DNA of 64,000 bases, from contig NZ_CP114904.1 of NCBI RefSeq assembly GCF_027497215.1, positions 5,289,001 to 5,353,000 on the forward strand, read 5' to 3'. The notes beneath the pieces were generated by a model. The model was given only the letters and a program-made list of their open reading frames with translations, did no database searches and was not told the DNA's origin. Source of the stretch: Micromonospora sp. WMMD812. Lineage in GTDB: Bacteria; Actinomycetota; Actinomycetes; Mycobacteriales; Micromonosporaceae. Shown here piece after piece: positions 1 to 64,000 of the stretch (its first letter is position 1; every line of letters begins with the position of its first letter). Made by a program: the position numbers and the translations under genes.

Positions 1-1
1 G

Positions 2-1075
2 GTGGTCGGCCGGCTCTCCGGCATCGGCACGCTCGGCGGCATCACCGCCACCCTGCTCACCGGCTTCGTGCTGGTCGCCGCCCTGCCCAGCACGGTGATC
101 CTGCTGGCGTTGGCGGTCTCGCTCGGGGTCACCGGCCTCGGCATCGGCTGGTACCTGCGCCGGCAGGTGCGCACCGAGCTGCCCGGTCCGGCGCGGGCCA
201 AGGCCGCCCTGGCGGTGCTCGGCCTGGTCGGCGCCGGGCTCACCACGGTCGCGCCGAACCCGTGCGACATCGAGACCGCGTACCACTGCGCGAAGGTGGC
301 GGTCGACCCGGCCCGGGACAGCGGGCGGACGCTGCTGCTCAACTCGGCACAGCACTCCTACGTCGACCTCGACGACCCGCGCCACCTGGAGTACGCGTAC
401 ACGAAGTGGTTCGGCGCGGTGGCCGACGTGGTCGCCCCGGCCGGTCAGCGGCTGGACGCGCTGCACCTGGGCGGCGGCGGCTTCACCGTGCCGCGCTACC
501 TGACCGCGACCCGCCCGGGCACCGACAACCTGGTCTTCGAGATCGACGGAGGGCTCATCGAGCTGGGCGAGCGCGACCTCGGCGTACGCCAGGGGCCGGA
601 CCTGCGGGCGGTGACCGGCGACGCCCGGATGCTGGTCGCCGGTGAGCCGGCGGACAGCCGTGACCTGGTGGTCGGCGACGCGTTCGGGCACCTGGTCGTG
701 CCCTGGCACCTGGCCACCCGGGAGATGGCCGCCGAGATCCGCCGGGTCACCCGCCCGGGCGGCGTCTACGTGCAGAACGTCATCGACTACCCGCCGCTTC
801 GGTTCATCCGCAGCGAGCTGGCCACCGTCGGCGCCGAGTTCCGGCACGTGGCGCTGGTCGCTCCGCCCGAGGCGCTCGCCGGCGAGCAGGGTTCCAACTT
901 CGTGGTCGTCGCCTCCGACGCTCCGCTGCCGCTGGAGGCGGTGCGCGGCCGACTGGCCGAGGTGGACGTACGGGCGAGCCTGATCTCCGGCGCCGAGCTG
1001 GCCGGCTTCGTCGGCGACGCGCTGGTGCTGACCGACGACTACGCGCCGGTGGACCAACTGCTCGCCACCGCCTGA
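2..1075 (+). CDS. Membrane-anchored spermidine-synthase-like protein (5' end missing)
   Basis: The gene enters from the left edge, so its true start is not visible; 357 codons remain before the TGA. The first ~85 residues hold about three hydrophobic helices, the tail of what is usually a larger membrane domain. The rest is a Rossmann-type fold of the spermidine synthase (SpeE) superfamily: a glycine-rich motif HLGGGGFTVPRY near residue 155, the acidic strand end EIDGG near 180, and the strand VVGDAFG near 222. Members of this fused family are often annotated as polyamine aminopropyltransferases, but many lack proven activity and could be other SAM-dependent enzymes. The family assignment is firm; the substrate is unknown. 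Confidence 0.8.
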   Translation: MVGRLSGIGTLGGITATLLTGFVLVAALPSTVILLALAVSLGVTGLGIGWYLRRQVRTELPGPARAKAALAVLGLVGAGLTTVAPNPCDIETAYHCAKVAVDPARDSGRTLLLNSAQHSYVDLDDPRHLEYAYTKWFGAVADVVAPAGQRLDALHLGGGGFTVPRYLTATRPGTDNLVFEIDGGLIELGERDLGVRQGPDLRAVTGDARMLVAGEPADSRDLVVGDAFGHLVVPWHLATREMAAEIRRVTRPGGVYVQNVIDYPPLRFIRSELATVGAEFRHVALVAPPEALAGEQGSNFVVVASDAPLPLEAVRGRLAEVDVRASLISGAELAGFVGDALVLTDDYAPVDQLLATA

Positions 1076-1146
1076 ACGGGTGACATCCCGGACCGATTCC
1101 GATCGCCCAGGTGTAGTCGGGCCGGTACCGGGCAACAACTGCGACC

Positions 1147-2793
1147 ATGGGCGGCGCGGACCGAAACGGGGCGCAAGTGCTCGGTGAGCGGTATCGGCTC
1201 ATCGAGCAACTCGGCGCGGGCGGCATGTCCGTGGTGTGGCGGGGCTACGACGAGGTGCTCGGCCGCCAGGTGGCGGTCAAGGTGCTCGCGTCCCGGCTGG
1301 CCAACGACCGGGCCTTCCGGCACCGGATCCGGATCGAGGCCCAGGCCGCGGCCCGGCTCTGCCACCCCCACATCACCAACGTGTACGACTACGGCGAGTC
1401 CCAGCAGGGCGGGCTCGCCGTGCCGTACGTGGTGATGGAGCTGGTCGACGGCGGTTCGCTGAGCAGCCGGCTGGGCCTTGAGCGGCAGCTGCCCTGGCGC
1501 GAGGCGGTGACCATCGGCGCGGAGGTCGCGTCGGCCCTGGCCACCGCGCACGCCCGTGGTGTGGTGCACCGGGACGTCACCCCCGGCAACGTGATGCTGA
1601 CGCCGACCGGCGTCAAGGTGGTCGACTTCGGCATCTCCGGGCTGGTGGGGGAGAGCGAGAAGGGCGTGGACGGCGCGCTGCTCGGCACCCCCGCGTACCT
1701 CGCGCCGGAGCGGCTGGACAACGGCCAGGTCTCGCCGGCGACCGACGTGTACGCCGTGGGCCTGCTGCTCTACCGCATGCTGACCGGACGGCTTCCGTGG
1801 CAGGCCAGCACCACCACCGAGATGCTTCGGGCGCACATGTACACCGAGCCGGAGCCGATGCCGGCCGTACCCGGGCTGCCCGACGCGGTGGCCGACCTGG
1901 TGGGTCGCTGCCTGGCCAAGCGCCCCGACGACCGGCCGTCCACCGTCGAGCTGGCCCGGACCCTGGCCGACGCGGCCGGGCTGTCCGCCGTGGTGCCGGT
2001 CTCGCCGGCCGCCGGCCCGGTGGACGCCGTCACGCTGGCGAACGCCGGCACCACGATCCTGCCCTGGTCGGCGGAGACCGACGCGCTGCCGTTCTCGCGC
2101 ACCCGTACCCGCAACCGGCGGACGGTCGCCCGGCGCCGGCGCGTGGAGGCGGGGGTGGCCGCCGCCGGCCTGGTCGCCGTCACCGCGACACTCTGGGGGG
2201 TGACCGGGCGCAGCCCGGCCAGCGGCGGGACGGAGCAGCCGACCGAGGCGCGGATGGGGCTGGAGAAGCCGGTGCCGTGCCAGGTCGCGTACGCGCTGCG
2301 CGCCGACTCCGGCAAGGACTTCGCCGCCGAGCTTACGCTCACCAACACCGGCGACCGGGAGCTGCGCGACTGGGCGGTGAGCTTCACCTTCCCCGGCAAG
2401 CAGACGGTGACCCGGGCGACCCCCGCGTCGGCGGAACAGCAGGGCAGCACGGTGGTGGTCCGGCCGCCGGCGGGGCGTCCCGCGCTGGCCGCCGGCGCCG
2501 CCGAGAAGCTCACCCTGACCGGCCGCTACACGGGCACCAACCCGCTGCCGGTCGAGTTCAACCTGGGGGCGGAGACCTGCGGGGTGCAGGTCTCCGGGGT
2601 GGCCGGTAGGGCACCGGCCCCGGCCCCCGTCAAGGCCCCGGCCACGGTCAAGGCTCCAGCCACGGTCAAGGCCCCGGCGACGAAGACGCCGCCGAAGGCG
2701 GCCACCTCGACCGGCGGCGGCGCGCAGGCGAAACCCGGCAAGCCGGCCAAGGGGAAGGGGTCGGGTGGTGGCCCGGGAAAAGGGGGAAAGTAG
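1147..2793 (+). CDS. Ser/Thr protein kinase with extracellular CBM2-like domain
   Basis: 548 residues. Residues ~10-275 are a Hanks-type kinase: glycine loop LGAGGMSVV, VAVKVL with the ATP lysine, HRDVTPGNVML as catalytic loop (HRD and Asn kept, the usual Lys replaced by Thr) and DFGIS. A basic stretch (RTRTRNRR) precedes one membrane helix at ~333-354. The outer part, ~378-483, begins and ends with a cysteine (CQVAYAL, AETCGVQV) and has the alternating Thr/Asn/Trp pattern of a family 2 carbohydrate-binding module (LTNTGDRELRDWAVSFTFPG). It ends in a Lys/Pro/Ala repeat tail. Inference: a membrane receptor kinase sensing a polysaccharide or cell-wall glycan. No clear ribosome binding site precedes the ATG. 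Confidence 0.92.
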   Translation: MGGADRNGAQVLGERYRLIEQLGAGGMSVVWRGYDEVLGRQVAVKVLASRLANDRAFRHRIRIEAQAAARLCHPHITNVYDYGESQQGGLAVPYVVMELVDGGSLSSRLGLERQLPWREAVTIGAEVASALATAHARGVVHRDVTPGNVMLTPTGVKVVDFGISGLVGESEKGVDGALLGTPAYLAPERLDNGQVSPATDVYAVGLLLYRMLTGRLPWQASTTTEMLRAHMYTEPEPMPAVPGLPDAVADLVGRCLAKRPDDRPSTVELARTLADAAGLSAVVPVSPAAGPVDAVTLANAGTTILPWSAETDALPFSRTRTRNRRTVARRRRVEAGVAAAGLVAVTATLWGVTGRSPASGGTEQPTEARMGLEKPVPCQVAYALRADSGKDFAAELTLTNTGDRELRDWAVSFTFPGKQTVTRATPASAEQQGSTVVVRPPAGRPALAAGAAEKLTLTGRYTGTNPLPVEFNLGAETCGVQVSGVAGRAPAPAPVKAPATVKAPATVKAPATKTPPKAATSTGGGAQAKPGKPAKGKGSGGGPGKGGK

Positions 2794-2848
2794 GTAACGG
2801 CGACCAGGGAGGCGGCCAGGGGCGGAAGCACTGAGGCGCCCGCGTCGG

Positions 2849-3517
2849 TCATTCGAGACCGGCGAACCGCTGCACTTGGTCGATGCTGCCCTCCACCACC
2901 AGGACGCTGCCCGGTTCGAGCACGGTGGCGTCCGAGGCGTACTGGAAAGGTTTGCCGCGCAGCTTGGCGCCGAGCACCCGCACCCCGTACCGGTCGATCG
3001 GCCGGATCTCCGACAGTGGCCGCCCGACCAGGGACTCCGGCGCACGGACCTTGGCGATCGCGAAGTCGTCGCCGAACTCGATGAAGTCCAGCATCCGGGT
3101 GATGATCAGGTGCGCCACCCGCTCCCCGGTCTCGGCCTCGGGGAAGATCACGTGGTGGGCGCCGACCGACGACAGGATCTTGGCGTGTTTCCCGGAGGTG
3201 GCCCGGGCCCAGATCTGCGGAATGCCCACCTCGGCCAGCGCCAGGACGGTCAGCACGCTCGCCTCCACCGAGGCGCCGATGGCGACCACGGCGCGCCCGA
3301 AGGACGTGACACCCAACTGCCGGAGCGCGTCCTCCTCGGTCGCGTCGGCCTGCACCACCCGGTCGAGGCGCGCCGACCACCGCTGCACCTGATCCGGGTT
3401 GCGGTCGACGGCCATCACCTCGTGGTTCAGCCGGACGAGCGAGCCGGCGAGATGGCTGCCGAACCGGCCCAGGCCGACAACCAGGACCCCGCTCTCGTCA
3501 CTGCTCCTAACCGACAA
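2849..3517 (-). CDS. trkA: TrkA-type potassium uptake regulatory subunit (RCK domains)
   Basis: 222 residues, one RCK unit. An N-terminal Rossmann domain (VLVVGLGRFGSHLA, then acidic VDRNPDQV at the end of strand 2) should bind NAD(H) or ATP/ADP, and the C-terminal half (~140-222: VRAPESLVGRPLSEI...VLVVEGSIDQVQRF) is a TrkA-C domain. The start is TTG at 3517, chosen because GGAGGAG lies 7 nt upstream; it overlaps the end of the TrkH gene by 11 nt, so the two are co-translated. The protein gates the TrkH membrane subunit encoded just upstream on the same strand. Convergent with the kinase gene. Confidence 0.93.
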   Translation of the reverse strand: MSVRSSDESGVLVVGLGRFGSHLAGSLVRLNHEVMAVDRNPDQVQRWSARLDRVVQADATEEDALRQLGVTSFGRAVVAIGASVEASVLTVLALAEVGIPQIWARATSGKHAKILSSVGAHHVIFPEAETGERVAHLIITRMLDFIEFGDDFAIAKVRAPESLVGRPLSEIRPIDRYGVRVLGAKLRGKPFQYASDATVLEPGSVLVVEGSIDQVQRFAGLE

Positions 3518-4841
3518 TGGGTTGCTCCTCCGGGTACCGGTACAGGCGGCGGCGGGTGTTCAGGGCGATCGCCGACCCGAGGGTGAGCGGGCCGACCCGG
3601 CCGATGAACATCAGAAGGGTGAGCACGAGCTGCCCGCTCCCCGGCATGGACTGGGCCAGCCCGACCGACAGGCCGGTGGTGCTGAACGCCGACGTGACCT
3701 CGAAGAGTGCCTGGTAGAAGAGGGTGCCCTGGGTCAACAGGATCACCGCCAACGTGCCGAGCGCGACCAGCGCGACGCCGAGCAGCGCCACGGTGAGGGC
3801 CTGCCGCTGGCTGGCGGTGGCCACCCGGCGGCTGCCCACCGACACGTCGGGTTCCCCGCGCAGTTCGGCCCAGATGACGAAGGCGAGCAGGAAAAACGTG
3901 GAGACCTTGATCCCGCCGGCGGTGCTGGCGCTGCCGCCGCCGATGAACATCAGCGCCACGAGCAGCGGGTAGCTCTCCTCCCGCAGGTGGGTCATGTCAA
4001 GGACCTCGAAGCCCCCGGTACGGCTGAGCGCGATCTGGGTGAACGAGGCCAGCACCTTGCCCGGCATGTCGTACTGGCCGATGGTGCGCGGGTTGGTCCA
4101 CTCGGTCACGACCAGCCAGACGAACCCGAACGCCAGCAGCACGACGCTGCCCCAGATGGTCAGCTTGGTGGCGACCGCCCACCGCGCCGGCTTCCGCCAC
4201 TCGCGGACCGCCTCGAAGAGCGCCGGAAAGCCCAAGCCACCGACGATCGCGCCGAGCGCCAGCGGTAGCGCCACCCACGGATCGCGGGAGAAGGCGAGCA
4301 GGCCGTCCGTGTACAGCGCGAAACCGCCGTTGTTGAAGGCCTGCACGGCGTGGAAGACGCCGGACCAGAGGGCGCGTCCGGGCGAGTAGTCGTAGGTCAA
4401 CCAGAGCCGGCCGGCCACCACCGCCGTGATCACCGCCTCGCAGGCGAACACGGTGACGGCGATCCGGCGCAGCAGCCGGCCCACGTCGCCGATGCCGAAC
4501 TCCTGGGTCTCCGCCTGCACCAGCAGCCGGTTCCGCAGCCCGAGCTGCCGGCTCACCAGCAGGATGACCAGCGCGGCGACGGTGAGGATGCCGAGGCCGC
4601 CGAGCTGGGTCAGCAGCGTGATGAGGAGCAGCCCCCAGCCCGACCAGTAGTTCGGTGTGTCGTTGACGGCCATGCCGGTGACCGACACCGACGAGGTCGC
4701 GGTGAAGAGCGCGGTGACGAACGGGGCGCGCTGGTACTCGATGGTGGCCGGACGCATCATCAGCAGCCCGGTGCCGAGCAGGATCGGCACCAGGAAGGCG
4801 AACGGCACCAGCCGTACGGGATGGCGGAAGAACCGGCGCAC
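3507..4841 (-). CDS. trkH: TrkH/KtrB-type potassium transporter membrane subunit
   Basis: 444 residues with the repeated membrane-pore-membrane plan of the Trk/Ktr/HKT family. Selectivity loops can be seen at FTATSSVSVTGMAVND and later at SAFSTTGLSVGLAQ, with further P-loop-like stretches AFNNGGFAL and SRTGGFEV. The GTG start at 4841 follows GGAAGA by about 8 nt; the open frame continues far upstream but only as antisense coding potential of the divergent gene. First gene of a two-gene operon with trkA, overlapping it by 11 nt. Role: K+ (possibly Na+-coupled) uptake across the plasma membrane, gated by the RCK subunit. Confidence 0.94.
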   Translation of the reverse strand: MRRFFRHPVRLVPFAFLVPILLGTGLLMMRPATIEYQRAPFVTALFTATSSVSVTGMAVNDTPNYWSGWGLLLITLLTQLGGLGILTVAALVILLVSRQLGLRNRLLVQAETQEFGIGDVGRLLRRIAVTVFACEAVITAVVAGRLWLTYDYSPGRALWSGVFHAVQAFNNGGFALYTDGLLAFSRDPWVALPLALGAIVGGLGFPALFEAVREWRKPARWAVATKLTIWGSVVLLAFGFVWLVVTEWTNPRTIGQYDMPGKVLASFTQIALSRTGGFEVLDMTHLREESYPLLVALMFIGGGSASTAGGIKVSTFFLLAFVIWAELRGEPDVSVGSRRVATASQRQALTVALLGVALVALGTLAVILLTQGTLFYQALFEVTSAFSTTGLSVGLAQSMPGSGQLVLTLLMFIGRVGPLTLGSAIALNTRRRLYRYPEEQPIVG

Positions 4842-4979
4842 CAGACAATCTTCCTTTTCCGCCCGGCTTGGGGTGGGTGAACCGCGATCCGGAGATTCAC
4901 CTGCCGGCCAGGAATCGACCAACTGCCCGTCAATCCGAAGCGCTCTGCTGAGGCGGTCCCCCCGACGAAGGAGACCGCG

Positions 4980-6098
4980 TTGCGACGTACCCTTTCCGCC
5001 ATCGCCGTGGCCGGCGGGCTGCTGGCCGCCGCCGTGACGGTTCCGACCCTGGCAGCGTCCGCCGAGCCGGCGGCTGACCGGGCGAAGTCCCGCGCCACCG
5101 ACCGCCCGCTGGTGATCGGCCACCGTGGTGCGAGCGGCTACCGCCCGGAGCACACCCTGGAGGCGTACCGGCTGGCGATCCGGATGGGCGCCGACTTCAT
5201 CGAGCCGGACCTGGTCTCGACCCGGGACGGCGTGCTCGTCGCCCGGCACGAGAACGAGATCTCCGGCACCACCGACGTGGCCGCCCACCCGGAGTTCGCC
5301 GGCCGCAAGGCGACGAAGAGGATCGACGGCGTCACGGTGACCGGCTGGTTCACCGAGGACTTCACCCTGGCCGAGCTGCGGACGCTGCGCGCCAAGGAGC
5401 GGCTGCCGCTGGTGCGGGTCGCGAACACCGCGTTCGACGGCCAGTTCCAGGTGCCCACCCTTCAGGAGGTCATCGACCTGGCCCGGACCGAGGGTCGGGC
5501 GCGGGGCCGCACCATCGGCATCTACCCGGAGACCAAGCACCCGACCTACTTCGCCTCCATCGGGCTGCCGCTCGAGGAGCCGCTGGTGAAGGTGCTGCGG
5601 GCGAACAAGCTGACCCGGAAGGACTCGCCGGTCATCGTCCAGTCCTTCGAGACGGGCAACCTGCGCAAGCTCAACCGGATGATCGACGTCCGACTGGCCC
5701 AGCTGCTCGACGCCACCGGTCGCCCGTACGACTTCACCGTCGCCGGCGACGCCCGTACCTACCAGGACCTGGCCTCGGCGGCGGGGCTGAAGTGGATCGC
5801 CGGGTACGCCGACGGGATCGGCGCCAACAAGAACCTGATCGTGCCGCGGGACGGCACCGGCAAGCTGCTCGCCCCGACCAGCGTGGTGCGGGACGCGCAC
5901 CGCGAGGGCCTGATCGTGCACGCCTGGACGTTCCGGGTGGAGAACCAGTTCCTCCCGACCGACTACCGGATCGGCGCCGACCCGAACGCCCGCGGTGACA
6001 TCACCAGCGAGTACGAGCTGTTCTTCCGTCTCGGCCTGGACGGTGTCTTCGCCGACCAGCCGGACACCGCCGTCGCCGCCCGCGCCGGCCTCGCCTGA
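4980..6098 (+). CDS. glpQ: Secreted glycerophosphodiester phosphodiesterase
   Basis: 372 residues. TTG start at 4980, supported by AAGGAG six nt upstream. An export signal (RRTLSAIAVAGGLLAAAVTV...AASA) is followed by a TIM-barrel GDPD domain: GHRGASGYRPEHTLEAY with the catalytic His-Arg and Glu, EPDLVSTRDGVLVARHEN with the metal-binding Glu/Asp and second His, and YPETKHP with the metal Glu later on. It should cleave glycerophosphodiesters outside the cell to glycerol-3-phosphate and an alcohol, scavenging phosphate and carbon. The length fits the periplasmic/secreted GlpQ class rather than the shorter cytosolic UgpQ. Monocistronic; a strong hairpin follows. Confidence 0.93.
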   Translation: MRRTLSAIAVAGGLLAAAVTVPTLAASAEPAADRAKSRATDRPLVIGHRGASGYRPEHTLEAYRLAIRMGADFIEPDLVSTRDGVLVARHENEISGTTDVAAHPEFAGRKATKRIDGVTVTGWFTEDFTLAELRTLRAKERLPLVRVANTAFDGQFQVPTLQEVIDLARTEGRARGRTIGIYPETKHPTYFASIGLPLEEPLVKVLRANKLTRKDSPVIVQSFETGNLRKLNRMIDVRLAQLLDATGRPYDFTVAGDARTYQDLASAAGLKWIAGYADGIGANKNLIVPRDGTGKLLAPTSVVRDAHREGLIVHAWTFRVENQFLPTDYRIGADPNARGDITSEYELFFRLGLDGVFADQPDTAVAARAGLA

Positions 6099-6158
6099 CC
6101 GGCACCCGCCGGTCCGCCCCGCGACCCTCGCCGAAGGCGCTCGGCGGGACGCGCGGTC

Positions 6159-6193
6159 GCTGGCCCGCCACCCGACCCGGGTGGCGGGCCAGC
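6159..6193. terminator. Strong hairpin after glpQ
   Basis: A perfect 16-bp inverted repeat (arm GCTGGCCCGCCACCCG at 6159-6174, complement at 6178-6193) with a 3-nt loop lies 60 nt after the glpQ stop. There is no T-run, as is usual for actinobacterial terminators. Confidence 0.75.
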
Positions 6194-6503
6194 GCCGTCT
6201 CGGCCGGTTACGGCGCCCGGGCCAGTGCGCACCTTCAGGGAAGTTGCGGCCTCGAAGCGCGACGAGTCCACAACTTCCCCGACGTTGTGTGGATCTTGCC
6301 GGCGGCGACGTCCGTCCCCGGCCGCGCCGCCGGGACATGTGGGGTCGCTATCGCGGTCGATGGTCGGGGCCGACACATGAGGCGCGGGGAAGGCGGCGGG
6401 TGCGCCCATCGCCGAAGCACGCTGCGGCGGGTGCGCGCGGCCGGTTGTAACGACCGGCCACCTGCCCAGTGTTACTTGTGTGTTTCGACCACATAGCCCG
6501 TGG

Positions 6504-6513
6504 GTGACGTCAC
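6504..6513. promoter_or_regulatory. Palindrome GTGACGTCAC upstream of transporter operon
   Basis: Perfect 10-bp palindrome in the AT-richer part of the leader, followed seven nt later by TAGCGT, which could be a -10 element. It is placed like an operator of a GntR- or bZIP-like dimer site, but no regulator gene is adjacent, so this is only a candidate. Confidence 0.3.
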
Positions 6514-6569
6514 TTCTAGCGTGAGCCGACAATGAGTTCCCTCCCTCCGAGTCCTCACGTGGAGTCGCA

Positions 6570-7769
6570 ATGACGGTCCGGACGACGCGGCGGGTGTTCC
6601 TCTCCGCCGCCACGATGATGGCCGCGGCGTTGGCCGCCACGGCCTGTGGCAGCCCGCAGGACACCGCCTCCGGTGGCGGCGACAGCGCCGCCCCGGTGAA
6701 GGTTGGCCTGGTGTACTCCCAGTCGGGTGCGCTGGCCAGCTACGGAAAGCAGTACATCGAGGGGTTCAAGGCCGGCCTCGACTACGCCACCAAGGGCACC
6801 AACAAGGTCGGCGACCGGGCGATCGAGCTGACCGAGGTCGACGACGCCGGTGACCCGGCGAAGGCGGTCTCCGCGGCCAAGGACCTCATCGGCAAGGGCA
6901 CCAAGATCATTGCGGGCTCCACCGCCTCCGGTGTGGCGCTCCAGGTGGCCCCGATCGCGGCGCAGAACAAGGCTCTCTTCATCTCCGGTCCGGCCGCGAC
7001 CGACGCGGTGACCGGCGCCAACAAGTACACCTTCCGTTCGGGCCGCCAGTCGTACCAGGACGTGGTGACCGCCAAGTCGTTCATCGGCGACGCCGCCGGC
7101 AAGAAGGTCGTGGTCTTCGCCCAGGACGGCGCGTTCGGTGACGCCAACGAGGCGGCCGTGAAGGCTGTCATCGGCGGCGCCGGCGCCACCGTCAGCAGCG
7201 TCCGCGCCCCGGCCAGCGCCACGGAGTTCACGCCGTTCGCCAGCCAGATCAAGGCCGCCAAGCCGGACCTGCTCTTCGTCGCGTGGGCCGGCACCACCGC
7301 CCCGGCGATGTGGCAGACCCTCGACCAGCAGGCCGTCCTCTCCTCGACCACGGTCGTCACCGGCCTGGACATCCGCGCCTCCTGGCCGACGTTCGGCGCG
7401 GCCGGCAGCAAGATCTCCTTCCTGTCGCACTACTTCGACGGCGCCAGCGACACCGAGGCCGCCAAGGCCCTGAAGGCCAAGGTCGGCACGCTCGACCTGT
7501 TCCACCCGGACGGCTTCGCCGCCGCCCAGATGGTGGTCCGCGCGGTGCAGGAGGGCGGCGACGACGTCGACAAGATGGTGAAGGCCCTGGAGGGGTGGAG
7601 CTTCGACGGGGTCAAGGGCTCGATGACCATCCGCGCCGAGGACCACGCGCTGCTCCAGCCGATGTACCAGGCCAAGCTGACCGGCAGCGGCACCGCGTTC
7701 ACCGCGACCGCCGAGAAGACCCTCACCGGTGACGAGTCCGCGCCGCCGGTCGTGGCGATGAAGGGCTGA
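6570..7769 (+). CDS. ABC transporter substrate-binding lipoprotein, LivK type
   Basis: 399 residues. The leader has twin arginines (TTRRVFLSA) and a hydrophobic stretch ending in TACGS, so it is probably a Tat-exported lipoprotein anchored through that Cys. The mature part is a type I periplasmic-binding fold (Peripla_BP_6): VKVGLVYSQSGALASYGKQ, VDDAGDPAKAVSAAKDLI, IAGSTASGVALQVAPIA. ATG start with GTGGAG six nt upstream. First gene of the five-gene transporter operon. The ligand may be a branched-chain amino acid, an amide or urea; sequence reading alone cannot tell. Confidence 0.92.
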   Translation: MTVRTTRRVFLSAATMMAAALAATACGSPQDTASGGGDSAAPVKVGLVYSQSGALASYGKQYIEGFKAGLDYATKGTNKVGDRAIELTEVDDAGDPAKAVSAAKDLIGKGTKIIAGSTASGVALQVAPIAAQNKALFISGPAATDAVTGANKYTFRSGRQSYQDVVTAKSFIGDAAGKKVVVFAQDGAFGDANEAAVKAVIGGAGATVSSVRAPASATEFTPFASQIKAAKPDLLFVAWAGTTAPAMWQTLDQQAVLSSTTVVTGLDIRASWPTFGAAGSKISFLSHYFDGASDTEAAKALKAKVGTLDLFHPDGFAAAQMVVRAVQEGGDDVDKMVKALEGWSFDGVKGSMTIRAEDHALLQPMYQAKLTGSGTAFTATAEKTLTGDESAPPVVAMKG

Positions 7770-7773
7770 CCTG

Positions 7774-8517
7774 ATGCTCGCCACCCGCGGTCTGACCTGG
7801 CGGATCGGTGAGGTCGCCATCGTCGACGGCGTCTACCTCGACCTCGCGCCGGGGGAGTTCCTCGGTGTGATCGGGCCGAACGGCGCCGGCAAGACCTCAC
7901 TGTTCAACCTGATCACCGGCCTGCGCCGGGCCACGGAAGGTCGGATCACCCTCGACGGGCACGACATCACCGCCCTCCCGCCGCACCGGCGGGCCCGGCT
8001 CGGGCTCGGCCGTACCTTCCAGGCGTCCTCGGTCTTCGGCTCGCTCAGCGTGCGGGAGAACGTGCGGCTCGCCGTGCAGGCGCACCGCGGGGGCTCGATG
8101 AAGCTGTGGCGGCGGGCGGCGGCCGACCGGGAGGTGGCCGCCGCCGCCGACGCGGCGCTCGACCGGGTCGGCCTCGCCCACCGGGGCGCGGCGCTCGCCG
8201 GCACGCTCGCCCACGGCGAGAAACGCAAGCTGGAGATCGCCCTGCTGCTCGCCGGCGAGCCGCGGGTGATGCTGCTGGACGAGCCGATGGCCGGGGTCAG
8301 CGCCGAGGACGTGCCGGAGCTGGTCGCGGTGATCCGTTCGCTGACCGGGGACAGCGGCCGCTCGGTGCTCATGGTGGAGCACCACATGGACGTGATCCTG
8401 GAGCTGGCGGACCGGATCGCCGTGATGCACCACGGCGCGCTGCTCGCCTGCGACACCCCGGAGACGGTGATGGCGAACGCCACCGTCCAGGAGGCCTACC
8501 TGGGGGAGTCGCTCTGA
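7774..8517 (+). CDS. livG: ABC transporter ATPase, LivG type
   Basis: 247 residues. Walker [13 protein letters not shown] signature region [15 protein letters not shown] (degenerate, as in LivG proteins), Walker [12 protein letters not shown] and H-loop VEHHMDVI. Starts 4 nt after the binding-protein gene stops and ends with a 1-nt stop/start overlap (TGATG) with the next ATPase. One of two ATP-hydrolysing subunits that power uptake through the LivHM-type permease. Confidence 0.93.
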
Positions 8518-9287
8518 TGGAACCCGTCCTCAGCGTCGAGAACCTGTCGGTCCGGATCGCCGGGCTGCACATCCTCCAGGGGCTGTCCTTCACCGTCGCC
8601 CCGACCGGCGTGACCGTGCTGCTCGGCCGCAACGGCGTCGGCAAGACCACCACGCTGCGCGCGATCGTCGGCCTGACGCCGCGCAGCGGCGAGGTGCGCG
8701 GCGCGATCCGGATGGGCGCGCAGAGCCTGCTCGCCCGCCCCACCTACCGGCTGGTCCGCGGCGGGCTCGGCTACGTGCCGGAGGACCGCTGCGTCTTCGC
8801 CGGCCTCACCGTGACCGAGAACCTGCGGCTCGCCGAATGCCGGGGGACCTCCCCGGCATACGACAAGGTCTATGCGCTCTTTCCCGAGCTGGACCGGCGC
8901 GGACGGCAACGGGCCGGCTCGCTCTCCGGCGGTCAGCAGCAGATGCTCGCGATCGGGCGGGTGCTGCTCAACGACAACCGGCTGCTGCTGATCGACGAGC
9001 CGACCAAGGGGTTGGCGCCGAAGGTGGTGACCGAGGTGACCGAGGTGCTGGAACGGGTCGCCGAGTCCGTTCCGGTGCTGCTCGTCGAGCAGAACCTGGC
9101 GGTGGTCCGGCGGCTCGCCAAGGACGCGGTGGTGCTCGCCGCCGGCCAGGTGGCCTGGGCCGGCGACGCGCAGGAGCTGCTGCTGGAGACGGCGCTGACG
9201 AAGTCGCTGCTGGGCGTCGGCACCGGCGAGCCGCACCACCCGGCCGGGCCGGACCGGGCCGCCGCGGCGGGGAAGGACGCGCACTGA
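8517..9287 (+). CDS. livF: ABC transporter ATPase, LivF type
   Basis: 256 residues. Walker A GRNGVGKTT, signature LSGGQQQMLAIGRVL, Walker B LLLIDEPTKGL, H-loop VEQNLAVV, and the YVPEDRCVF segment typical of LivF. The ATG at 8517 overlaps the preceding stop by one base and its own TGA overlaps the permease ATG by one base, so translation is coupled. Second ATPase of the uptake system. Confidence 0.94.
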   Translation: MEPVLSVENLSVRIAGLHILQGLSFTVAPTGVTVLLGRNGVGKTTTLRAIVGLTPRSGEVRGAIRMGAQSLLARPTYRLVRGGLGYVPEDRCVFAGLTVTENLRLAECRGTSPAYDKVYALFPELDRRGRQRAGSLSGGQQQMLAIGRVLLNDNRLLLIDEPTKGLAPKVVTEVTEVLERVAESVPVLLVEQNLAVVRRLAKDAVVLAAGQVAWAGDAQELLLETALTKSLLGVGTGEPHHPAGPDRAAAAGKDAH

Positions 9288-10177
9288 TGGGCACCGTGAT
9301 CCTGCTGGCGCTGACCGGGCTGGGCCTGGCGGCGCTCTACTTCCTGGTCGCCTCCGGGCTCTCCCTGGTCTTCGGCCTGGCCGACGTGCTCAACTTCGCG
9401 CACGGGCTCTTCCTGGGCGTCGGCGCGTACGCGACCTGGTGGGCGGCGGGCAACCTGCCGGGCGCCGGTTCGGACGGGTTCGGCTTCGTGCTCGCGGTCG
9501 CCTTCGGGGTGGCCGCCGGCACGCTGGTCGCCGTGCTGGTCGAGCTGGTGCTGATCCGGCCGCTCTACTCGCGCACCATCGAACAGGTGCTGGTCACCGT
9601 CGGCCTCTCACTCGCCGGGGTGGCGCTGCTCCAGGCCACCTGGGGCGCCGACGCGCGGCCGTTCCCGCGGCCCGACTGGACCCGGGAGGTGACCGGGATC
9701 CTCGGCGCGCAGGTGCCCAACGGCGGCCTGCTGCTGATCATCGCTGCCGTGCTGGTGCTCGGCGCGCTGCTCGCCTTCCTGCAGTGGACCCGCTACGGCC
9801 TGGTGATCCGGGCCGGCGTGGAGAACCGGGAGATGGTGACCGCGCTCGGCATCGACGTCCGCAAGGCGTTCACGCTGGTGTTCGCGATCGGCGGGGCCGC
9901 CGCGGCGCTGGCCGGAGCCCTCGGCGGCGTCTACTTCGGCACCGTCTCGCCGGGCCAGGGCGGGTCGCTGCTCATCTTCGCCTTCATCGTGGTGGTGATC
10001 GGCGGGATGGGATCGGTGGTCGGCTCCGCGTACGCGGCGGTCGCGGTCGGGCTGCTGCAACAGTTCGTCAACTACTACGGCCCGTCCGGACTCGGCGACG
10101 TCTGCGTGGTCGGGCTGCTGGCCGCGGTGCTGCTGCTGCGCCCGCAGGGCATCGCCGGAAAGGTGGCAACGGCATGA
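9287..10177 (+). CDS. livH: ABC transporter permease, LivH type
   Basis: 296 residues, about eight membrane helices, with the family motif GLADVLNFAHGLFLGVGAY near the N-terminus and VVVIGGMGSVVGSAYAAV near the C-terminus. ATG at 9287 preceded by GGAAGGA. Forms the membrane channel with the LivM-type subunit; the two genes overlap by 4 nt (ATGA). Confidence 0.94.
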   Translation: MGTVILLALTGLGLAALYFLVASGLSLVFGLADVLNFAHGLFLGVGAYATWWAAGNLPGAGSDGFGFVLAVAFGVAAGTLVAVLVELVLIRPLYSRTIEQVLVTVGLSLAGVALLQATWGADARPFPRPDWTREVTGILGAQVPNGGLLLIIAAVLVLGALLAFLQWTRYGLVIRAGVENREMVTALGIDVRKAFTLVFAIGGAAAALAGALGGVYFGTVSPGQGGSLLIFAFIVVVIGGMGSVVGSAYAAVAVGLLQQFVNYYGPSGLGDVCVVGLLAAVLLLRPQGIAGKVATA

Positions 10178-11304
10178 CCGAGGTCAAGAGCCCCGAGGTT
10201 CCCGCGCCGCCCGCGGCGGTGCCCGCCGAACTCACCGGGGAGCAGGGCCGGTGGCACCGCGTGCGGCCGTTCCTGCCGCTGGTCGCGCTGCTGGTCGCGG
10301 CGATCGTGCCGTACTCGACGCTGCCCCTGCCGGGGATCTTCGAGGGGCCGCTGAACTCGCCCGGCACCCTGCAACTGCTCGCCGTCTGCCTGGTCTTCGG
10401 TGGCCTCGCCGCCGGGTACGACCTGCTCTTCGGCCGGACCGGGATGCTCTCCTTCGGGCACGCGCTCTACTTCGCCGCCGGGGTGTACGGCACCGACATC
10501 CTGGTCACCAAGGCTGGGCTGCCGCTCTGGCAGGCGGCGCTGCTCACCATCACCGGCGGAACGATCCTGGCCGCGCTGCTCGGTGCGGTCGCGCTGCGTA
10601 CGGTCGGCATCGCGTTCGCTATGGTGACGCTGGCCTTCGCCCAGGTCGGTGCGATCCTGGTGGCCCGCGACTTCGGCGGCTTCACCGGCGGCGAGGAGGG
10701 CCTGCCGCTGGACGTCACCAACCTGCCGGCCGCCCTGGTCGGGGTGACCAACACCGTCAACCTGTACTGGCTGGCGTTGGCGTACCTCGCGGTGGTGGTC
10801 TTCGTGGTCCACCGGGTGTCCGGCTCGCCGACCGGGCGGGTGCTGGCCGGGCTGCGCGACGACGAGCGGCGGATCGGCGTGCTCGGGCTCGACCCGTACC
10901 GCTACAAGCTGGTGGCGTTCACCCTGGCCGGCGGGCTCGCGGCGGCCGGGGGAGTGGTCTACTGCCTGATCGTCGGTGGCGCCTCGCCGCACATCACCTC
11001 GTCCGAGCTGACCCTGTCGCTGCTGGTCATGGTGGTGCTCGGCGGGCCGGGCACGCGGTGGGGGCCGGTGCTCGGCGGCGTCCTCTACATGTACCTGGAC
11101 CACCGGCTCACCGCCTTCGGCACCTCCGACGCGGTGGACGCGCTGCCCGCGGTGCTGAGCCGCCCGCTCTCCCAGCCGCTCTTCGTGCTCGGCACCATCT
11201 TCATCCTGGCCGTGTACTTCTTCCCGGGCGGCCTGGCCAGCCTCACCCCCCGCCTGACCCTCCTCCGCCGCTCTCTGCGATCTCCTTCGCGCTCCCGCCG
11301 CTGA
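10174..11304 (+). CDS. livM: ABC transporter permease, LivM type
   Basis: 376 residues. A ~30-residue Pro/Ala-rich cytosolic lead is followed by about ten membrane helices. Family motifs are visible: GYDLLFGRTGMLSFGHALYF, the EAA-like loop GLRDDERRIGVLGLDPYRYK, and VVLGGPGTRWGPVLGGVLY. Last gene of the operon; start ATG overlaps the livH stop. The inverted repeat at 11325-11385 sits just behind its stop. Confidence 0.93.
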   Translation: MTEVKSPEVPAPPAAVPAELTGEQGRWHRVRPFLPLVALLVAAIVPYSTLPLPGIFEGPLNSPGTLQLLAVCLVFGGLAAGYDLLFGRTGMLSFGHALYFAAGVYGTDILVTKAGLPLWQAALLTITGGTILAALLGAVALRTVGIAFAMVTLAFAQVGAILVARDFGGFTGGEEGLPLDVTNLPAALVGVTNTVNLYWLALAYLAVVVFVVHRVSGSPTGRVLAGLRDDERRIGVLGLDPYRYKLVAFTLAGGLAAAGGVVYCLIVGGASPHITSSELTLSLLVMVVLGGPGTRWGPVLGGVLYMYLDHRLTAFGTSDAVDALPAVLSRPLSQPLFVLGTIFILAVYFFPGGLASLTPRLTLLRRSLRSPSRSRR

Positions 11305-11324
11305 CCCGGCGCGGGGTGATCCCG

Positions 11325-11385
11325 GTCGATCATGAAGTTATTGTCACGACACGCCGTGCCGGCGGGCGATAACTTCATGATCGAC
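11325..11385. repeat. Perfect 17-bp GATCATG inverted repeat
   Basis: Arm GTCGATCATGAAGTTAT at 11325-11341 and its exact reverse complement at 11369-11385, with a 27-nt loop. It is AT-rich compared with its surroundings and lies 20 nt after the permease stop. A related copy is found at 37296-37370, so this looks like a dispersed palindromic element that may also act as a terminator. Confidence 0.7.
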
Positions 11386-11410
11386 GGGAAAGTCCACGGG
11401 AGGGGCGGGC

Positions 11411-12157
11411 ATGAGAGCGCGGTTGGCTGTGGTCAGTGGGGGCGGGACGGGGATCGGGGCGGCCGTTGCCCGGACGCTCGCCGGAGACGGGTACGACGTG
11501 CTCGTCGTGGGGCGGCGGGCGGACGTGCTGGAGGCCGCCGCGAAGCGGGTCTCCGACGAGTGCGGGCGGGCGGACGCGGTCTCCGCGGTCGTCGCGGACC
11601 TGACCGATCCGGACCAGCTCGACCGGGTGGTCGCGGCAGTCGGCGGCCGGGCGGTCGACGTGGTGGTGAACAACGCCGGCGGCTACCTCGGCGGGGATAC
11701 CGACACGCTCGCCGCGACCGCCGCGCACTGGCGGGCCAACCTGGACGCCAACGTGCTGACCGCCGTGCTGCTCACCGAGGCGCTGCGGCCGGCCCTGCGC
11801 CGCCCGGGCGGCCGGGTGATCCTGGTCAGCTCGATCGCCGCCCAGCGTGGCGGCGCGGGGCCGTACTCGGCGGCGAAGGCGGCGCTGCACGGCTGGGCGT
11901 ACGACCTCGCCGCACAGCTCGGCCCGGAACAGATCACGGTCAACGTGGTCAGCCCCGGCTACGTCGCCGACACCGAGTTCTTCGGCGACCGGATGACGGC
12001 GGAGGGGCACGCGAGGCGGGTCGCGGCCACGCTGGTCGGGCGGGCCGGCGAACCGGCCGACATCGCCGAGGCGGTCCGTTACCTCGCGAGCCCGGCCGCC
12101 GGCTACGTCACCGGGCAGGTGCTGGGAGTCAACGGCGGGTCCGTGCTCGGCCGCTGA
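11411..12157 (+). CDS. Short-chain dehydrogenase/reductase
   Basis: 248 residues, classical SDR length. Cofactor loop SGGGTGIGAA (TGxxxGxG type), VVGRRAD after strand 2 (Arg pair suggests NADP(H)), NNAG at ~87-90, catalytic Ser in VSSIAA and YSAAK with the active Tyr/Lys, then the PG motif in VVSPGYV. ATG with GGGAGGGG upstream. Oxidises or reduces an unknown alcohol/ketone; the C-terminal YVTGQVLGVNGG is that of FabG-like members. No operon partners; convergent with the lipoprotein gene. Confidence 0.9.
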   Translation: MRARLAVVSGGGTGIGAAVARTLAGDGYDVLVVGRRADVLEAAAKRVSDECGRADAVSAVVADLTDPDQLDRVVAAVGGRAVDVVVNNAGGYLGGDTDTLAATAAHWRANLDANVLTAVLLTEALRPALRRPGGRVILVSSIAAQRGGAGPYSAAKAALHGWAYDLAAQLGPEQITVNVVSPGYVADTEFFGDRMTAEGHARRVAATLVGRAGEPADIAEAVRYLASPAAGYVTGQVLGVNGGSVLGR

Positions 12158-12176
12158 CCGTACGAACGCGACCGGA

Positions 12177-12202
12177 GCGGCGGCCCCCCGTGCGGCCGCC
12201 GC
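12177..12202. terminator. Bidirectional hairpin between convergent genes
   Basis: Perfect 9-bp arms GCGGCGGCC (12177-12185) and GGCCGCCGC (12194-12202) with an 8-nt loop, between the SDR stop and the lipoprotein stop on the other strand. Confidence 0.55.
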
Positions 12203-12220
12203 CCGTCGTGCCGTCCTGGG

Positions 12221-13018
12221 TCAGCCGTTCAACATCTCGTACGCCATCGCCGGCGCCGCAGTCGCGGCGCCGCCGGTCGGCACGGCGATCTTCGGCGTGC
12301 TGCCGTAGTCGGCGTAGGTGACCACGTAGTCGTACGCCTTCCGCTCGCCGGCGGCCGGGATCTTCAGCGTCAACGAGGACAGGTGCTTGTCGGCGCCGAC
12401 CACCGCGGTGAACGGCACTCGCTTGCCGGCCTCACCGAGCGCCGCGGCCTCGCCCTCCTCCAGGGCCTGTGCCGCGTTCCCGCTGCTCACGTCGATGGTG
12501 CCGGCGTACTGGCCGGGGCTCTTCTCCTCGACGGAAGTAGCCGCCTCGATGAGCGGACCCGCGTTGCCCTGGTCCGCCCCGTCGTAGCTCGGGATGCCCG
12601 CGGCATCGGCCAGCTTCGCGCGGTCCAGCTTCATCCACTTGTCCGGGAACTTGGGCAGGCCCGGGCGGCCGCTGAACTTCGCCTTCATCCAGACCTCGTC
12701 CCCGATCAGCAGGAACGACATCTTCGCGGAGATGCCGTCGGAGTCCGGCGCCATGGCCGTGTTGATCTCGAACGCCTTCGAGTCCGGGTCGATCCGGCCG
12801 GTGACCGTGCTGGACGAGTCCTTGCCGCTGAACCGGAACGCCCCCTCCGTGCCGTCCGGGACGGCGTCGAGGAGCACGTCCTTCGGGCTGGTACGGGTTG
12901 TCGCGGCCGGTTCGCTCTTCGGCCCGCATCCCGCGAGCAGGGTCGTCGCGGCCAGCACGGCGACGACCGTGCCCGTCGTCCGTCGGATGGTGCCGGTGCT
13001 GCCCGTTGCCTGTGTCAT
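12221..13018 (-). CDS. Secreted lipoprotein, possible LppX/LprG-like
   Basis: 265 residues from the ATG at 13018; a longer open frame exists upstream but this start gives a clean lipoprotein signal (RRTTGTVVAVLAATTLLAGCGP, lipobox LAGC). The mature part contains repeated beta-strand-like segments (GAFRFSGKDSSSTVTG, SAKMSFLLIGDEVWMK, KYDY-type ends) resembling actinobacterial LolA-fold lipoproteins such as LprG/LppX, which carry lipids across the envelope. That resemblance is weak, so only the export and anchoring are secure. Divergent from the SARP regulator gene with 142 nt between them. Confidence 0.8.
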   Translation of the reverse strand: MTQATGSTGTIRRTTGTVVAVLAATTLLAGCGPKSEPAATTRTSPKDVLLDAVPDGTEGAFRFSGKDSSSTVTGRIDPDSKAFEINTAMAPDSDGISAKMSFLLIGDEVWMKAKFSGRPGLPKFPDKWMKLDRAKLADAAGIPSYDGADQGNAGPLIEAATSVEEKSPGQYAGTIDVSSGNAAQALEEGEAAALGEAGKRVPFTAVVGADKHLSSLTLKIPAAGERKAYDYVVTYADYGSTPKIAVPTGGAATAAPAMAYEMLNG

Positions 13019-13160
13019 CACACGTCTCTTTCTCGCTGCGTGGCCTCTGCCGATGACGATGCTGCGGGCCGGCACGGCGGTTCGGCTGCCGATATGCTGC
13101 CGTCCGGCTGCCGGCACTGCCGTCCGGCGACCGTGGGGGTGTCAGGAGCGGAAAACTCGC

Positions 13161-14948
13161 ATGTCAGGAACGCTGCGATTCGAGATCCTCGGGCCCCAGC
13201 GGGCCTGGTATGCCGACCGGGAACTTGATCTCGGCCCCGGCAAGCAGCGAGCCGTGCTGGCCGTGCTGCTGCTCGCCGCCGGCCGCCCGGTGCCCGTCGG
13301 GCAGATCGTCGAGGCGGTCTGGCCGGAGGAGCCGCCCGCGAACGGCACGAACGTCGTGCAGAAGTACGTCGCCGGGCTGCGCCGGGTGCTGGAGCCCGAC
13401 CGCTCGCCGCGTACGCCGGGCCAGGTGCTGAGCCTGACCGACGCCGGTTACCTGCTGCGGGTCCGACCGGAGGCGATCGACGCGGTCCGCTTCGAGCGGG
13501 GGATCCACCGAGCCCGGCAGCGGCACGCCGAGGGTCGGCCCGTCGAGGCGCTGACCGAGCTGGAAACTGCGTTGGGCCTCTGGCACGGGGAGCCGTTCAC
13601 TGGTTTCACCGGGCCGGTCTTCGAGGCCGCCCGGCACCGCGTGGTCGAGCTGCGGGCCGTGGCGCTGGAGACCCGGGCCGAGCTGACCCTCGACCTCGGG
13701 CGGCATCGCGAGATGGCCGGTGAGCTGGTGGAGCTGGTGGCCGAGTTCCCGGTGCGGGAGCGGCTGCGGCACCAGCTCATGCTCGCGCTCTACCGTGGCG
13801 GCCGGCAGGCGGAGGCGCTCGCCGCGTACCGGGAGTTCGACGACCTGCTCCGGGAGGAGTACGGCATCGAGCCCGGCGAGGAACTCCGGGAACTGCACCG
13901 CCGCATCCTCCGGTCGGACCCGGCGCTGGCGATGCCGACGGCTCCCCGGCCCCTGGCGGCCTCCGCCCCGCCGCCGCCCGCCCCGCCGGCCGCATCCTCC
14001 GGGCCACCGGCGCCCGCCCCGCCGCCCGTTGTCTCGGCCCCGCCGGCGCCGGCCCCGCCCACCGCGGTCCTCCATCCCGACTCCGCCGCCCCGCCGGTCG
14101 CCGCAGCCGCGCCGTCGCCGGTCGTCGGGCTCGCGTTCGGTTCGCCGGCTCTGCCGAGCCGTCCCCCGGCCGAGGGCGGTTACCCGCCGCCCGGACTGTT
14201 CCCGACCCCGGAGCGGTACGGGCAGCCACCCCGCCCCAGCCAGCCGTTCCAGCCGGCGCCACGCTGGATCAGCGTCACCGGCACGGTTCTCGGCGCGCTG
14301 ACCGCGCTGCTCTCCTTCGGGCTGCTCACCTGGCTCGTGGTGCTGGTCTACGCCATTTGGCGCCGGAGCTGGCGTAACGCGCTCGCCTCCCTCGGTTACC
14401 TCGTGTTCGTCGCCACGGCCGTCGGCGTCGTGGGCACTGGGGACCCGGACGAGGTGACCTTCGCCCAAGGCTTCTTGATCATCGCCTGGCTGGGCGAATG
14501 GGGAGTCGGCGTCGTCCACACGGTCCTGCTCAACCCGGTGATCTGGTCGGTGGTCGTCAATCGGACCAGGGGGCCGGCCGTGCGGACGCTCGACGAGCGC
14601 CGCGTTCGCCGAGAGCAGGCCCGTTACCTGCTCTACCACTACCCGGCGGCGCGCCAGGAGCTGCACATCGGCCGGCCGGACCTTCCCCGGGTCTTCGACG
14701 ACGGAGGCCTGGTGGACGTCAACGCCGTGGGGGAGCAGGTGGTCGCCGCGCTGCCCGGGATCACGGCCGGGCAGGCCCGTCAGGTGGTGATGGACCGCTG
14801 GCTCCGTGGCCCGTTCGGGTCGATGGAGGACCTGGCCGCCCGCTGCCTCCTCCCGCCGCAGCTGACCGACCCCCTCCGCGATCTCCTCGTCTTCCTTGCC
14901 CCGCCGTCCCTGCCCGCCGCGCCCCCGCCGGGGTCGGGCGAGCGGTAG
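13161..14948 (+). CDS. SARP-type regulator fused to membrane helices and a helix-hairpin-helix tail
   Basis: 595 residues. Residues ~1-95 are an OmpR-like winged helix as in SARPs (FEILGPQRAW...QRAVLAVLLLAAGRPVP...YVAGLRRVLEP), ~100-245 the bacterial transcriptional activation (BTAD) helical repeat domain. A Pro/Ala linker (~255-366) leads to about three hydrophobic segments (~371-398, 407-425, 437-466). The C-terminus (~510-575) reads VDVNAVGEQVVAALPGITAG followed by RQVVMDRWLRGPFGSMEDLA, which matches the helix-hairpin-helix pattern of ComEA/GspK-like proteins. ATG at 13161 has AGGAG 12 nt upstream. Inference: a membrane-tethered transcription activator; targets unknown. Confidence 0.85.
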   Translation: MSGTLRFEILGPQRAWYADRELDLGPGKQRAVLAVLLLAAGRPVPVGQIVEAVWPEEPPANGTNVVQKYVAGLRRVLEPDRSPRTPGQVLSLTDAGYLLRVRPEAIDAVRFERGIHRARQRHAEGRPVEALTELETALGLWHGEPFTGFTGPVFEAARHRVVELRAVALETRAELTLDLGRHREMAGELVELVAEFPVRERLRHQLMLALYRGGRQAEALAAYREFDDLLREEYGIEPGEELRELHRRILRSDPALAMPTAPRPLAASAPPPPAPPAASSGPPAPAPPPVVSAPPAPAPPTAVLHPDSAAPPVAAAAPSPVVGLAFGSPALPSRPPAEGGYPPPGLFPTPERYGQPPRPSQPFQPAPRWISVTGTVLGALTALLSFGLLTWLVVLVYAIWRRSWRNALASLGYLVFVATAVGVVGTGDPDEVTFAQGFLIIAWLGEWGVGVVHTVLLNPVIWSVVVNRTRGPAVRTLDERRVRREQARYLLYHYPAARQELHIGRPDLPRVFDDGGLVDVNAVGEQVVAALPGITAGQARQVVMDRWLRGPFGSMEDLAARCLLPPQLTDPLRDLLVFLAPPSLPAAPPPGSGER

Positions 14949-15050
14949 GCCCGAGTCCGTCGGTCGCGGATCAGGCCGCCACCCCGTGAGGAAGGGTAGG
15001 GCGCGGGCGCGACGGGGAGCGACGTCCGACGGAGCTGGTAGAAATGCCGG

Positions 15051-17231
15051 ATGGGCCAGGATCGGACGGCGGTACGGGAGCGGGCCGAGGCGGTGCTCCG
15101 GCGGTTGGCCGGCGAGCGCGCCCGGCTCCGCGAGGACCAGTGGCGGGCGATCGAGGCGCTGGTGGTGGACCGGCGCCGGGTGCTCTGCGTCCAACGCACC
15201 GGTTGGGGCAAGTCGGCGGTCTACTTCGTCGCCACCGCCCTGCTCCGCGGGCGTGACCGGGCCGCCGGCCTGGGCGCCGCTGGCGCGGCCGCCGCCGGTG
15301 CCGGCAGCGTCGGGCCGACGGTGATCGTGTCGCCGCTGCTGGCGTTGATGCGCAACCAGGTGGAGTCGGCGGCCCGGGCCGGGATCCGGGCCCGCACCAT
15401 CAACTCCGCCAACCTGGACGAGTGGGACGAGATCACCGCCGAGATCCACGCGGGCGCGGTGGATGTCCTGCTGATCAGCCCGGAACGGCTCAACAACCCG
15501 GACTTCCGCGACGGGGTGCTGCCGAAGCTGGCCGGCACCACCGGCCTGCTGGTGGTGGACGAGGCCCACTGCGTCTCCGACTGGGGGCACGACTTCCGGC
15601 CGGACTACCGCCGGCTGCGGACGTTCCTCGGCAACCTGCCGGTGGGCACGCCGGTGCTGGCCACCACCGCGACCGCCAACGCCCGGGTCACCACCGACGT
15701 GGCCGAGCAGCTCAGCACGGGGGACGGCAGCGATGCCCTGGTGCTGCGCGGCACGCTCGACCGGGAGTCGCTGCGGCTCGGCGTCCTCGACCTGCCGAGC
15801 CCGGCGCACCGGCTGGCCTGGCTCGCCGACCACCTCGACCGGCTCCCCGGCTCGGGCATCGTCTACACGCTGACCGTGGCGGCGGCCGGCGAGACCGCCG
15901 AGTTCCTGCGCTCCCGGGGCTATCCGGTCGCCGCGTACACCGGGCAGGCCGAGGACGCCGACCGGCGGGCCGCCGAGCAGGACCTGCTCGACAACAAGAT
16001 CAAGGCGTTGATCGCCACCAGCGCGCTGGGCATGGGCTTCGACAAACCGGACCTCGGCTTCGTGGTGCACCTCGGCGCGCCGCCCTCGCCGATCGCCTAC
16101 TACCAGCAGGTCGGCCGGGCCGGCCGGGCCGTCGAGCACGCCGAGGTGCTGCTCCTGCCCGGTGCCGAGGACGCCGCGATCTGGCGCTACTTCGCCTCGC
16201 TGGCCTTCCCGCCCGAGGAGCAGGTCCGGGCCGTGCTGGCCGCCCTGCACACCGACCGGCCGATCTCCACCCAGGCCCTGGAACCCCTGGTCGACCTGCG
16301 TCGCGCCCGGCTGGAGCTGATGCTCAAGGTGCTCGACGTGGACGGCGCGGTCCGCCGGGTGCGCGGCGGTTGGCTCGCCACCGGCGAGCCCTGGGTCTAC
16401 GACGAGGCCCGGTTGCGCCGCGTCGCCGCCGCGCGCACCGCGGAGCAGCAGGCCATGCGGGAGTACGCGACTACGCCCGGCTGCCGGATGCGATACCTGC
16501 GCGAGTGCCTCGACGACGCCGGGGCGACCGACTGCGGGCGGTGCGACCGGTGTGCCGCGCCGCTCTTCACCACGGAGGTGTCGGGGCCGGCACTGACCGC
16601 CGCGCAGACCTTCCTCGGCCGGCCCGGGGTGGAGGTCCCGCCGAAGAAGCTCTGGCCCACCGGGCTGGACGCCGTCGGCGTACCGCTGAAGGGGCGGATC
16701 GCCCCCGCGGAGCAGGCGCTGCCGGGCCGGGTGGTGGGTCGCCTCTCCGACCTGGGCTGGGGTGGCCGGCTGCGTGACCTGGTCGGGCCGGAGTCGGCCG
16801 ACGCCCCGGTCCCCGACGACGTGGCCGCCGCGGTGGTCGAGGTGCTGAAGGCGTGGGCGCACGGCGACAACCCCTGGCCCCGCCGCCCCGTCGCCGTCGT
16901 CGCGGCCGGCTCGCACCGGCGGCCCCACCTGGTCGGGTCGCTCGCCGAACGGATCGCCGCGGTGGGCCGGCTGCCGCTGCTCGGCCAGCTCCCGGCGGCC
17001 GCCGGCGGCGCCGGAGCGGCCCGGGGCAACAGCGCCCAACGGGTACGCGCGCTGCACGACGCCTTCACCGTGCCGCCCGACCTGGCCGACGCGCTCGCCG
17101 GTCTGGACGGGCCGGTGCTCCTCGTCGACGACCTGGTCGACTCCGGCTGGACGATGACGCTCCTCACCCGGGCGCTGCGCCGGGCCGGCGCGCCGGACGT
17201 GCTGCCCCTCGCCCTGGCGCTCGCCGGCTGA
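15051..17231 (+). CDS. RecQ-family helicase fused to phosphoribosyltransferase-like domain
   Basis: 726 residues. RecA-like domain 1: QRTGWGKSA (Walker A, ~52-60), SPLLALMRNQV, and DEAHCVSDWGHDFRPDYRRL (~169-188, DEAH plus the RecQ aromatic loop). Domain 2: IVYTLTVAAAGETAEFL, ATSALGMGFDKPDL, QQVGRAGR. A zinc-binding cluster of Cys follows (CRMRYLREC, CGRCDRC). The last ~100 residues are not part of ordinary RecQ: GPVLLVDDLVDSGWTMTLL (~686-703) is the PRPP-binding signature of type I phosphoribosyltransferases as in ComF. Role: ATP-dependent 3'-5' DNA unwinding; the second domain's role is unknown. No strong ribosome binding site is seen. Confidence 0.92.
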   Translation: MGQDRTAVRERAEAVLRRLAGERARLREDQWRAIEALVVDRRRVLCVQRTGWGKSAVYFVATALLRGRDRAAGLGAAGAAAAGAGSVGPTVIVSPLLALMRNQVESAARAGIRARTINSANLDEWDEITAEIHAGAVDVLLISPERLNNPDFRDGVLPKLAGTTGLLVVDEAHCVSDWGHDFRPDYRRLRTFLGNLPVGTPVLATTATANARVTTDVAEQLSTGDGSDALVLRGTLDRESLRLGVLDLPSPAHRLAWLADHLDRLPGSGIVYTLTVAAAGETAEFLRSRGYPVAAYTGQAEDADRRAAEQDLLDNKIKALIATSALGMGFDKPDLGFVVHLGAPPSPIAYYQQVGRAGRAVEHAEVLLLPGAEDAAIWRYFASLAFPPEEQVRAVLAALHTDRPISTQALEPLVDLRRARLELMLKVLDVDGAVRRVRGGWLATGEPWVYDEARLRRVAAARTAEQQAMREYATTPGCRMRYLRECLDDAGATDCGRCDRCAAPLFTTEVSGPALTAAQTFLGRPGVEVPPKKLWPTGLDAVGVPLKGRIAPAEQALPGRVVGRLSDLGWGGRLRDLVGPESADAPVPDDVAAAVVEVLKAWAHGDNPWPRRPVAVVAAGSHRRPHLVGSLAERIAAVGRLPLLGQLPAAAGGAGAARGNSAQRVRALHDAFTVPPDLADALAGLDGPVLLVDDLVDSGWTMTLLTRALRRAGAPDVLPLALALAG

Positions 17232-17341
17232 GCCGGCACCGGTGTCCGTCGGCCCTCGGGTGCGGAAAGTTCCCGGGCCCGGGGGATTGCGACCGTCGCC
17301 ACGCCGCCGCCACAGCTGGCGGGGCCGGCCCGGTCCGGCGG

Positions 17342-17347
17342 TACCGT
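17342..17347 (+). promoter_or_regulatory. -10 hexamer for a leaderless transcript
   Basis: TACCGT, then 7 nt, then the ATG at 17355; no Shine-Dalgarno sequence precedes that ATG, so transcription probably starts at the start codon. Confidence 0.5.
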
Positions 17348-17354
17348 GGGCGCC

Positions 17355-18308
17355 ATGGATCAGCAGGCCGTCACCCGTGCGACGGTGCCGGACCGGGTCT
17401 CCGCCGCACCCGATCGGGGCACCGTCCGGCTGGCGTTGACGGTCGGCGGGCTGGTGCTCGCCGTGCTGCTCGGTTTCGGCCTCGGCCGGCTCGGCGGTGG
17501 CGGCCCCGTCGCGCCGGTGGGCCTGGAGACCACCACCGACCACACGCACGCGCCGGGCACCGCCCCGCACGACCACGGCGCCGTCGCCGGCCAGGCGGCG
17601 AGCGCCGAGGCGGGCGGGCTCGCGATCAGCTCGGCGGGGTACACGCTGACCCCGCTGGCCAGCGAGTTCACCCCCGGCCGCCCGGGGTCGCTGCGGTTCC
17701 AGATCCGCGACGCGCAGCGCCGGCCGGTCACCCGGTTCGCCGTCGTGCACGACAAGCCGATGCATCTGATCGTGGTGCGTCGCGACCTGACCGGCTACCA
17801 GCACCTGCACCCGACGATGGCGCCGGACGGCACCTGGTCGGTGCCGCTCACCCTGGCCCAGCCGGGCGCCTGGCGGGCGTACGCCGACTTCACCGTCGTC
17901 GCCGACGACGGCACCCAGACCGCGCTGACCCTCGGGGCCGACCTGGTCGCGCCCGGCGACTACGCGCCCCGTCCGCTGCCGGCGGCGGCCGCGACGGCCA
18001 CGGTCGACGGGTTCACCGTCGATCACCAGGGCACCCCGCAGGTGGGCGCGAGCGTGCCGCTGACCTTCCGGATCACCGCCGGCGGCGGCATTCCGACGCT
18101 GGAGCGCTACCTCGGGGCGTACGGGCACCTGGTGGCGCTGCGCGAGGGCGACCTCGGCTACCTGCACGTGCACCCGGAGCCGGAGTTGGTCGACGGGGCG
18201 GCGCGGTTCTGGCTGACCACCCCGGGGCCGGGCCGGTACCGGCTCTACCTCGACTTCCAGGTCGCGGGCGTGGTGCGGACCGCCGAATTCACCGTCACCG
18301 TGCCCTGA
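17355..18308 (+). CDS. Membrane-anchored His-rich exported protein, possible metal-binding
   Basis: 317 residues. One N-terminal membrane helix (LALTVGGLVLAVLLGFGLG), then a His-rich segment (DHTHAPGTAPHDHG) and two beta-rich domains. Each domain carries a similar histidine motif: HDKPMHLIVV with YQHLHP in the first, YGHLVAL with YLHVHPEP in the second, a pattern shared with actinobacterial proteins annotated as heavy-metal-binding. I do not recognise a named family with certainty. The outer location, His pairs and Met suggest copper or another soft metal, but no Cys ligands are present. Start chosen at ATG 17355 because of the -10 element; GTG at 17346 is the alternative. Confidence 0.75.
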   Translation: MDQQAVTRATVPDRVSAAPDRGTVRLALTVGGLVLAVLLGFGLGRLGGGGPVAPVGLETTTDHTHAPGTAPHDHGAVAGQAASAEAGGLAISSAGYTLTPLASEFTPGRPGSLRFQIRDAQRRPVTRFAVVHDKPMHLIVVRRDLTGYQHLHPTMAPDGTWSVPLTLAQPGAWRAYADFTVVADDGTQTALTLGADLVAPGDYAPRPLPAAAATATVDGFTVDHQGTPQVGASVPLTFRITAGGGIPTLERYLGAYGHLVALREGDLGYLHVHPEPELVDGAARFWLTTPGPGRYRLYLDFQVAGVVRTAEFTVTVP

Positions 18309-18334
18309 CGGCGGCCGGCGCCGCGGCGAGGGGG

Positions 18335-18751
18335 TCAGCCGGCTCGGCGGATCGGCCGGCGGGCGAGGTAGCGCAGCAGGTCGCGGATGTGGTGCTTCTC
18401 CTCGGCCGGCACGGTCGGGTCGGCGAGCCGGTCCAGGATCACCCGGACGTCCGCCTCGACCGGGCCGTCGTCGGTGCGGCGGCGCGGGGCCGGCCCCGCG
18501 TCCGGCAGGCCGAGCGCGCGGAACGCCGCAGCGACCGGTAGGTCGAGCGCCGCACAGAAACCACGGACCTTCGCCAGCTCGGGGTAGTCCTGCCAGTCAC
18601 CGGCGAGCCAGCGGAAGACGGTGGAGCGGCCCACGCCCGTGTGTGCGGCAAGATCGGTGACGGTCCACCCCCGCTCCTCACGAGCGTCGTCGATGGCCCG
18701 CCGCACGAACCGTGCGAACGCCATCTGCGGCGAAACCTCTACGGAACCCAT
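18335..18751 (-). CDS. XRE-type helix-turn-helix regulator
   Basis: 138 residues from ATG 18751, preceded by GGAGGGAAG about 10 nt upstream. Residues ~15-70 form a Cro/C1-type HTH (REERGWTVTDLAAHTGVGRS then TVFRWLAGDW). The C-terminal half (PVEADVRVILDRLADPTVPAEEKHHIRDLLRYLA) is helical and may mediate dimerisation. Proteins of this size and layout are common in actinobacteria next to small membrane or effector genes. Divergent from the membrane protein gene at 19014; the shared 262-nt region contains a dyad and direct repeats. Confidence 0.8.
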   Translation of the reverse strand: MGSVEVSPQMAFARFVRRAIDDAREERGWTVTDLAAHTGVGRSTVFRWLAGDWQDYPELAKVRGFCAALDLPVAAAFRALGLPDAGPAPRRRTDDGPVEADVRVILDRLADPTVPAEEKHHIRDLLRYLARRPIRRAG

Positions 18752-18802
18752 CCCTGCGGGTCTTCCCTCCCGACCGGAACACCGGGGACGATGTCGCATC
18801 TG

Positions 18803-18830
18803 AGCGTAGTACCAGACGGCCCCGAAACAA
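18803..18830 (-). promoter_or_regulatory. Promoter of the XRE regulator
   Basis: Read on the minus strand: TTGTTT (18830-18825), a 16-nt spacer, TACGCT (18808-18803). Predicted start of transcription near 18796, giving a 45-nt leader. Confidence 0.5.
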
Positions 18831-18845
18831 TTGACTGACCGCACA

Positions 18846-18869
18846 AACTGTCCCATGAACGGGACCGTT
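18846..18869. promoter_or_regulatory. Dyad operator candidate in divergent region
   Basis: Imperfect inverted repeat AACTGTCCC / GGGACCGTT (8 of 9 pairs) around a 6-nt centre, lying just upstream of the XRE promoter and next to a TTGACT hexamer (18831-18836) on the plus strand. It is a plausible autoregulatory site for the HTH protein. Confidence 0.4.
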
Positions 18870-18934
18870 TCCGACAGAGGATCAGCACGAGCTGGACGGG
18901 ACGCGGATCTGCTTGTCGTCCGTCAACCGGGCTC

Positions 18935-18989
18935 GGTGCCCGTCCCGGCGCCGTGGTCCAGTTAGGTGCCCGTCCCGGCACCGTCGTCC
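18935..18989 (+). repeat. Direct repeat, 25-nt unit at 30-nt spacing
   Basis: Two copies (18935-18959 and 18965-18989) that start GGTGCCCGTCCCGGC and differ at two positions; the second ends 25 nt before the ATG of the small membrane protein. Could be paired regulator sites or a local duplication. Confidence 0.5.
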
Positions 18990-19013
18990 GCCGCCGCACC
19001 GCCGAGGAGTGCT

Positions 19014-19466
19014 ATGACCGAGCCGAGCCGCCCGCTGCCGTACCAGCCCGGTGCGGTCAGCCTCTTCTTCGTCGCCAAGGCCGGCGTGTTCGCCGCCGGC
19101 TTCTGGATCTGGTTGCTCGTGCTCGCGATCAGTGGCGGGGTCGCCACCGGCGTGCACGTGCTGGCCGCCACCGGAGCGATCACGACCACTCTGGTCGGCG
19201 TGGTGCTGGGTGTGCGGATGGCGCTCCAGCACAGCGCCGCGGTCCGGCACGCCGAGGTCAAGCGTCTGCTGGTGGACATCTCCTGGAACGCCTTCACGGC
19301 GGCCGGCAACGCGGAGAGCCCGGGCAAGGTGGTGCCGTTCCCCAGCGCCCCGCCGGAGAGCGAGCGGGGGCCGTACCGGGGCGACCGGATGCCGGCGCCG
19401 GACCGTGGCGCGGCCGGCGAGCGCCCGCTGGGCCGCGAACGCGGCGCCGGCGAACGGCGTCGCTGA
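19014..19466 (+). CDS. Small two-helix membrane protein, unknown function
   Basis: 150 residues. ATG at 19014 is chosen because GAGGAG lies 5 nt upstream; an upstream in-frame GTG-type extension lacks this. Two membrane helices (~17-45 AVSLFFVAKAGVFAAGFWIW and ~52-72 ITTTLVGVVLGVRMAL) are followed by a soluble segment with VKRLLVDISWNAFTAAGNAE and a Pro/Arg/Gly-rich tail. I do not recognise the family. Position opposite the XRE regulator suggests the two are functionally linked. Confidence 0.7.
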   Translation: MTEPSRPLPYQPGAVSLFFVAKAGVFAAGFWIWLLVLAISGGVATGVHVLAATGAITTTLVGVVLGVRMALQHSAAVRHAEVKRLLVDISWNAFTAAGNAESPGKVVPFPSAPPESERGPYRGDRMPAPDRGAAGERPLGRERGAGERRR

Positions 19467-19502
19467 ACCGGCCGGGTCGGTCGTCACGCACGGGCGCGGG
19501 CG

Positions 19503-20657
19503 TCACTCCACCGTGGTCGGTGCGAGCAGGGTCTCCAACCGCGGGGTGACCTGCCACTGGTCGACCAACTCCCGGTAGTCCCGCTGCTGCTCGGTCGTCG
19601 GGCCGCTGCCGGCACGGCGGGCCCGGATCAGCAGGTTCCGCGGGGTGTGTCGAGAGTCGACGAACTCCACGACCTCGGTCCGGTAGCCGTGCAACCGGAG
19701 CAGCCCGGCCCGCAGCGCGTCGGTGAGCACGTCCGCGAACCGCTCGCGCAGGATGCCCTGCCGGGTCAGCAGTTCGTACGGCGCCGGGGCGGGGCGGGCT
19801 CGAAGCTGGGCGGCCACGTCGTGGTGGCAGCACGGGGCGGCGAGCACCCACCGGGCCTCCCACCGCACGGCCCGGGCCAACGCCTCGTCGGTGGCCGTGT
19901 CGCAGGCGTGCAGGGCCAGCACCAGGTCTGGCGCGGGTTCGACCACCGCGTCGTCGATCGTGCCGGCCACGAACCGCACCCGGCCGGCCCAGCCGAGCCG
20001 CTCGGCCAGCTCGGTGTTGCGCTGCCGCTGGTCCTCCCGAACGTCCACCCCGACCAGCTCCACGTCGAGGCCGCGCCGGGACAGATAGCGGTACGCGGCG
20101 AACGTGAGGTACGCGTTCCCGCAGCCCAGGTCCACTACGCGCAGCGGACCGGTCAGCTCGTCGGGCAGGGTCGCGGCCAGCGCCCGCAGGAAGGCGTCGA
20201 CCTGCCGGCGCTTCGCCGCTGAGCCGCCGATCTCGGCGAAGATCGGGTCGCCCGGATCCAGCAGGTACTCCTTCTCGCGGTCGTGCCCGACGGTCGCCGC
20301 GGCCGGTCGGGTCGCCGCCGCCCGGTGCACCTGCGCCTCGCCGGACTTCGTCACCCGCAGCTGGAGCGTCGCGTCGGCCGTCTCCACGTGCCAGTTGCCG
20401 AACGGCTCGGCCAGCAGCGCGTCGATCGCGGAGTCCGCGTCCGGGCCGGGGGCGACGTTGCGGGTGTACGGGCGGGCGCCGTCGGAGGTGGAGATCTGCA
20501 GCCGGGGCCCGGCCTTCAGGGTGACCGGGCGCAGTTCGGCCCGGACGACCGAGGGGCGGTGGCCCCGTCGTCGCCCGGCGGCCACCGCCCGGGTCAGCGC
20601 GGGGTCGAGCAGCAGTGCCCGCACCTCACCCAGCGCGGCGTCCAAGTTCTCCGGCAT
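19503..20657 (-). CDS. Class I SAM-dependent methyltransferase (Methyltransf_32-like)
   Basis: 384 residues from ATG 20657, preceded by GGATGGAG. N-terminal ~150 residues are a separate module rich in beta-strand-like stretches. The catalytic part begins with a helix carrying KRRQVDAFLRAL, then motif I VVDLGCGNAYLT and acidic GVDVRE. HACDTATDEAL and PCCHHD are signature motifs of the METTL25/GSTCD-type methyltransferases (Methyltransf_32). These resemble RNA methyltransferases, but the bacterial substrate is not known. Monocistronic, convergent with the gene at 19014 and downstream of the helicase gene on the same strand. Confidence 0.85.
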   Translation of the reverse strand: MPENLDAALGEVRALLLDPALTRAVAAGRRRGHRPSVVRAELRPVTLKAGPRLQISTSDGARPYTRNVAPGPDADSAIDALLAEPFGNWHVETADATLQLRVTKSGEAQVHRAAATRPAAATVGHDREKEYLLDPGDPIFAEIGGSAAKRRQVDAFLRALAATLPDELTGPLRVVDLGCGNAYLTFAAYRYLSRRGLDVELVGVDVREDQRQRNTELAERLGWAGRVRFVAGTIDDAVVEPAPDLVLALHACDTATDEALARAVRWEARWVLAAPCCHHDVAAQLRARPAPAPYELLTRQGILRERFADVLTDALRAGLLRLHGYRTEVVEFVDSRHTPRNLLIRARRAGSGPTTEQQRDYRELVDQWQVTPRLETLLAPTTVE

Positions 20658-20801
20658 CTCTCCATCCTCTCCCACCCCGCCCCGCGCCCCCGGGCTCGTG
20701 TGGATCACGCGGTGGTGGTGCCCCGCAGAAGCCGCGAAGCACCATCAACCGCCAACCGCACCTGCCTGATCGGCGGGAGCGGCGGGGTGCGGGTGAGACG
20801 G

Positions 20802-20838
20802 GACGTCCCCCGGGCCGCGGGTGCGGGCGGGGGACGTC
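20802..20838 (-). terminator. Terminator of the RNA helicase gene
   Basis: Perfect 10-bp arms GACGTCCCCC (20802-20811) and GGGGGACGTC (20829-20838) with a 17-nt loop, 18 nt beyond the helicase stop. The remaining 150 nt up to the methyltransferase start show no gene. Confidence 0.65.
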
Positions 20839-20855
20839 TCTCGGTGGTACCTGGG

Positions 20856-22532
20856 TCAGTCGGCGGTGGCTTCGGCCGGCGTACCGGCACCGGAGCCGCC
20901 ACCACGACGACGCCGGCGGCGGCGCGGCTTCGGAGCCTCGCCCTCGGTGCTGGCCGTGACCGGCTCGGTGGCGCCGTCGGTGGGGATCACCGCGGCCGCC
21001 TCGCCCTCGACCACCTCGCCGGCCCGGCGGCGACGCCGGCGGCGCGGGGTGCGCGTGCCCTCCTCGGCGGAACCCTCCGCGGGCGGGGCGGCGTCCGGCC
21101 CGGCGGCAGACTCGCCGCCGCCCCGGCGGCGCTCGCCCCGACCGGCGCCCCGACCGGTCCCCCGGCCTTCGTCGCGACGGGGGCCGCGACCCTCGCCGCG
21201 CCGCGACCGGCCACCGCCGAGGTCCTCCTCGACCTCGGCGGAGAGCCCGGCGCGGGTGCGCTCGGCGGTGGGCAGGGTGCCGGTGATGTCCGTGGAGATG
21301 TGCAGGTCGGTGTAGAGGTGCGGAGACGTGTGGTAGGTCTCCGGCGGCTCCGGCATCTCCAGGCCGAGCGTCTTGTCGATGATCCGCCAGCGGGGCATGT
21401 CGTCCCAGTCGACGAAGGTCACCGCGACGCCGCTCGCCCCCGCCCGGCCGGTGCGGCCGATCCGGTGGGTGTAGGTGTCCTGGTCTTCCGGGCAGTCGTA
21501 GTTGATGACGTGCGTGACGCCGCTGACGTCGATGCCGCGCGCCGCCACGTCGGTGGCGACCAGCGTGTCGATCTTGCCGGCGCGGAACGCCCGCAGCGCC
21601 CGCTCGCGCGCGCCCTGCCCGAGGTCACCGTGCACCGCCGCCACCGCGAAACCGCGGAAGTCGAGGTCCTCGGCGACCCGGTCGGCGGCCCGCTTGGTCC
21701 GCGTGAAGATCATGGTCAGGCCGCGGCCCTCCGCTTGGAGGATGCGCGCCACGATCTCGATCTTGTTCATCGAGTGGGTGCGGTAGGCGAGCTGCTCGGT
21801 CTGCGGCGACGGGCCGGTCTCGGCCGTGTGCCCGGCGTGGATCGTCACCGGGTGGCGCAGGAAGCGCCGGGAGAGGGTGACGATCGGGTCCGGCATGGTC
21901 GCCGAGAAGAGCATGGTCTGCCGGTCCTCGGGAAGCATCGCCAGGATCTTCTCGACGTCGTCGAGGAAGCCCAGGTCGAGCATCCGGTCGGCCTCGTCGA
22001 GCACCAGCGCGTGCACCCGGTCGAGCCGCAGGTGCTTCTGCTTGGCCAGGTCGAGCAGCCGGCCCGGCGTGCCGACGAGGATCTCGACGCCCTTGCGGAG
22101 CGCCTCGATCTGCGGCTCGTACGCCACGCCGCCGTAGATCGGCAACACCCGGACGCCCCGGGTGCGGCCCGCGGCGGCCAGGTCCTTGGCGACCTGGAGG
22201 CCCAGCTCGCGGGTGGGGACCACGACCAGGGCCTGGGGCAGGCCGTCGTCGCCGCCCTCGCCCGGCGCGAAGACTCGCTCGAGCAGCGGTACGCCGAAGC
22301 CGAGGGTCTTGCCGGTGCCGGTCGGCGCCTGGCCGATCAGGTCGGTGCCGCGCAGCGCGATCGGGAGCGCGTACTCCTGAATGGCGAACGCGCGGGTGAT
22401 GCCGGCGGCGGCCAGCGCGTCGACGGTCTCCTGACGCGCGCCGAGCTCGGCGAAAGTGGGTGCCTCCGGTCGTACCGGGGCGGTGGGGGCCAGCTCCTGG
22501 CCGCCCGTGGTGCCTTGCATCAATTCGCTCAT
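20856..22532 (-). CDS. DEAD-box ATP-dependent RNA helicase
   Basis: 558 residues from ATG 22532. Ordered motifs: Q motif (FAIQEYALP, ~49-57), Walker A APTGTGKT (69-76), PTREL, GTPGR, DEAD (179-182), SAT (210-212), then ATDVAARGIDV and HRIGRTGRAG in the second RecA domain. The last ~140 residues are a disordered tail rich in Arg, Gly and Glu (RRGEGRGPRRDEGRG), typical of RNA-binding extensions in actinobacterial RhlE-like helicases. Role: remodelling of RNA or ribosome-assembly intermediates. The ribosome binding site is weak. Confidence 0.95.
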   Translation of the reverse strand: MSELMQGTTGGQELAPTAPVRPEAPTFAELGARQETVDALAAAGITRAFAIQEYALPIALRGTDLIGQAPTGTGKTLGFGVPLLERVFAPGEGGDDGLPQALVVVPTRELGLQVAKDLAAAGRTRGVRVLPIYGGVAYEPQIEALRKGVEILVGTPGRLLDLAKQKHLRLDRVHALVLDEADRMLDLGFLDDVEKILAMLPEDRQTMLFSATMPDPIVTLSRRFLRHPVTIHAGHTAETGPSPQTEQLAYRTHSMNKIEIVARILQAEGRGLTMIFTRTKRAADRVAEDLDFRGFAVAAVHGDLGQGARERALRAFRAGKIDTLVATDVAARGIDVSGVTHVINYDCPEDQDTYTHRIGRTGRAGASGVAVTFVDWDDMPRWRIIDKTLGLEMPEPPETYHTSPHLYTDLHISTDITGTLPTAERTRAGLSAEVEEDLGGGRSRRGEGRGPRRDEGRGTGRGAGRGERRRGGGESAAGPDAAPPAEGSAEEGTRTPRRRRRRRAGEVVEGEAAAVIPTDGATEPVTASTEGEAPKPRRRRRRRGGGSGAGTPAEATAD

Positions 22533-22821
22533 GTGGATGTGGGGGTGCCCTCTCGTGGTGCGCCCCGTCGTGTCCGCAGGGCGCGTTCGGTTTGGCGCGG
22601 GCCACACGGTCGGGGGCGGATCGCCGAGCCGGACCGGGCCGCACGCGCGCCGCGGGCTTCACTTCGATCAGATCGGCGCCCACGGCAACTGCTCCATACT
22701 ACCTGAACCGGCAGGCCGGCGTCCTGATTCCCGACTCCGGGTGGGCACCCGGTGGGACGGCTGGTGTCCCGGTTCATCGGGCGGAATCGTGCAGACGATA
22801 CGGATCCCGGCGAAACGGGAC

Positions 22822-22870
22822 GCGCGACCGCGGACCTCGCACAGTCGCGCCGCGGACCCCGCGGTCGCGC
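22822..22870. repeat. 12-bp perfect inverted repeat
   Basis: Arm GCGCGACCGCGG at 22822-22833 and its complement at 22859-22870, 25-nt loop; a short direct repeat CCGCGGACC occurs within. It ends about 40 nt before the GTG of the ferritin-like gene, so it overlaps that gene's upstream promoter region. Confidence 0.5.
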
Positions 22871-22898
22871 CGGGGCCCCGCGCGGGCGCGTCGGGCGG

Positions 22899-22904
22899 TA
22901 GCCT
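22899..22904 (+). promoter_or_regulatory. -10 hexamer for a leaderless transcript
   Basis: TAGCCT followed by 6 nt and the GTG start at 22911, with no ribosome binding site. Confidence 0.55.
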
Positions 22905-22910
22905 CCGCTC

Positions 22911-23564
22911 GTGTCCGTGCCGACCGCCCCCGGTACCGCCGTCACCGACCTGCTCGGCCTGGTGGCCCTCGGCGAGTTGCTCGCCTTCGAACGGATGGCC
23001 GCTGACGCCCGGCTCGCGCCCGACCTGAGCCGTCGCGCCGCACTGGGCGAGATGGCCGCCGCCGAGATCGTGAACTACCGCCGGCTCGCCGACCGGCTCG
23101 CCGCGCTCGGTGTGCCGCCCGAGGAGGCGATGGGGCCGTACGTCGAGCCGCTGCAGGCGTACCACGACTCGACCGAGCCGCGGGACTGGGCGGAGGCGGT
23201 GACCAAGGCGTACGTCGGCGACGCGATCACCGACGACTTCATCCGGGAGATCGCCGGCGCGCTGGACGAGCCGGACCGGCGACTGGTGCTCGACGTGGTG
23301 CACGAGTCCCGGTACGCCGAGTTCGCCGCCGCGGAGATCCGGATGGCGGTCGAAGCCGACCCCCGGGTGGCGGGACGCCTCTCGATGTGGGGCCGGCGAC
23401 TGGTCGGCGAGGCCCTCTCCCAGGCCGGCCGCGTCGCGGCCGCCGACCGGGGCGCGCTCACGGCGCTCATCGCCCAAGGGGACCGAACGGACGTGCAGGC
23501 GCTGTTCCGCCAGATGACCGGAGCGCACACCGCGCGGATGGCCGCTGTGGGCCTCAACAACTGA
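22911..23564 (+). CDS. Ferritin-like diiron-fold protein (MiaE-like)
   Basis: 217 residues, GTG start. Helical throughout. Two carboxylate-rich helices carry the ExxxxE/H pattern of ferritin-like four-helix bundles: LGEMAAAEIVNYRRL and VHESRYAEFAAAEIR, plus ELLAFERMA near the N-terminus. This resembles actinobacterial proteins assigned to the tRNA 2-methylthio-N6-isopentenyladenosine hydroxylase-like group, but true MiaE function is not proven here. Lies divergent from the RNA helicase and convergent with the DUF3107 gene. Confidence 0.8.
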   Translation: MSVPTAPGTAVTDLLGLVALGELLAFERMAADARLAPDLSRRAALGEMAAAEIVNYRRLADRLAALGVPPEEAMGPYVEPLQAYHDSTEPRDWAEAVTKAYVGDAITDDFIREIAGALDEPDRRLVLDVVHESRYAEFAAAEIRMAVEADPRVAGRLSMWGRRLVGEALSQAGRVAAADRGALTALIAQGDRTDVQALFRQMTGAHTARMAAVGLNN

Positions 23565-23586
23565 GCGGGCGCACCGCCGTTCGGCG

Positions 23587-23620
23587 CCGTGGCGGGCGGG
23601 CTCGGCCGCGCCCGCCACGG
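23587..23620. terminator. Bidirectional terminator
   Basis: Perfect 12-bp arms CCGTGGCGGGCG (23587-23598) and CGCCCGCCACGG (23609-23620), 10-nt loop, centred between the convergent ferritin-like and DUF3107 genes. Confidence 0.75.
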
Positions 23621-23631
23621 GCCGGAAATGA

Positions 23632-23859
23632 TCAGCGGACGGTGAACCCGACCGCCCGGGGCGACGCCTCGGCGATCTCCACGTAGGCGACCTTGTCGAC
23701 CGGCACGATGACCCGCCGGCCCTTCTCGTCGGTCAGGGACAGCGTGCCGCCGTCGCCGGCGATGGCGTCGGTCACGATCTGCTCGATCTCGGCCGGCGAC
23801 TGCGCGCTCTCCAGAACCAGCTCGCGCGGCGCGTACTGCACGCCGATCTTGACCTCCAC
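23632..23859 (-). CDS. DUF3107 family protein
   Basis: 75 residues, matching the usual length of this actinobacterial family (MEVKIGVQYAPRELVLES...VAYVEIAEASPRAVGFTV). GTG start preceded by GAGGAGG. Function unknown; the family is a small beta-rich domain often found beside DEAD-box helicases and TetR regulators, as here. Confidence 0.9.
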   Translation of the reverse strand: MEVKIGVQYAPRELVLESAQSPAEIEQIVTDAIAGDGGTLSLTDEKGRRVIVPVDKVAYVEIAEASPRAVGFTVR

Positions 23860-23923
23860 TGTGCCTCCTCAACTGGGGCGAAATAGCCGCCGTGGGAAGG
23901 CTATCCGATCTCGGCCGGGACGG

Positions 23924-24562
23924 TCAGGCTGACTCACCCTGCAGGGGAAAGCTGGCGATGCCGCGCCACGAGAGCGCCGCGACCAGCGCCTCGGCCTCCG
24001 CCTTCGGCACCTGGCGGCCGCCGGCCAGCCAGAACTGCGCGGCCGTCTCCGCCGCGCCGACCAGCCCGGAGGCGAGCAGCTCGGCGTGTGACCGACTCAC
24101 CCCGGTGTCCGAGATGATCGTGTCGGTGATCGCGGCGATGCAGCCCTGCTCGACCCGTTCCACGCGCTGCCGCACCGCCGGGTCGTTGCGCAGGTCGGAC
24201 TCGAAGACCAGGCGGAACGCCTCGCTCTCGTGGTCGACGAAGTCGAAGTACGCGCGGACGGAGGCGCTGACCCGCTCCTTGTTGTCGCTGGTGCCCCGCA
24301 TCGCGTCCTGGACCTTGGCCACGATCGCGTCGCAGTGCGTGTCGAGCAGCGCCAGGTAGAGCTCCATCTTGCCGGGGAAGTGCTGGTAGAGCACCGGCTT
24401 GGAGACCCCGGCCCGCTCGGCGATGTCGTCCATCGCCGCGGCGTGGTAGCCCTGGGCGACGAACACCTCCTGCGCCGCGGCGAGCAGCTGCTTGCGGCGC
24501 GCGGAACGCGGCAGGCGGGTCGGCCGACCGGCGGTCTGTGCACCGTTCCCCACAGCGGTCAT
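23924..24562 (-). CDS. TetR-family transcriptional regulator
   Basis: 212 residues from ATG 24562, chosen because GGAGG lies 5 nt upstream. N-terminal HTH: RKQLLAAAQEVFVAQGYHAA then MDDIAERAGVSKPVLYQHFP. The C-terminal ligand domain (~90-205) is helical (FDFVDHESEAFRLVFESDLR). Lies 64 nt upstream of the DUF3107 gene and divergent from the large disordered protein, whose promoter it may control. Ligand unknown. Confidence 0.93.
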   Translation of the reverse strand: MTAVGNGAQTAGRPTRLPRSARRKQLLAAAQEVFVAQGYHAAAMDDIAERAGVSKPVLYQHFPGKMELYLALLDTHCDAIVAKVQDAMRGTSDNKERVSASVRAYFDFVDHESEAFRLVFESDLRNDPAVRQRVERVEQGCIAAITDTIISDTGVSRSHAELLASGLVGAAETAAQFWLAGGRQVPKAEAEALVAALSWRGIASFPLQGESA

Positions 24563-24709
24563 GGGAACCTCCGAGTTCTCCGTACGAGCCGGCACTTTTA
24601 CCCCGAACCGGTCGGGCACTCCGGCCCGTCGCGGAATTGGCCCGCCGCTGTAACTTATCGCCACTTCCACCACACGGTAGCCTCAGCGGGGGCGACCAAG
24701 GAGCGCGCG

Positions 24710-27700
24710 GTGAGTGAAGCAGGGCAACCCGGAGCCGCCACCCCGGGAGAGCACGGCGACGGGACGGGTCAGCACGACGACCCATCCCGTTCCGGCGGAT
24801 GGGGGCCCCCGGCGGCCGGCTGGCCCCGCCCCGGCGAGGGTCCCGCATCCCGGGAATCGGCGACCCGCTGGCCGCCCGACCCGGCCTCGGGCTGGGCGGC
24901 GTCCTCGCCCCGCCACGGTGACCTGCCGGCGCCGGTGCCCGGCCTGCCGGCCGACACCGAGCCGCCCGCGCGGGTCAACGGGCACCGCACCAACGGCGTG
25001 AGCCACCCCGTCGAGCAGCCGCTCGGCCGGCCGTCGCCGGTGAGCGCCCCGCCCGGCGACGAGCGGCGCGAGCCGGGCAGCGACCGGCTGGTGGTGCCCG
25101 CCCAGCGGCCCGCGCCGGCCGTCGAGCAGCCGCCCAGGCCGGCCGTCGAGCAGCCGCACGGGCCGGCCGTCGAGCAGCCCAACGGGTTCGACCCGGAGAC
25201 CGGCCTCGCCCGGCACTCGTCGGAGGAGGCACCGGCCGCCGGGCCGCCGCGCTGGGCCGAGCCCGGGCTGCCGACCTCGGCACCGCCCGCCGTCCAGGTC
25301 CCGCCGGTCGGCACGGCCGCGTCCGGTTTCGAGGTGCCGCCGGGCTTCCACGCGCCAAGGGTCGAGCGGGCTGCGGGGGAGGAGCCGGCGGCGGAGCCAC
25401 GCGGATGGGGCGAGGCGCACCCGACGGGTGGCGCGCGTCGCGCCGCAGAGCCGCGGGCCGCCGCCGAGCCGCCCGCGCCCGCGGAGCCGCCGGCCGGGGA
25501 ACCCGACTGGTCCGGGCCGAGCTGGAACCGGCCGAGCTGGGGCGGCGGCTGGGCCCCGCCCTGGTCACGCCACGATGACGAGCCGACCGGCCGCCGGGCC
25601 CGCGCGGACGACGAGCCCGCTGGGCGCCGGAGCCGGGAGGACGAGCCGACCGGGTACCGGGCGCGGGAGAGCGCCGAGGAGGCCGGGCGGGAGACCGCCG
25701 GGCGCCGGGCCCGCAAGGAGGGCGCGCCGGCCTGGGCCGCCGAGCCGATCCGGCCGTACGAGCCGGCGCGGGCCGAGCCGAGCCACCCGTACGAGCCGGT
25801 CCGCGCCGAGCCGGTCCGCCCCTATGAGATGCCCCGCCCGGAGCCGGAGCCCGCCTACGCCGCCGAGGCCGAGCGGCAGACGCCGACCGAGCGGCCGGCC
25901 TGGGCCGGTGGCCGTCCCGTGGCGGCCCCGAGCAGCGCGCCGCCCGAGCCGTCCGGTTCGCCCGCCCCGGTCGAGCGACCGACCTGGGCCGCCGAGCGTC
26001 CGACTCCCGCTGCCCCGGTCCCGGTGCCGCCCGAGCGGGCGTCCTGGGGCCCGGCGCCGGCGCCCAGCAGCGCCCCGCCGGTGCCGTCCAGCGCCCCGCC
26101 GGTGCCGTCCAGCGCCCCGCCGGTGCCGTCCAGCGCCCCGCCGGCGCCGTCCAGCGCCCCGCCGGCGCCGCCGAGCAGTGCGCCGCCCGCACCGTCGAGC
26201 GCGCCACCGGCCGCCGGGGAACGGCCCGCCTGGGCCGGCGGCCCGGGCGGCGTGTGGTCGGCTCCGCCCGACCGGCCGGCCTGGGCCGGTGGTCGCCCGA
26301 CGAGCGGCCCGCCGGCCGCATCCGACCTGCCCGCATCCTCCGACGGTCCGGCCGCGCCGGAGTTCCGCGCGACCCGGCCGTTCCGTCTCCGCCCGCCGGG
26401 CGCGGAGGCCGACCCGCCCACCCCACCGACCGACGGCCCGCCGACCGTGACCGGCGGCTACGGTGGCCCCGCCCAGCCGACCTCGGGCGACCCCGCGGTC
26501 CAGTCAGGTCCCGCCTCGGCCTCCGCCACGAGCGGAGCCGGCCTCCGCGACCGCACCCCGTCGGCGCCCGCCGCGGCGAGCGCCCCGCCCTACGCGGCCC
26601 GCCGATCCGCCCCCGACCCCGTGTCCGCGCCCGCGCCGGCCGACGACCGGCGGCCGGACCCGACGACGGCGATGTTGCCGCAGCGCGTCCCCGCCGAACC
26701 GGACGTGCCCGTCGTGCCGGAGCCGCCAGCCGTGGAGCCACCCGCCGAAACCCCGGAACTCGCCCGGATCGCCACGCACCTGCGGCGCGACGACGAGCCC
26801 GCGCCGCCCCAGGAGCGGCCCGAGGGGTTCGACGTCAACGCGATCCTCGGCGCCGTACGTGGCGTGGACGGGGTCCGCGACGCGTCGCTGCGGCGTACCG
26901 CCGCGGGCGCGCACAGCCTCCGCCTCGACCTGGCCGACGGCGCCGATCCGGCCGAGGTGAGCCGGCACGTCGCCCGCCTGCTCCAGGAGACGATGGGCCT
27001 TGCCGCCGCCCCGCAGAACGTGCCCGGCGTGCCGCCCGCGTCCCCGCCCCCGCCGGTCCGCCGGCGCGCCGCGGAGGGGGCGGCGTCACGCGCCGCCGAG
27101 GGGCGCGCCGAGGTCCAGGGGGCGGCGTCACGCGCCGCCGAGGGGCGCGCCGAGGTCCGGCCACCCGAGCGCCGCACCGCGGAGCGTTCCCCGGACATCC
27201 GCACCGCCCCGGAAGGCCGGGCCGCCCAGCCCGTCGAGGCGCCGGACCGGGCGGAGGGCCGCCAGACGCGCACCGAGACGGAGACGCCGCGCCGGCGTCG
27301 GCCGACCGCGCCGCCGCGCGGCCGGGCCACCGTGGAGGAGGCGACGACCGCCGCTCCGGCGGCCGGGATGGCCACCGGCAGTCCGGCGACCCTCGGGGCG
27401 TCGTACTCCGGCGCGCAGTTGACCACCACGGAGAGCGCGCCGTCGCGGCCGCTGGACACCGGCGGTGTGCCGGGGCCCCGGGTGGTGATCGACCATGTCC
27501 AGGTGAGCACCTTCGGGCTCGACGCCACCGTGGAGGTCCGTCTCCTCGCCGCCGCTGAGAGCGCCGCCGGTTACGCTACCGGGCCGGCCGTCGACGGGTA
27601 CGTCCTTCGGCTCTGCTCGGTCGCCGCCGCGGCCGCCGTGGACGAGCTGCTGCGCCGCCCCGACCACGCCGAGGGCGGGCGCTGCTTCGTCGAGCACGCC

Positions 27701-27874
27701 GCGGTGGTGCCGTTCGGCAACTGCGAGGTCGCCACCGTGGTCGTGCTGCTGGTCTGCGACGGGTGGGTCGAGCAGCTGGCGGGGTCGGCGCTGGTCGCCG
27801 GCGATCCACGGCAGGCGGTCGTACGCGCGACGCTGGCAGCGGTGAATCGTCGGCTGGAGGCCCTGCTCGCCTGA
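24710..27874 (+). CDS. 1054-residue Pro/Ala/Glu-rich protein with conserved C-terminal domains
   Basis: GTG start at 24710, with AAGGAG 7 nt upstream; the open frame upstream of it is antisense to the TetR gene. Residues ~1-700 are low-complexity, with repeats such as AVEQP, DEPTGRRAR and a perfect run of VPSSAPP. Two structured parts remain: ~706-770 (FDVNAILGAVRGVDGVRDAS then SLRLDLADGADPAEVSRHVA), and ~920-1053 (VVIDHVQVSTFGLDATVEVR ... FVEHAAVVPFGNCEVATVVV). The last domain resembles short actinobacterial proteins of unknown function. No signal peptide or membrane helix. Possibly a cytosolic scaffold; I cannot name it. Confidence 0.8.
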   Translation: MSEAGQPGAATPGEHGDGTGQHDDPSRSGGWGPPAAGWPRPGEGPASRESATRWPPDPASGWAASSPRHGDLPAPVPGLPADTEPPARVNGHRTNGVSHPVEQPLGRPSPVSAPPGDERREPGSDRLVVPAQRPAPAVEQPPRPAVEQPHGPAVEQPNGFDPETGLARHSSEEAPAAGPPRWAEPGLPTSAPPAVQVPPVGTAASGFEVPPGFHAPRVERAAGEEPAAEPRGWGEAHPTGGARRAAEPRAAAEPPAPAEPPAGEPDWSGPSWNRPSWGGGWAPPWSRHDDEPTGRRARADDEPAGRRSREDEPTGYRARESAEEAGRETAGRRARKEGAPAWAAEPIRPYEPARAEPSHPYEPVRAEPVRPYEMPRPEPEPAYAAEAERQTPTERPAWAGGRPVAAPSSAPPEPSGSPAPVERPTWAAERPTPAAPVPVPPERASWGPAPAPSSAPPVPSSAPPVPSSAPPVPSSAPPAPSSAPPAPPSSAPPAPSSAPPAAGERPAWAGGPGGVWSAPPDRPAWAGGRPTSGPPAASDLPASSDGPAAPEFRATRPFRLRPPGAEADPPTPPTDGPPTVTGGYGGPAQPTSGDPAVQSGPASASATSGAGLRDRTPSAPAAASAPPYAARRSAPDPVSAPAPADDRRPDPTTAMLPQRVPAEPDVPVVPEPPAVEPPAETPELARIATHLRRDDEPAPPQERPEGFDVNAILGAVRGVDGVRDASLRRTAAGAHSLRLDLADGADPAEVSRHVARLLQETMGLAAAPQNVPGVPPASPPPPVRRRAAEGAASRAAEGRAEVQGAASRAAEGRAEVRPPERRTAERSPDIRTAPEGRAAQPVEAPDRAEGRQTRTETETPRRRRPTAPPRGRATVEEATTAAPAAGMATGSPATLGASYSGAQLTTTESAPSRPLDTGGVPGPRVVIDHVQVSTFGLDATVEVRLLAAAESAAGYATGPAVDGYVLRLCSVAAAAAVDELLRRPDHAEGGRCFVEHAAVVPFGNCEVATVVVLLVCDGWVEQLAGSALVAGDPRQAVVRATLAAVNRRLEALLA
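26081..26164 (+). repeat. Four 21-bp tandem repeats in coding sequence
   Basis: Unit begins GTGCCGTCCAGCGCCCCGCC; copies at 26081, 26102, 26123 and 26144 (the last with GCG in place of GTG), coding for (V/A)PSSAPP. Degenerate copies continue to about 26215. Such repeats can change in number by slippage. Confidence 0.85.
27076..27158 (+). repeat. 41-nt direct duplication in coding sequence
   Basis: Identical 41-nt segments at 27076-27116 and 27118-27158, a 42-nt period, each coding for GAASRAAEGRAEV. In frame, so the reading frame is kept. The lack of any difference between copies points to a recent duplication. Confidence 0.85.
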
Positions 27875-27897
27875 GCTCGCGAGGGCAGACTGGAAAC

Positions 27898-28872
27898 ATG
27901 AAGCGTGCCACCCTCTGCCCGGAGCACGTTCTTCCCGAGCACCGGATCCCGCCGCCCTGGCCGGGACGACCGGTGCGTCTCGACGGCTCGGTCACCTACG
28001 TCCGGGAGACCCCGGCCACCGGTCCGGCCGCCGAGCCGGCGCTGTACGTGCACGGCCTTGGCGGCTCGTCGCAGAACTGGACCGACCTGGCCGGGCTGCT
28101 CGCCGATCGGCTGGAGGGCCAGGCCATCGACCTGCCCGGCTTCGGCCGGAGCGAGCCGGGCCGCCGCTACACCGTGCCGGCCCTCGCGGAGCGGGTCGTC
28201 CGCTGGATCGAGCACGCCGGACGGGGGCCCGTGCACCTCTTCGGCAACTCGCTCGGTGGGGCGGTCTCCGTCCACGTCGCCGGGCTCCGCCCCGACCTGG
28301 TACGCACGCTGACCCTGGTCTCCCCGGCGCTGCCGTTCCTCGACTTCCGGCGCTCCTTGCAGGGCCGGATGCTGCCGCTGCTCGCCCTTCCCCGAGCCGA
28401 GTGGCTCGCCGCGCGGCAGCTCGCCCAGGTGGCCCCCGAGGTGCTGGCCGAGCAGGTGATGGAGGCGTGCGTCGCCGACCTCAGCCGGATCTGCGAGCAG
28501 CGCCGGAAGGAGGCGCTGGAGGAGATCCTGGTGCGCTACCAGGCCGCGCACTACGCCACGGCGTACGTCCGGACGTTCCGCGGGCTGGTCTCCAGCTTTC
28601 TCCGGTCGTACCTGCCCGGCCCGGGGTCGCTGTGGCGGCTGGCACGGGCGGTGCGGGCGCCCACGCTGGTGGTCGGCGGCCGGCAGGACCGGATGGTGGA
28701 CGTGCGCGTCGCGCCGCAGACCGCCCGGGTGATCCCGGACAGCCGGCTGCTCATGCTCGACGGGGTGGGGCACGTGGCGCAGCTCGAGGTGCCCCGGCTG
28801 GTGGCCCGGGCGGTGCTCGGACTGCTCGCCGAAACGGAGGAGAGCGCGCGGCGGTCTGATCTGGCAGGCTGA
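27898..28872 (+). CDS. Alpha/beta hydrolase
   Basis: 324 residues. Alpha/beta-hydrolase core: YVHGLGGSSQNW (oxyanion region), nucleophile elbow GNSLGG, acid in VVGGRQDRMVD and His in DGVGHVAQLE, so the Ser-Asp-His triad is complete. A helical cap lies between ~165 and 250. ATG at 27898; CAGACT lies 6 nt upstream and no ribosome binding site is seen, so the mRNA may be leaderless. Substrate unknown; possibly an esterase or lipase acting in the cytosol. Followed closely (5 nt) by the first DUF3152 gene. Confidence 0.9.
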   Translation: MKRATLCPEHVLPEHRIPPPWPGRPVRLDGSVTYVRETPATGPAAEPALYVHGLGGSSQNWTDLAGLLADRLEGQAIDLPGFGRSEPGRRYTVPALAERVVRWIEHAGRGPVHLFGNSLGGAVSVHVAGLRPDLVRTLTLVSPALPFLDFRRSLQGRMLPLLALPRAEWLAARQLAQVAPEVLAEQVMEACVADLSRICEQRRKEALEEILVRYQAAHYATAYVRTFRGLVSSFLRSYLPGPGSLWRLARAVRAPTLVVGGRQDRMVDVRVAPQTARVIPDSRLLMLDGVGHVAQLEVPRLVARAVLGLLAETEESARRSDLAG

Positions 28873-28877
28873 GCCGG

Positions 28878-29864
28878 ATGCCCAGCTCAGAGCCCCGTTC
28901 GGCGGGCCGGTCCGCCGCGGGTACCGCCCCGCGCCCGATCGCCGCACCGGTCCCCGTTCCCCGCCCGCCGGTCGGGGCGACCGCGGCCCGTCGCCCGGCC
29001 GGTCCCGCCGCGCCGCGTCCCTCGGATCGGTCGCCGCGCCGCCGCGCTCGCCGGTTCCAGGCGCTGGCGCAGCTGGCCGCGGTCCTGCTGGCCGTCGGGG
29101 CCCTGGTCACCGTGGTCGGTCGGCACCAGGAGGGCGTCACGGCCCAGGAGACCCGGCCGGAGGCGGCCACGCTGCCGCTGGTGGCCGCGTCGCCCGAGCC
29201 GACCACGTCACCCTCGCCCACTCCGTCGACGGTGAGCCCGTCGCCGACGGCGCCGGCGCTCCGGCTGGCCGGGCCGGTGCCGTCCGCGGGCACCGGCCGG
29301 TTCGGCTACGACGACCGCACCGGGCCGGTGCTCGGTGCGGCCGGGCAGATGCAGCGCTACCGGGTCGCGGTCGAGTCGGGCAGCGGCGAGGACGCGCGCG
29401 AGTTCGGCCAGGCGGTGCAGGTCGCGCTGACCGGGCCGGGCAGTTGGGTGGACAGTCGGCGGCTGCGGTTGCAGCAGGTGTCCGGGGGCGCCGCCGCCGA
29501 CTTCACCGTCTACCTGGCGACCGCCCGGACGGCCGGGCGCATGTGCGCGGAGGGCGGCGTCGACATCCGGATCAACGGGAAGCCGTACACGTCCTGCCGG
29601 GCGCCGGGAAAGGTGATCATCAACCTGGACCGGTGGCGGCTCTCCGTCCCGCACTTCGTCCAGGCGGAGGTGTCGCTGTCGGTCTACCGCACGTACGTGG
29701 TCAACCACGAGGTGGGGCACCAACTGGGGCACCGGCACGAGCGGTGCCCCGGGACCGGGCGGCCCGCACCGGTGATGATGCAGCAGACCCTGTTCCTCAA
29801 CGGTTGCGTGGCCAACCCCTGGCCGTACCGGAACGGCCGCCTCTACTCCGGGCCGGTGCTCTAG
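28878..29864 (+). CDS. DUF3152 membrane-anchored putative metalloprotease, copy 1
   Basis: 328 residues. A Pro/Arg-rich cytosolic part (~1-50), one membrane helix (ALAQLAAVLLAVGALVTVVG), a Pro/Ser/Thr linker, and the C-terminal DUF3152 domain (~135-328). The zinc-binding-like motif HEVGHQLGHRHE fits HExxHxxGxxH of metzincin proteases, with Val in the x position. Conserved cysteines (MCAEGG, TSCRAPG, ERCPG, NGCVAN) suggest disulfides outside the cell. Paralog of the next gene. Peptidase activity is inferred from the motif only. Confidence 0.88.
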   Translation: MPSSEPRSAGRSAAGTAPRPIAAPVPVPRPPVGATAARRPAGPAAPRPSDRSPRRRARRFQALAQLAAVLLAVGALVTVVGRHQEGVTAQETRPEAATLPLVAASPEPTTSPSPTPSTVSPSPTAPALRLAGPVPSAGTGRFGYDDRTGPVLGAAGQMQRYRVAVESGSGEDAREFGQAVQVALTGPGSWVDSRRLRLQQVSGGAAADFTVYLATARTAGRMCAEGGVDIRINGKPYTSCRAPGKVIINLDRWRLSVPHFVQAEVSLSVYRTYVVNHEVGHQLGHRHERCPGTGRPAPVMMQQTLFLNGCVANPWPYRNGRLYSGPVL

Positions 29865-29894
29865 TTTTGTGCCCGTTTGTAGTTGGATGTGCCA

Positions 29895-29916
29895 TTCGCC
29901 CTGCGTGGTGGGCGAA
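29895..29916. terminator. Hairpin in AT-rich spacer between DUF3152 genes
   Basis: Arms TTCGCCC (29895-29901) and GGGCGAA (29910-29916), followed by AAGG. The surrounding 127-nt spacer is clearly AT-richer than the rest of the window and contains TTTAAT at 29970. The second gene may have its own promoter. Confidence 0.45.
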
Positions 29917-29991
29917 AAGGCGTATTCCGATGTCTAGTGGCATTGGCGATAAAAGCGGAGTAATGCCCATTTAATCTGGCACGCTGGGTTC

Positions 29992-30816
29992 ATGACGACG
30001 TCGTCCCCTTGCGACCCGCCTGATCCCGCCCGCCCGCCGTCCGGATCCGCCCGGCGCCGGCGCCCCGCCCGGGACCGGATGTACCGACGCCGTCGTCGCA
30101 CCGCCCTGCTCGGTCTGGTCCTGCTCCTCGCGGCCACGGGGGTCGTCCTGTCCCGCATTGCCGAGCCTTCTCCGGCGCCGCCTCCGGCCGTCCAGGGCCG
30201 GGTCCCGCAGGCCGCCGGCGCCGGGGCGCACGCCGATCCGCGGCCCGTGCCCTCCACGGGCGAGGGCCGGTTCAGCGTCGCCGCCGGCGGCACCCCGGTC
30301 AGGGGCGTCGACGGCCCGCTGCGTCGGTACCAAGTCGTCGTCGAGCAGGGCGCCGGCCAGGACGCCGACGCGTTCGCGGCCAGCGTGGACGCGACGCTGG
30401 CGGACCCGCGCAGCTGGATCGCCTCGGGCGAGCTGCGGGTGCAGCGGGTGGCCGAGGCCGCCGCCGCCGACTTCACCATCTACCTGGCCACCCCGGTCAC
30501 CTCGGAACGGATGTGCGCCGAGGGCGGGCTGAGCACCGAGGGCTACACCTCGTGCCGGCTGCCCGGACAGGTCATCATCAACCTGGCCCGCTGGATGGAG
30601 GCGGTGCCCGACTACGGCGCCCCGCTGTCGGTCTACCGGACCTACGTGGTCAACCACGAGGTCGGACACGAGTTCGGCGAGGGACACGAGGCGTGTCCGG
30701 GCCCCGGCCGGCCGGCGCCCGTCATGCAGCAGCAGACGTACGGCCTGGAGGGCTGCGTCGCCAACGCCTGGCCCTACCTCGACGGCCGCCGGTACGCGGG
30801 CGAGATCGTGCCCTGA
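29992..30816 (+). CDS. DUF3152 membrane-anchored putative metalloprotease, copy 2
   Basis: 274 residues. Layout as in copy 1 but shorter: Arg-rich start (RRRRTALLGLVLLLAATGVV gives the single helix) and a C-terminal DUF3152 domain with HEVGHEFGEGHE and the same Cys set. The shared segments (YRTYVVNHEVGH, GRPAPVM, VIINL) show tandem duplication followed by divergence. CACGCT sits 6 nt before the ATG without a ribosome binding site. A hairpin follows the stop. Confidence 0.88.
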   Translation: MTTSSPCDPPDPARPPSGSARRRRPARDRMYRRRRRTALLGLVLLLAATGVVLSRIAEPSPAPPPAVQGRVPQAAGAGAHADPRPVPSTGEGRFSVAAGGTPVRGVDGPLRRYQVVVEQGAGQDADAFAASVDATLADPRSWIASGELRVQRVAEAAAADFTIYLATPVTSERMCAEGGLSTEGYTSCRLPGQVIINLARWMEAVPDYGAPLSVYRTYVVNHEVGHEFGEGHEACPGPGRPAPVMQQQTYGLEGCVANAWPYLDGRRYAGEIVP

Positions 30817-30827
30817 CCACCGCACAA

Positions 30828-30851
30828 GGGGGCGGCCGACGGGACGCCCCC
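30828..30851 (+). terminator. Terminator after second DUF3152 gene
   Basis: Arms GGGGGCG (30828-30834) and CGCCCCC (30845-30851) with a 10-nt loop, followed by more C, making a run of nine C at 30847-30855. The rest of the spacer up to 30986 shows no gene. Confidence 0.55.
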
Positions 30852-30986
30852 CCCCTGCCGGACGCATCGGCCGACGGCTTTATTCCCGCTCCCGAATACC
30901 GGGCGGCGTGTCCTCCCTCATGGCCGACCGGTGCCCCGGCGAGCGACAATGGCGCGGTTCGCACCGCCGATCCCGGGGAGTCCATC

Positions 30987-32168
30987 GTGTCGTTGCCCCC
31001 GCTCGTCGAGCCCGCCGCCGAGCTGACCGTTGACGAGATCCGCCGCTACTCGCGTCACCTGATCATTCCGGACGTCGGGGTCGAGGGGCAGAAGCGGCTG
31101 AAGAACGCCCGGGTGCTTTGTGTCGGCGCCGGCGGCCTCGGCTCGCCAGCCCTGATGTACCTGGCCGCGGCCGGTGTCGGCACGCTCGGCATCATCGACT
31201 TCGACACCGTCGACGAGTCCAACCTCCAGCGCCAGATCATCCACGGCGTGTCCGACGTCGGCCGGTCCAAGGCCGAGTCCGCCGCGGCGAGCATCCGCGA
31301 GATCAACCCGCTGGTCAACGTGGAGATCCACAACACCGCGCTGGACCGCGAGAACGTCCGCGAGATCTTCGCCCAGTACGACCTGATCGTCGACGGCACC
31401 GACAACTTCGCCACCCGCTACATGGTCAACGACGCGGCGGTGCTGCTCGGCAAGCCGTACGTCTGGGGGTCGATCTACCGCTTCGACGGCCAGGCCTCGG
31501 TCTTCTGGGCCGAGCACGGCCCCTGCTACCGCTGCCTCTACCCGGAGCCCCCGCCGCCCGGCATGGTCCCGTCCTGCGCCGAGGGCGGTGTGCTCGGCGT
31601 TCTCTGCGCCTCGATCGGCTCGATCCAGGTGACCGAGGCGATCAAGCTGCTCACCGGCATCGGCGAGCCGCTGGTCGGCGGGCTGATGGTCTACGACGCG
31701 TTGGAGATGTCGTACCGCAAGATCAAGGTCCGGAAGGACCCGGACTGCGCGCTCTGCGGCGAGAACCCGACCGTCACCGACCTGCTGGAGGACTACGAGG
31801 ACTTCTGCGGCGCGGTGTCGGTGGAGGCCCAGGAGGCGACGGTCGACTCGACCATCACCGCGCTGGAGCTCAAGGAGTGGCAGGACGCCGGCAAGGACAT
31901 CTTCCTGGTCGACGTGCGGGAGCCGGCCGAGTACGACATCGTCCGCATCCCCGGCGCCACGCTGATCCCCAAGGGCGACATCCTCTCCGGCGATGCGCTG
32001 GCCCGGCTGCCGCAGGACCGGCAGATCGTGCTGCACTGCAAGTCCGGGGTCCGCTCGGCCGAGGCGCTGGCCGCGCTCAAGGCGGCCGGGTTCCGGGACG
32101 CGGTGCACGTGCAGGGTGGCGTCCTCTCCTGGATCAAGCAGATCGACCCGTCACTGCCGGCGTATTGA
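30987..32168 (+). CDS. moeZ: MoeZ-type adenylyltransferase/sulfurtransferase
   Basis: 393 residues, the normal size. GTG start with GGGGAG 7 nt upstream. N-terminal ThiF/MoeB domain: VGAGGLGSPALMYLA (ATP loop), FDTVDESNLQRQ, and zinc Cys pairs CYRCLYPEP and CALCGENP. C-terminal rhodanese domain (~280-393) with the active cysteine in HCKSGVRS (C351). It adenylates and then thiolates the C-terminus of ubiquitin-like sulfur carriers (MoaD, ThiS, CysO or tRNA thiolation carriers) for molybdopterin, thiamine and related pathways. Ends in a strong terminator. Confidence 0.96.
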   Translation: MSLPPLVEPAAELTVDEIRRYSRHLIIPDVGVEGQKRLKNARVLCVGAGGLGSPALMYLAAAGVGTLGIIDFDTVDESNLQRQIIHGVSDVGRSKAESAAASIREINPLVNVEIHNTALDRENVREIFAQYDLIVDGTDNFATRYMVNDAAVLLGKPYVWGSIYRFDGQASVFWAEHGPCYRCLYPEPPPPGMVPSCAEGGVLGVLCASIGSIQVTEAIKLLTGIGEPLVGGLMVYDALEMSYRKIKVRKDPDCALCGENPTVTDLLEDYEDFCGAVSVEAQEATVDSTITALELKEWQDAGKDIFLVDVREPAEYDIVRIPGATLIPKGDILSGDALARLPQDRQIVLHCKSGVRSAEALAALKAAGFRDAVHVQGGVLSWIKQIDPSLPAY

Positions 32169-32179
32169 CGAGTCGTCGA

Positions 32180-32211
32180 AGGGGCCCCTTCCGGTGCCGG
32201 AAGGGGCCCCT
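32180..32211. terminator. Palindromic terminator after moeZ
   Basis: Near-perfect 32-nt palindrome: AGGGGCCCCTTCCGG (32180-32194), TG centre, and its complement to 32211; 11 nt after the stop. Confidence 0.8.
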
Positions 32212-32276
32212 CGCGTACCCGGGGTGGGCGGGTTCACCTCGGCCGAGCTACCGAGGCGTAATCACGTTTGCGCCGG

Positions 32277-32282
32277 TAGCGT
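32277..32282 (+). promoter_or_regulatory. -10 hexamer for a leaderless transcript
   Basis: TAGCGT followed by 7 nt and GTG at 32290. Confidence 0.5.
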
Positions 32283-32289
32283 GGCCGCC

Positions 32290-33111
32290 GTGGTCGACTT
32301 GGACGCCGCGATCGGCTTCGTCGTGGCTCATGGGGACACGGTGGAGCGCGCCCGCCTCTCCCGGCTCCGCACCGGCGCGCCGACGCCGCCGGAGCTGCTC
32401 GACATGGCCGAGGCCGGGCAGGCGCCCGACGGCGGCTGGCCGGCGATCCTCGGCGACGCCGTCGGCTCGGTCGACGCCACCTGCTTCCGGCTGGCCGAGC
32501 TCGACGACCTCGGCGCGCTCGGCCGGCCCGCGGCCCGCAAGGCCCTGGACTGGCTCGCCGCCTCCCAGCTCGCCGACGGCAGCTGGGAGGAGGACGAGTC
32601 GCTGGCCGACGTCGCCCCGTCCTGGGCCCGGCCCGGCGACCCGGAGGCACGGTTCTTCCTGACCGCGAACGCGGGCTACTGGCTGGCCGTGGCCGGCCGG
32701 GACGCCCGTGCCGCCGGTCCGCTCGACAGCCGGGTCGGCGGGGCGTACGCCGGCGTGGTGCACGGCGCGGCGGAGGCGCTGGCCGGGCAGGTCGGCCGGG
32801 ACGGCAGCTGGCCGTCGTACCTGCCGGCCGGCTGGTTGAGCGCGGCGATCTTCCACGGCCAGCACATGTACGACGAGTCGGCGCGCATCCTGGTCGCGCT
32901 GGCCGGGCGGCTGTCCGGGATGTCGCCGGCGGACACCGCCTGGCTGGCCGCGACGCTACGCCGGGTGGACCTCGACCCCACCCATCCCACGATGCTGGCG
33001 GCCCACCGCCGGCTCGCCGAGACGCAGCGCAGCGACGGCGGCTGGGAGAGCGACGACGGTCACCAGTTCGACGTCAACACCACGCTGACCGCGATCCGCG
33101 CCTGCCGCTGA
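32290..33111 (+). CDS. Prenyltransferase/squalene-cyclase-repeat protein
   Basis: 273 residues from GTG 32290 (GTG 32281 would add three). Alpha/alpha-toroid repeats with the QW-like signature are visible: QLADGSWEEDE, GQVGRDGSWPSY and ETQRSDGGWESDDG, the last close to the C-terminus. The size is half that of a squalene-hopene cyclase and the acidic DXDD motif of cyclases is missing, so a full triterpene cyclase is unlikely. Function unknown. Convergent with proA. Confidence 0.8.
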   Translation: MVDLDAAIGFVVAHGDTVERARLSRLRTGAPTPPELLDMAEAGQAPDGGWPAILGDAVGSVDATCFRLAELDDLGALGRPAARKALDWLAASQLADGSWEEDESLADVAPSWARPGDPEARFFLTANAGYWLAVAGRDARAAGPLDSRVGGAYAGVVHGAAEALAGQVGRDGSWPSYLPAGWLSAAIFHGQHMYDESARILVALAGRLSGMSPADTAWLAATLRRVDLDPTHPTMLAAHRRLAETQRSDGGWESDDGHQFDVNTTLTAIRACR

Positions 33112-33126
33112 CCGCCCGCCCGCGCG

Positions 33127-34398
33127 TCAGCCGCGCAGGTGGCCGTCGCCGGTCACCACGTACTTGGTCGAGGTAAGTTCCGGCAGGCCCATCGGACCGC
33201 GGGCGTGCAGCTTCTGCGTGGAGATCCCGATCTCGGCGCCGAAGCCGAACTCTCCGCCGTCGGTGAACCGGGTCGAGGCGTTCACCATCACCGCGGCGGC
33301 GTCGACCCGGGCCACGAAGTCCCGGGCGGCGGTCGCCGAGTCGGTGACGATCGCCTCGGTGTGCCCGGTGCCGTACCGCCGGATGTGCGCGACCGCCGCG
33401 TCGAGCGAGTCGACCACGGCGACCGCGATGTCGGCGGAGAGGTACTCGGTGGCGAAGTCCTCGTCGGTGGCCGGCACGACCGCGTCGGAGATCGCGGCGA
33501 CCTCGGGGGAGCCGTGCACGGTCACCCCCGCCTCGGCGAAAGCGGCCAGCATCGGCGGGAGGAACGCGTCGGCGATGCTCGCGTGCACCAGCAGCGACTC
33601 GGCGGTGTTGCAGGTGGAGAGGCGCTGCGTCTTGGCGTTCAGCGTGATCGCGACGGCCTTCGACAGTTCGGCGGCGGCGTCCACGTAGACGTGGCAGTTG
33701 CCCACCCCGGTCTCGATCACCGGCACCGTGGACTCCTCGATCACGGTGCGGATGAGCGACGCCCCGCCGCGCGGGATCAGCACGTCGACCAGGCCGCGGG
33801 CGCGCATCAGCTCCTTGACCGAGTCGCGGGAGCCGGCGTCGAGCAACTGCACCGCGTCGGCGGGCAGCCCGGCGCCGGCGACGGCGTCGCGCAGCACCGC
33901 GACCAGCGCGGCGTTGGAGTGGGCGGCTGACGAGGAGCCGCGCAGCAGCGCCGCGTTGCCGGACTTCAGGCAGATCCCGGCGGCGTCGACGGTCACGTTC
34001 GGGCGGGCCTCGTAGATGATGCCGACAACACCGAACGGCACCCGGATCTGCCGCAGTTCCAGCCCGTTGGGCAGGGTCGAGCCGCGGACCACCTCGCCCA
34101 CCGGGTCGGGCAGCGCGGCCATCTCCCGGAGCGCGTCGGCGATGCCGGCCACCCGGCCCTCGTCGAGGGCGAGCCGGTCCAGCACCGAAGCGGTCAGCCC
34201 GGCCTCCCGGCCGGCCGCCAGGTCCGCCGCGTTCGCCGCCAGGATCTCCGGGGTACGCGCCACCAGCGCGTCGGCCATCGCGCGGAGCGCGGCATCCTTG
34301 GCCGTACGCGTCACGACGGCCAGTTCGTTCGCCGCCTCCCGGGCCCGCCGCGCCTGCTCCGTCACCGTCCCGCTCATGCCGGCACTCCGCTCGCTCAT
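33127..34398 (-). CDS. proA: Glutamate-5-semialdehyde dehydrogenase
   Basis: 423 residues. Start at ATG 34398, chosen because GAGGAGAGG precedes it; the next in-frame ATG is 34377. ALDH-fold with ProA motifs: [23 protein letters not shown] is reduced here to the core IYEARPNVT, the catalytic Cys lies in [10 protein letters not shown], and [10 protein letters not shown] follows. Reduces gamma-glutamyl phosphate to glutamate semialdehyde in proline synthesis. Directly follows proB on the same strand (11 nt gap), so they are one operon. Confidence 0.96.
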
Positions 34399-34409
34399 GC
34401 CACCTCTCC

Positions 34410-35540
34410 TCACAGCAGCACCAGGTCGTCGCGGTGGACGACCTCCCGTTCGTACGCCGGGCCGAGCGCCGCGGCGAGTTCCGAGGTGGAGCGGCCCAGC
34501 AGCCCGGGCAACTCCACCGCGTCGTAGTTGACCAGCCCGCGGGCCACCGGCGCGCCCTCGGTGTCGACCAGGTCGACCGGGTCGCCCGCGGTGAACGCCC
34601 CGTCGACCGCGGTGATGCCGGCCGGCAGCAGCGACTTCCGCCGCCCGACCACCGCGGCGACCGCGCCCGGGTCCAGGTGCAGCCGCCCTCGGGGCGAGGT
34701 GGCGTGCGCGAGCCAGAACAGCCGCGCGGCCGGCCGCTGCCGCCGCGGGTGGAAGAGGGTGCCGACCGGCTCGCCGGCCAACGCCGCGCCGGCCAGCGGG
34801 GCGGCCGTGAGCACCACGGGGATGCCGAAACCGGTGGCGATGCGGGCCGCCTCGACCTTGGTCACCATGCCGCCGGTGCCCACCCCCGCCCGGCGGGCGC
34901 CGCCGATGGCCACGCCGGCCAGGTCGTCCTCGCCGCGTACCTCGGTGATCCGGGTCGACTCGGGCCGGGCCGGGTCGCCGGTCCACAGTGCGTCGACGTC
35001 GGAGAGGAGCACCAGCAGGTCGGCGTGCACCAGGGCGGCGACCAGCGCGGCCAGCCGGTCGTTGTCGCCGAACCGGATCTCCTCGGTGGCCACCGTGTCG
35101 TTCTCGTTGACGATCGGCACCGCCCGCAGGTCGAGCAGCTTGCGCAACGTCCGGTACGCGTTGCGGTAGTGCGCGCGCCGGGTGACGTCGTCGACGGTGA
35201 GCAGCACCTGCCCGACGGTCAGCCGGTGCCGGGCGAAGCTGGCCGCGTACCGGCCGATCAGCAGGCCCTGGCCGACGCTGGCCGCGGCCTGCTGGGTGGC
35301 CAGGTCACGCGGGCGCCGGGACAGACCGAGCGGGGCCAGGCCGGCGGCGATCGCGCCGGAGGAGACCAGCACGACCTCGCGGCCGTCGGCGGCGAGCGCG
35401 CCGAGGGTGTCGACCAGCGCGTCCACCCGCTCGTCGGCCAGCCCGCCGGCGGCGGTGGTCAACGAGGAGGACCCGATCTTGACGACGACCCGCCGGGCCG
35501 CCGTTACCGCTTCGCGCACCCGCCCATTCTGCGTGGTCAC
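34410..35540 (-). CDS. proB: Glutamate 5-kinase
   Basis: 376 residues from GTG 35540; GTG 35519 (residue 8, giving [16 protein letters not shown]) is equally possible because neither has a clear ribosome binding site. Amino-acid-kinase fold: [36 protein letters not shown] and [18 protein letters not shown]-terminal PUA domain (~280-360) is present, as in E. coli ProB. Phosphorylates glutamate, the feedback-regulated first step of proline synthesis. Divergent from the alkyltransferase-like gene. Confidence 0.95.
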
Positions 35541-35566
35541 GGCCGCGCCGCCCGGCGGCGTTCCCA

Positions 35567-35572
35567 TATGGT
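35567..35572 (+). promoter_or_regulatory. -10 hexamer for a leaderless transcript
   Basis: TATGGT followed by 8 nt and GTG at 35581. Confidence 0.45.
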
Positions 35573-35580
35573 GGCGGATT

Positions 35581-35895
35581 GTGACTCCTGACGAGTACGT
35601 CGAGGCGGTGCTCGACCTGGTCGAGCGGATCCCGCTGGGGCGGGTGATGTCGTACGGGGCGGTGGCCGACGCGCTCGCCGAGCGCTCCGGCCGGTCCTCG
35701 GCCCGGCTGGTGGGCGCCATCATGTCGCGGCACGGCGGCTCGGTGCCCTGGCACCGCGTGGTCACCTCCGCGGGCCGGCTGCCGCCGGGCCACGAGCGGG
35801 AGGCCCGGGCGCGGCTGCGCGGGGAGGGGACGCCGTTGCGCGGTGACGGGGTGGACATGAGGGCGGCCGGATGGTCGCCGGAAGAGGGGATGTGA
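35581..35895 (+). CDS. Alkyltransferase-like (ATL) DNA repair protein
   Basis: 104 residues, only the DNA-binding domain of the O6-methylguanine methyltransferase (MGMT) family: YVEAVLDLVERIPLGRVMSY, ARLVGAIMSRHG. The PCHRV acceptor-Cys motif is changed to PWHRV, the hallmark of ATL proteins, so it cannot transfer alkyl groups. Known ATL proteins bind O6-alkylguanine, flip the base and hand the lesion to nucleotide excision repair. GTG start. Ends 32 nt before the transporter gene. Confidence 0.92.
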   Translation: MTPDEYVEAVLDLVERIPLGRVMSYGAVADALAERSGRSSARLVGAIMSRHGGSVPWHRVVTSAGRLPPGHEREARARLRGEGTPLRGDGVDMRAAGWSPEEGM

Positions 35896-35913
35896 CCCCG
35901 GGCGGAACGTGAG

Positions 35914-35919
35914 TAACAT
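35914..35919 (+). promoter_or_regulatory. -10 hexamer for a leaderless transcript
   Basis: TAACAT followed by 8 nt and ATG at 35928. Confidence 0.45.
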
Positions 35920-35927
35920 TCGGCGCC

Positions 35928-37334
35928 ATGAACGCGCCGCCGGCTGGACCGGCTCCGGTCCCGGGCGGCCTGCCACGTCGGGTGCACGCGGGGTACGCCC
36001 TCGGTTCGCTGGCCACCGGCGCCTTCGGCACCGTGCCCGGGCTGCTGCTGCTGCCGTACCTCACCGACACGCTCGGCGTCGCCGCCGGGGTGGCCGCGCT
36101 GCTGGTGCTCCTGCCCAAGGCGTGGGACGTGCTGGTGAACCCGGTGGCCGGGCGGATCTCCGACCGCACCCGCTCCCGCTGGGGAGCGCGCCGACCGTAC
36201 CTGCTGCTCGCCGGGCTCGCGCTGGCGCTGCTGTTCGCCGCCATCTTCGCCGCACCGTTCGGTGTGGACGGCGCGGCCGGGGCGTACGTGGCGGTCGCCT
36301 TCCTCGCCACGGCCACCGCGTTCGCCTTCTTCCAGGTGCCGTACGTGGCGATGCCGGCCGAGCTGACCGACGACTACGCCGAGCGCACCCGGCTCATGAC
36401 CTGGCGCATCGCCGTGCTGGCGCTGGCCATCCTGGTCTCCGGGGCGGTCGCGCCGGTGGTGGTGACCGCCGGCGGGGAGGGGCTCCCCGGACACCGGTGG
36501 ATGGGCCTCTTCGTGGCCGCGCTGATCGCCCTCGGCGCGGTGGGCGCGTTCCTCGGCACCCGGTCCGCGCCGACCGGCAGGGTGCGCCAGAGCGAGCCGA
36601 CGCTGCGCGCGCAGCTCGCGGCCGCCGGCCGCAACCGGCCGTTCCGGGCCCTGCTGCTCTGCTTCGTGGTGCAGTCCGCCGGGGTGGCCACCGTCCTGGC
36701 CGGGGTCAACTACTTCGCCGACCAGATCCTGCGCGACCCGGAGACCGGCGCGACCCTGCTCTTCGCCTGCTTCGTCGGGCCGGCGCTGCTGGTGATGCCG
36801 CTCTGGACCCGGGTCGGTGCCCGGGTGGGCAAGCTGGCCGCGCTGGTCGCCGCCGCGCTGCTCTTCGCGCTGGGCGCGCTGGCCCTGGCCGCCGCCCCGG
36901 TCCTGCCCGCCGTCGCGGTCTACGCGGTGGTCGCGGTGATCGGCGTCGGGTACGCGGGCCAGCAGGTCTTCGCGCTCGCCATGCTGCCGGACTGCATCAC
37001 CTTCGACGAGGCGCGCACCGGTCGGCGGCAGGCCGGGGTCCTGACCGGCCTGTGGACGGCGGGCGAGACCCTCGGGCTGGCGCTCGGGCCGGGCATCTTC
37101 GGCCTGGTGCTCCAGCTGACCGGCTACGTCTCCTCGGACACCGGGACGGCCGCCGCGCAGTCGGACACCGCCCGCCTCGGCATCCTGCTCGGCTTCACCG
37201 TCCTGCCCGCCCTCCTGGTGGCCGCGGCCCTGGTCTTCCTCCGCCCGTACGACCTGACCCCGGCCCGCCTGGCCGCGGCGCACGCCGCCGCGCCGGTCGA
37301 TCATGCAGTTGTGCTGGGGGACGAAAGCCGCTGA
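35928..37334 (+). CDS. GPH/MFS-type transporter
   Basis: 468 residues, twelve hydrophobic helices. The region after helix 2, WDVLVNPVAGRISDRTRSRWGARRPYLL, here seen as DVLVNPVAGRISDRTRSR then WGARRPYLL, is the conserved signature of the glycoside-pentoside-hexuronide:cation symporter family; FFQVPYVAMPAELTDDY and MLPDCITFDEARTGRRQAG are also typical. Substrates of the family are sugars or, in some members, lipids. The 3' end overlaps the left arm of the inverted repeat at 37296. Possibly linked in function to the PLP enzyme that follows. Confidence 0.88.
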   Translation: MNAPPAGPAPVPGGLPRRVHAGYALGSLATGAFGTVPGLLLLPYLTDTLGVAAGVAALLVLLPKAWDVLVNPVAGRISDRTRSRWGARRPYLLLAGLALALLFAAIFAAPFGVDGAAGAYVAVAFLATATAFAFFQVPYVAMPAELTDDYAERTRLMTWRIAVLALAILVSGAVAPVVVTAGGEGLPGHRWMGLFVAALIALGAVGAFLGTRSAPTGRVRQSEPTLRAQLAAAGRNRPFRALLLCFVVQSAGVATVLAGVNYFADQILRDPETGATLLFACFVGPALLVMPLWTRVGARVGKLAALVAAALLFALGALALAAAPVLPAVAVYAVVAVIGVGYAGQQVFALAMLPDCITFDEARTGRRQAGVLTGLWTAGETLGLALGPGIFGLVLQLTGYVSSDTGTAAAQSDTARLGILLGFTVLPALLVAAALVFLRPYDLTPARLAAAHAAAPVDHAVVLGDESR

Positions 37335-37370
37335 TCCACACGAGAAGGGCACCAGAACTCCATGATCGAC
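37296..37370. repeat. Second GATCATG inverted repeat, covering a start codon
   Basis: Left arm GTCGATCATGCAGTT (37296-37310) lies within the transporter's last codons; right arm AACTCCATGATCGAC (37356-37370) contains the ATG (37362) of the next gene. 14 of 15 positions pair, 45-nt loop. Same core as the element at 11325-11385. Confidence 0.65.
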
Positions 37371-38945
37371 GAGGAGAGCGGCGGGAGCGCCCTGCCGGAC
37401 CGGGGGGTCCCGGCGCAGCGGGTGCTGGACGAGATCGCGGCGCTGCGAGAGACTGACCGGCCCACGCACGGTGGGCGGTTGTTCGCGTACGTCTACGACC
37501 CCGCCGTGCCCGGGCTGGACGAGCTGGCCGCGGCGGCCCACGCGGCGAGCGCGCACGTCAACGGGCTCGACCCGACCGCCTTCCCGTCCCTGCTCGCCAT
37601 GGAGAACGCCCTCGTGGGCGCGGCGGCCCGGCTGCTCGGCGGCGGCCCCGGCAGCAGCGCGCCGGACGTCGTCGGCAGCGTCACCAGCGGCGGCACCGAA
37701 TCGCTGATCCTGGCGGTCAAGGCCGCCCGGGACTCCCGGCCGGAGATCGCCGCGCCCCGGATCGTGGTGCCGTCGAGCGGGCACGCGGCCTTCGCCAAGG
37801 CGGCGCACTACCTGCGGGTGGCGCTGGACGTCGTGCCGGTCTCCCCGGCGACGCTGCGCCCCGACCCGGCCACGATGGCCGCCGCGATCGGGCCGGACAC
37901 CGTGCTGGTCGCCTGCTCCGCCCCGTCGTACGCGCACGGCGTGGTCGACCCGGTCGGCGAGATCGCCGCGGCGGCCGCGGTGGCCGGGGTGCGCTGCCAC
38001 GTGGACGCCTGCTTCGGCGGCTGGACCCTGCCGTACCTGCGCCGGCTCGGCGCGCCCGTGCCGCCGTTCGACTTCACGGTGCCCGGTGTCACCTCGATCT
38101 CGGTCGACCTGCACAAGTACGCGTACGCCCCGAAGGGCGTCTCGGTGCTGCTGCACCGCGACCCGGCGCTGCGCGCGCCGCAGTACTTCGCGTACGCCGA
38201 CTGGCCCGGGTACACGATGATCAACCCGACCATCGCCTCCACCCGCTCCGGCGGCCCCATCGCCGCCGCGTACGCCACCCTGCGACACCTCGGCGACGAC
38301 GGCTACCTGCGGCTCGCGTCGCTGACCTGCGACGCGGTGGCCGGGCTGGCCGACGCGGTGCGTGCCGTCGACGGCCTGCGGCTGATGGCCGAGCCGGAGT
38401 CCACGGTCGTCTGCTTCACCACCACCGATCCTGACCTCGACCTCTTCGTCCTGGTCGACGAGCTGACCGCCCGCGGCTGGCACACCCAGCCCCAGCTCAC
38501 GTACGCCGGCCTGCCGGCGACCGTACACCTCACGGTGACCGCGGCGGTGGCGCCCCGGGTGGCCGAGTTCGGCCCCGACCTGGCCGACGCGGTGGCGGCG
38601 GCACGGGCGGCCGGGCCGGTCGAGCTGCCGGGGGAACTGCTCGCCCTCGCCGCGACGCTGACCCCGGACGCGCTCACCCCGGACCTGGTCGCCGGCCTCG
38701 CCGCCGGTCTCGGTCTGGGCGGCGGCCGGTCGACGGGCCCGGCGGGCCCGACTGCCGAGTCGGAGGGTCGGCTGGCTGCTGGGTCGGTCCCCGCTGGCGC
38801 CTCGGTGCCGGAGCGGATGGCCCCGGTGAACGCGTTGCTGAACGCCGCCCCGCCGGCATTCCGGGAGCGGCTGCTGGTCGAGTTCGTCGGCCTGCTCCAG
38901 CGCCCGACCTGGGGCATAGCGCCAGGCATTCATCAACAGGCTTAA
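37362..38945 (+). CDS. PLP-dependent group II decarboxylase / sphingosine-1-phosphate-lyase-like enzyme
   Basis: 527 residues as read from ATG 37362. Fold type I PLP enzyme: SVTSGGTESLILAVKAARD, HVDACFGGW (Asp binding the pyridine N), and SVDLHKYAYAPKG with the Schiff-base lysine at ~252; the HKY.YAPKG form is that of sphingosine-1-phosphate lyase and its bacterial relatives rather than of DOPA decarboxylase. Reaction probably aldol cleavage of a phosphorylated amino alcohol or decarboxylation of an amino acid. Start is uncertain: the ATG lies inside an inverted repeat with no good ribosome binding site; GTG 37420 is the alternative. A ~60-residue low-complexity stretch lies near the C-terminus. 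Confidence 0.88.
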   Translation: MIDEESGGSALPDRGVPAQRVLDEIAALRETDRPTHGGRLFAYVYDPAVPGLDELAAAAHAASAHVNGLDPTAFPSLLAMENALVGAAARLLGGGPGSSAPDVVGSVTSGGTESLILAVKAARDSRPEIAAPRIVVPSSGHAAFAKAAHYLRVALDVVPVSPATLRPDPATMAAAIGPDTVLVACSAPSYAHGVVDPVGEIAAAAAVAGVRCHVDACFGGWTLPYLRRLGAPVPPFDFTVPGVTSISVDLHKYAYAPKGVSVLLHRDPALRAPQYFAYADWPGYTMINPTIASTRSGGPIAAAYATLRHLGDDGYLRLASLTCDAVAGLADAVRAVDGLRLMAEPESTVVCFTTTDPDLDLFVLVDELTARGWHTQPQLTYAGLPATVHLTVTAAVAPRVAEFGPDLADAVAAARAAGPVELPGELLALAATLTPDALTPDLVAGLAAGLGLGGGRSTGPAGPTAESEGRLAAGSVPAGASVPERMAPVNALLNAAPPAFRERLLVEFVGLLQRPTWGIAPGIHQQA

Positions 38946-39036
38946 GTATAGATAATTGCCGCTAAAAGGGGGTTTTTCGGCTTTCGTGAGAAACGTACCG
39001 TCAACGCATCAAGCCCCACCACAACGGGAGATGGCG
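38946..39036 (+). promoter_or_regulatory. AT-rich leader of the decapeptide-repeat gene
   Basis: 91-nt spacer, markedly AT-richer than its surroundings (GTATAGATAATTG, CTAAAAGGGGGTTTTTCGG). TATAGATAAT-like sequence at 38948-38957 could hold a -10 box. It also contains a short AAAAGGGGGTTTTT tract that might terminate the upstream gene. The ribosome binding site GGGAG is at 39026-39030. Confidence 0.35.
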
Positions 39037-39279
39037 ATGACGAAGCGGAAGATCGTGCTGACCGGACTGACCGCGGCGGCCGGGCTGGCGCTCGGACTGG
39101 GCGGCCTGGCCGCCGCCGTAACGGCGATCGGCCCCGGCCCGGGCGCGCCGGGTGAGATCGGCCCCGGTCCGGGCGTGTCCCTCGCGATCGGCCCGGGTCC
39201 GGGCGCGCCGGGTGAAATCGGCCCCGGGCCCGGCGTCGTGGAGTTGATCGGCCCCGGCCCGGGCGTCGTGCTCGCCTGA
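39037..39279 (+). CDS. Small secreted protein made of five IGPGPG decapeptide repeats
   Basis: 80 residues. ATG 39037 is chosen because GGGAG lies 6 nt upstream; ATG 39031 is too close to it. Residues 1-30 are a clear signal peptide (TKRK, then a Leu/Ala/Gly core, ending AAVTA, a type I cleavage site). The predicted mature peptide is residues 31-80 and consists only of five decapeptides: IGPGPGAPGE, IGPGPGVSLA, IGPGPGAPGE, IGPGPGVVEL and IGPGPGVVLA. There is no Cys, Lys, Arg, His or aromatic residue in the mature part. I know of no named family. Stands alone between the PLP enzyme and a convergent terminator. Confidence 0.8.
   Translation: MTKRKIVLTGLTAAAGLALGLGGLAAAVTAIGPGPGAPGEIGPGPGVSLAIGPGPGAPGEIGPGPGVVELIGPGPGVVLA
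39127..39276 (+). repeat. Five 30-bp tandem repeats
   Basis: ATC-GG(C)-start units at 39127, 39157, 39187, 39217 and 39247, exact 30-nt period. Each opens with ATCGGCCC-GGNCCGGGC; wobble positions differ between units, so the array is not a brand-new duplication. Confidence 0.9.
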
Positions 39280-39298
39280 GCCGTTCGATACCTCTGCA

Positions 39299-39330
39299 GT
39301 CGGCGGCCGCCAGGGACGGCGGCCGCCGAC
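39299..39330. terminator. Bidirectional terminator
   Basis: Perfect 13-bp arms GTCGGCGGCCGCC (39299-39311) and GGCGGCCGCCGAC (39318-39330) with a 6-nt loop, between the decapeptide gene and the convergent membrane protein gene. Confidence 0.8.
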
Positions 39331-39346
39331 GCGTCGGGGACGCCGG

Positions 39347-40549
39347 TCAGCTGTAGCGATAGGTGATGGTGGCGACGTTGTCGTCCCGATCGCGTTCCGT
39401 CAGCCGTACCCCGTCGGCGTCGGTGGCGAGGACTTCGATCGTCGCCTTGCCGGCCGGTAACGGCGTGCCCTGTGCGCGCCGCAGCTGGAGGGTGAGCTGG
39501 AGGTCCGCGTGTGGCGCCAACCTGCCCAGGTCGCACTGGTACGGCGCGGTCATCTCGTGGGCGTTCTGGCGACAACGGTCCCAGCCGGCCCCGACCGGTC
39601 GCAGCTGATACGGAACGTCGAAGGTCAGCCTCGCGCTGTGCACCTCACCCGCGCTGCTGTTGCGTACCCGGAGCTTGATGGTGCCCGACCAGCTGTCGCC
39701 GGGTTCCCTGGCGAGGACCAGGTTCGTGGCGGTGACCGACAGGTCGGCGGCGTGCGGGTTCGGGCCGAAGGAGGCCGGACCCTCTGCCTGCCGGAACCGC
39801 CGCCCGTCCCAGCGGTAGCCGCGCCACTGGCGCTGCGACCACTCCAGCGGCCAACTGGCGCCCGGCGCGCGGTCCGCCATCGCCACCCGGACCACGCCGT
39901 CGGCCCGGACCTCCATCCCGATCAGCCACTCCGGGGCCGGGTCCGCGGTCGCCGCCACCCGGCCGAGCGTGATGATCCGGCCGGCGGCGTCCCGGTCGAA
40001 GGCGACCACCTGCGCCGGTCCCCGGGTGCCGAAGATGCAGCGGAGCAGCGTGACCGTCTCCGCCGCGCCGTCCCGGTCGACGTCGCCGTAGGTCAGCTCG
40101 ATCAGCAGGTTGACGTCGTCGCTCACCGGGTCGCCGCTCAGCTGGACGGCCTGGGAGGGGCAGTCCGGCCCGCTCTCCGGCGGGCTGGGCAGGTCGTTCC
40201 AGTCGGGCAGGTCGACTCGGGCGGCGAGCAGCTCCTCCCGGGTGATCCGGCCGTCCGGCACGGTCCGCGTCGGGCTGGCGGTCGCGCTGGGCGTGGACGA
40301 CGGGGAGTTGGTCGGCGTGGGCGGGATGATCGCCGGTGGCGCCGGCTCCCGCCGCAACGCCGCCTGCCCGGCCACCGGCAGCGCCGCCGCGACCACCAGG
40401 GCCGCGGCGACGGCGCCCACGGTGCGCCGCCGTCGCCGGCGGACCGTCTCACGGACCGCGGCCGGCCCCTCCGGGGCGATCGTGGGGACCAACGCGTCCC
40501 GGTACGCGGCGAACGCCGTGTGCAGTCGCATGTCGTCGGCGTCAGGCAT
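39347..40549 (-). CDS. Single-pass membrane protein paired with ECF sigma factor
   Basis: 400 residues from ATG 40549, overlapping the sigma gene by 8 nt. The first ~42 residues are cytosolic and basic (RRRRRR), one helix follows (TVGAVAAALVVAAALPVAG, ~43-62), then a Pro/Ser/Thr linker and an outer part. That part includes a calcium-type loop YGDVDRDGAAET as in FG-GAP-like or dockerin-like motifs, and a C-terminal beta-sandwich (LVLAREPGDSWSGTIKLRVR, VRLTERDRDDNVATITY) resembling CARDB/DUF11 domains. The position and topology are those of an anti-sigma or signalling partner, but no zinc anti-sigma motif is seen. Function inferred from context. Confidence 0.8.
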   Translation of the reverse strand: MPDADDMRLHTAFAAYRDALVPTIAPEGPAAVRETVRRRRRRTVGAVAAALVVAAALPVAGQAALRREPAPPAIIPPTPTNSPSSTPSATASPTRTVPDGRITREELLAARVDLPDWNDLPSPPESGPDCPSQAVQLSGDPVSDDVNLLIELTYGDVDRDGAAETVTLLRCIFGTRGPAQVVAFDRDAAGRIITLGRVAATADPAPEWLIGMEVRADGVVRVAMADRAPGASWPLEWSQRQWRGYRWDGRRFRQAEGPASFGPNPHAADLSVTATNLVLAREPGDSWSGTIKLRVRNSSAGEVHSARLTFDVPYQLRPVGAGWDRCRQNAHEMTAPYQCDLGRLAPHADLQLTLQLRRAQGTPLPAGKATIEVLATDADGVRLTERDRDDNVATITYRYS

Positions 40550-41108
40550 GGGTGGTCCCCTCGTTCGCCGGAGCGAGCTGGGCCGCCAGGGCGGCCCGTC
40601 CCCGGTGCAACCAGGACTTAATCGTGCCCTCGGGCACGTTCTCCTGCTGTGCGATCTGGGTGACGGAGAGGTCCGCGAGGTGGTGCAGCACCACCGCACG
40701 CCGATGGTTCGGCGGCAGGGTGGCCAGCGCCCGGGTCAACGCCACCCGGTCCGGGGTGGGTCCGGGGACGTGCTCCATCCGCTGCCGCCGCAGGTGCGAC
40801 TGGGCGGTCCTCAGTCGACGCCACCGGCTGGTGGCCAGGTTCCACGCGACCCGCCGCACCCAGGCGACCGGATCGTCGTAGCGGGAGACTTTCGACCACC
40901 GCGCGAAGGCGCGACAGAAGGCCTCCTGGACCAGGTCCTGCGCCTGGTTCACGTCACCGATGTACGCCGCGAGCTGGGCGGTCAGCGACCGGAAATGGGC
41001 GTGGTACAGCTGGTCGAAGTCGACCGGGTCGACCGACGGGCGCACGTCCGGCCGGACAGCTCGCTCGGGCGGTGGCTCGTCGAGCCTCGGTTCGGTGCTC
41101 ACCGTCAC
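40542..41108 (-). CDS. ECF sigma factor, SigE-family
   Basis: 188 residues, GTG start with GGGAGGAA upstream. Region 2: FDQLYHAHFRSLTAQLAAYI, then AQDLVQEAFCRAFARW and WVRRVAWNLA. Region 4: LATLPPNHRRAVVLHHLADL and VTQIAQQENVPEGTIKSWLH with the HTH. This is the actinobacterial SigE family of ECF factors, which are usually controlled by a membrane partner encoded downstream, as here. Translationally coupled with the following gene. Confidence 0.93.
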   Translation of the reverse strand: MTVSTEPRLDEPPPERAVRPDVRPSVDPVDFDQLYHAHFRSLTAQLAAYIGDVNQAQDLVQEAFCRAFARWSKVSRYDDPVAWVRRVAWNLATSRWRRLRTAQSHLRRQRMEHVPGPTPDRVALTRALATLPPNHRRAVVLHHLADLSVTQIAQQENVPEGTIKSWLHRGRAALAAQLAPANEGTTHA

Positions 41109-41358
41109 CTGTTCCTCCCCGTCTGGTCACCCCGGTCGATGGGAGTGACGTTGCTGACACGCGGGGGAGCGGGACCGGGTTGCGCCGGTGTGGGCGACAG
41201 TGTGGTGAACGGTCGGTGTCATCGCGGAGACGCCACCGGTGGGTTCGCACTCCGCGACATGGCGGTCGTGTCCGGGGTCCCGCCGGCGTCGCCGCCGGCC
41301 CTCCGAGTCGCCCCCGGTCCTGTGATTGACTGTCGGTGGGGATGGGAAGGGGGCGGTC
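41109..41358. other. 250-nt divergent spacer between sigma factor and nuoB
   Basis: No gene seen. Both promoters must lie here; I cannot pick a convincing ECF-type -35/-10 pair. AAGGGGG at 41347-41353 serves nuoB. Confidence 0.4.
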
Positions 41359-41937
41359 GTGCAGCTGCCGGGAGTGCTCGGCGAGCCGATCCGGTTCGTG
41401 CTGAACTGGGGCCGCCGCTACTCGCTCTGGGTGTTCAACTTCGGCCTGGCCTGCTGCGCGATCGAGTTCATCGCCACGAGCATGGGCCGGCACGACTTCA
41501 TGCGGCTCGGCGTCATCCCGTTCGCGCACGGCCCGCGACAGGCCGACCTCATGGTGGTCTCCGGCACGGTCACCGACAAGATGGCGCCGGCGATCAAACG
41601 GCTCTACGACCAGATGCCCGAGCCGAAGTACGTCATCTCGTTCGGCGCCTGCTCGAACTGCGGCGGGCCCTACTGGGACTCGTACTCGGTGACCAAGGGG
41701 GTCGACCAGCTCATCCCCGTCGACGTCTACGTGCCGGGCTGCCCGCCCCGGCCGGAGGCGCTGCTGCACGGCATCCTGCGCCTTCAGGAGAAGATCGCCG
41801 CCGAGCAGTCCGGTCTCGGCGGGGTGCCCCGGCCGGACGTGCTCGCCGCCCCGGTGGACGCCCCACCCCGCGACGGCGCGGCCCCGCGCTCGGTCGAGTC
41901 GCTCACCGCCCCACCCGTACGCCCACCGGCAGGCTGA
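41359..41937 (+). CDS. nuoB: NADH-quinone oxidoreductase subunit B (second complex I set)
   Basis: 192 residues; GTG 41359 with AAGGGGG six nt upstream. Ligands of iron-sulfur cluster N2 are present: [16 protein letters not shown] and [12 protein letters not shown]. Subunit B couples the hydrophilic and membrane arms and passes electrons to quinone. A ~40-residue Pro/Ala tail extends the C-terminus. It stands alone: the neighbouring nuoA and nuoD are missing, and nuoC lies 2.5 kb away. Confidence 0.95.
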
Positions 41938-41973
41938 CCAGTCGGCCGAGCGACCTGGCTGGCGGGCCGCGAC

Positions 41974-41979
41974 TAGCGT
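41974..41979 (+). promoter_or_regulatory. -10 hexamer for a leaderless transcript
   Basis: TAGCGT followed by 7 nt and ATG at 41987. Confidence 0.55.
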
Positions 41980-41986
41980 GCGCTCC

Positions 41987-43303
41987 ATGAGCACCTCCCC
42001 GGACCAGCGTTCCGCCCACATCGTCGACGTCCTGATCGCCGAGTTCGGGCCGTCGATGTCGCTCGACCCGGCGGCCTTCCGCCGCAAGTTCCGCAAGATG
42101 GCCGCGTCGCCGTTCGCGTTCTACCGGGGCAGCGCCTCGCTCTTCTACGCCGACCAGCGCGGCGACTTCGCCGACGACAGCTACCTCGACGACCGGACCA
42201 GCCGGGTGTGGATCCACGGCGACCTGCACGCGGAGAACTTCGGCACCTACATGAACGCCTCCGGCCAGTTGGTGTTCAACGTCAACGACTTCGACGAGGC
42301 GTACGTCGGGCCGTTCACCTGGGACCTGCGGCGGTTCGCCGCCAGCGTGGCGCTGCTCGGCTACGCCAAGGCGCTCTCCGACCGGGTGATCAGCGACCTG
42401 GTCACCGGCTTCGCCCGGTCCTACCTGACCGAGCTGCGCGCGATCGCCGCCGGCGGCGACGACGCGATCGGCTCGATCACCCTGGACAACGCCGACGGAG
42501 TGCTCCGCCAGGTGCTCCAGCAGGCCCGGCTCAACACCCGGGTCGACCTGCTCGCCGCGCAGACCACGATCGACAACTACGAGCGGCGGTTCTCCCTCGG
42601 CGACGGGGTGTTCGAGATCGACGGCGCCACGCGTGACCGGGTCCTGGCCGCCTTCCACGACTACCTGGGCACGCTGCCGGTTACCTCGGCCCGGCTGCGG
42701 CCGGTGGAGGCGCGGATCAAGGACGTGGTGCTCCGCAAGGGTGTCGGCATCGGCTCGGCCGGGTTGCCGTCGTACAACCTGCTGCTGGAGGGGCACACCC
42801 AGGCGCTGGAGAACGACGTCGTCATCTACATGAAGCAGGCGCAGGTGCCGGCGGTCGCACGGCACATCCCGGACGAGACGGTCCGCGGCTACTTCCAGCA
42901 CCAGGGGCACCGGACCGCCGAGTCGCAGCGCGCGTTGCAGGCGCACGCCGACCCGTGGCTGGGCTTCACCGAGCTGGACGGGGCCGGGCAGTTGGTCGCC
43001 GAGGTCTCCCCGTACGCCGCCGACCTGGACTGGTCCGACGTCAACGAGTCGGAGGAGCTGGCCGGGGTGCTCGCCGACCTGGGTCGCGCGGTGGCCCGGA
43101 TGCACTCCGTGGCCGACGACGAGTCCAGCCACGATCTGGTCGACTACTCGACGGAAGAGGCGATCGTCGCGGTGGTCGACCGCGACGAGCCGGGCTTCGT
43201 CGGCCACCTCGTGGAGTTCGCCCACTCGTACGGGGTCCGCGCCCGGGAGGACCACCAGCTGTTCGTGGACCTGTTCCGCAACGGCCGGCTGCCCGGCATC
43301 TGA
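41987..43303 (+). CDS. DUF2252 family protein
   Basis: 438 residues, the usual length of this family. Characteristic segments: FRRKFRKMAASPFAFYRGSA, WIHGDLHAENFGTYM and VFNVNDFDEAYVGPFTWDLR, the latter two resembling the catalytic HGDxHxxN and DFD loops of aminoglycoside-phosphotransferase-like kinases. Biochemical role unknown; possibly a small-molecule kinase. Inserted between nuoB and nuoC with its own leaderless promoter. Confidence 0.9.
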   Translation: MSTSPDQRSAHIVDVLIAEFGPSMSLDPAAFRRKFRKMAASPFAFYRGSASLFYADQRGDFADDSYLDDRTSRVWIHGDLHAENFGTYMNASGQLVFNVNDFDEAYVGPFTWDLRRFAASVALLGYAKALSDRVISDLVTGFARSYLTELRAIAAGGDDAIGSITLDNADGVLRQVLQQARLNTRVDLLAAQTTIDNYERRFSLGDGVFEIDGATRDRVLAAFHDYLGTLPVTSARLRPVEARIKDVVLRKGVGIGSAGLPSYNLLLEGHTQALENDVVIYMKQAQVPAVARHIPDETVRGYFQHQGHRTAESQRALQAHADPWLGFTELDGAGQLVAEVSPYAADLDWSDVNESEELAGVLADLGRAVARMHSVADDESSHDLVDYSTEEAIVAVVDRDEPGFVGHLVEFAHSYGVRAREDHQLFVDLFRNGRLPGI

Positions 43304-43321
43304 GCCGCCGCCGCCGACGGG

Positions 43322-44374
43322 TCAGGCGCCGAACTCCAGCACCACCTTGATGTCGTCCGGCCCGGGCGTGTACGCGTCCTTGTAGCTGGACACCGGGAGC
43401 CGGCGGCTGATCAGCGTGCTGAGCCAGTACTGGTCGGCGCGGGCCAACGCCTCGGCGGCCAGGTCCCAGTGCCGCCGGTTGGCGTTCACCGAGCCGAAGA
43501 CCACGTTGTTCTCCAGCACCAGCGCCCGGTTGAGCGCGCCCGCGTCGAAGTCGATGGTCCGGCCGCCGCTGGAGACTCCGGCCAGGCACACGATGCCGGT
43601 CGGGGCGGCCTTGCACATCACGTCGAGCACCACCTTCGGCGCGCCGGTGCACTCGACCACCACGTCCGGCTCGAAGTCCAGGTCGTTGACCGGCACCGAG
43701 TGGTACGTCGCACCGAGCGCGTGGACCAGGTCCGGCTTGGGGCCGCTGGTGGCCAGGTCCAGCACGTGCACGCTGAGCCCACGCTGAGTGGCGAGCAGGG
43801 CGGCGAGCAGGCCGATCGGTCCGGCGCCGGTCACCAGCACACTCCGCGGCTGCCACTCGGCCCGGTGTCCGATCCGCTCGATGTGGTCCCACGCCTTGGC
43901 CACCACACTCGTCGGTTCGAGCAACATCCCGACCTGGGCGAGGGCCGGGTCCAGCCGCACCGCGAACGTGGGTGGAACCCGCCAGCGGTCCCGGGCGAAG
44001 CCGGGCAGGGCCTTGATCCCGTGCTCGGTGTACCGCCCGTTGCGGCACATGTCCCACTCACCGACCGCGCAGTTCGAGCAGGGCACCGGGTCCGGGTAGC
44101 GGACGATCCCGGCGACGAGATCGCCCGGTCGCAGGCTCCCGGTCGGGTCCTCCAGCACCCGGCCCAGCGACTCGTGCCCGATCACCAGGCGCTGCTCGCC
44201 CGGCGGCGCCTCGCCGTACTCGCCGGCGATGATCTCGTGATCGGTGCCGCAGATGCCGACGGCCAGCGCCTCGACCAGGACAGCACCCTCCTCGGCAGCC
44301 GGTTCCGGATGGTTCTCGTCCAGTGCCAGGGAATCGGCGACCCCGGGGGCCACAGTCACAGCGCGCACTTTCAC
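43322..44374 (-). CDS. Zinc-dependent alcohol/glucose dehydrogenase
   Basis: 350 residues from GTG 44374 (GTG 44368 also possible; no strong ribosome binding site). Medium-chain dehydrogenase: catalytic zinc residues in GICGTDHEI and GHESLG, partial structural zinc set CSNCAVGEWDMC, and cofactor loop VTGAGPIGLLAALLA. The form EPTSVVAKAWDH and the overall N-terminus (VRAVTVAPGVADSLALDENH) resemble glucose 1-dehydrogenases. Probably oxidises glucose or a related sugar with NAD(P)+. Lies antisense between parts of the nuo cluster. Confidence 0.88.
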   Translation of the reverse strand: MKVRAVTVAPGVADSLALDENHPEPAAEEGAVLVEALAVGICGTDHEIIAGEYGEAPPGEQRLVIGHESLGRVLEDPTGSLRPGDLVAGIVRYPDPVPCSNCAVGEWDMCRNGRYTEHGIKALPGFARDRWRVPPTFAVRLDPALAQVGMLLEPTSVVAKAWDHIERIGHRAEWQPRSVLVTGAGPIGLLAALLATQRGLSVHVLDLATSGPKPDLVHALGATYHSVPVNDLDFEPDVVVECTGAPKVVLDVMCKAAPTGIVCLAGVSSGGRTIDFDAGALNRALVLENNVVFGSVNANRRHWDLAAEALARADQYWLSTLISRRLPVSSYKDAYTPGPDDIKVVLEFGA

Positions 44375-44467
44375 ATCTTGGCGTGCCCGCCCGGCCTTCG
44401 GGCGGTAACCCGACAGATGCCCCACCCACGGCACGGGCGGCCCGACGCGGCCGGGCGGCGGCGGCCC

Positions 44468-44473
44468 TAGGAT
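44468..44473 (+). promoter_or_regulatory. -10 hexamer for a leaderless nuoC transcript
   Basis: TAGGAT followed by 7 nt and ATG at 44481. Confidence 0.55.
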
Positions 44474-44480
44474 CAGCGGC

Positions 44481-45209
44481 ATGACTCCGGAAGAGGTCGG
44501 CCGCCGGATGGCCACGCTGCTCGCGCCGGCCGAGGCCACCCCCTCGGTCTCCGGCGGTCAACGGCACGCCCGTGCCACCGTCGACGTGCCGGCGGCGAGC
44601 TGGCGGGACGCGCTGCGGGCCGCCCGCGACGACGCGGAGCTGGCCTGCGACTTCTTCGACTGGCTCTCCGCCGTGGACGAACTGGCCGAGGGGTTCGACG
44701 TGGTGGCCCACCTCTGGTCGACACGACACCGGCACGGGGTGCTGCTGCGCACCCGGGTGCCCCGGGAGGCGCCCGAGGTGGCCTCCGTCGTGGACGTCTA
44801 CCCGGGCGCCGACTGGCACGAGCGGGAGACGCACGAGATGTTCGGCATCGACTTCGCCGGCCGTCGCGGGCTGCTCCCCCTGCTGCTCCCGCCGGAGTTC
44901 GAGGGCCACCCGCTGCGCAAGGAGTTCGTGCTGGCCTCCCGGGTGGCGAAGCCCTGGCCGGGCGCCAAGGAGCCGGGCGAGTCCGAGGCCGGCGGAGGCC
45001 GGCGCCCGATCCGGCCGCCGGGTGTGCCCGCTCCGGGCGAGTGGGGGACGACGCCCACCCCGGCGGGCGCGGGTGGCGTGGGAGAGGGGCCGCGCGGTGG
45101 CACCCCGGCCCGCCCGGCCCGCGAACGGCCCGCCCGTCCGGCGACGCCCGAGCGCTCCGCCCGCCCGGCGCCGCCCGAACGGCCCGGCGACGAGGAGGGG
45201 ACGACCTGA
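44481..45209 (+). CDS. nuoC: NADH-quinone oxidoreductase subunit C
   Basis: 242 residues. The 30-kDa subunit core is recognisable in FFDWLSAVDELAEGFDVVAHL and in YPGADWHERETHEMFGIDFA followed by HPLRKEFVLASR. A ~70-residue Pro/Arg/Gly-rich tail follows. In most bacteria nuoD comes next; here nuoH follows with a 1-nt overlap instead. Part of the hydrophilic arm near the quinone site. Confidence 0.93.
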   Translation: MTPEEVGRRMATLLAPAEATPSVSGGQRHARATVDVPAASWRDALRAARDDAELACDFFDWLSAVDELAEGFDVVAHLWSTRHRHGVLLRTRVPREAPEVASVVDVYPGADWHERETHEMFGIDFAGRRGLLPLLLPPEFEGHPLRKEFVLASRVAKPWPGAKEPGESEAGGGRRPIRPPGVPAPGEWGTTPTPAGAGGVGEGPRGGTPARPARERPARPATPERSARPAPPERPGDEEGTT

Positions 45210-46171
45210 TGCCGCTCTGGTTGGAGCTGGTGCTCCGGGTGGGTGGCGTGGTGGTCGCCTTCCTCACCCTGCCGCTGCTGGTCGGGCAGGCCGAGCACAA
45301 GGTGATGGCGCACATGCAGGGCCGGCTCGGCCCGATGTACGCGGGCGCGTTCCACGGCTGGGCGCAGCTGGTCGCCGACGGGATCAAGTTCGTGCAGAAG
45401 GAGGATGTGACCCCGCGCGAGGCCGACCGGCCGGTGTTCCGGCTCGCCCCGGCGGTCGCGCTGGTGCCCTACCTGCTCGTCCTGCTGGTCATCCCGCTCG
45501 GTCCGAACGACCTGGTCGGCCAGCCGCTGGACATCGGGCTGTTCTTCGTGCTCGCGGTGGTCGGCGTCGGCGTGGTGGCCGTGCTGATGTCCGCCTGGGC
45601 GTCGGCCAACAAATACAGCCTGCTCGGCGGGCTGCGCGGGGCCGCCCAGCTGCTCGGCTACGAGCTGCCCCTGGTGCTGGCCGCCGCCTCGGTGGCGATG
45701 GCCGCCGGCACGCTCAGCCTCTCCGGCATCGTCGAGGCGTGGCAGCCCTGGTGGCTGCTGTGGCAGGCGCCCGCGATGGTCGTCTTCTTCGTCGCCGGGC
45801 TCGCCGAGATCCGCCGCCCGCCGTTCGACATGCCGATCGCCGACTCCGAGCTGGTCTTCGGCTACATGACCGAGTACACGGGGCTGCGCTTCGCGTTCTT
45901 CCTCCTCGCCGAGTACGTCGGGATCGTGGTGATCGCCGCGCTGACCACCGTGCTCTTCCTCGGCGGGTGGCAGGGGCCGTTCGCCGACGCGCAGCTCGGC
46001 TGGCTCTGGACGCTGCTCAAGGTCTTCGCCGTCGCGTTCCTGATCATCTGGCTCCGGGTGTCGTACCCGCGGTTGCGCGAGGACCAGCTCCAGCGCCTCT
46101 GCTGGCTGGTGCTGGTGCCGGCGTCCCTCGGCCAGCTGGTCCTCACCGCCGCCGTCCGAGTAGCACTCTGA
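45209..46171 (+). CDS. nuoH: NADH-quinone oxidoreductase subunit H
   Basis: 320 residues, about eight helices. NuoH signatures: EHKVMAHMQGRLGPMYAG, KFVQKEDVTPREADRPVFRL, SAWASANKYSLLGGLRGAAQ and EIRRPPFDMPIADSELVFGY. Forms the quinone-binding membrane subunit joining the two arms. GGAGGGG precedes the ATG and its A overlaps the nuoC stop. Confidence 0.96.
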   Translation: MPLWLELVLRVGGVVVAFLTLPLLVGQAEHKVMAHMQGRLGPMYAGAFHGWAQLVADGIKFVQKEDVTPREADRPVFRLAPAVALVPYLLVLLVIPLGPNDLVGQPLDIGLFFVLAVVGVGVVAVLMSAWASANKYSLLGGLRGAAQLLGYELPLVLAAASVAMAAGTLSLSGIVEAWQPWWLLWQAPAMVVFFVAGLAEIRRPPFDMPIADSELVFGYMTEYTGLRFAFFLLAEYVGIVVIAALTTVLFLGGWQGPFADAQLGWLWTLLKVFAVAFLIIWLRVSYPRLREDQLQRLCWLVLVPASLGQLVLTAAVRVAL

Positions 46172-46210
46172 CGCAGCACACGGCACACGCGGCCGCGGCC
46201 GCGGCCGCGA

Positions 46211-47341
46211 TCAGCGCAGCGGGGTGTGAGCGGGGTCGACGCGTTCGGTGGACGGGGGCGGCGGGGGCGGGGTGCCGTCGCCGAAGGGCCGCCCGCCGAG
46301 CGTCTCCCGGCCGTGCGGGGTGAGCCAGTTCGACAGATCGGGGCCGAGCGGGACGACTCCGGTCGGGTTGATGTCCCGGTGCACCTCGTAGTAGTGGCGC
46401 TTGATGTGGTCGAAGTCGATGGTGTCCCCGAACCCCGGGGTCTGGAACAGGTCCCGGGCGTACGCCCACAGCACGGGCATCTCGGTGAGCTTCTGCCGGT
46501 TGCACTTGAAGTGCCCGTGGTAGACCGGGTCGAAGCGGGCCAGCGTGGTGAAGAGCCGGACGTCCGCCTCGGTGATGGTGTCGCCGACCAGGTACCGCTG
46601 GTCGCGCAGCCGCTCGGTCAACCAGTCGAGCCGGTCGAAGAGCCGCCGGTACGCCGACTCGTACGCCTCCTGGCTGCCGGCGAACCCGCACCGGTAGACG
46701 CCGTTGTTGACGTCCCGGAACACCACGTCGTTGACCTCGTCGATCTCGGCGCGCAGGCGTTCCGGGTAGAGCTCCGGCGCGCCGTCGCGGTGGTACGCCG
46801 TCCACTCGGTGGACAGGTCGAGGCTCATCCGCGCGTAGTCGTTGGTCACCACCTGTCCGGTCGGCACGTCCACGATCGCCGGCACGGTGATGCCCCGCTC
46901 GTAGCCCGGGAACCGCGCGAAGTACGCCTCGGCCAGCCGCTCGATGCCGAGCACCGGATCCCGGCCACCCGGGTCCAGGTCGAACGTCCAGCTCCGAGCG
47001 TCGTGGGTGGGGCCGGCCACCGCCATGGAGATCGCCTCCTCCAGGCCGAGCAGGCGCCGCACGATGATGAGGCGGTTCGCCCAGGGGCAGGCGCGGCTGA
47101 CCGCCAGCCGGTAACGGCCGGCCGTCACCGGGTAGCCGTCCCGCCCGTCGGCGGTGATCCGGGTCGCGATGTAGCGCTGGTCGCGGGTGAACTCGCCGCC
47201 CGGCTCGACGTACTTCCCGCCGGTGCTGCCGCCCGTCTCGTCGCCCACGTCATCTCCTCCGTCGCTGTCGCCATCGCCATCGCGGTCGCCTCGGAACGCC
47301 GTCCGGCGAGCGGTCCGCGACATCCCGCCCTCGCCCATCAT
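46211..47341 (-). CDS. Glutathionyl-hydroquinone-reductase-like (GST superfamily) enzyme
   Basis: 376 residues from ATG 47341 (ATG 47323 also possible). Family marks: SRACPWANRLIIVRRLLGLE with the redox Cys in CPWA, the thioredoxin-fold start, and the long C-terminal helix region with TITEADVRLFTTLARFDPVYH and HFKCNRQKL. The family reduces S-thiol conjugates of hydroquinones with GSH; actinobacteria make mycothiol instead, so a mycothiol-dependent reaction is likely. The first ~45 residues are an unusual Asp/Gly-rich segment. Sits antisense between nuoH and nuoI. Confidence 0.88.
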   Translation of the reverse strand: MMGEGGMSRTARRTAFRGDRDGDGDSDGGDDVGDETGGSTGGKYVEPGGEFTRDQRYIATRITADGRDGYPVTAGRYRLAVSRACPWANRLIIVRRLLGLEEAISMAVAGPTHDARSWTFDLDPGGRDPVLGIERLAEAYFARFPGYERGITVPAIVDVPTGQVVTNDYARMSLDLSTEWTAYHRDGAPELYPERLRAEIDEVNDVVFRDVNNGVYRCGFAGSQEAYESAYRRLFDRLDWLTERLRDQRYLVGDTITEADVRLFTTLARFDPVYHGHFKCNRQKLTEMPVLWAYARDLFQTPGFGDTIDFDHIKRHYYEVHRDINPTGVVPLGPDLSNWLTPHGRETLGGRPFGDGTPPPPPPSTERVDPAHTPLR

Positions 47342-47379
47342 GGCCGATCTCCGGCCGGTCGGCCGGGCGTGTCCGTGGC

Positions 47380-47385
47380 TACGCT
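47380..47385 (+). promoter_or_regulatory. -10 hexamer for a leaderless transcript
   Basis: TACGCT followed by 6 nt and ATG at 47392. Confidence 0.5.
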
Positions 47386-47391
47386 GCTCCG

Positions 47392-47820
47392 ATGACCGAT
47401 GTGGAAGCGGCCGCCCGACGCTTCGTCGCCGACGTCTGGAACGCCGGCCGCGAGGAGTCCGCGTACGAGTTGGTCGGCCCGGACTGCCCGGGGCTCGGCG
47501 GGACGGGCCCGGAGGCGACCCTGGCCTGGCACCGGGACCGCCGCGCGGCTTTTCCGGACCTGCGCTACAAGATCGTGGACCTGGTCGCCGCGGACGGCCG
47601 GGTGGCCGTGCACTGGCGGGCCGCCGGCACCCAGGTCGGCCAGTTCGGGCCGGTGCCCCCGACGGGGCAGGTGGTCAGCTACTCCGGTGCGACCTTCCTG
47701 CGGTTCGACGACACCGGCCGGATCGTCGACGTGTGGAGCTGCAACGAGCTGTTCCAACTACTCCAGCAGCTCGGCGTCGAGATGATCCCGCCACCCGGGG
47801 CCCCGGCGACCGGGGTGTGA
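47392..47820 (+). CDS. SnoaL-like / ester cyclase family protein
   Basis: 142 residues, one NTF2-like alpha+beta barrel. Typical SnoaL-like pattern: FVADVWNAGREESAYELV, ATLAWHRDRRAAFPDLRYKI and VAVHWRAAGTQVGQF, ending GRIVDVWSCNELFQLLQQLG. The family includes polyketide cyclases and many uncharacterised small-molecule-binding proteins; no partner biosynthetic genes are nearby. Lies alone inside the nuo cluster. Confidence 0.85.
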   Translation: MTDVEAAARRFVADVWNAGREESAYELVGPDCPGLGGTGPEATLAWHRDRRAAFPDLRYKIVDLVAADGRVAVHWRAAGTQVGQFGPVPPTGQVVSYSGATFLRFDDTGRIVDVWSCNELFQLLQQLGVEMIPPPGAPATGV

Positions 47821-47901
47821 CCGGCCGACGGGGAACGGCCCATCCGTCGCGGTGCCGCCGTAGACCGACGGGTGGTGGTCGCGCGCGCCGGGGGCACAGG
47901 G

Positions 47902-47907
47902 CAGGAT
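47902..47907 (+). promoter_or_regulatory. -10 hexamer for a leaderless nuoI transcript
   Basis: CAGGAT followed by 7 nt and ATG at 47915; heads the nuoIJKLMN operon. Confidence 0.5.
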
Positions 47908-47914
47908 GGTCGGC

Positions 47915-48538
47915 ATGAGCGACCGCAGCGAGCACAGCGCACCGGACGCCGGCGCCGCTGACCGCGGCCTGCCCGGCGCGGGCCTGGTGAAGGGCCTGGC
48001 GGTCACGCTGAAGACGATGACCCGGCGCTCCACCACCCAGCAGTACCCGGACGTCGCCCCCGAGCTGCCGCCGCGCTCGCGTGGCGTCATCGCGCTGCTC
48101 GAGGAGAACTGCACGGTCTGCATGCTGTGCGCCCGCGAGTGTCCGGACTGGTGCATCTACATCGACTCGCACAAGGAGGAGGTGGCGGTGCCCGGCGCCG
48201 CCCGCCCCCGGCAGCGCAACGTGCTCGACAAGTTCGACATCGACTTCTCGCTCTGCATGTACTGCGGCATCTGCATTGAGGTCTGCCCGTTCGACGCGCT
48301 CTACTGGTCGCCCGAGTTCGAGTACGCCGAGTACGACATCAAGGACCTGCTGCACGACAAGGACCACCTCGGGCAGTGGATGGGCACGGTCCCGCCGCCG
48401 GCGGCGCACGACCCCAACGGCGAGCCGGCGAAGGAGGAGACCAGCGCCGCGCGCAAGGCCGCCGTCCCCGCCGCGCAGCCCACCACCCCGGCCGTACGCC
48501 GTGAGCCCGGCCCGGACGCCGGCGAGGCCACCCCGTGA
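47915..48538 (+). CDS. nuoI: NADH-quinone oxidoreductase subunit I
   Basis: 207 residues from ATG 47915 (in-frame ATG 47906 overlaps the -10 element). Two 4Fe-4S ferredoxin motifs: [12 protein letters not shown] and [12 protein letters not shown], each followed by the usual Pro; these hold clusters N6a and N6b. The last ~60 residues are a Pro/Ala/Glu tail. First gene of the six-gene membrane-arm operon. Confidence 0.95.
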
Positions 48539-49068
48539 CCGGTGCGGACGTGCTGCTGCTCGCCCTCGGCGCGGTGGCCGTCGGCTCGGGGGTGCTCGTG
48601 GTGACCACGAAGCACCTGGTCCGGGCCGGCCTCTACCTGGTCGTCTGCCTGGGCGCCCTGGCCGGCGACTACCTGGTGCTCACCGCCGAGCTGGTGGCCT
48701 GGGTGCAGGTGCTGATCTACGTGGGCGCGGTGGTCGTGCTGCTGCTGTTCGCGGTCATGCTCACCCGGGCGCCGATCGGCGCCTCGGACGACCTCGACCG
48801 GCCCGGCTGGCCGGCCGCGCTGATCGGCGGCGGCACCGGGCTGGGCCTGGCCGCTCTGCTGGTCGACGCGTACCGCTGGACGGCGGTGGACCTGCCCGAG
48901 GCGGGCACCGCCGAGCGGCTCGGCGGCGAGATCTTCCGCAGCTGGGTGCTCCCCTTCGAGGTGCTCTCGGTGCTGCTGCTCGCCGCCCTGGTCGGCGCGG
49001 TGGTGCTGTCCCGGCCGGACATCGGCCGACCGGACCCGGCGCGGCGGGGGACGGAGGCCGCCCGGTGA
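48535..49068 (+). CDS. nuoJ: NADH-quinone oxidoreductase subunit J
   Basis: 177 residues, five membrane helices. [21 protein letters not shown] and [20 protein letters not shown] are the conserved NuoJ segments; the latter contains the pi-bulge helix Tyr. GTG start overlaps the nuoI stop by 4 nt. Confidence 0.94.
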
Positions 49069-49454
49069 GGCCGGTCATCCCGTACGTCACGGCGGCGCTC
49101 CTGTTCGGACTGGGCGCGTACGGCGTGCTGCGCCGCCGCAACGCGGTGCTGGTCCTGATGGCCGTCGAGCTGATGCTCAACGCGGTCAACCTGATCCTCA
49201 TCACCGCCGACACGACGGTGCGGGCGGCGCTGCCGCACGGCGGGCAGGTCTTCGCGCTCTTCGTGATCGTGCTGGCCGCCGCCGAGGTCGGCGTGGGGCT
49301 GGCCATCGTGCTCCAGCTCTACCGGCTGCGCGCCAGCGTGTCCGTCGACGAGGTCCCGCTCGCGGAGCCGCCGGCCCCCGTGGCGGCGACCGCCGGCGCC
49401 GGCCCTGCCGCGGGGGCGGCTGCCGAAACCGCCGGACGTCAGGAGGAGCGGTGA
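49065..49454 (+). CDS. nuoK: NADH-quinone oxidoreductase subunit K
   Basis: 129 residues, three helices in the first ~95. [20 protein letters not shown] carries the conserved Glu pair region of proton channel residues; [20 protein letters not shown] has the second key Glu. Extended by a ~30-residue Ala/Pro tail. GTG start overlaps nuoJ by 4 nt. Confidence 0.94.
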
Positions 49455-51415
49455 GCACGACCACCCTGCTCGGCGTGCTGCTGCCGGCCGTACCGCTGGC
49501 GGCCGGGCTGCTCGGCCTGCTGCTGCCACCGTCGCCGCGCGGGCTGGCGGGCGACGGCGCGCCCGCCGAGCAGCGGGCCCGCCGGGCGGCCATCACCCTC
49601 GGCGTGAGCGGCGCGGCCGGCGCGCTGATGCTGGCGGTCGCGCTGCTGGCCACCCTGGACCGGCCGGTCGAGTCGTCCACCACCTGGGTGGACCTGGGCG
49701 GGTTGACGGTCACCCTCGGCGTCCGGCTGGACGGGGCCGCCGCGCTGGTCGCGGTGGCGGTCGGCGCGGTCGCGCTGGCCGTGCAGGTCTACTCGGTCGG
49801 CTACCTCAAGCGCGGTCCGCACGACGACGTGGACGTCGACCACCGCTACCCCCCGTACGCCGCACAGATCAGCCTCTTCACCGCGGCGATGCTGCTGGTG
49901 GTGGTCGCCGGGGACCTGATCCTGCTGCTGGTCGGGTGGGAGGTGATGGGCCTCTGCTCGTACCTGCTCATCGCGCACGACCGCCGGCTGCCCGAGGCGC
50001 CCGCCGCCGCGATGAAGGCGTTCCTGGTCACCCGGGTGGGTGACGTCGGCTTCCTGCTCGGCATCGCGCTGCTCGGCGTCTCGGCGGGCAGCTTCCGGAT
50101 CGCCGACGTGCTGGCCCACGAGCACTCGTCCGGCACGCTGACCGCCGCCTGCCTGCTGCTGCTCGCCGGGGTGGCCGGCAAGAGCGCCCAGTTCCCGCTG
50201 CACACCTGGCTGCCCGACGCGATGGCCGGCCCGACGCCGATCAGCGCGCTCATCCACGCCGCCACCATGGTCGCCGCCGGCGTCTACGCGGTCACCCGGC
50301 TCTACCCGCTCTTCACGGCCGCGCCGGTGGCGCTGACCGTGCTCGGGGTGCTCGCCTCGATCACCCTGCTGCTCGGCGCGTTCGCGGCCACCGCGCAGGA
50401 CGACATCAAGCGGGTCCTCGCCTGGTCGACCGTGTCCCAGATCGGCTACATGACCGGCGCGCTCGCCGTCGGCTCGCCGGGCGCGGCGCTGTTCCACCTG
50501 CTCACCCACGCCGCGTTCAAGGCGCTGCTCTTCCTCGCCGCCGGCGCGGTGATCCACGCGGTCGGCACGACCCTGATGTCGCGCATGGGCGGGTTGCGGC
50601 ACACCATGCCGGTCACCTTCTGGTGCACGGTCGTCGGCCTGGGCGCGCTGGCCGGGGTGCCGCCGCTGGCCGGCTTCTGGAGCAAGGACGGCGTGCTCGC
50701 GGTCGCGCAGGCCGCCGCGCTGGACGGTGATGGGCCCACCCCGGCCTGGGTCGGCTGGCTGGTCTGGCTCGCCGGGCTCGTCGGCGTCGCGGTGACCGCC
50801 TGGTACGCGACCCGGTTGCTGCTGCGCACCTTCTTCGGCGAGACCCGCGTCCCGCTGGCCCATCCGCACGATCCGCCGGGCACGCTGCGCTGGCCGGTGC
50901 TGCTGCTCACCGTGCCGGCCGCGCTGCTCGGCCTGGTGGGTTTCGCCGGTTGGTTCGCCGCCCGGCTCCAGCCGGAGCCGCCGGCCACCCGGGAGCATCC
51001 GTCGGACCTCCTGCCGCCCGAGGCTCTGGTCCACCTGACGCCGTCGCTCCTTCTCCCGCTGGCACTGCTGCTGGTCGGGGCCGGGTTGGCCTGGGCCCGT
51101 TGGCGGCGGGACCCGGCCGCCGATCCGGCGACCGCGCTGGGTCCGCTCCGACCGGTCTTCGCCCGCGCGTTCCGGCTCGACGACGTCCAGCACGCCCTTG
51201 TCGTACGCCCCGTCCGCGCGCTGGCCGCGGCGGTGCGGACCGGTGACGAGGTGGTCGTGGACGGCGCGGTCGAGGGGAGCGGCCACGCCGCGTCCGGGCT
51301 CGGCGCCGGGCTGGCCGCGCTGCACCGCGCGGCGCTGCCCCGGGCCGCAGCCGGGGTGCTCGCCGGCGCGCTGCTGATCGGCCTGGCCGCCGCCCTGCTC
51401 GGAGGTGTCTCGTGA
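49451..51415 (+). CDS. nuoL: NADH-quinone oxidoreductase subunit L
   Basis: 654 residues, about sixteen helices. Antiporter-like core: [18 protein letters not shown] (proton-channel Glu), [20 protein letters not shown] with the channel Lys, [16 protein letters not shown]. The C-terminal part (~460-654) corresponds to the lateral-helix region. GTG start overlaps nuoK by 4 nt. Acts as the distal proton pump of the membrane arm. Confidence 0.95.
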
Positions 51416-51470
51416 GTGCGAGGAGTGAGCGGGGCTTGCGAGCCTCGCGGTCGCGAGCCGAGGTGACGCC
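51412..51470 (+). repeat. Junction repeat element between nuoL and nuoM
   Basis: Begins at the GTGA that ends nuoL and reads GTGAGTGCGAGGAGTGAGC, then TTGCGAGCC...GTCGCGAGC, matching the units at 52972-53140 with changes and a 4-nt insertion. It fills the whole spacer. Confidence 0.65.
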
Positions 51471-52976
51471 ATGAGCTTCGGTCAGTTCCTGCTGGTCGCG
51501 GTCCTGGCGGTGCCGGCGCTCGGCGCGGTCGCGGTGGTCGCCACGCCCGCCGACCGGGTCGCCCGGCTGGTCGGCACGGTGGCCGCCGGGCTGAGCCTGC
51601 TCGCCGCGCTGCCGCTGGCCGTCGGTGACCGGGGCTGGTTCGCCTGGTCCGCCACCGCGCCCGCGGTCCGCCCCTGGCACCAGCTCGACCTCCCGTGGGT
51701 GCCCGGCCTGGACCTGCGCTTCCACCTCGGCGTGGACGGCATCTCCTATCCGCTCGTGGTGTTGACCGCCCTGCTCACCCTGCTCTGCTGCGGCTACACA
51801 CTCGCTCGGGTGCCCGCCGGCGGCAGCGGCCGGGCACTGGTCGCGCTCCTGCTCGTGGTCGAGGTCGGCATCCTGGGCACCTTCCTCGCCCTGGACCTGG
51901 TGCTCTTCTTCCTCTTCTTCGAGGTCGTGCTGCTGCCGATGTACGCGGTGATCGCCGGCTGGGGCGGCGAGGACCGGCGTCGGGCGGCCCGCAAGTTCGC
52001 CCTCTACACGCTCTTCGGCTCGGTGCTGCTGCTGGTCGGCGTCTACGTCGTGGTGGCCGCCGCCGGCACCGCCGACATCGTGGCGCTGACCGGTGGCGCG
52101 GGGCTGTCCCGGAGCACCCAGCTCGCCGCGTTCACCCTGCTCGCCCTGGCGTTCGCGGTGAAGAGCCCACTCTGGCCGCTGCACTCCTGGCTTCCGGACG
52201 CGCACACCCAGGCGCCCACCGTCGGCAGCGTGGTGCTCGCCGGGGTGCTGCTGAAGATGGGCACGTACGGGCTGATCCGGGTGGCGGTGGGGGTGGCCCC
52301 GGAGGGCGCCCGCTGGGCGGCGCCGGTGCTCGGGGTACTCGCGGTGGCCGCGATCCTGGTCGGCTCGCTGGTCTGCCTCGCCCAGACCGAGCTGAAGCGG
52401 CTGATCGCGTACTCCAGTGTCGGGCACATGGGGTTCGTGCTGCTCGGCGTCGCCACGCTCACCACCACCGGCATCCAGGCCGCGCTGATCGGCAACGTGG
52501 CGCACGGGGTGATCACCGGCCTGCTCTTCTTCCTGGCCGGCGCGGTCAAGGACCGTACCCACACCGGCGCGCTCGCCGAGCTGTCCGGGCTGCGGGAGAC
52601 CGCGCCCCGGCTCGCCGGGCTGCTCGGCTTCGCCGCGGTCGCCTCGCTCGGGCTGCCCGGCCTGGCCGGCTTCTGGGGGGAGGCGTTCGCGGTGATCGCG
52701 GCGGTCGAGGCGGGTGGCGCGCTCTGGACCACCCTGGGCGTGCTGGCCGCGGTGGGCGGGGCGCTCACCGCCGCGTACTTCCTGCGGCTGCTGCGGCAGG
52801 TCACGCACGGCCGGCCCAGCCCGGCCGTCGGTCGACTCACCCCCGGTCTGGCCGGCGCGGAGCTCTCCGCCTGGACGCCGCTGGTGCTGCTCGCGCTGGC
52901 CATCGGGCTCGTTCCGGCGCTGGTGCTCGGCGTCGCCGAGGCCCCGGTGGACGCCCTGGTGCAGGTGGTTCGGTGA
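51471..52976 (+). CDS. nuoM: NADH-quinone oxidoreductase subunit M
   Basis: 501 residues, about fourteen helices. NuoM markers: FHLGVDGISYPLVVLTALLT, FFEVVLLPMYAVIAGWGGED (channel Glu) and AVKSPLWPLHSWLPDAHTQA, AYSSVGHMGFVLLGV. The stop TGA lies inside the first copy of the following 56-bp repeat. Second of the antiporter-like pump subunits. Confidence 0.95.
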   Translation: MSFGQFLLVAVLAVPALGAVAVVATPADRVARLVGTVAAGLSLLAALPLAVGDRGWFAWSATAPAVRPWHQLDLPWVPGLDLRFHLGVDGISYPLVVLTALLTLLCCGYTLARVPAGGSGRALVALLLVVEVGILGTFLALDLVLFFLFFEVVLLPMYAVIAGWGGEDRRRAARKFALYTLFGSVLLLVGVYVVVAAAGTADIVALTGGAGLSRSTQLAAFTLLALAFAVKSPLWPLHSWLPDAHTQAPTVGSVVLAGVLLKMGTYGLIRVAVGVAPEGARWAAPVLGVLAVAAILVGSLVCLAQTELKRLIAYSSVGHMGFVLLGVATLTTTGIQAALIGNVAHGVITGLLFFLAGAVKDRTHTGALAELSGLRETAPRLAGLLGFAAVASLGLPGLAGFWGEAFAVIAAVEAGGALWTTLGVLAAVGGALTAAYFLRLLRQVTHGRPSPAVGRLTPGLAGAELSAWTPLVLLALAIGLVPALVLGVAEAPVDALVQVVR

Positions 52977-53140
52977 GCGCGAGGAGTGAGCTTGCGAGCC
53001 GCGCAGTCGCGAACGAAGGGCGGCCACGGTGAGCGCGAGGAGTGAGCTTGCGAGCCGCGCAGTCGCGAACGAAGGGCGGCCACGGTGAGCGCGAGGAGTG
53101 AGCTTGCGAGCCCCGCAGTCGCGAACGTGGGGGTGCGGCC
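52972..53140 (+). repeat. Three tandem 56-bp units between nuoM and nuoN
   Basis: Units start at 52972, 53028 and 53084 with GGTGAGCGCGAGGAGTGAGC, continue TTGCGAGCC...AGTCGCGAAC and, in the first two, GAAGGGCGGCCAC. Copies 1 and 2 are identical; copy 3 differs near its end and runs into the nuoN GTG, whose own first codons are GTGAGCGCGAG. Each unit can encode SARSELASRAVANEG in one frame. Confidence 0.9.
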
Positions 53141-54625
53141 GTGAGCGCGAGCGTGGTGCAGAGCGTCGACAACGTGGCGCTGATCCCGGCGTACCTGGCC
53201 GCCGGCACGGCCGTGCTGGTGCTCGTGACCGACCTGATGCTGGCCCGACCGCGGGCCACGCTCGCGGTGGCCGCCGTCGGCGCCGTCGCCACCGCGGCCG
53301 GCGCCACCCTGGTCGGGGCGGGTGGTGAACGCCGGACGTTCTGCGTGGCCGGCGACTGCTCGTTCGTCTTCGGCGGTCGGGCGGCCCTGGTCGGCGCGGT
53401 GTTCGCGCTGCTCACCCTCGGGGTCCTCGGGCTCTCCGGCGGGCACCTGCGGGCCGGCCGCGCGCCGGTGGGGGAATACTGCTTCCTCCTCGCCTGCTCG
53501 ATGACCGGCGGCGTGGTGCTCGGCGCGGCCGGTGACCTGATCACCCTGATCGTGGCGCTGGAGACGCTGACCCTGCCGCTCTACGTCCTGGTGGGGCTGC
53601 GCCGGGGCAGCCTGGCCAGCGCCGAGGCGGCGGTCACCTTCTTCGTGGTCAGCGTGGTGGCCACCACGCTGAGCCTGCTCGGCGCGGCGCTGCTCTACGC
53701 GGTCGGCGGCACGCTTCACCTGGGCCGGCTCGGCGTGCTGCTCGCCGAGCGGCCCGAGCTGCACGACCTGCCGCTGACCACGGCGGCGATGGCCCTGCTG
53801 GTGCTCGGGCTGGCGTTCAAGGTCGCCGCCGTGCCGTTCCACGCCTGGGCGCCGGCGACCTACGACGGCGCGCCGCTGCCGGTGGCCGCGTACCTCTCGA
53901 CGGCATCCAAGCTGGGCGGGGTGGTGGCGCTGCTCGCGGTGGTCGGGAGCGCGCTACCCGCCGATCTGACCGGTCCGGTGCTCGCCCTGCTCGCGGTGCT
54001 GACGATGACCGTCGGCAACCTGGTGGCGTTGCGCCAGCGCCGGACGGTCCGGTTGCTCGCCTGGTCGTCGGTGGCCCAGGCCGGCTACATCCTGGCCCCG
54101 CTGGGCGCGCTCGCGTTCGCCGCCGGGCGCACGGATGCGGCGTCGACCGGCGCGTACGCGGCCGCGGTCGCGTACGCCGTCTTCTTCGTGCTTCTGGAAC
54201 TCGCCGCCTTCGCCGGGGTGACCGCCCTGCGACCGGCGGACGCCGACGGCGGCACCCTCGACGACCTGCGCGGCGCCGCCCGGCGCCACCCGTGGCTCGG
54301 CGCGGGGCTGGGGCTGGCCCTGATCGGGCTGGCCGGGCTGCCGCCCGGCCTGGCGGGTCTCTTCGCCAAGGTGACCGTGGTGCGGTCGCTGCTCGACGGC
54401 GGCGCCGGCTGGCTCGCCCTGGTGGTGGCGGTGAACGCGGTCATCGGCCTCGCCTACTACCTGCGGGTGACCGCCAGCCTCTACGCGCCCCCGTCGCCGG
54501 CCGGTGTGACGTCCGCCGCGCCGGTCGCCGCCCGGGCGGTGGCCGCCGTGCTCGCCGTGGCCACGGTGGCTGCCGTGGTGGTCGGGGTCGCCCCGCAGCT
54601 CGTGCTCGACCTCGCCGCCCGCTGA
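53141..54625 (+). CDS. nuoN: NADH-quinone oxidoreductase subunit N
   Basis: 494 residues, about fourteen helices. [20 protein letters not shown] has the channel Glu; [20 protein letters not shown] carries the Lys; [20 protein letters not shown] is the third core segment. The GTG at 53141 is preceded by a G-rich stretch (GTGGGGGTGCGGCC). Last gene of the operon and third pump subunit. Confidence 0.93.
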
Positions 54626-54749
54626 CCCCCCCGTCGCCGGGTGGCCCGGAACCGCCTGGCGCTGCTGGTCGCGGCGATTGGACGCGCTCCCAGCGAATTC
54701 TCAGCCATACGACGGATGGTTGACGGGTACCGGTGTGTTGAACCGGTCG

Positions 54750-54768
54750 ACGGATCCCCTCGATCCGT
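54750..54768. promoter_or_regulatory. Inverted repeat in the htpX leader
   Basis: Arms ACGGATC (54750-54756) and GATCCGT (54762-54768), 5-nt loop, ending 7 nt before the AAGGAG site. Could be an operator or an mRNA hairpin affecting htpX translation. Confidence 0.35.
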
Positions 54769-54785
54769 ACACCGAAGGAGTGATC

Positions 54786-55661
54786 GTGCACCACAACCGT
54801 CTCAAGACCGCCGCGCTGCTCGGCCTGCTCACCGCGCTGATCCTTGGGGTGGGCTACTGGTTCGGCGGCAGTGGCGGACTGGTCATCGCCGTCATCGTCT
54901 CGTTGCTGATGAATGGCATCAGCTACTTCTTCTCCGACAAGCTCGCCCTGCGCGCGATGCGGGCGCAACCGGTCAGCGAGGCACAGTTCCCCGAGCTGTA
55001 CCGGATGGTGCGTGAGCTGGCGACCGAGGCCCGGCAGCCGATGCCGCGGCTCTACGTCAGCCCGACCGCCCAGCCCAACGCCTTCGCCACCGGTCGCAAC
55101 CCGCAGAACGCGGCGGTCTGCGTCACGCAGGGCATCACCGAGATCCTCGACTACCGTGAGCTGCGCGGTGTGATCGGGCACGAGCTGTCCCACGTCTACA
55201 ACCGGGACATCCTCATCTCCAGCGTGGCCGCCGGTCTGGCCGGCATCATCACCACGCTGGCGAACATCGCCTGGTTCATCCCGCTGACCAGCGGTGACGA
55301 CGAGGACGCCCCGAACCCGGCCGTGCTGCTGCTGACCATCATCCTGGGCCCGATCGCGGCCTCGATCATCCAGCTGGCGATCAGCCGGAGCCGCGAGTTC
55401 CAGGCGGACGCCTCGGGTGCCACGCTGACGCGGGACCCGCTGGCCCTGGCCAGCGCACTGCGCAAGATCGACGCGGTGGCGCGCCGCCGTCCCCTGCCGG
55501 CCCAGGGCAACCTGACCAGCACCGCGCACCTGATGATCGCCAACCCGTTCCGGGGCGGTGGCATCGCGGCGCTCTTCTCCACCCACCCGCGGATGGAGGA
55601 CCGGGTGGCCCGGCTCGAGCAGATGGCCGGCGCCGTCAGCCCGGTGCAGTACCGGCGCTGA
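54786..55661 (+). CDS. htpX: Membrane metalloprotease HtpX
   Basis: 291 residues from GTG 54786, chosen for AAGGAG 6 nt upstream. Two N-terminal helices, then [20 protein letters not shown], the zinc motif HELSH in [14 protein letters not shown], two more helices, and the third zinc ligand in [12 protein letters not shown]48-family peptidase that degrades misfolded membrane proteins under heat or envelope stress. Monocistronic. Confidence 0.96.
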
Positions 55662-55805
55662 CCGGTAGGTTCTGACACCTCCGCCCGCATCCGGCCCGCC
55701 GGGTGCGGGCGGAGTGCTGTGTCGGCCGCGATATCCGCTTCATCCGTACGGCGCCTGGCGTTAGGGTCGAAACGTCTCACGCTCATTACAGCCCGGGAGG
55801 TTCGC

Positions 55806-57065
55806 GTGGCCGCTCTGCGCCAGTATCTGGGCGTCTGGCGGATCCCCGGCGCGCCGATGTTGCTGGTCACCGGCATCATCGGCCGGCTCGGGATCGGCAT
55901 GACGCCGCTGGCGCTGCTGCTGGTCGTGGAGCAGGTGACCGGGCGCTACTCGCTGGCCGCGGTGGCCGGCGGGATCTACGCCGTGGCGGGCGCCGCGCTG
56001 AGCCCGATCGCCGGGCGGATCGCCGACCGGGTGGGCCCCAGCCCGGTGCTGCTCGCCACCGCGATCGCGCATCCGCTGGCCCTGACCGGTCTGCTGCTGG
56101 CCAGCCGCGCGGGCGCCGACGGGCTGGCCGCGATCTACCTGGCCGCCGCGGTGGCCGGCGCGACGTACCCGCCGCTGACCGCGGCGATCCGTGGCGCCTG
56201 GAACGACCTGACCGCTCCCTCCTCCGGCCGGTACCACCTGCGCAACACCGCGCTGGCGGCCGAGACCTCCCTGTTCGAGATCGTCTTCGTCCTCGGCCCG
56301 CTGCTGGTGGCCGGCTTCGTGCTGGTCGCCGACGCGACCGCGGCGCTGGTCGGCGCGGCGGTGGTCACCCTCGTCGGGACCACCGCCGTGGCGCTCGGCC
56401 GGGTGATGCGTGGCTGGCAACCCCACTCCCGGGAGCACCACGCCCGCGGCCTCGGCCCGCTGCGGGTCGGCGGCTTCCCCGCCCTGCTGGTCTGCGTGGC
56501 CAGCCTGGGCGTCGCGTTCGGTGCCGCCGGCGTCATCGTGCCGGCCTTCGCGGGCAACTACACGACGGACGACCCGGACAGCCTGGCCGGCCTGCTGCTC
56601 GCCGTCTGGGGCATCGGCAGCGCCGCCGGTGGGTTCTGGTTCGGCGTCCGCAAGCCCGCGGCGAACATGACCCGGCAGTTCGCCTGGCTGCTCGCCGCCC
56701 TCGCCGGCACCTTCGTCGTCTTCGCCGTGATGCCCACCCCGCTGGCGCTGGGCACCGCTCTGATCGTCGGCGGGGCCACCATCGCGCCCGCGCTGACCCT
56801 GGAGAACACTCTCGTCGGCCGGATCGCGCCGGCCGGCATGCTCAACGAGGCGTACACCTGGGTGGTCACCATGTCGGTGGCGGCGAGCGCGGCGGGTGGC
56901 GCGGTGGCCGGGTTGATCGTCGACCACGCCGGCGGTGTGCCGTGGGCGTTCCTGTTCGCCGGGGCCTCGGTCGCCGTCGGGGCCGCGGTCGCCGCGCTGC
57001 CCGGCGGGCCGATCTCCCGCGCGGAGGCCGCGGCGGTACGCCTCGACGAGCCTGTTCCGGCCTGA
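55806..57065 (+). CDS. MFS permease
   Basis: 419 residues, twelve helices; GTG 55806 with GGGAGG about 6 nt upstream. The loop after helix 2 reads GRIADRVGP, the MFS signature. No other substrate hint; related actinobacterial proteins are annotated as drug efflux permeases. Single gene between htpX and the CDF transporter, convergent with the latter. Confidence 0.88.
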
Positions 57066-57118
57066 CGCCGCCGGCCCGCTGCGGACATACGACCCGCCGC
57101 CCTGGCCGGCGTCGGCGC

Positions 57119-58279
57119 TCAGCGCGGCTGGCGGCGCCGGTGGGACAGGTCCGGGTGGTGGTGCCCACCGGGGTGGCTGTCCGGATCGGTGTGGACGGTG
57201 GCGGTGGTCAGCCGCGGCACCGCGTGGGTGAGCTGGTGCTCCGCGTCGGCCGCGATCTCGTGGGCGGCGACGAGACTGAGGTGCGCGTCGACGACCAGGT
57301 CGGCCTCGGCGTGCAGGCGGTGGCCGATCCAGCGCAGCCGCACCGCGGCGACGTCGCGCACACCCTCGATCGCCCGGAGCGTGGTCTCGGCCTGGTCGAC
57401 GACGGCGGGATCGACGGCGTCCATGAGGCGGCGGTAGACCTCGCGGGCGGCGTCCTTGAGGACCACCGTGATGGCGACGGCGATGGCCAGACCGATGACG
57501 GGATCGGCCCAACGCCAGCCGAGGGCCGCTCCGCCGGCGGCGGCGAGGACCGCGAGCGAGGTGTAACCGTCGGTGCGGGCGTGCAGGCCGTCGGCGACCA
57601 GGGCCGCGGAGCCGATGCGCCGGCCCACCCGGATGCGGTAACGGGCGACCATCTCGTTGCCGACGAACCCGACGAGGCCGGCGGCGGCCACCCAGGACAG
57701 GTGGGTCACCTCGGCCGGGTGCAGCAGCCGGGTCACGGCCGTCCAGGCGGCGGCGACGGCGGACGCGGCGATGACGACCACGATGACGGTGCCGGCGAGG
57801 TCCTCGGCCCGGCCGAAGCCGTAGGTGTAGGCGCGGGTTGCGGCCCGGCGACCGAGCAGGAAGGCGATCCCGAGGGGTACGGCCGTCAGCGCGTCGGCGA
57901 CGTTGTGCAGCGTGTCGCCGAGGAGGGCGACCGACCTGGACAGGGCGACGATGACGCCCTGGGCGACCGCCGTGACCCCGAGGCCGACCAGCGAGACCCA
58001 CAGGGCGCGGAGCCCTTCGCGCGAGGACTCCAGGACAGGGTCGATCTTCGCCCGGGAGTCGTGGGAGTGGGGCGTCACCGCGTGCCGCAGGCGCCCCCAC
58101 CAGGAGGCAGGACCACCGCCGTGGTCGTGCTCGTGGTTGTGGTCGTGGCGTTGGCCGTGCTGGTGCTGGTGCTGGTGCTGGTGCTGGTGCTGGTGCTGGT
58201 CGTCGTGCTGGCGGTCGTCGTCGTGGCGGTGCCGATGCCCAGGTCCGAGGCCGTGCTCGTCGTCGTGACTCGCCCGCAC
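57119..58279 (-). CDS. Cation diffusion facilitator with His/Gln repeat N-terminus
   Basis: 386 residues from GTG 58279 (GGGGGG just upstream). The first ~65 residues are extremely His-rich, including seven or so HQ pairs and HDHNHEHDHG. Then six membrane helices with the CDF metal-site motifs HNVADALTA and HARTDGYTS, and a cytosolic C-terminal domain (~280-386) ending in another His cluster (HPGGHHHPDL). Exports Zn2+, or Co2+/Ni2+, in exchange for protons. Divergent from an ArsR-family regulator that probably controls it. Confidence 0.93.
   Translation of the reverse strand: MRASHDDEHGLGPGHRHRHDDDRQHDDQHQHQHQHQHQHQHGQRHDHNHEHDHGGGPASWWGRLRHAVTPHSHDSRAKIDPVLESSREGLRALWVSLVGLGVTAVAQGVIVALSRSVALLGDTLHNVADALTAVPLGIAFLLGRRAATRAYTYGFGRAEDLAGTVIVVVIAASAVAAAWTAVTRLLHPAEVTHLSWVAAAGLVGFVGNEMVARYRIRVGRRIGSAALVADGLHARTDGYTSLAVLAAAGGAALGWRWADPVIGLAIAVAITVVLKDAAREVYRRLMDAVDPAVVDQAETTLRAIEGVRDVAAVRLRWIGHRLHAEADLVVDAHLSLVAAHEIAADAEHQLTHAVPRLTTATVHTDPDSHPGGHHHPDLSHRRRQPR
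58157..58198. repeat. Hexanucleotide microsatellite in the CDF gene
   Basis: About seven copies of GTGCTG on the plus strand, coding on the minus strand for alternating His and Gln. Copy number could change by slippage without breaking the frame. Confidence 0.85.
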
Positions 58280-58336
58280 CGGTTCCCCCCGCGCCCCCTG
58301 CCCGGCGCGGGAGATCCGCGCCGTCCGGCGCCGCGA

Positions 58337-58342
58337 TAATAT
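58337..58342 (+). promoter_or_regulatory. -10 hexamer for the ArsR-family gene
   Basis: TAATAT followed by 6 nt and ATG at 58349; leaderless. A loose dyad GTGC (58343-58346) / GCAC (58355-58358) overlaps the start and could be part of the operator. Confidence 0.5.
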
Positions 58343-58348
58343 GTGCTC

Positions 58349-58708
58349 ATGTACGCACGCGACAACGTTGCAGGTGCCGCTGACCTGCAACAACGCCTCC
58401 CCGGCGAGAGGCAGGTGGAGGTCGCGACGGAGATGGTGCGGATGCTGGGCGACGGCACCCGACTGCGGTTGATGTGCCTGCTCGTCGAGGGGGAGCACGA
58501 CGTGACCGCCCTGGTGGCGGCGCTCGGGGTGGCGAGGCCGGCGGTGTCGCAGCACCTGGCCAAGCTCCGGTTGGCCGGGCTGGTCACCGCACGCCGCGAG
58601 GGCCGGCGTGCCCTCTACTCCGCGCGGGGTGGCCATGCGCGCCGGCTGGTGACGGAGGTCGTCCACGCCGCCTCGCACCGGGTGGCCGGCCTCCCGGAGC
58701 ACGACTGA
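58349..58708 (+). CDS. ArsR/SmtB-family metal-sensing repressor
   Basis: 119 residues. Winged helix: VRMLGDGTRLRLMCLLVEGE, then HDVTALVAALGVARPAVSQH and LAKLRLAGLVTARREGRR. The last helix reads GGHARRLVTEVVHAASHRV, spacing histidines as in the alpha-5 metal site of SmtB/NmtR-type sensors. No alpha-3 Cys pair, so not an arsenic sensor. Probably releases DNA on binding Zn or Ni/Co, inducing the divergent CDF exporter. Confidence 0.92.
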   Translation: MYARDNVAGAADLQQRLPGERQVEVATEMVRMLGDGTRLRLMCLLVEGEHDVTALVAALGVARPAVSQHLAKLRLAGLVTARREGRRALYSARGGHARRLVTEVVHAASHRVAGLPEHD

Positions 58709-58780
58709 CGCGGACGCGCCGGCCGGGCCCGCGGGGTTGACGTACGGCTGGGCCGGCCCCGGGGTGCCGGTGCGGGCCCG

Positions 58781-59041
58781 CTACTCCGGTTGAGTGCGCT
58801 CGGGGTGCATCCCGCCCGGGTCCACCGGGCGACCAGGGACGTTGATGCACAACTGTCCCGGCTCGGCACCGCACACCGGGCAGGGGCGGTACGACTCGAC
58901 GGGCCCCGGATCGAGGCCGTGCGACATGGCCGCTCGGACGATCTGGTTGGCCGCGCGGTGCAGCTCGGGGTCCCGATGCCGTACGGCAGCCCGGTGGATC
59001 TGCTGGAGCGCGTCACGCGCCAGCTCACCTGCGTCCGTCAT
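58781..59041 (-). CDS. Small protein with a zinc-knuckle-like Cys motif
   Basis: 86 residues from ATG 59041, preceded by GGAAGG. A helical first half (AGELARDALQQIHRAAVRHR) is followed by CPVCGAEPGQLCINVPGRPV and a His (MHPERT), so a CxxC...C...H metal site. Similar modules occur in actinobacterial and phage proteins of unknown role. Located downstream of yajQ on the same strand. Confidence 0.7.
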   Translation of the reverse strand: MTDAGELARDALQQIHRAAVRHRDPELHRAANQIVRAAMSHGLDPGPVESYRPCPVCGAEPGQLCINVPGRPVDPGGMHPERTQPE

Positions 59042-59230
59042 CCGACTGACCTTCCCGCTGCGCTCGCCGTCACGCGCCTGCGGTCCCGCTGCGGAAAACA
59101 CCCATCGCGGGCGTTGTGGAACGCCTCGGCGCAGCTCGTGCGCGATCCGGCACGCTGGATCCAGCCGGCGCCACTCCGCTCGCGCCACCGCTCGCCGCCG
59201 AGCTGTCACGCACGCCCGAGGCCGTGGAAT

Positions 59231-59259
59231 TTCTCCTGGTCAGCCGCTGACCAGGAGAA
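59231..59259 (-). terminator. Terminator of yajQ
   Basis: Arms TTCTCCTGGTCAGC (59231-59244) and GCTGACCAGGAGAA (59246-59259), almost no loop in the strict sense; effectively a 12-bp stem with a 5-nt loop. The remaining ~190 nt to 59041 contain no gene. Confidence 0.7.
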
Positions 59260-59269
59260 GCGACAGCTC

Positions 59270-59764
59270 CTACCGATAGTTGGTGAACTGGAGGGCGACC
59301 CCGAAGTCCTCGCCCTTGAGCAGGGCGATGACGGCCTGGAGGTCGTCCTTCTTCTTGCCGGTGACCCGCAGCTGGTCGCCCTGGATCTGGGCCTGGACGC
59401 CCTTCGGGCCCTCGTCGCGGATCTTCTTGCTGATCGCCTTGGCCTTGTCCGAGTCGATGCCCTGGATGACCTTCGCGTCGATCTTGAACACCTTGCCGGA
59501 CGGGCGCGGGTCGCCCGCGTCCAGCGACTTCAGCGAGATGTTCCGCTTGACCAGCTTCTCCTTGAAGACGTCCAGCGCGGCCCGCACCCGCTCCTCGGTC
59601 TCGGCCTGGAGGCCGATCGCCTCCTCACCCGACCAGGAGATCTCGGCGCCGGTGCCCCGGAAGTCGAACCGCGTCGCGAGCTCCTTCTCCGCCTGCCGGA
59701 GGGCGTTGTCGACCTCCTGGCGGTCGACCTTGCTCACGATGTCGAACGACGGGTTGGCTGCCAT
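59270..59764 (-). CDS. yajQ: YajQ-family nucleotide-binding protein
   Basis: 164 residues. Start set at ATG 59764 rather than 59770, because AGGAG is only 1 nt from the latter but 7 nt from the former, giving [20 protein letters not shown] as N-terminus. The family fold is two ferredoxin-like domains; [13 protein letters not shown] and [20 protein letters not shown] are typical. YajQ proteins bind nucleotides, and in Xanthomonas c-di-GMP. Potentially relevant to the GGDEF-EAL protein 2 kb away. Confidence 0.95.
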
Positions 59765-59868
59765 GCTCATGCTCCTGCTGTCCGGCGGTCTCTGGCGTGC
59801 CGTCGCCCGCTGAGCAGCGGTACGACCCCCTGACGGTACCCGGTTGCGCCCCGGCCGGGTGGAGCCGC

Positions 59869-59874
59869 TATCCT
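59869..59874 (+). promoter_or_regulatory. Candidate -10 of tRNA-Tyr
   Basis: TATCCT, 39 nt upstream of the mature tRNA; TTGCGC at 59844-59849 would be the -35 with a long 19-nt spacer. Confidence 0.35.
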
Positions 59875-59912
59875 TGCTTCCGCCGCCGCGTCACGACGTG
59901 GCGGGGTGCCCT

Positions 59913-59996
59913 GGCGGGTTGCCCGAGCGGCCAATGGGAGCGGACTGTAAATCCGTCGCGAAAGCTACAGAGGTTCGAATCCTCTACCCGCCACCA
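59913..59996 (+). tRNA. tRNA-Tyr (GTA)
   Basis: 84 nt including an encoded CCA (59994-59996). Acceptor stem GGCGGGT pairs with ACCCGCC (59986-59992), discriminator A. Anticodon GTA at 59947-59949 in loop CTGTAAA. T-arm AGAGG-TTCGAAT-CCTCT is perfect. A long variable arm is present, as in bacterial type II tRNA-Tyr. Confidence 0.96.
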
Positions 59997-60005
59997 GGGA
60001 ACGGT

Positions 60006-60043
60006 AAGGCCCTTGACTTGCGGAAACGCTGGTCAAGGGCCTT
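60006..60043 (+). terminator. Terminator of tRNA-Tyr
   Basis: Perfect 12-bp arms AAGGCCCTTGAC (60006-60017) and GTCAAGGGCCTT (60032-60043) with a 14-nt loop, 10 nt after the CCA. Confidence 0.8.
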
Positions 60044-60217
60044 CGTCGTCTCCGACACGTGATGACTGCTGTCGCCCTTGGCGATCCGCCTGATCGGGCA
60101 CGTTCCGGGCAGGCGCGGAGCCTCGCTGAGGCTAGGGTGGGCGACCAAACACGGTGCGGCCCTTCGCGCCGACCCGAAGCCACGGGTCCGGGGCTTCCCG
60201 GAGGCGAGGAGACGTCC

Positions 60218-60877
60218 GTGCACGACGACGATCTGACCCACTCGTTGTCTTCCCCGGCCACCGCCGAGAGCGATCCGGCCGGCTGGTTCGAGCGGCTCTA
60301 CGCCGACGCCGAGCGGGGCGAAGCGGTCGTCCCGTGGGACCTCGACCGGGCGCATTCCCTGCTCAGCGAGTGGACCGACCGGGCCCGGCCGGACGGATCC
60401 GGCCGGCGCGCCGTGGTCGTCGGGTGCGGCTTCGGCCGCGATGCCGAACACCTGTCCCGCCTCGGCTTCGCCACCGTCGCCTTCGACGTCTCTCCCACGG
60501 CGGTACGGGCGGCTCGCCGCCGCCACCCGGGCTCCCCGGTCCGCTACGAGACCGCCGACCTGCTCGACCCGCCGCACGACTGGCTGGGCGGGTTCGACTT
60601 CGTGCTGGAGAGCATGAACGTGCAGGCCCTGCCGGCCGAGCTGCGGCGGCGGGCGATCCCGGCGGTCGGCCGGCTGATCGCGCCGGACGGGACGCTGCTG
60701 GTGATCGCGGCCGGCCGGCGGGACGACGAGGTCGTCGAGGGCCCGCCCTGGCCGCTGACCCGGGCGGAGGTCGACGCCTTCGCGGCCGGCCCGCTGACCC
60801 CGGCCCGGGTCGAGGAGATCCTCGCCCCCGACGGGGGGATCCGCTGGCGCGCGGAGTTCCGGCGCGCCTGCGGCTAG
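60218..60877 (+). CDS. Class I methyltransferase, thiopurine-methyltransferase-like
   Basis: 219 residues; GTG 60218 with GAGGAG about 6 nt upstream, preferred to an ATG further upstream. WFERLYADAERGEAVVPWDL is the TPMT/TehB-type N-terminus. Motif I VVVGCGFGRDAEHL, acidic AFDVSP, then ADLLDPP and FDFVLESMNVQAL. SAM-dependent; acceptor unknown, possibly a small thiol, selenium or tellurium compound. Confidence 0.88.
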   Translation: MHDDDLTHSLSSPATAESDPAGWFERLYADAERGEAVVPWDLDRAHSLLSEWTDRARPDGSGRRAVVVGCGFGRDAEHLSRLGFATVAFDVSPTAVRAARRRHPGSPVRYETADLLDPPHDWLGGFDFVLESMNVQALPAELRRRAIPAVGRLIAPDGTLLVIAAGRRDDEVVEGPPWPLTRAEVDAFAAGPLTPARVEEILAPDGGIRWRAEFRRACG

Positions 60878-61100
60878 CACCGCCGGCCCGCGGGTCGGGG
60901 CGGGCATCCAAACCGGGCGGCGCGCGGCGAGCCGGTCGTACCGCTCGTGGCGGCCAACGTGATTTACGGGCTGCTCGCCGATGAGCGGCTTACTTTCCAC
61001 CCGGACGCCAGAGATCAACTTCCCATGCGGACGGCGAGGGGAGCCTCCGGCCCATCGATTTTGTCCGATAGGACCCACTAGCGCTGTCGCCCGGAGCGGG

Positions 61101-61106
61101 TATGGT
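61101..61106 (+). promoter_or_regulatory. -10 hexamer upstream of small frame
   Basis: TATGGT followed by exactly 7 nt and GTG at 61114, the same layout as the leaderless genes elsewhere in this window. Confidence 0.35.
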
Positions 61107-61113
61107 GGTCGAT

Positions 61114-61239
61114 GTGCGAGTCGCGGCCGCGGGGTGGAGGCCGACCATCAAGGTTACGCACAGTGATCAAGGGGGGTCGGGTCAGAGATCGCCCGGGCCG
61201 TTGAGGCGAAATGTGCTGAAGGTCGTAACAGGCGTTTGA
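61114..61239 (+). CDS. Candidate 41-residue small protein
   Basis: GTG to TGA, 42 codons. The product begins MRVAAAGWRPTIKVTHSD, is basic (PLRRNVLKVV near the end) and has no membrane helix. Supported only by the promoter spacing and a reasonable composition; codon third positions are less GC-rich than in neighbouring genes, which speaks against it or for a young gene. Family unknown. Confidence 0.35.
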   Translation: MRVAAAGWRPTIKVTHSDQGGSGQRSPGPLRRNVLKVVTGV

Positions 61240-61357
61240 TGAATTGCCCACCCCACCGGCAGGCTCGTGATCTGGCGCGGCGCGGATGGTGGCAGCGGTC
61301 CGAACGGCGGAACGTCGTCGCCGCCCGGCCCGATGGTGTCCTCACCGCTTTTCTGCC

Positions 61358-61369
61358 TACCCCGGGGTA
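61358..61369. promoter_or_regulatory. Palindrome TACCCCGGGGTA
   Basis: Perfect 12-bp palindrome partly overlapping TATGGC (61368-61373), upstream of the small peptide and GGDEF-EAL genes; candidate operator. Confidence 0.35.
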
Positions 61370-61425
61370 TGGCACGATCGTGGAACCTCCACCATCCCTG
61401 TGACACTTCCCCGACAGGAGCAAAC

Positions 61426-61569
61426 ATGTCTGGTCGAAGCCTGGGCCGACTGGTCGGCTCGCTCCTCGTGCTGGCCGCCGTTCTCGGTGGACTGTTCGGC
61501 AGCGACCTCTCCGGCTCGGAGGCTGTTCAGATGACAGACGTCGTCTGGGGTGCCGGCACCCTCCGGTAG
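61426..61569 (+). CDS. Small hydrophobic peptide upstream of GGDEF-EAL gene
   Basis: 47 residues; ATG 61426 with AGGAG 5 nt upstream. One hydrophobic segment (LGRLVGSLLVLAAVLGGLFG) could be a membrane helix or signal peptide, followed by a short polar tail ending WGAGTLR. It ends 59 nt before the cyclic-di-GMP gene and is probably co-transcribed with it. Unknown family; it might be a leader peptide or a small partner of the membrane protein. Confidence 0.65.
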   Translation: MSGRSLGRLVGSLLVLAAVLGGLFGSDLSGSEAVQMTDVVWGAGTLR

Positions 61570-61628
61570 TTCGACGCCGTCGGCGGTGACGACGTCACCT
61601 GCTGACGACTTCTCGCAGAGGGAGCGGT

Positions 61629-64000
61629 ATGGCGAGGCGTGACCAACGACGGAAGTCCACGGACCACGCCTGGCTCATCACCGGTCCACTGGCGCTGATC
61701 GCGGTCGTTTGTTCCACTGCGATCAGCGTCGTCTCTGACGAGCCCTTCGGCGACTGGGGGCTCGCGTTCCTGATCTTCCTGGCGATGGCGGGCATCAGCA
61801 TCCCGGTGCTGAACTTCGTCGTCCGGCGGCAGTCCGTGGGCGTCACGCTCACCGAGATCCCGCTGGTGGTGGCTCTCTTCTTCCTGCCACCACTCACCGT
61901 GGTGCTGATCTATACGCTCGCCGCGCTGATCTGGAGCATCTACCAGCGGTTCTCGCCGGCCAAGTTCTGGTTCAACGTCGCCCGGGCCGCCGGCGCCACG
62001 TCGCTGGCCAGCCTGCTCCTCCAGGGCCTGCCGCCTCTGAAGGGCGTGGGACCGGGAACGTGGGGCAGTCTGTTCCTCGCGGTCAACGTGATCACTCTGG
62101 TCAGCCTGGTCTCGGTGGTCGGCGTCCATGTGCTCCTCCAGGGTTGGCAGGCGGGCCGGGAAGCGCTGCGGACCACTCCGTCCGTGTTGCTGACCACGTC
62201 GATCAACGCCTCGGTCGGGCTCCTGGTCCTGATCGCCCTGAAGACCACCTGGTGGTCCGCCCTGCTGCTGGCGGCTCTCTTCTCGGCCCTCGTCCTGGTC
62301 TACCGGTCCTACGCGCAGTTCTTCCGCCAGCACCGCACGTTGACCGGGATGTACGACCTGTCCCGGCTGATCACCACCAGCGGCGCCGACGGGGACCTGG
62401 CCGACGTCCTGCTCGACCGGGTCCGCGCCCTGATGCAGGCCGAGTACGCGACGCTCTGGCTCCCCGCGCAGGGCCGTCATCCCGAGGTGCTGTTGACCGC
62501 CAAGGTCGACGCGTCCGGGCTGCTCGACGTCGCGCCCACTCCGGCACTGCTCCGCGAGCAGGCGCGGAGCCTGGGTAAGACCGTGTCCATGGGGCGGCTG
62601 CTCGGGGACGAGACGGAGCTGCGCGGTGAGATCAGCGCCCGTCAGATCAAAGACGTGATCGTCGTGCCGCTCCGGTCCGGACAGGCGGTGATCGGCACCC
62701 TCGAGGTGGCCAACCGGCTGAGCGACATCGGCCACTTCACCCCCGGCGACATTCCGATCTTCGAGACCGTCGCGGCGCACGCCGCGGTTGCGCTGGAGAA
62801 CTCCCGACTGGTCGACCGGCTGCGCCACGACGCGTACCACGACGCGTTGACCAGGCTGCCCAACCGCCGGCGGATCACCGGCGCGCTCGACGAGTCGGTC
62901 AAGATCCGGGCACCCGGTGAGGTGGTGGCGCTGCTCCTCTTCGACGTCGACGGGTTGCGTCAGGTCAACGAGTCGCTCGGCCACGCCGCCGGCGACAAGG
63001 TCCTCGCCGAGGTGGCCGACCGGCTCCGCGCGTCGGCGCCGTCGTCGGCGCTGGTCGGGCGCGCCGGGGGCGACGAGTTCCTGGTGACGATGCGGCTGGA
63101 GAGCGCCGAGGCGGCCCTGGACCTGGCGGCCCAACTGCGGGAACAGATCCGCGACGAGATGGTCTTCGACGCGCTCACCCTGGACGTCGACACCGCGGTC
63201 GGGGTCGCCGTCCACCCCGACCACGGCAGTGACGCGGCGACCCTGCTGCAACGGGTGGACCTGGCCGCCACGGCGGCGAAGTCGGTCCCCGGCGGCGTGC
63301 AGCTGTTCAACCCGGCCCTGGAGTCCCGGTCGCTGCGCCGGCTCGGCCTCGCCGGCGATCTGCGCCGGGCGCTGGACGACGGCGCGCTGGAGGTCTACTT
63401 CCAGCCCAAGGTCACCCTGCGGGAACGCCGGTTGGTCGGGGTGGAGTGCCTGGCCCGCTGGGAGCACCCGGCCCACGGCACGGTCGCCCCGGAGGACTTC
63501 GTCGCGGTGGCCGAGCACACCGGCCAGCTCGGCCGGCTCACCGAGGTGGTGCTCCGGGAGGGGCTGCGGCGCAGCCGGGACTGGGCGCAGGCCGACCAGC
63601 CACTGTCCGTCGCGGTCAACCTCAGTCCGCGTACGCTCACCGACCAGCACTTCCCCGATCTCGTCCAGGACCTGCTCACCGAGTACGGGGTGGCGCCGCA
63701 GCGGCTCACCCTGGAGATCACCGAGGCCGGCGTGCTCGACGGCACGGACCGGCCGATCCCCACTCTGCGCCGACTGCGTGACCTGGGCGTACGGCTCTCG
63801 GTGGACGACTTCGGCACGGGCGACTCGTCCCTGGCCCACCTGCGCCGGTTGCCGGTGCACGAGGTGAAGGTCGACCGCTCCTTCGTGCAGGGCATGGCCA
63901 CCGACCCGGGGGACCTCGCCATCGTGAACGCGGTGGTCACCCTGTCCCAGCAGTTCGGCCTGGCCGTGGTCGCCGAGGGGGTGGAGAGCGAGCTGACGCT
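61629..64000 (+). CDS. Membrane GAF-GGDEF-EAL cyclic-di-GMP enzyme (3' end missing)
   Basis: 790 codons are visible and the frame is still open at the right edge. ATG 61629 has GAGGGAGCGG just upstream. About seven membrane helices (~15-235) form a sensor region, then a GAF domain (~255-400, DLADVLLDRVRALMQAEYAT). The diguanylate cyclase domain has intact GGDEF at 480-484 (RAGGDEF), and the phosphodiesterase domain begins near 590 (YFQPKV) with ECLAR (E606) for the ExLxR motif, NLSPRTL, LEITE, DDFGTGDSSL, VKVDRSFV and AEGVE. Both active sites look complete, so it could make and break c-di-GMP. It ends before the last EAL helices. Confidence 0.94.
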   Translation, partial: MARRDQRRKSTDHAWLITGPLALIAVVCSTAISVVSDEPFGDWGLAFLIFLAMAGISIPVLNFVVRRQSVGVTLTEIPLVVALFFLPPLTVVLIYTLAALIWSIYQRFSPAKFWFNVARAAGATSLASLLLQGLPPLKGVGPGTWGSLFLAVNVITLVSLVSVVGVHVLLQGWQAGREALRTTPSVLLTTSINASVGLLVLIALKTTWWSALLLAALFSALVLVYRSYAQFFRQHRTLTGMYDLSRLITTSGADGDLADVLLDRVRALMQAEYATLWLPAQGRHPEVLLTAKVDASGLLDVAPTPALLREQARSLGKTVSMGRLLGDETELRGEISARQIKDVIVVPLRSGQAVIGTLEVANRLSDIGHFTPGDIPIFETVAAHAAVALENSRLVDRLRHDAYHDALTRLPNRRRITGALDESVKIRAPGEVVALLLFDVDGLRQVNESLGHAAGDKVLAEVADRLRASAPSSALVGRAGGDEFLVTMRLESAEAALDLAAQLREQIRDEMVFDALTLDVDTAVGVAVHPDHGSDAATLLQRVDLAATAAKSVPGGVQLFNPALESRSLRRLGLAGDLRRALDDGALEVYFQPKVTLRERRLVGVECLARWEHPAHGTVAPEDFVAVAEHTGQLGRLTEVVLREGLRRSRDWAQADQPLSVAVNLSPRTLTDQHFPDLVQDLLTEYGVAPQRLTLEITEAGVLDGTDRPIPTLRRLRDLGVRLSVDDFGTGDSSLAHLRRLPVHEVKVDRSFVQGMATDPGDLAIVNAVVTLSQQFGLAVVAEGVESELT

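Follow-up and report, generated by a model that had tools for sequence, protein, structure and literature searches.

The elastin-like polypeptide repeat is a pentapeptide of the VPGXG type, collagen-like bacterial proteins carry many Gly and Pro residues in their repeats, and in the yeast alpha-factor precursor a signal peptide leads into several similar units whose number varies. In the passages of PMC5703643 and PMC8786786 cited here, a high combined Pro and Gly content goes with hydrated, disordered, elastomer-like assembly and not with amyloid, and both passages cite Rauscher et al. 2006 for this link. The AGL cell-surface proteins of Glomeromycotina fungi are described in PMC8786786 as lineage-specific and highly variable, many of them carrying tandem repeats that are rich in Pro and Gly and are predicted to be elastic.

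Here, we analyzed a small Micromonospora gene in a 64,000-nucleotide stretch of DNA (the window), whose predicted product carries tandem IGPGP units behind a signal peptide. It resembles collagen-like bacterial proteins in its Gly- and Pro-laden repeats; however, neither IGPGPGAPGE nor any other unit places Gly at every third residue, the Gly positions of the window decapeptide being 2, 4, and 6, plus 9 in the APGE units. It resembles alpha-factor type precursors in having several similar units of variable number behind a signal peptide, but there is no shared processing residue between the units and no linked processing gene among the conserved neighbors. The units consist of IGPGP(G/S/T) plus a variable tail and are not of the VPGXG type. 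Short, tandem, hydrophobic Pro/Gly-rich units, predicted export and disorder, and high Pro+Gly, the last as presented in PMC5703643, are shared with elastin and elastin-like polypeptides. Unlike those polypeptides, the Micromonospora chain is bacterial, spans 40–118 residues, is built on an IGPGPxxxxx unit, has no Lys in the window's copy, and shows no profile or homology link to them. Its likeness to the AGL proteins, as the excerpt of PMC8786786 characterizes them, lies in lineage-specific variability and Pro/Gly-rich tandem repeats; those proteins are fungal with other repeat units, and a sequence relation is not expected.

The first-pass annotation knew of no described family, and our searches agree. 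Pfam, NCBIfam, and PHROG profiles matched no family in the window protein, and further members (one searched in Pfam, two in NCBIfam) also matched none. Seven matches in a PDB profile search (E 0.22–0.38) were taken as chance. Papers listed for the IGPGP motif, in a literature set with few subscription journals, concern by title the design of vaccines or epitopes, apart from one on kiwifruit, and among the papers listed in broader searches none dealt with such a family. We regard the gene as representing a new family within a known general kind, the secreted Pro/Gly tandem repeats.

Anatomy of the repeat gene

Translation of 39037–39279 bears out the earlier description of a signal peptide of 30 residues and, after it, five exact IGPGPG decapeptides (Table 1). 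The 80-residue protein is MTKRKIVLTGLTAAAGLALGLGGLAAAVTA followed by IGPGPGAPGE IGPGPGVSLA IGPGPGAPGE IGPGPGVVEL IGPGPGVVLA, and the mature part uses, as had been stated, the residues I, G, P, A, E, V, S, and L only. The reported 30-nt DNA period was recovered as a self-match of 0.69 at lag 30 and 0.72 at lag 60, with 0.22–0.46 at the remaining multiples of 3 up to 60; wobble bases differ from unit to unit. Recurrence of the gene and of its upstream element in 13 further genomes sets the repeat apart from chance. An alternative in-frame start is possible at the ATG at 39031. The opposite strand is also open across the repeat (39009–39575, minus strand); since the GGCCCCGGCCCGGGC core is close to a palindrome, this frame shows PGPGPI repeats.

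The gene had been credited with its own ribosome-binding site and terminator. The former is present, with ACGGG common to all 14 members of the family. The latter holds in part: a perfect, GC-rich 13-bp hairpin (z −3.4) lies downstream between two convergent genes and may serve either of them, but it has no T-run, and a scan for terminator-like sites returned none.

Table 1. Positions of the repeat gene, its parts, and neighboring features within the window
Feature	Position	Strand	Basis or remark
IGPGP-repeat gene	39037..39279	+	80 codons + TGA; orthologues in 13 further genomes
Signal peptide, 30 codons	39037..39126	+	Ends AAAVTA abutting first IGPGP; cleavage predicted by rule
Five 30-nt units: IGPGPG + APGE, VSLA, APGE, VVEL, VVLA	39127..39276	+	Translation, DNA period
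Ribosome-binding site CGGGAG	39025..39030	+	6 nt 5' of ATG
Hairpin, GC-rich, no T-run; possible terminator	39299..39330	.	Between convergent genes
Conserved upstream element GTAT-N13-TWWW-N4-GGTT-N19-CGTASSGT	38946..39001	+	GGTT at 38971, CGTA at 38994
ECF sigma gene	41108-40542	-	Matches Sigma70_r2 and r4 (Pfam)
Membrane-protein gene	40549-39347	-	Paired with ECF sigma gene; no Pfam family matched

Distribution and variation of the family

Profile searches, with three rows and then 14, found the repeat gene in 14 of 160 Micromonospora genomes, including copies in Micromonospora maritima, M. cabrerizensis, M. orduensis, and M. parastrephiae. In the genus search at E ≤ 0.1, with at most 28 candidates scored per genome, 58 of the 160 genomes gave matches. 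The 14 members among them scored E ≤ 5.7e-22 with matches beginning at model position 1, and the best non-member genome scored E 7.7e-6. From the other 44 genomes, eight loci (L064–L071) and the S8 subtilase of G112 (L020) were read, and none was a member. An initial single-sequence search of 61 relatives returned six genomes at E ≤ 1e-3, the real ones being the gene itself and two others (L002, L003); L004–L006 are unrelated low-complexity frames.

Across the family, a profile search at E ≤ 0.01, with at most 12 candidates scored per genome, matched 60 of 354 genomes. Thirty-four of these lie outside the genus, and one match read from each yielded no member; the matches at L080 (E 7e-12) and L082 (E 5e-11) are GPGPG-type repeats within larger frames. 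A DNA pattern for two neighboring IGPGP codings, all matches taken, occurred in 39 of the 354 genomes, i.e., the 14 carriers and 25 others, and reading all 25 produced no member. In a phylum sample of 396 genomes, with at most 11 candidates scored per genome, the own genome alone matched at E ≤ 1e-8, and 45 pattern stretches in viral contigs contained no relative. The single sequence had no match at E ≤ 10 among the 5.8 billion predicted proteins of the public set, and a profile search of that set, in which the best 7993 candidates by shared words were scored, gave three matches at E 2–6. Homologues with variable copy number had been predicted for Micromonosporaceae; these exist within Micromonospora, with 4–10 IGPGP motifs per member, and none was found elsewhere in the family. 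The sequence-based part of the proposed refutation, i.e., frameshifted or missing homologues, did not materialize: related genomes have orthologues, with no frameshift or stop within the repeat in all 14. The small gene is real, apparently undescribed, and present in some Micromonospora species, and we infer that it is usually left without annotation.

All 14 members retain the open frame with its start, a ribosome-binding site, and the signal peptide. By inspection, every signal peptide has the features of a Sec signal peptide and signal peptidase I substrate: a short basic start, a hydrophobic stretch, and small residues at the cleavage site (A at −1, A or V at −3), with IGPGP immediately following. 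IGPGP is the invariant part of the unit, and the tails vary. One subfamily (the window copy, L009–L012, L014, L015, and L018) has 10-residue units whose tails (e.g., APGE and VxLA) often alternate. The other has many IGPGP(S/T) units, some of 11 residues and some with W-IGPT pieces after them. Mature chains of 40–118 residues lack Cys and have an elastin-like composition in 14 of 14 members, with 35–60% Pro+Gly and a positive GRAVY (0.16 to 0.79). An AlphaFold2 model built on five sequences shows a helix over residues 2–29 and coil thereafter, at low confidence (mean pLDDT 53.6), and this predicted coil is compatible with disorder.

IGPGP and similar sequences were also observed in other proteins. 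Two large S8 subtilases (G112: L047:3983-7333, L137; G157: L148) have two IGPGP units directly behind the signal peptide, at the junctions ASA|IGPGPGVPPAIGPGPG and ATA|IGPGPTTTPAIGPGPT; the G112 protein matches Pfam Peptidase_S8. At nine Micromonospora loci (L122, L125, L126, L127, L134, L141, L145, L180, and L182), a small protein ends in two IGPGPxxPP(x)x units; the one of the nine tested is weakly DUF7210-like (Pfam E 0.053, below the cut-off). Frames with a IGPGPIGPPGPIGPGP(A/P)GPRGAS end occur at nine loci of the genus (L123, L124, L131, L139, L149, L178, L179, L181, and L184). In another genus of the family (G290, L150), a protein starts much like the repeat-gene signal peptide (MRKIVIMGATVVAGLAIGGTALAA) and continues as a Pro/Ser-rich chain without IGPGP.

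These occurrences bear on the possibility that the product is a membrane-held or docking ligand, with the hydrophobic N-terminus kept as an anchor or IGPGP serving as a multi-copy binding motif for a partner protein. An invariant IGPGP among varying tails would suit this role, as would paired IGPGP in the subtilases and at the C-terminus of the DUF7210-like protein. We nevertheless regard it as quite unlikely, given a signal-peptidase-type site kept throughout the 14 members, no co-occurring partner, and S8 subtilase genomes (G112 and G157) that lack the repeat gene.

Selection and repeat-number change

Seven orthologues with gap-free 30-residue signal peptides were compared in 21 pooled, non-independent pairs. 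Repeats 1–2 had a pN/pS of 0.04 (134 synonymous vs 12 non-synonymous differences), and signal-peptide codons 2–30 had a pN/pS of 0.38 (174.5 vs 143.5); protein-level constraint is therefore stronger on the repeats than on the signal peptide. The zero non-synonymous count of the IGPGP core within a gene arises by construction and was excluded from the argument. In G096 and G097, the signal-peptide codons are identical while the repeats number 6 and 10, so repeat number changes faster than the remaining gene. The proposal that selection has kept the protein repeat is upheld by the low pN/pS and the open frames in 14 of 14, but its corollary, that wobble differences exclude recent duplication, fails on the G096/G097 pair. 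On this comparative evidence, the IGPGP-repeat gene is a selected protein-coding gene.

There is accordingly barely any chance that the GC-rich repeat is not a protein gene at all and works as DNA or RNA, or is an accidental frame. That view could appeal to the lack of a relative in the public predicted protein set and to the open antisense frame; it is opposed by the kept frame, start, ribosome-binding site, and signal peptide in all members, by replacement changes in the repeats that are far rarer than silent ones, and by an upstream region with no conserved RNA fold.

Upstream element and neighboring genes

About 110 bp 5' of the repeat gene are conserved in both subfamilies. With at most one mismatch, the full upstream element occurs 13 times in 160 genomes, every time 5' of the repeat gene, and its reversed control pattern occurs zero times. 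The fourteenth member (G095) has one extra base between the GTAT box and GGTT and an intact GGTT-N19-CGTA; G129 has CATA in place of CGTA, and the spacing from GGTT to (C)GTA is constant in 14 of 14. Shortened, and with one mismatch allowed, the pattern had one other match in the window's genome, as did its reversed control (1), so the specificity is confined to the long pattern. No sigma-70-type promoter was found. We also rejected a structured RNA leader: the upstream alignment gave no predicted consensus pair, and the best Rfam match reached 22.9 bits against a cut-off of 52. We take the element as a putative alternative-sigma promoter, private to this gene, together with an upstream box.

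All 14 repeat genes, with the L039 copy placed from a sequence-search match and not from gene calling, are flanked by a PLP decarboxylase gene on one side and a nuoB-like gene on the other, co-oriented with both. The interval between these flanks (window 38946-41358, L034–L046, L100–L119) is a variable island in the genus: zero to several pairs of ECF sigma and membrane-protein genes, and a secreted protein (c14), vary in presence there while the flanks stay fixed. Sampled non-carrier intervals, 20 in number, showed no trace of repeat-gene remnants (nhmmer best E 0.05, vs E ≤ 1.3e-39 in 13 of 13 carrier sites fetched); a stray IGPGP string in non-carrier L112 lies within an unrelated frame. 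In a flanking-protein tree of the 14 carriers and 20 non-carriers, the two are interspersed and the subfamilies broadly follow clades, with several weak nodes. The gene is either old with many losses or has moved through recombination of its flanks.

The neighboring sigma/membrane-protein pair raises the question of whether the repeat gene is its output or ligand, the outer domain of the membrane protein sensing the chain. A sigma gene of the same cluster, in the window one with both Pfam sigma-70 regions, lies in the interval of 12 of 14 carriers, 11 of which have a called membrane-protein gene of the 39347-40549 type. Against this, the sigma gene is about equally common in the sampled non-carriers (15 of 20), 2 of 14 carriers have none in the interval, and the order of the repeat gene relative to the pair varies among carriers. 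Upstream of the sigma genes of the 40542-41108 (−) cluster, GGTT-N19-CGTA was found in none of 18; a loose pattern instead finds GCAACC...G(T/A)GTG in 15 of 18, which may be an autoregulatory promoter. Such coupling has only a slim chance of being real. Because the sigma gene is so frequent in non-carriers and GGTT-N19-CGTA precedes none of the sigma genes, the pair is probably incidental to the repeat gene, a likely bystander.

The units and neighborhoods also bear on whether the product is a multi-copy precursor, i.e., an exported chain from which cleavage at the IGPGP junctions releases several decapeptides with a signaling or bioactive role. A signal peptide followed by 4–10 IGPGP units and little besides, exact 10-residue units in the window, and species-specific tails are what such a precursor might look like, and a protease reading IGPGP C-terminal to the cut would make a fixed preceding residue unnecessary. 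However, the residue that precedes IGPGP differs both among the units of one gene and from gene to gene (E, A, P, L, K, or R), which leaves no constant processing site, copies are unlike within one gene (four tails in the five window units), and several members have units of 16–20 residues. Apart from an MFS gene, which is likewise present beside all 20 sampled non-carrier sites, the 14 neighborhoods share no protease, transporter, or modifying enzyme, and no linked modification enzyme of the RiPP type was found among the conserved neighbors of the 14 loci or the Pfam-scanned window neighbors. Because the junction residues vary and no conserved neighbor resembles a processing enzyme, we consider a precursor unlikely, and a decapeptide precursor less likely than an intact chain, although a protease recognizing IGPGP itself would escape both arguments.

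Discussion

To the best explanation, an exported, disordered, elastin-like chain acting whole outside the cell, we give about an even chance. The small accessory gene would be transcribed from its own alternative-sigma promoter, and signal peptidase I would cut the Sec signal peptide directly before the first IGPGP. The remaining chain of 40–118 residues, Pro/Gly-rich, mildly hydrophobic, intrinsically disordered, and multivalent, would stay intact while extracellular and serve as surface or matrix material, or as a spacer or adhesive, its length tuned through gain and loss of in-frame units. The gene, its frame, selection, synteny, private upstream element, and copy-number variation are established by sequence comparison; from these we infer its transcription and the export, cleavage, disorder, and material role of the chain.

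An elastin-like or spacer chain is favored because high Pro+Gly has been linked to disordered, elastomer-like assembly. Several observations argue against it. For an elastomer the chain is short, and in the window's copy there is neither Lys nor Tyr for cross-linking. Three members have only 35–40% Pro+Gly, one member has five Trp and a net charge of +5, and the pLDDT of 53.6 from five sequences is no proof of disorder. More tentative is the wider proposal of an unannotated family, specific to some Micromonospora, of secreted elastin-like mini-chains with a private promoter and with length tuned by in-frame unit gain and loss, which would supply a bacterial elastomer or coat material or a repeat-encoded peptide signal.

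Annotation seems to have passed over a conserved secreted chain that is purely repetitive and has a regulatory element of its own, and surveys of the genus consequently miss the gene. An elastin-like chain would be a minimal bacterial repeat polymer of natural origin, for which sister species already provide length variants; a precursor would be an unusual extracellular peptide of actinomycetes encoded as repeats. With 14 natural variants and a clean absence from other species, the function of the chain is directly testable.
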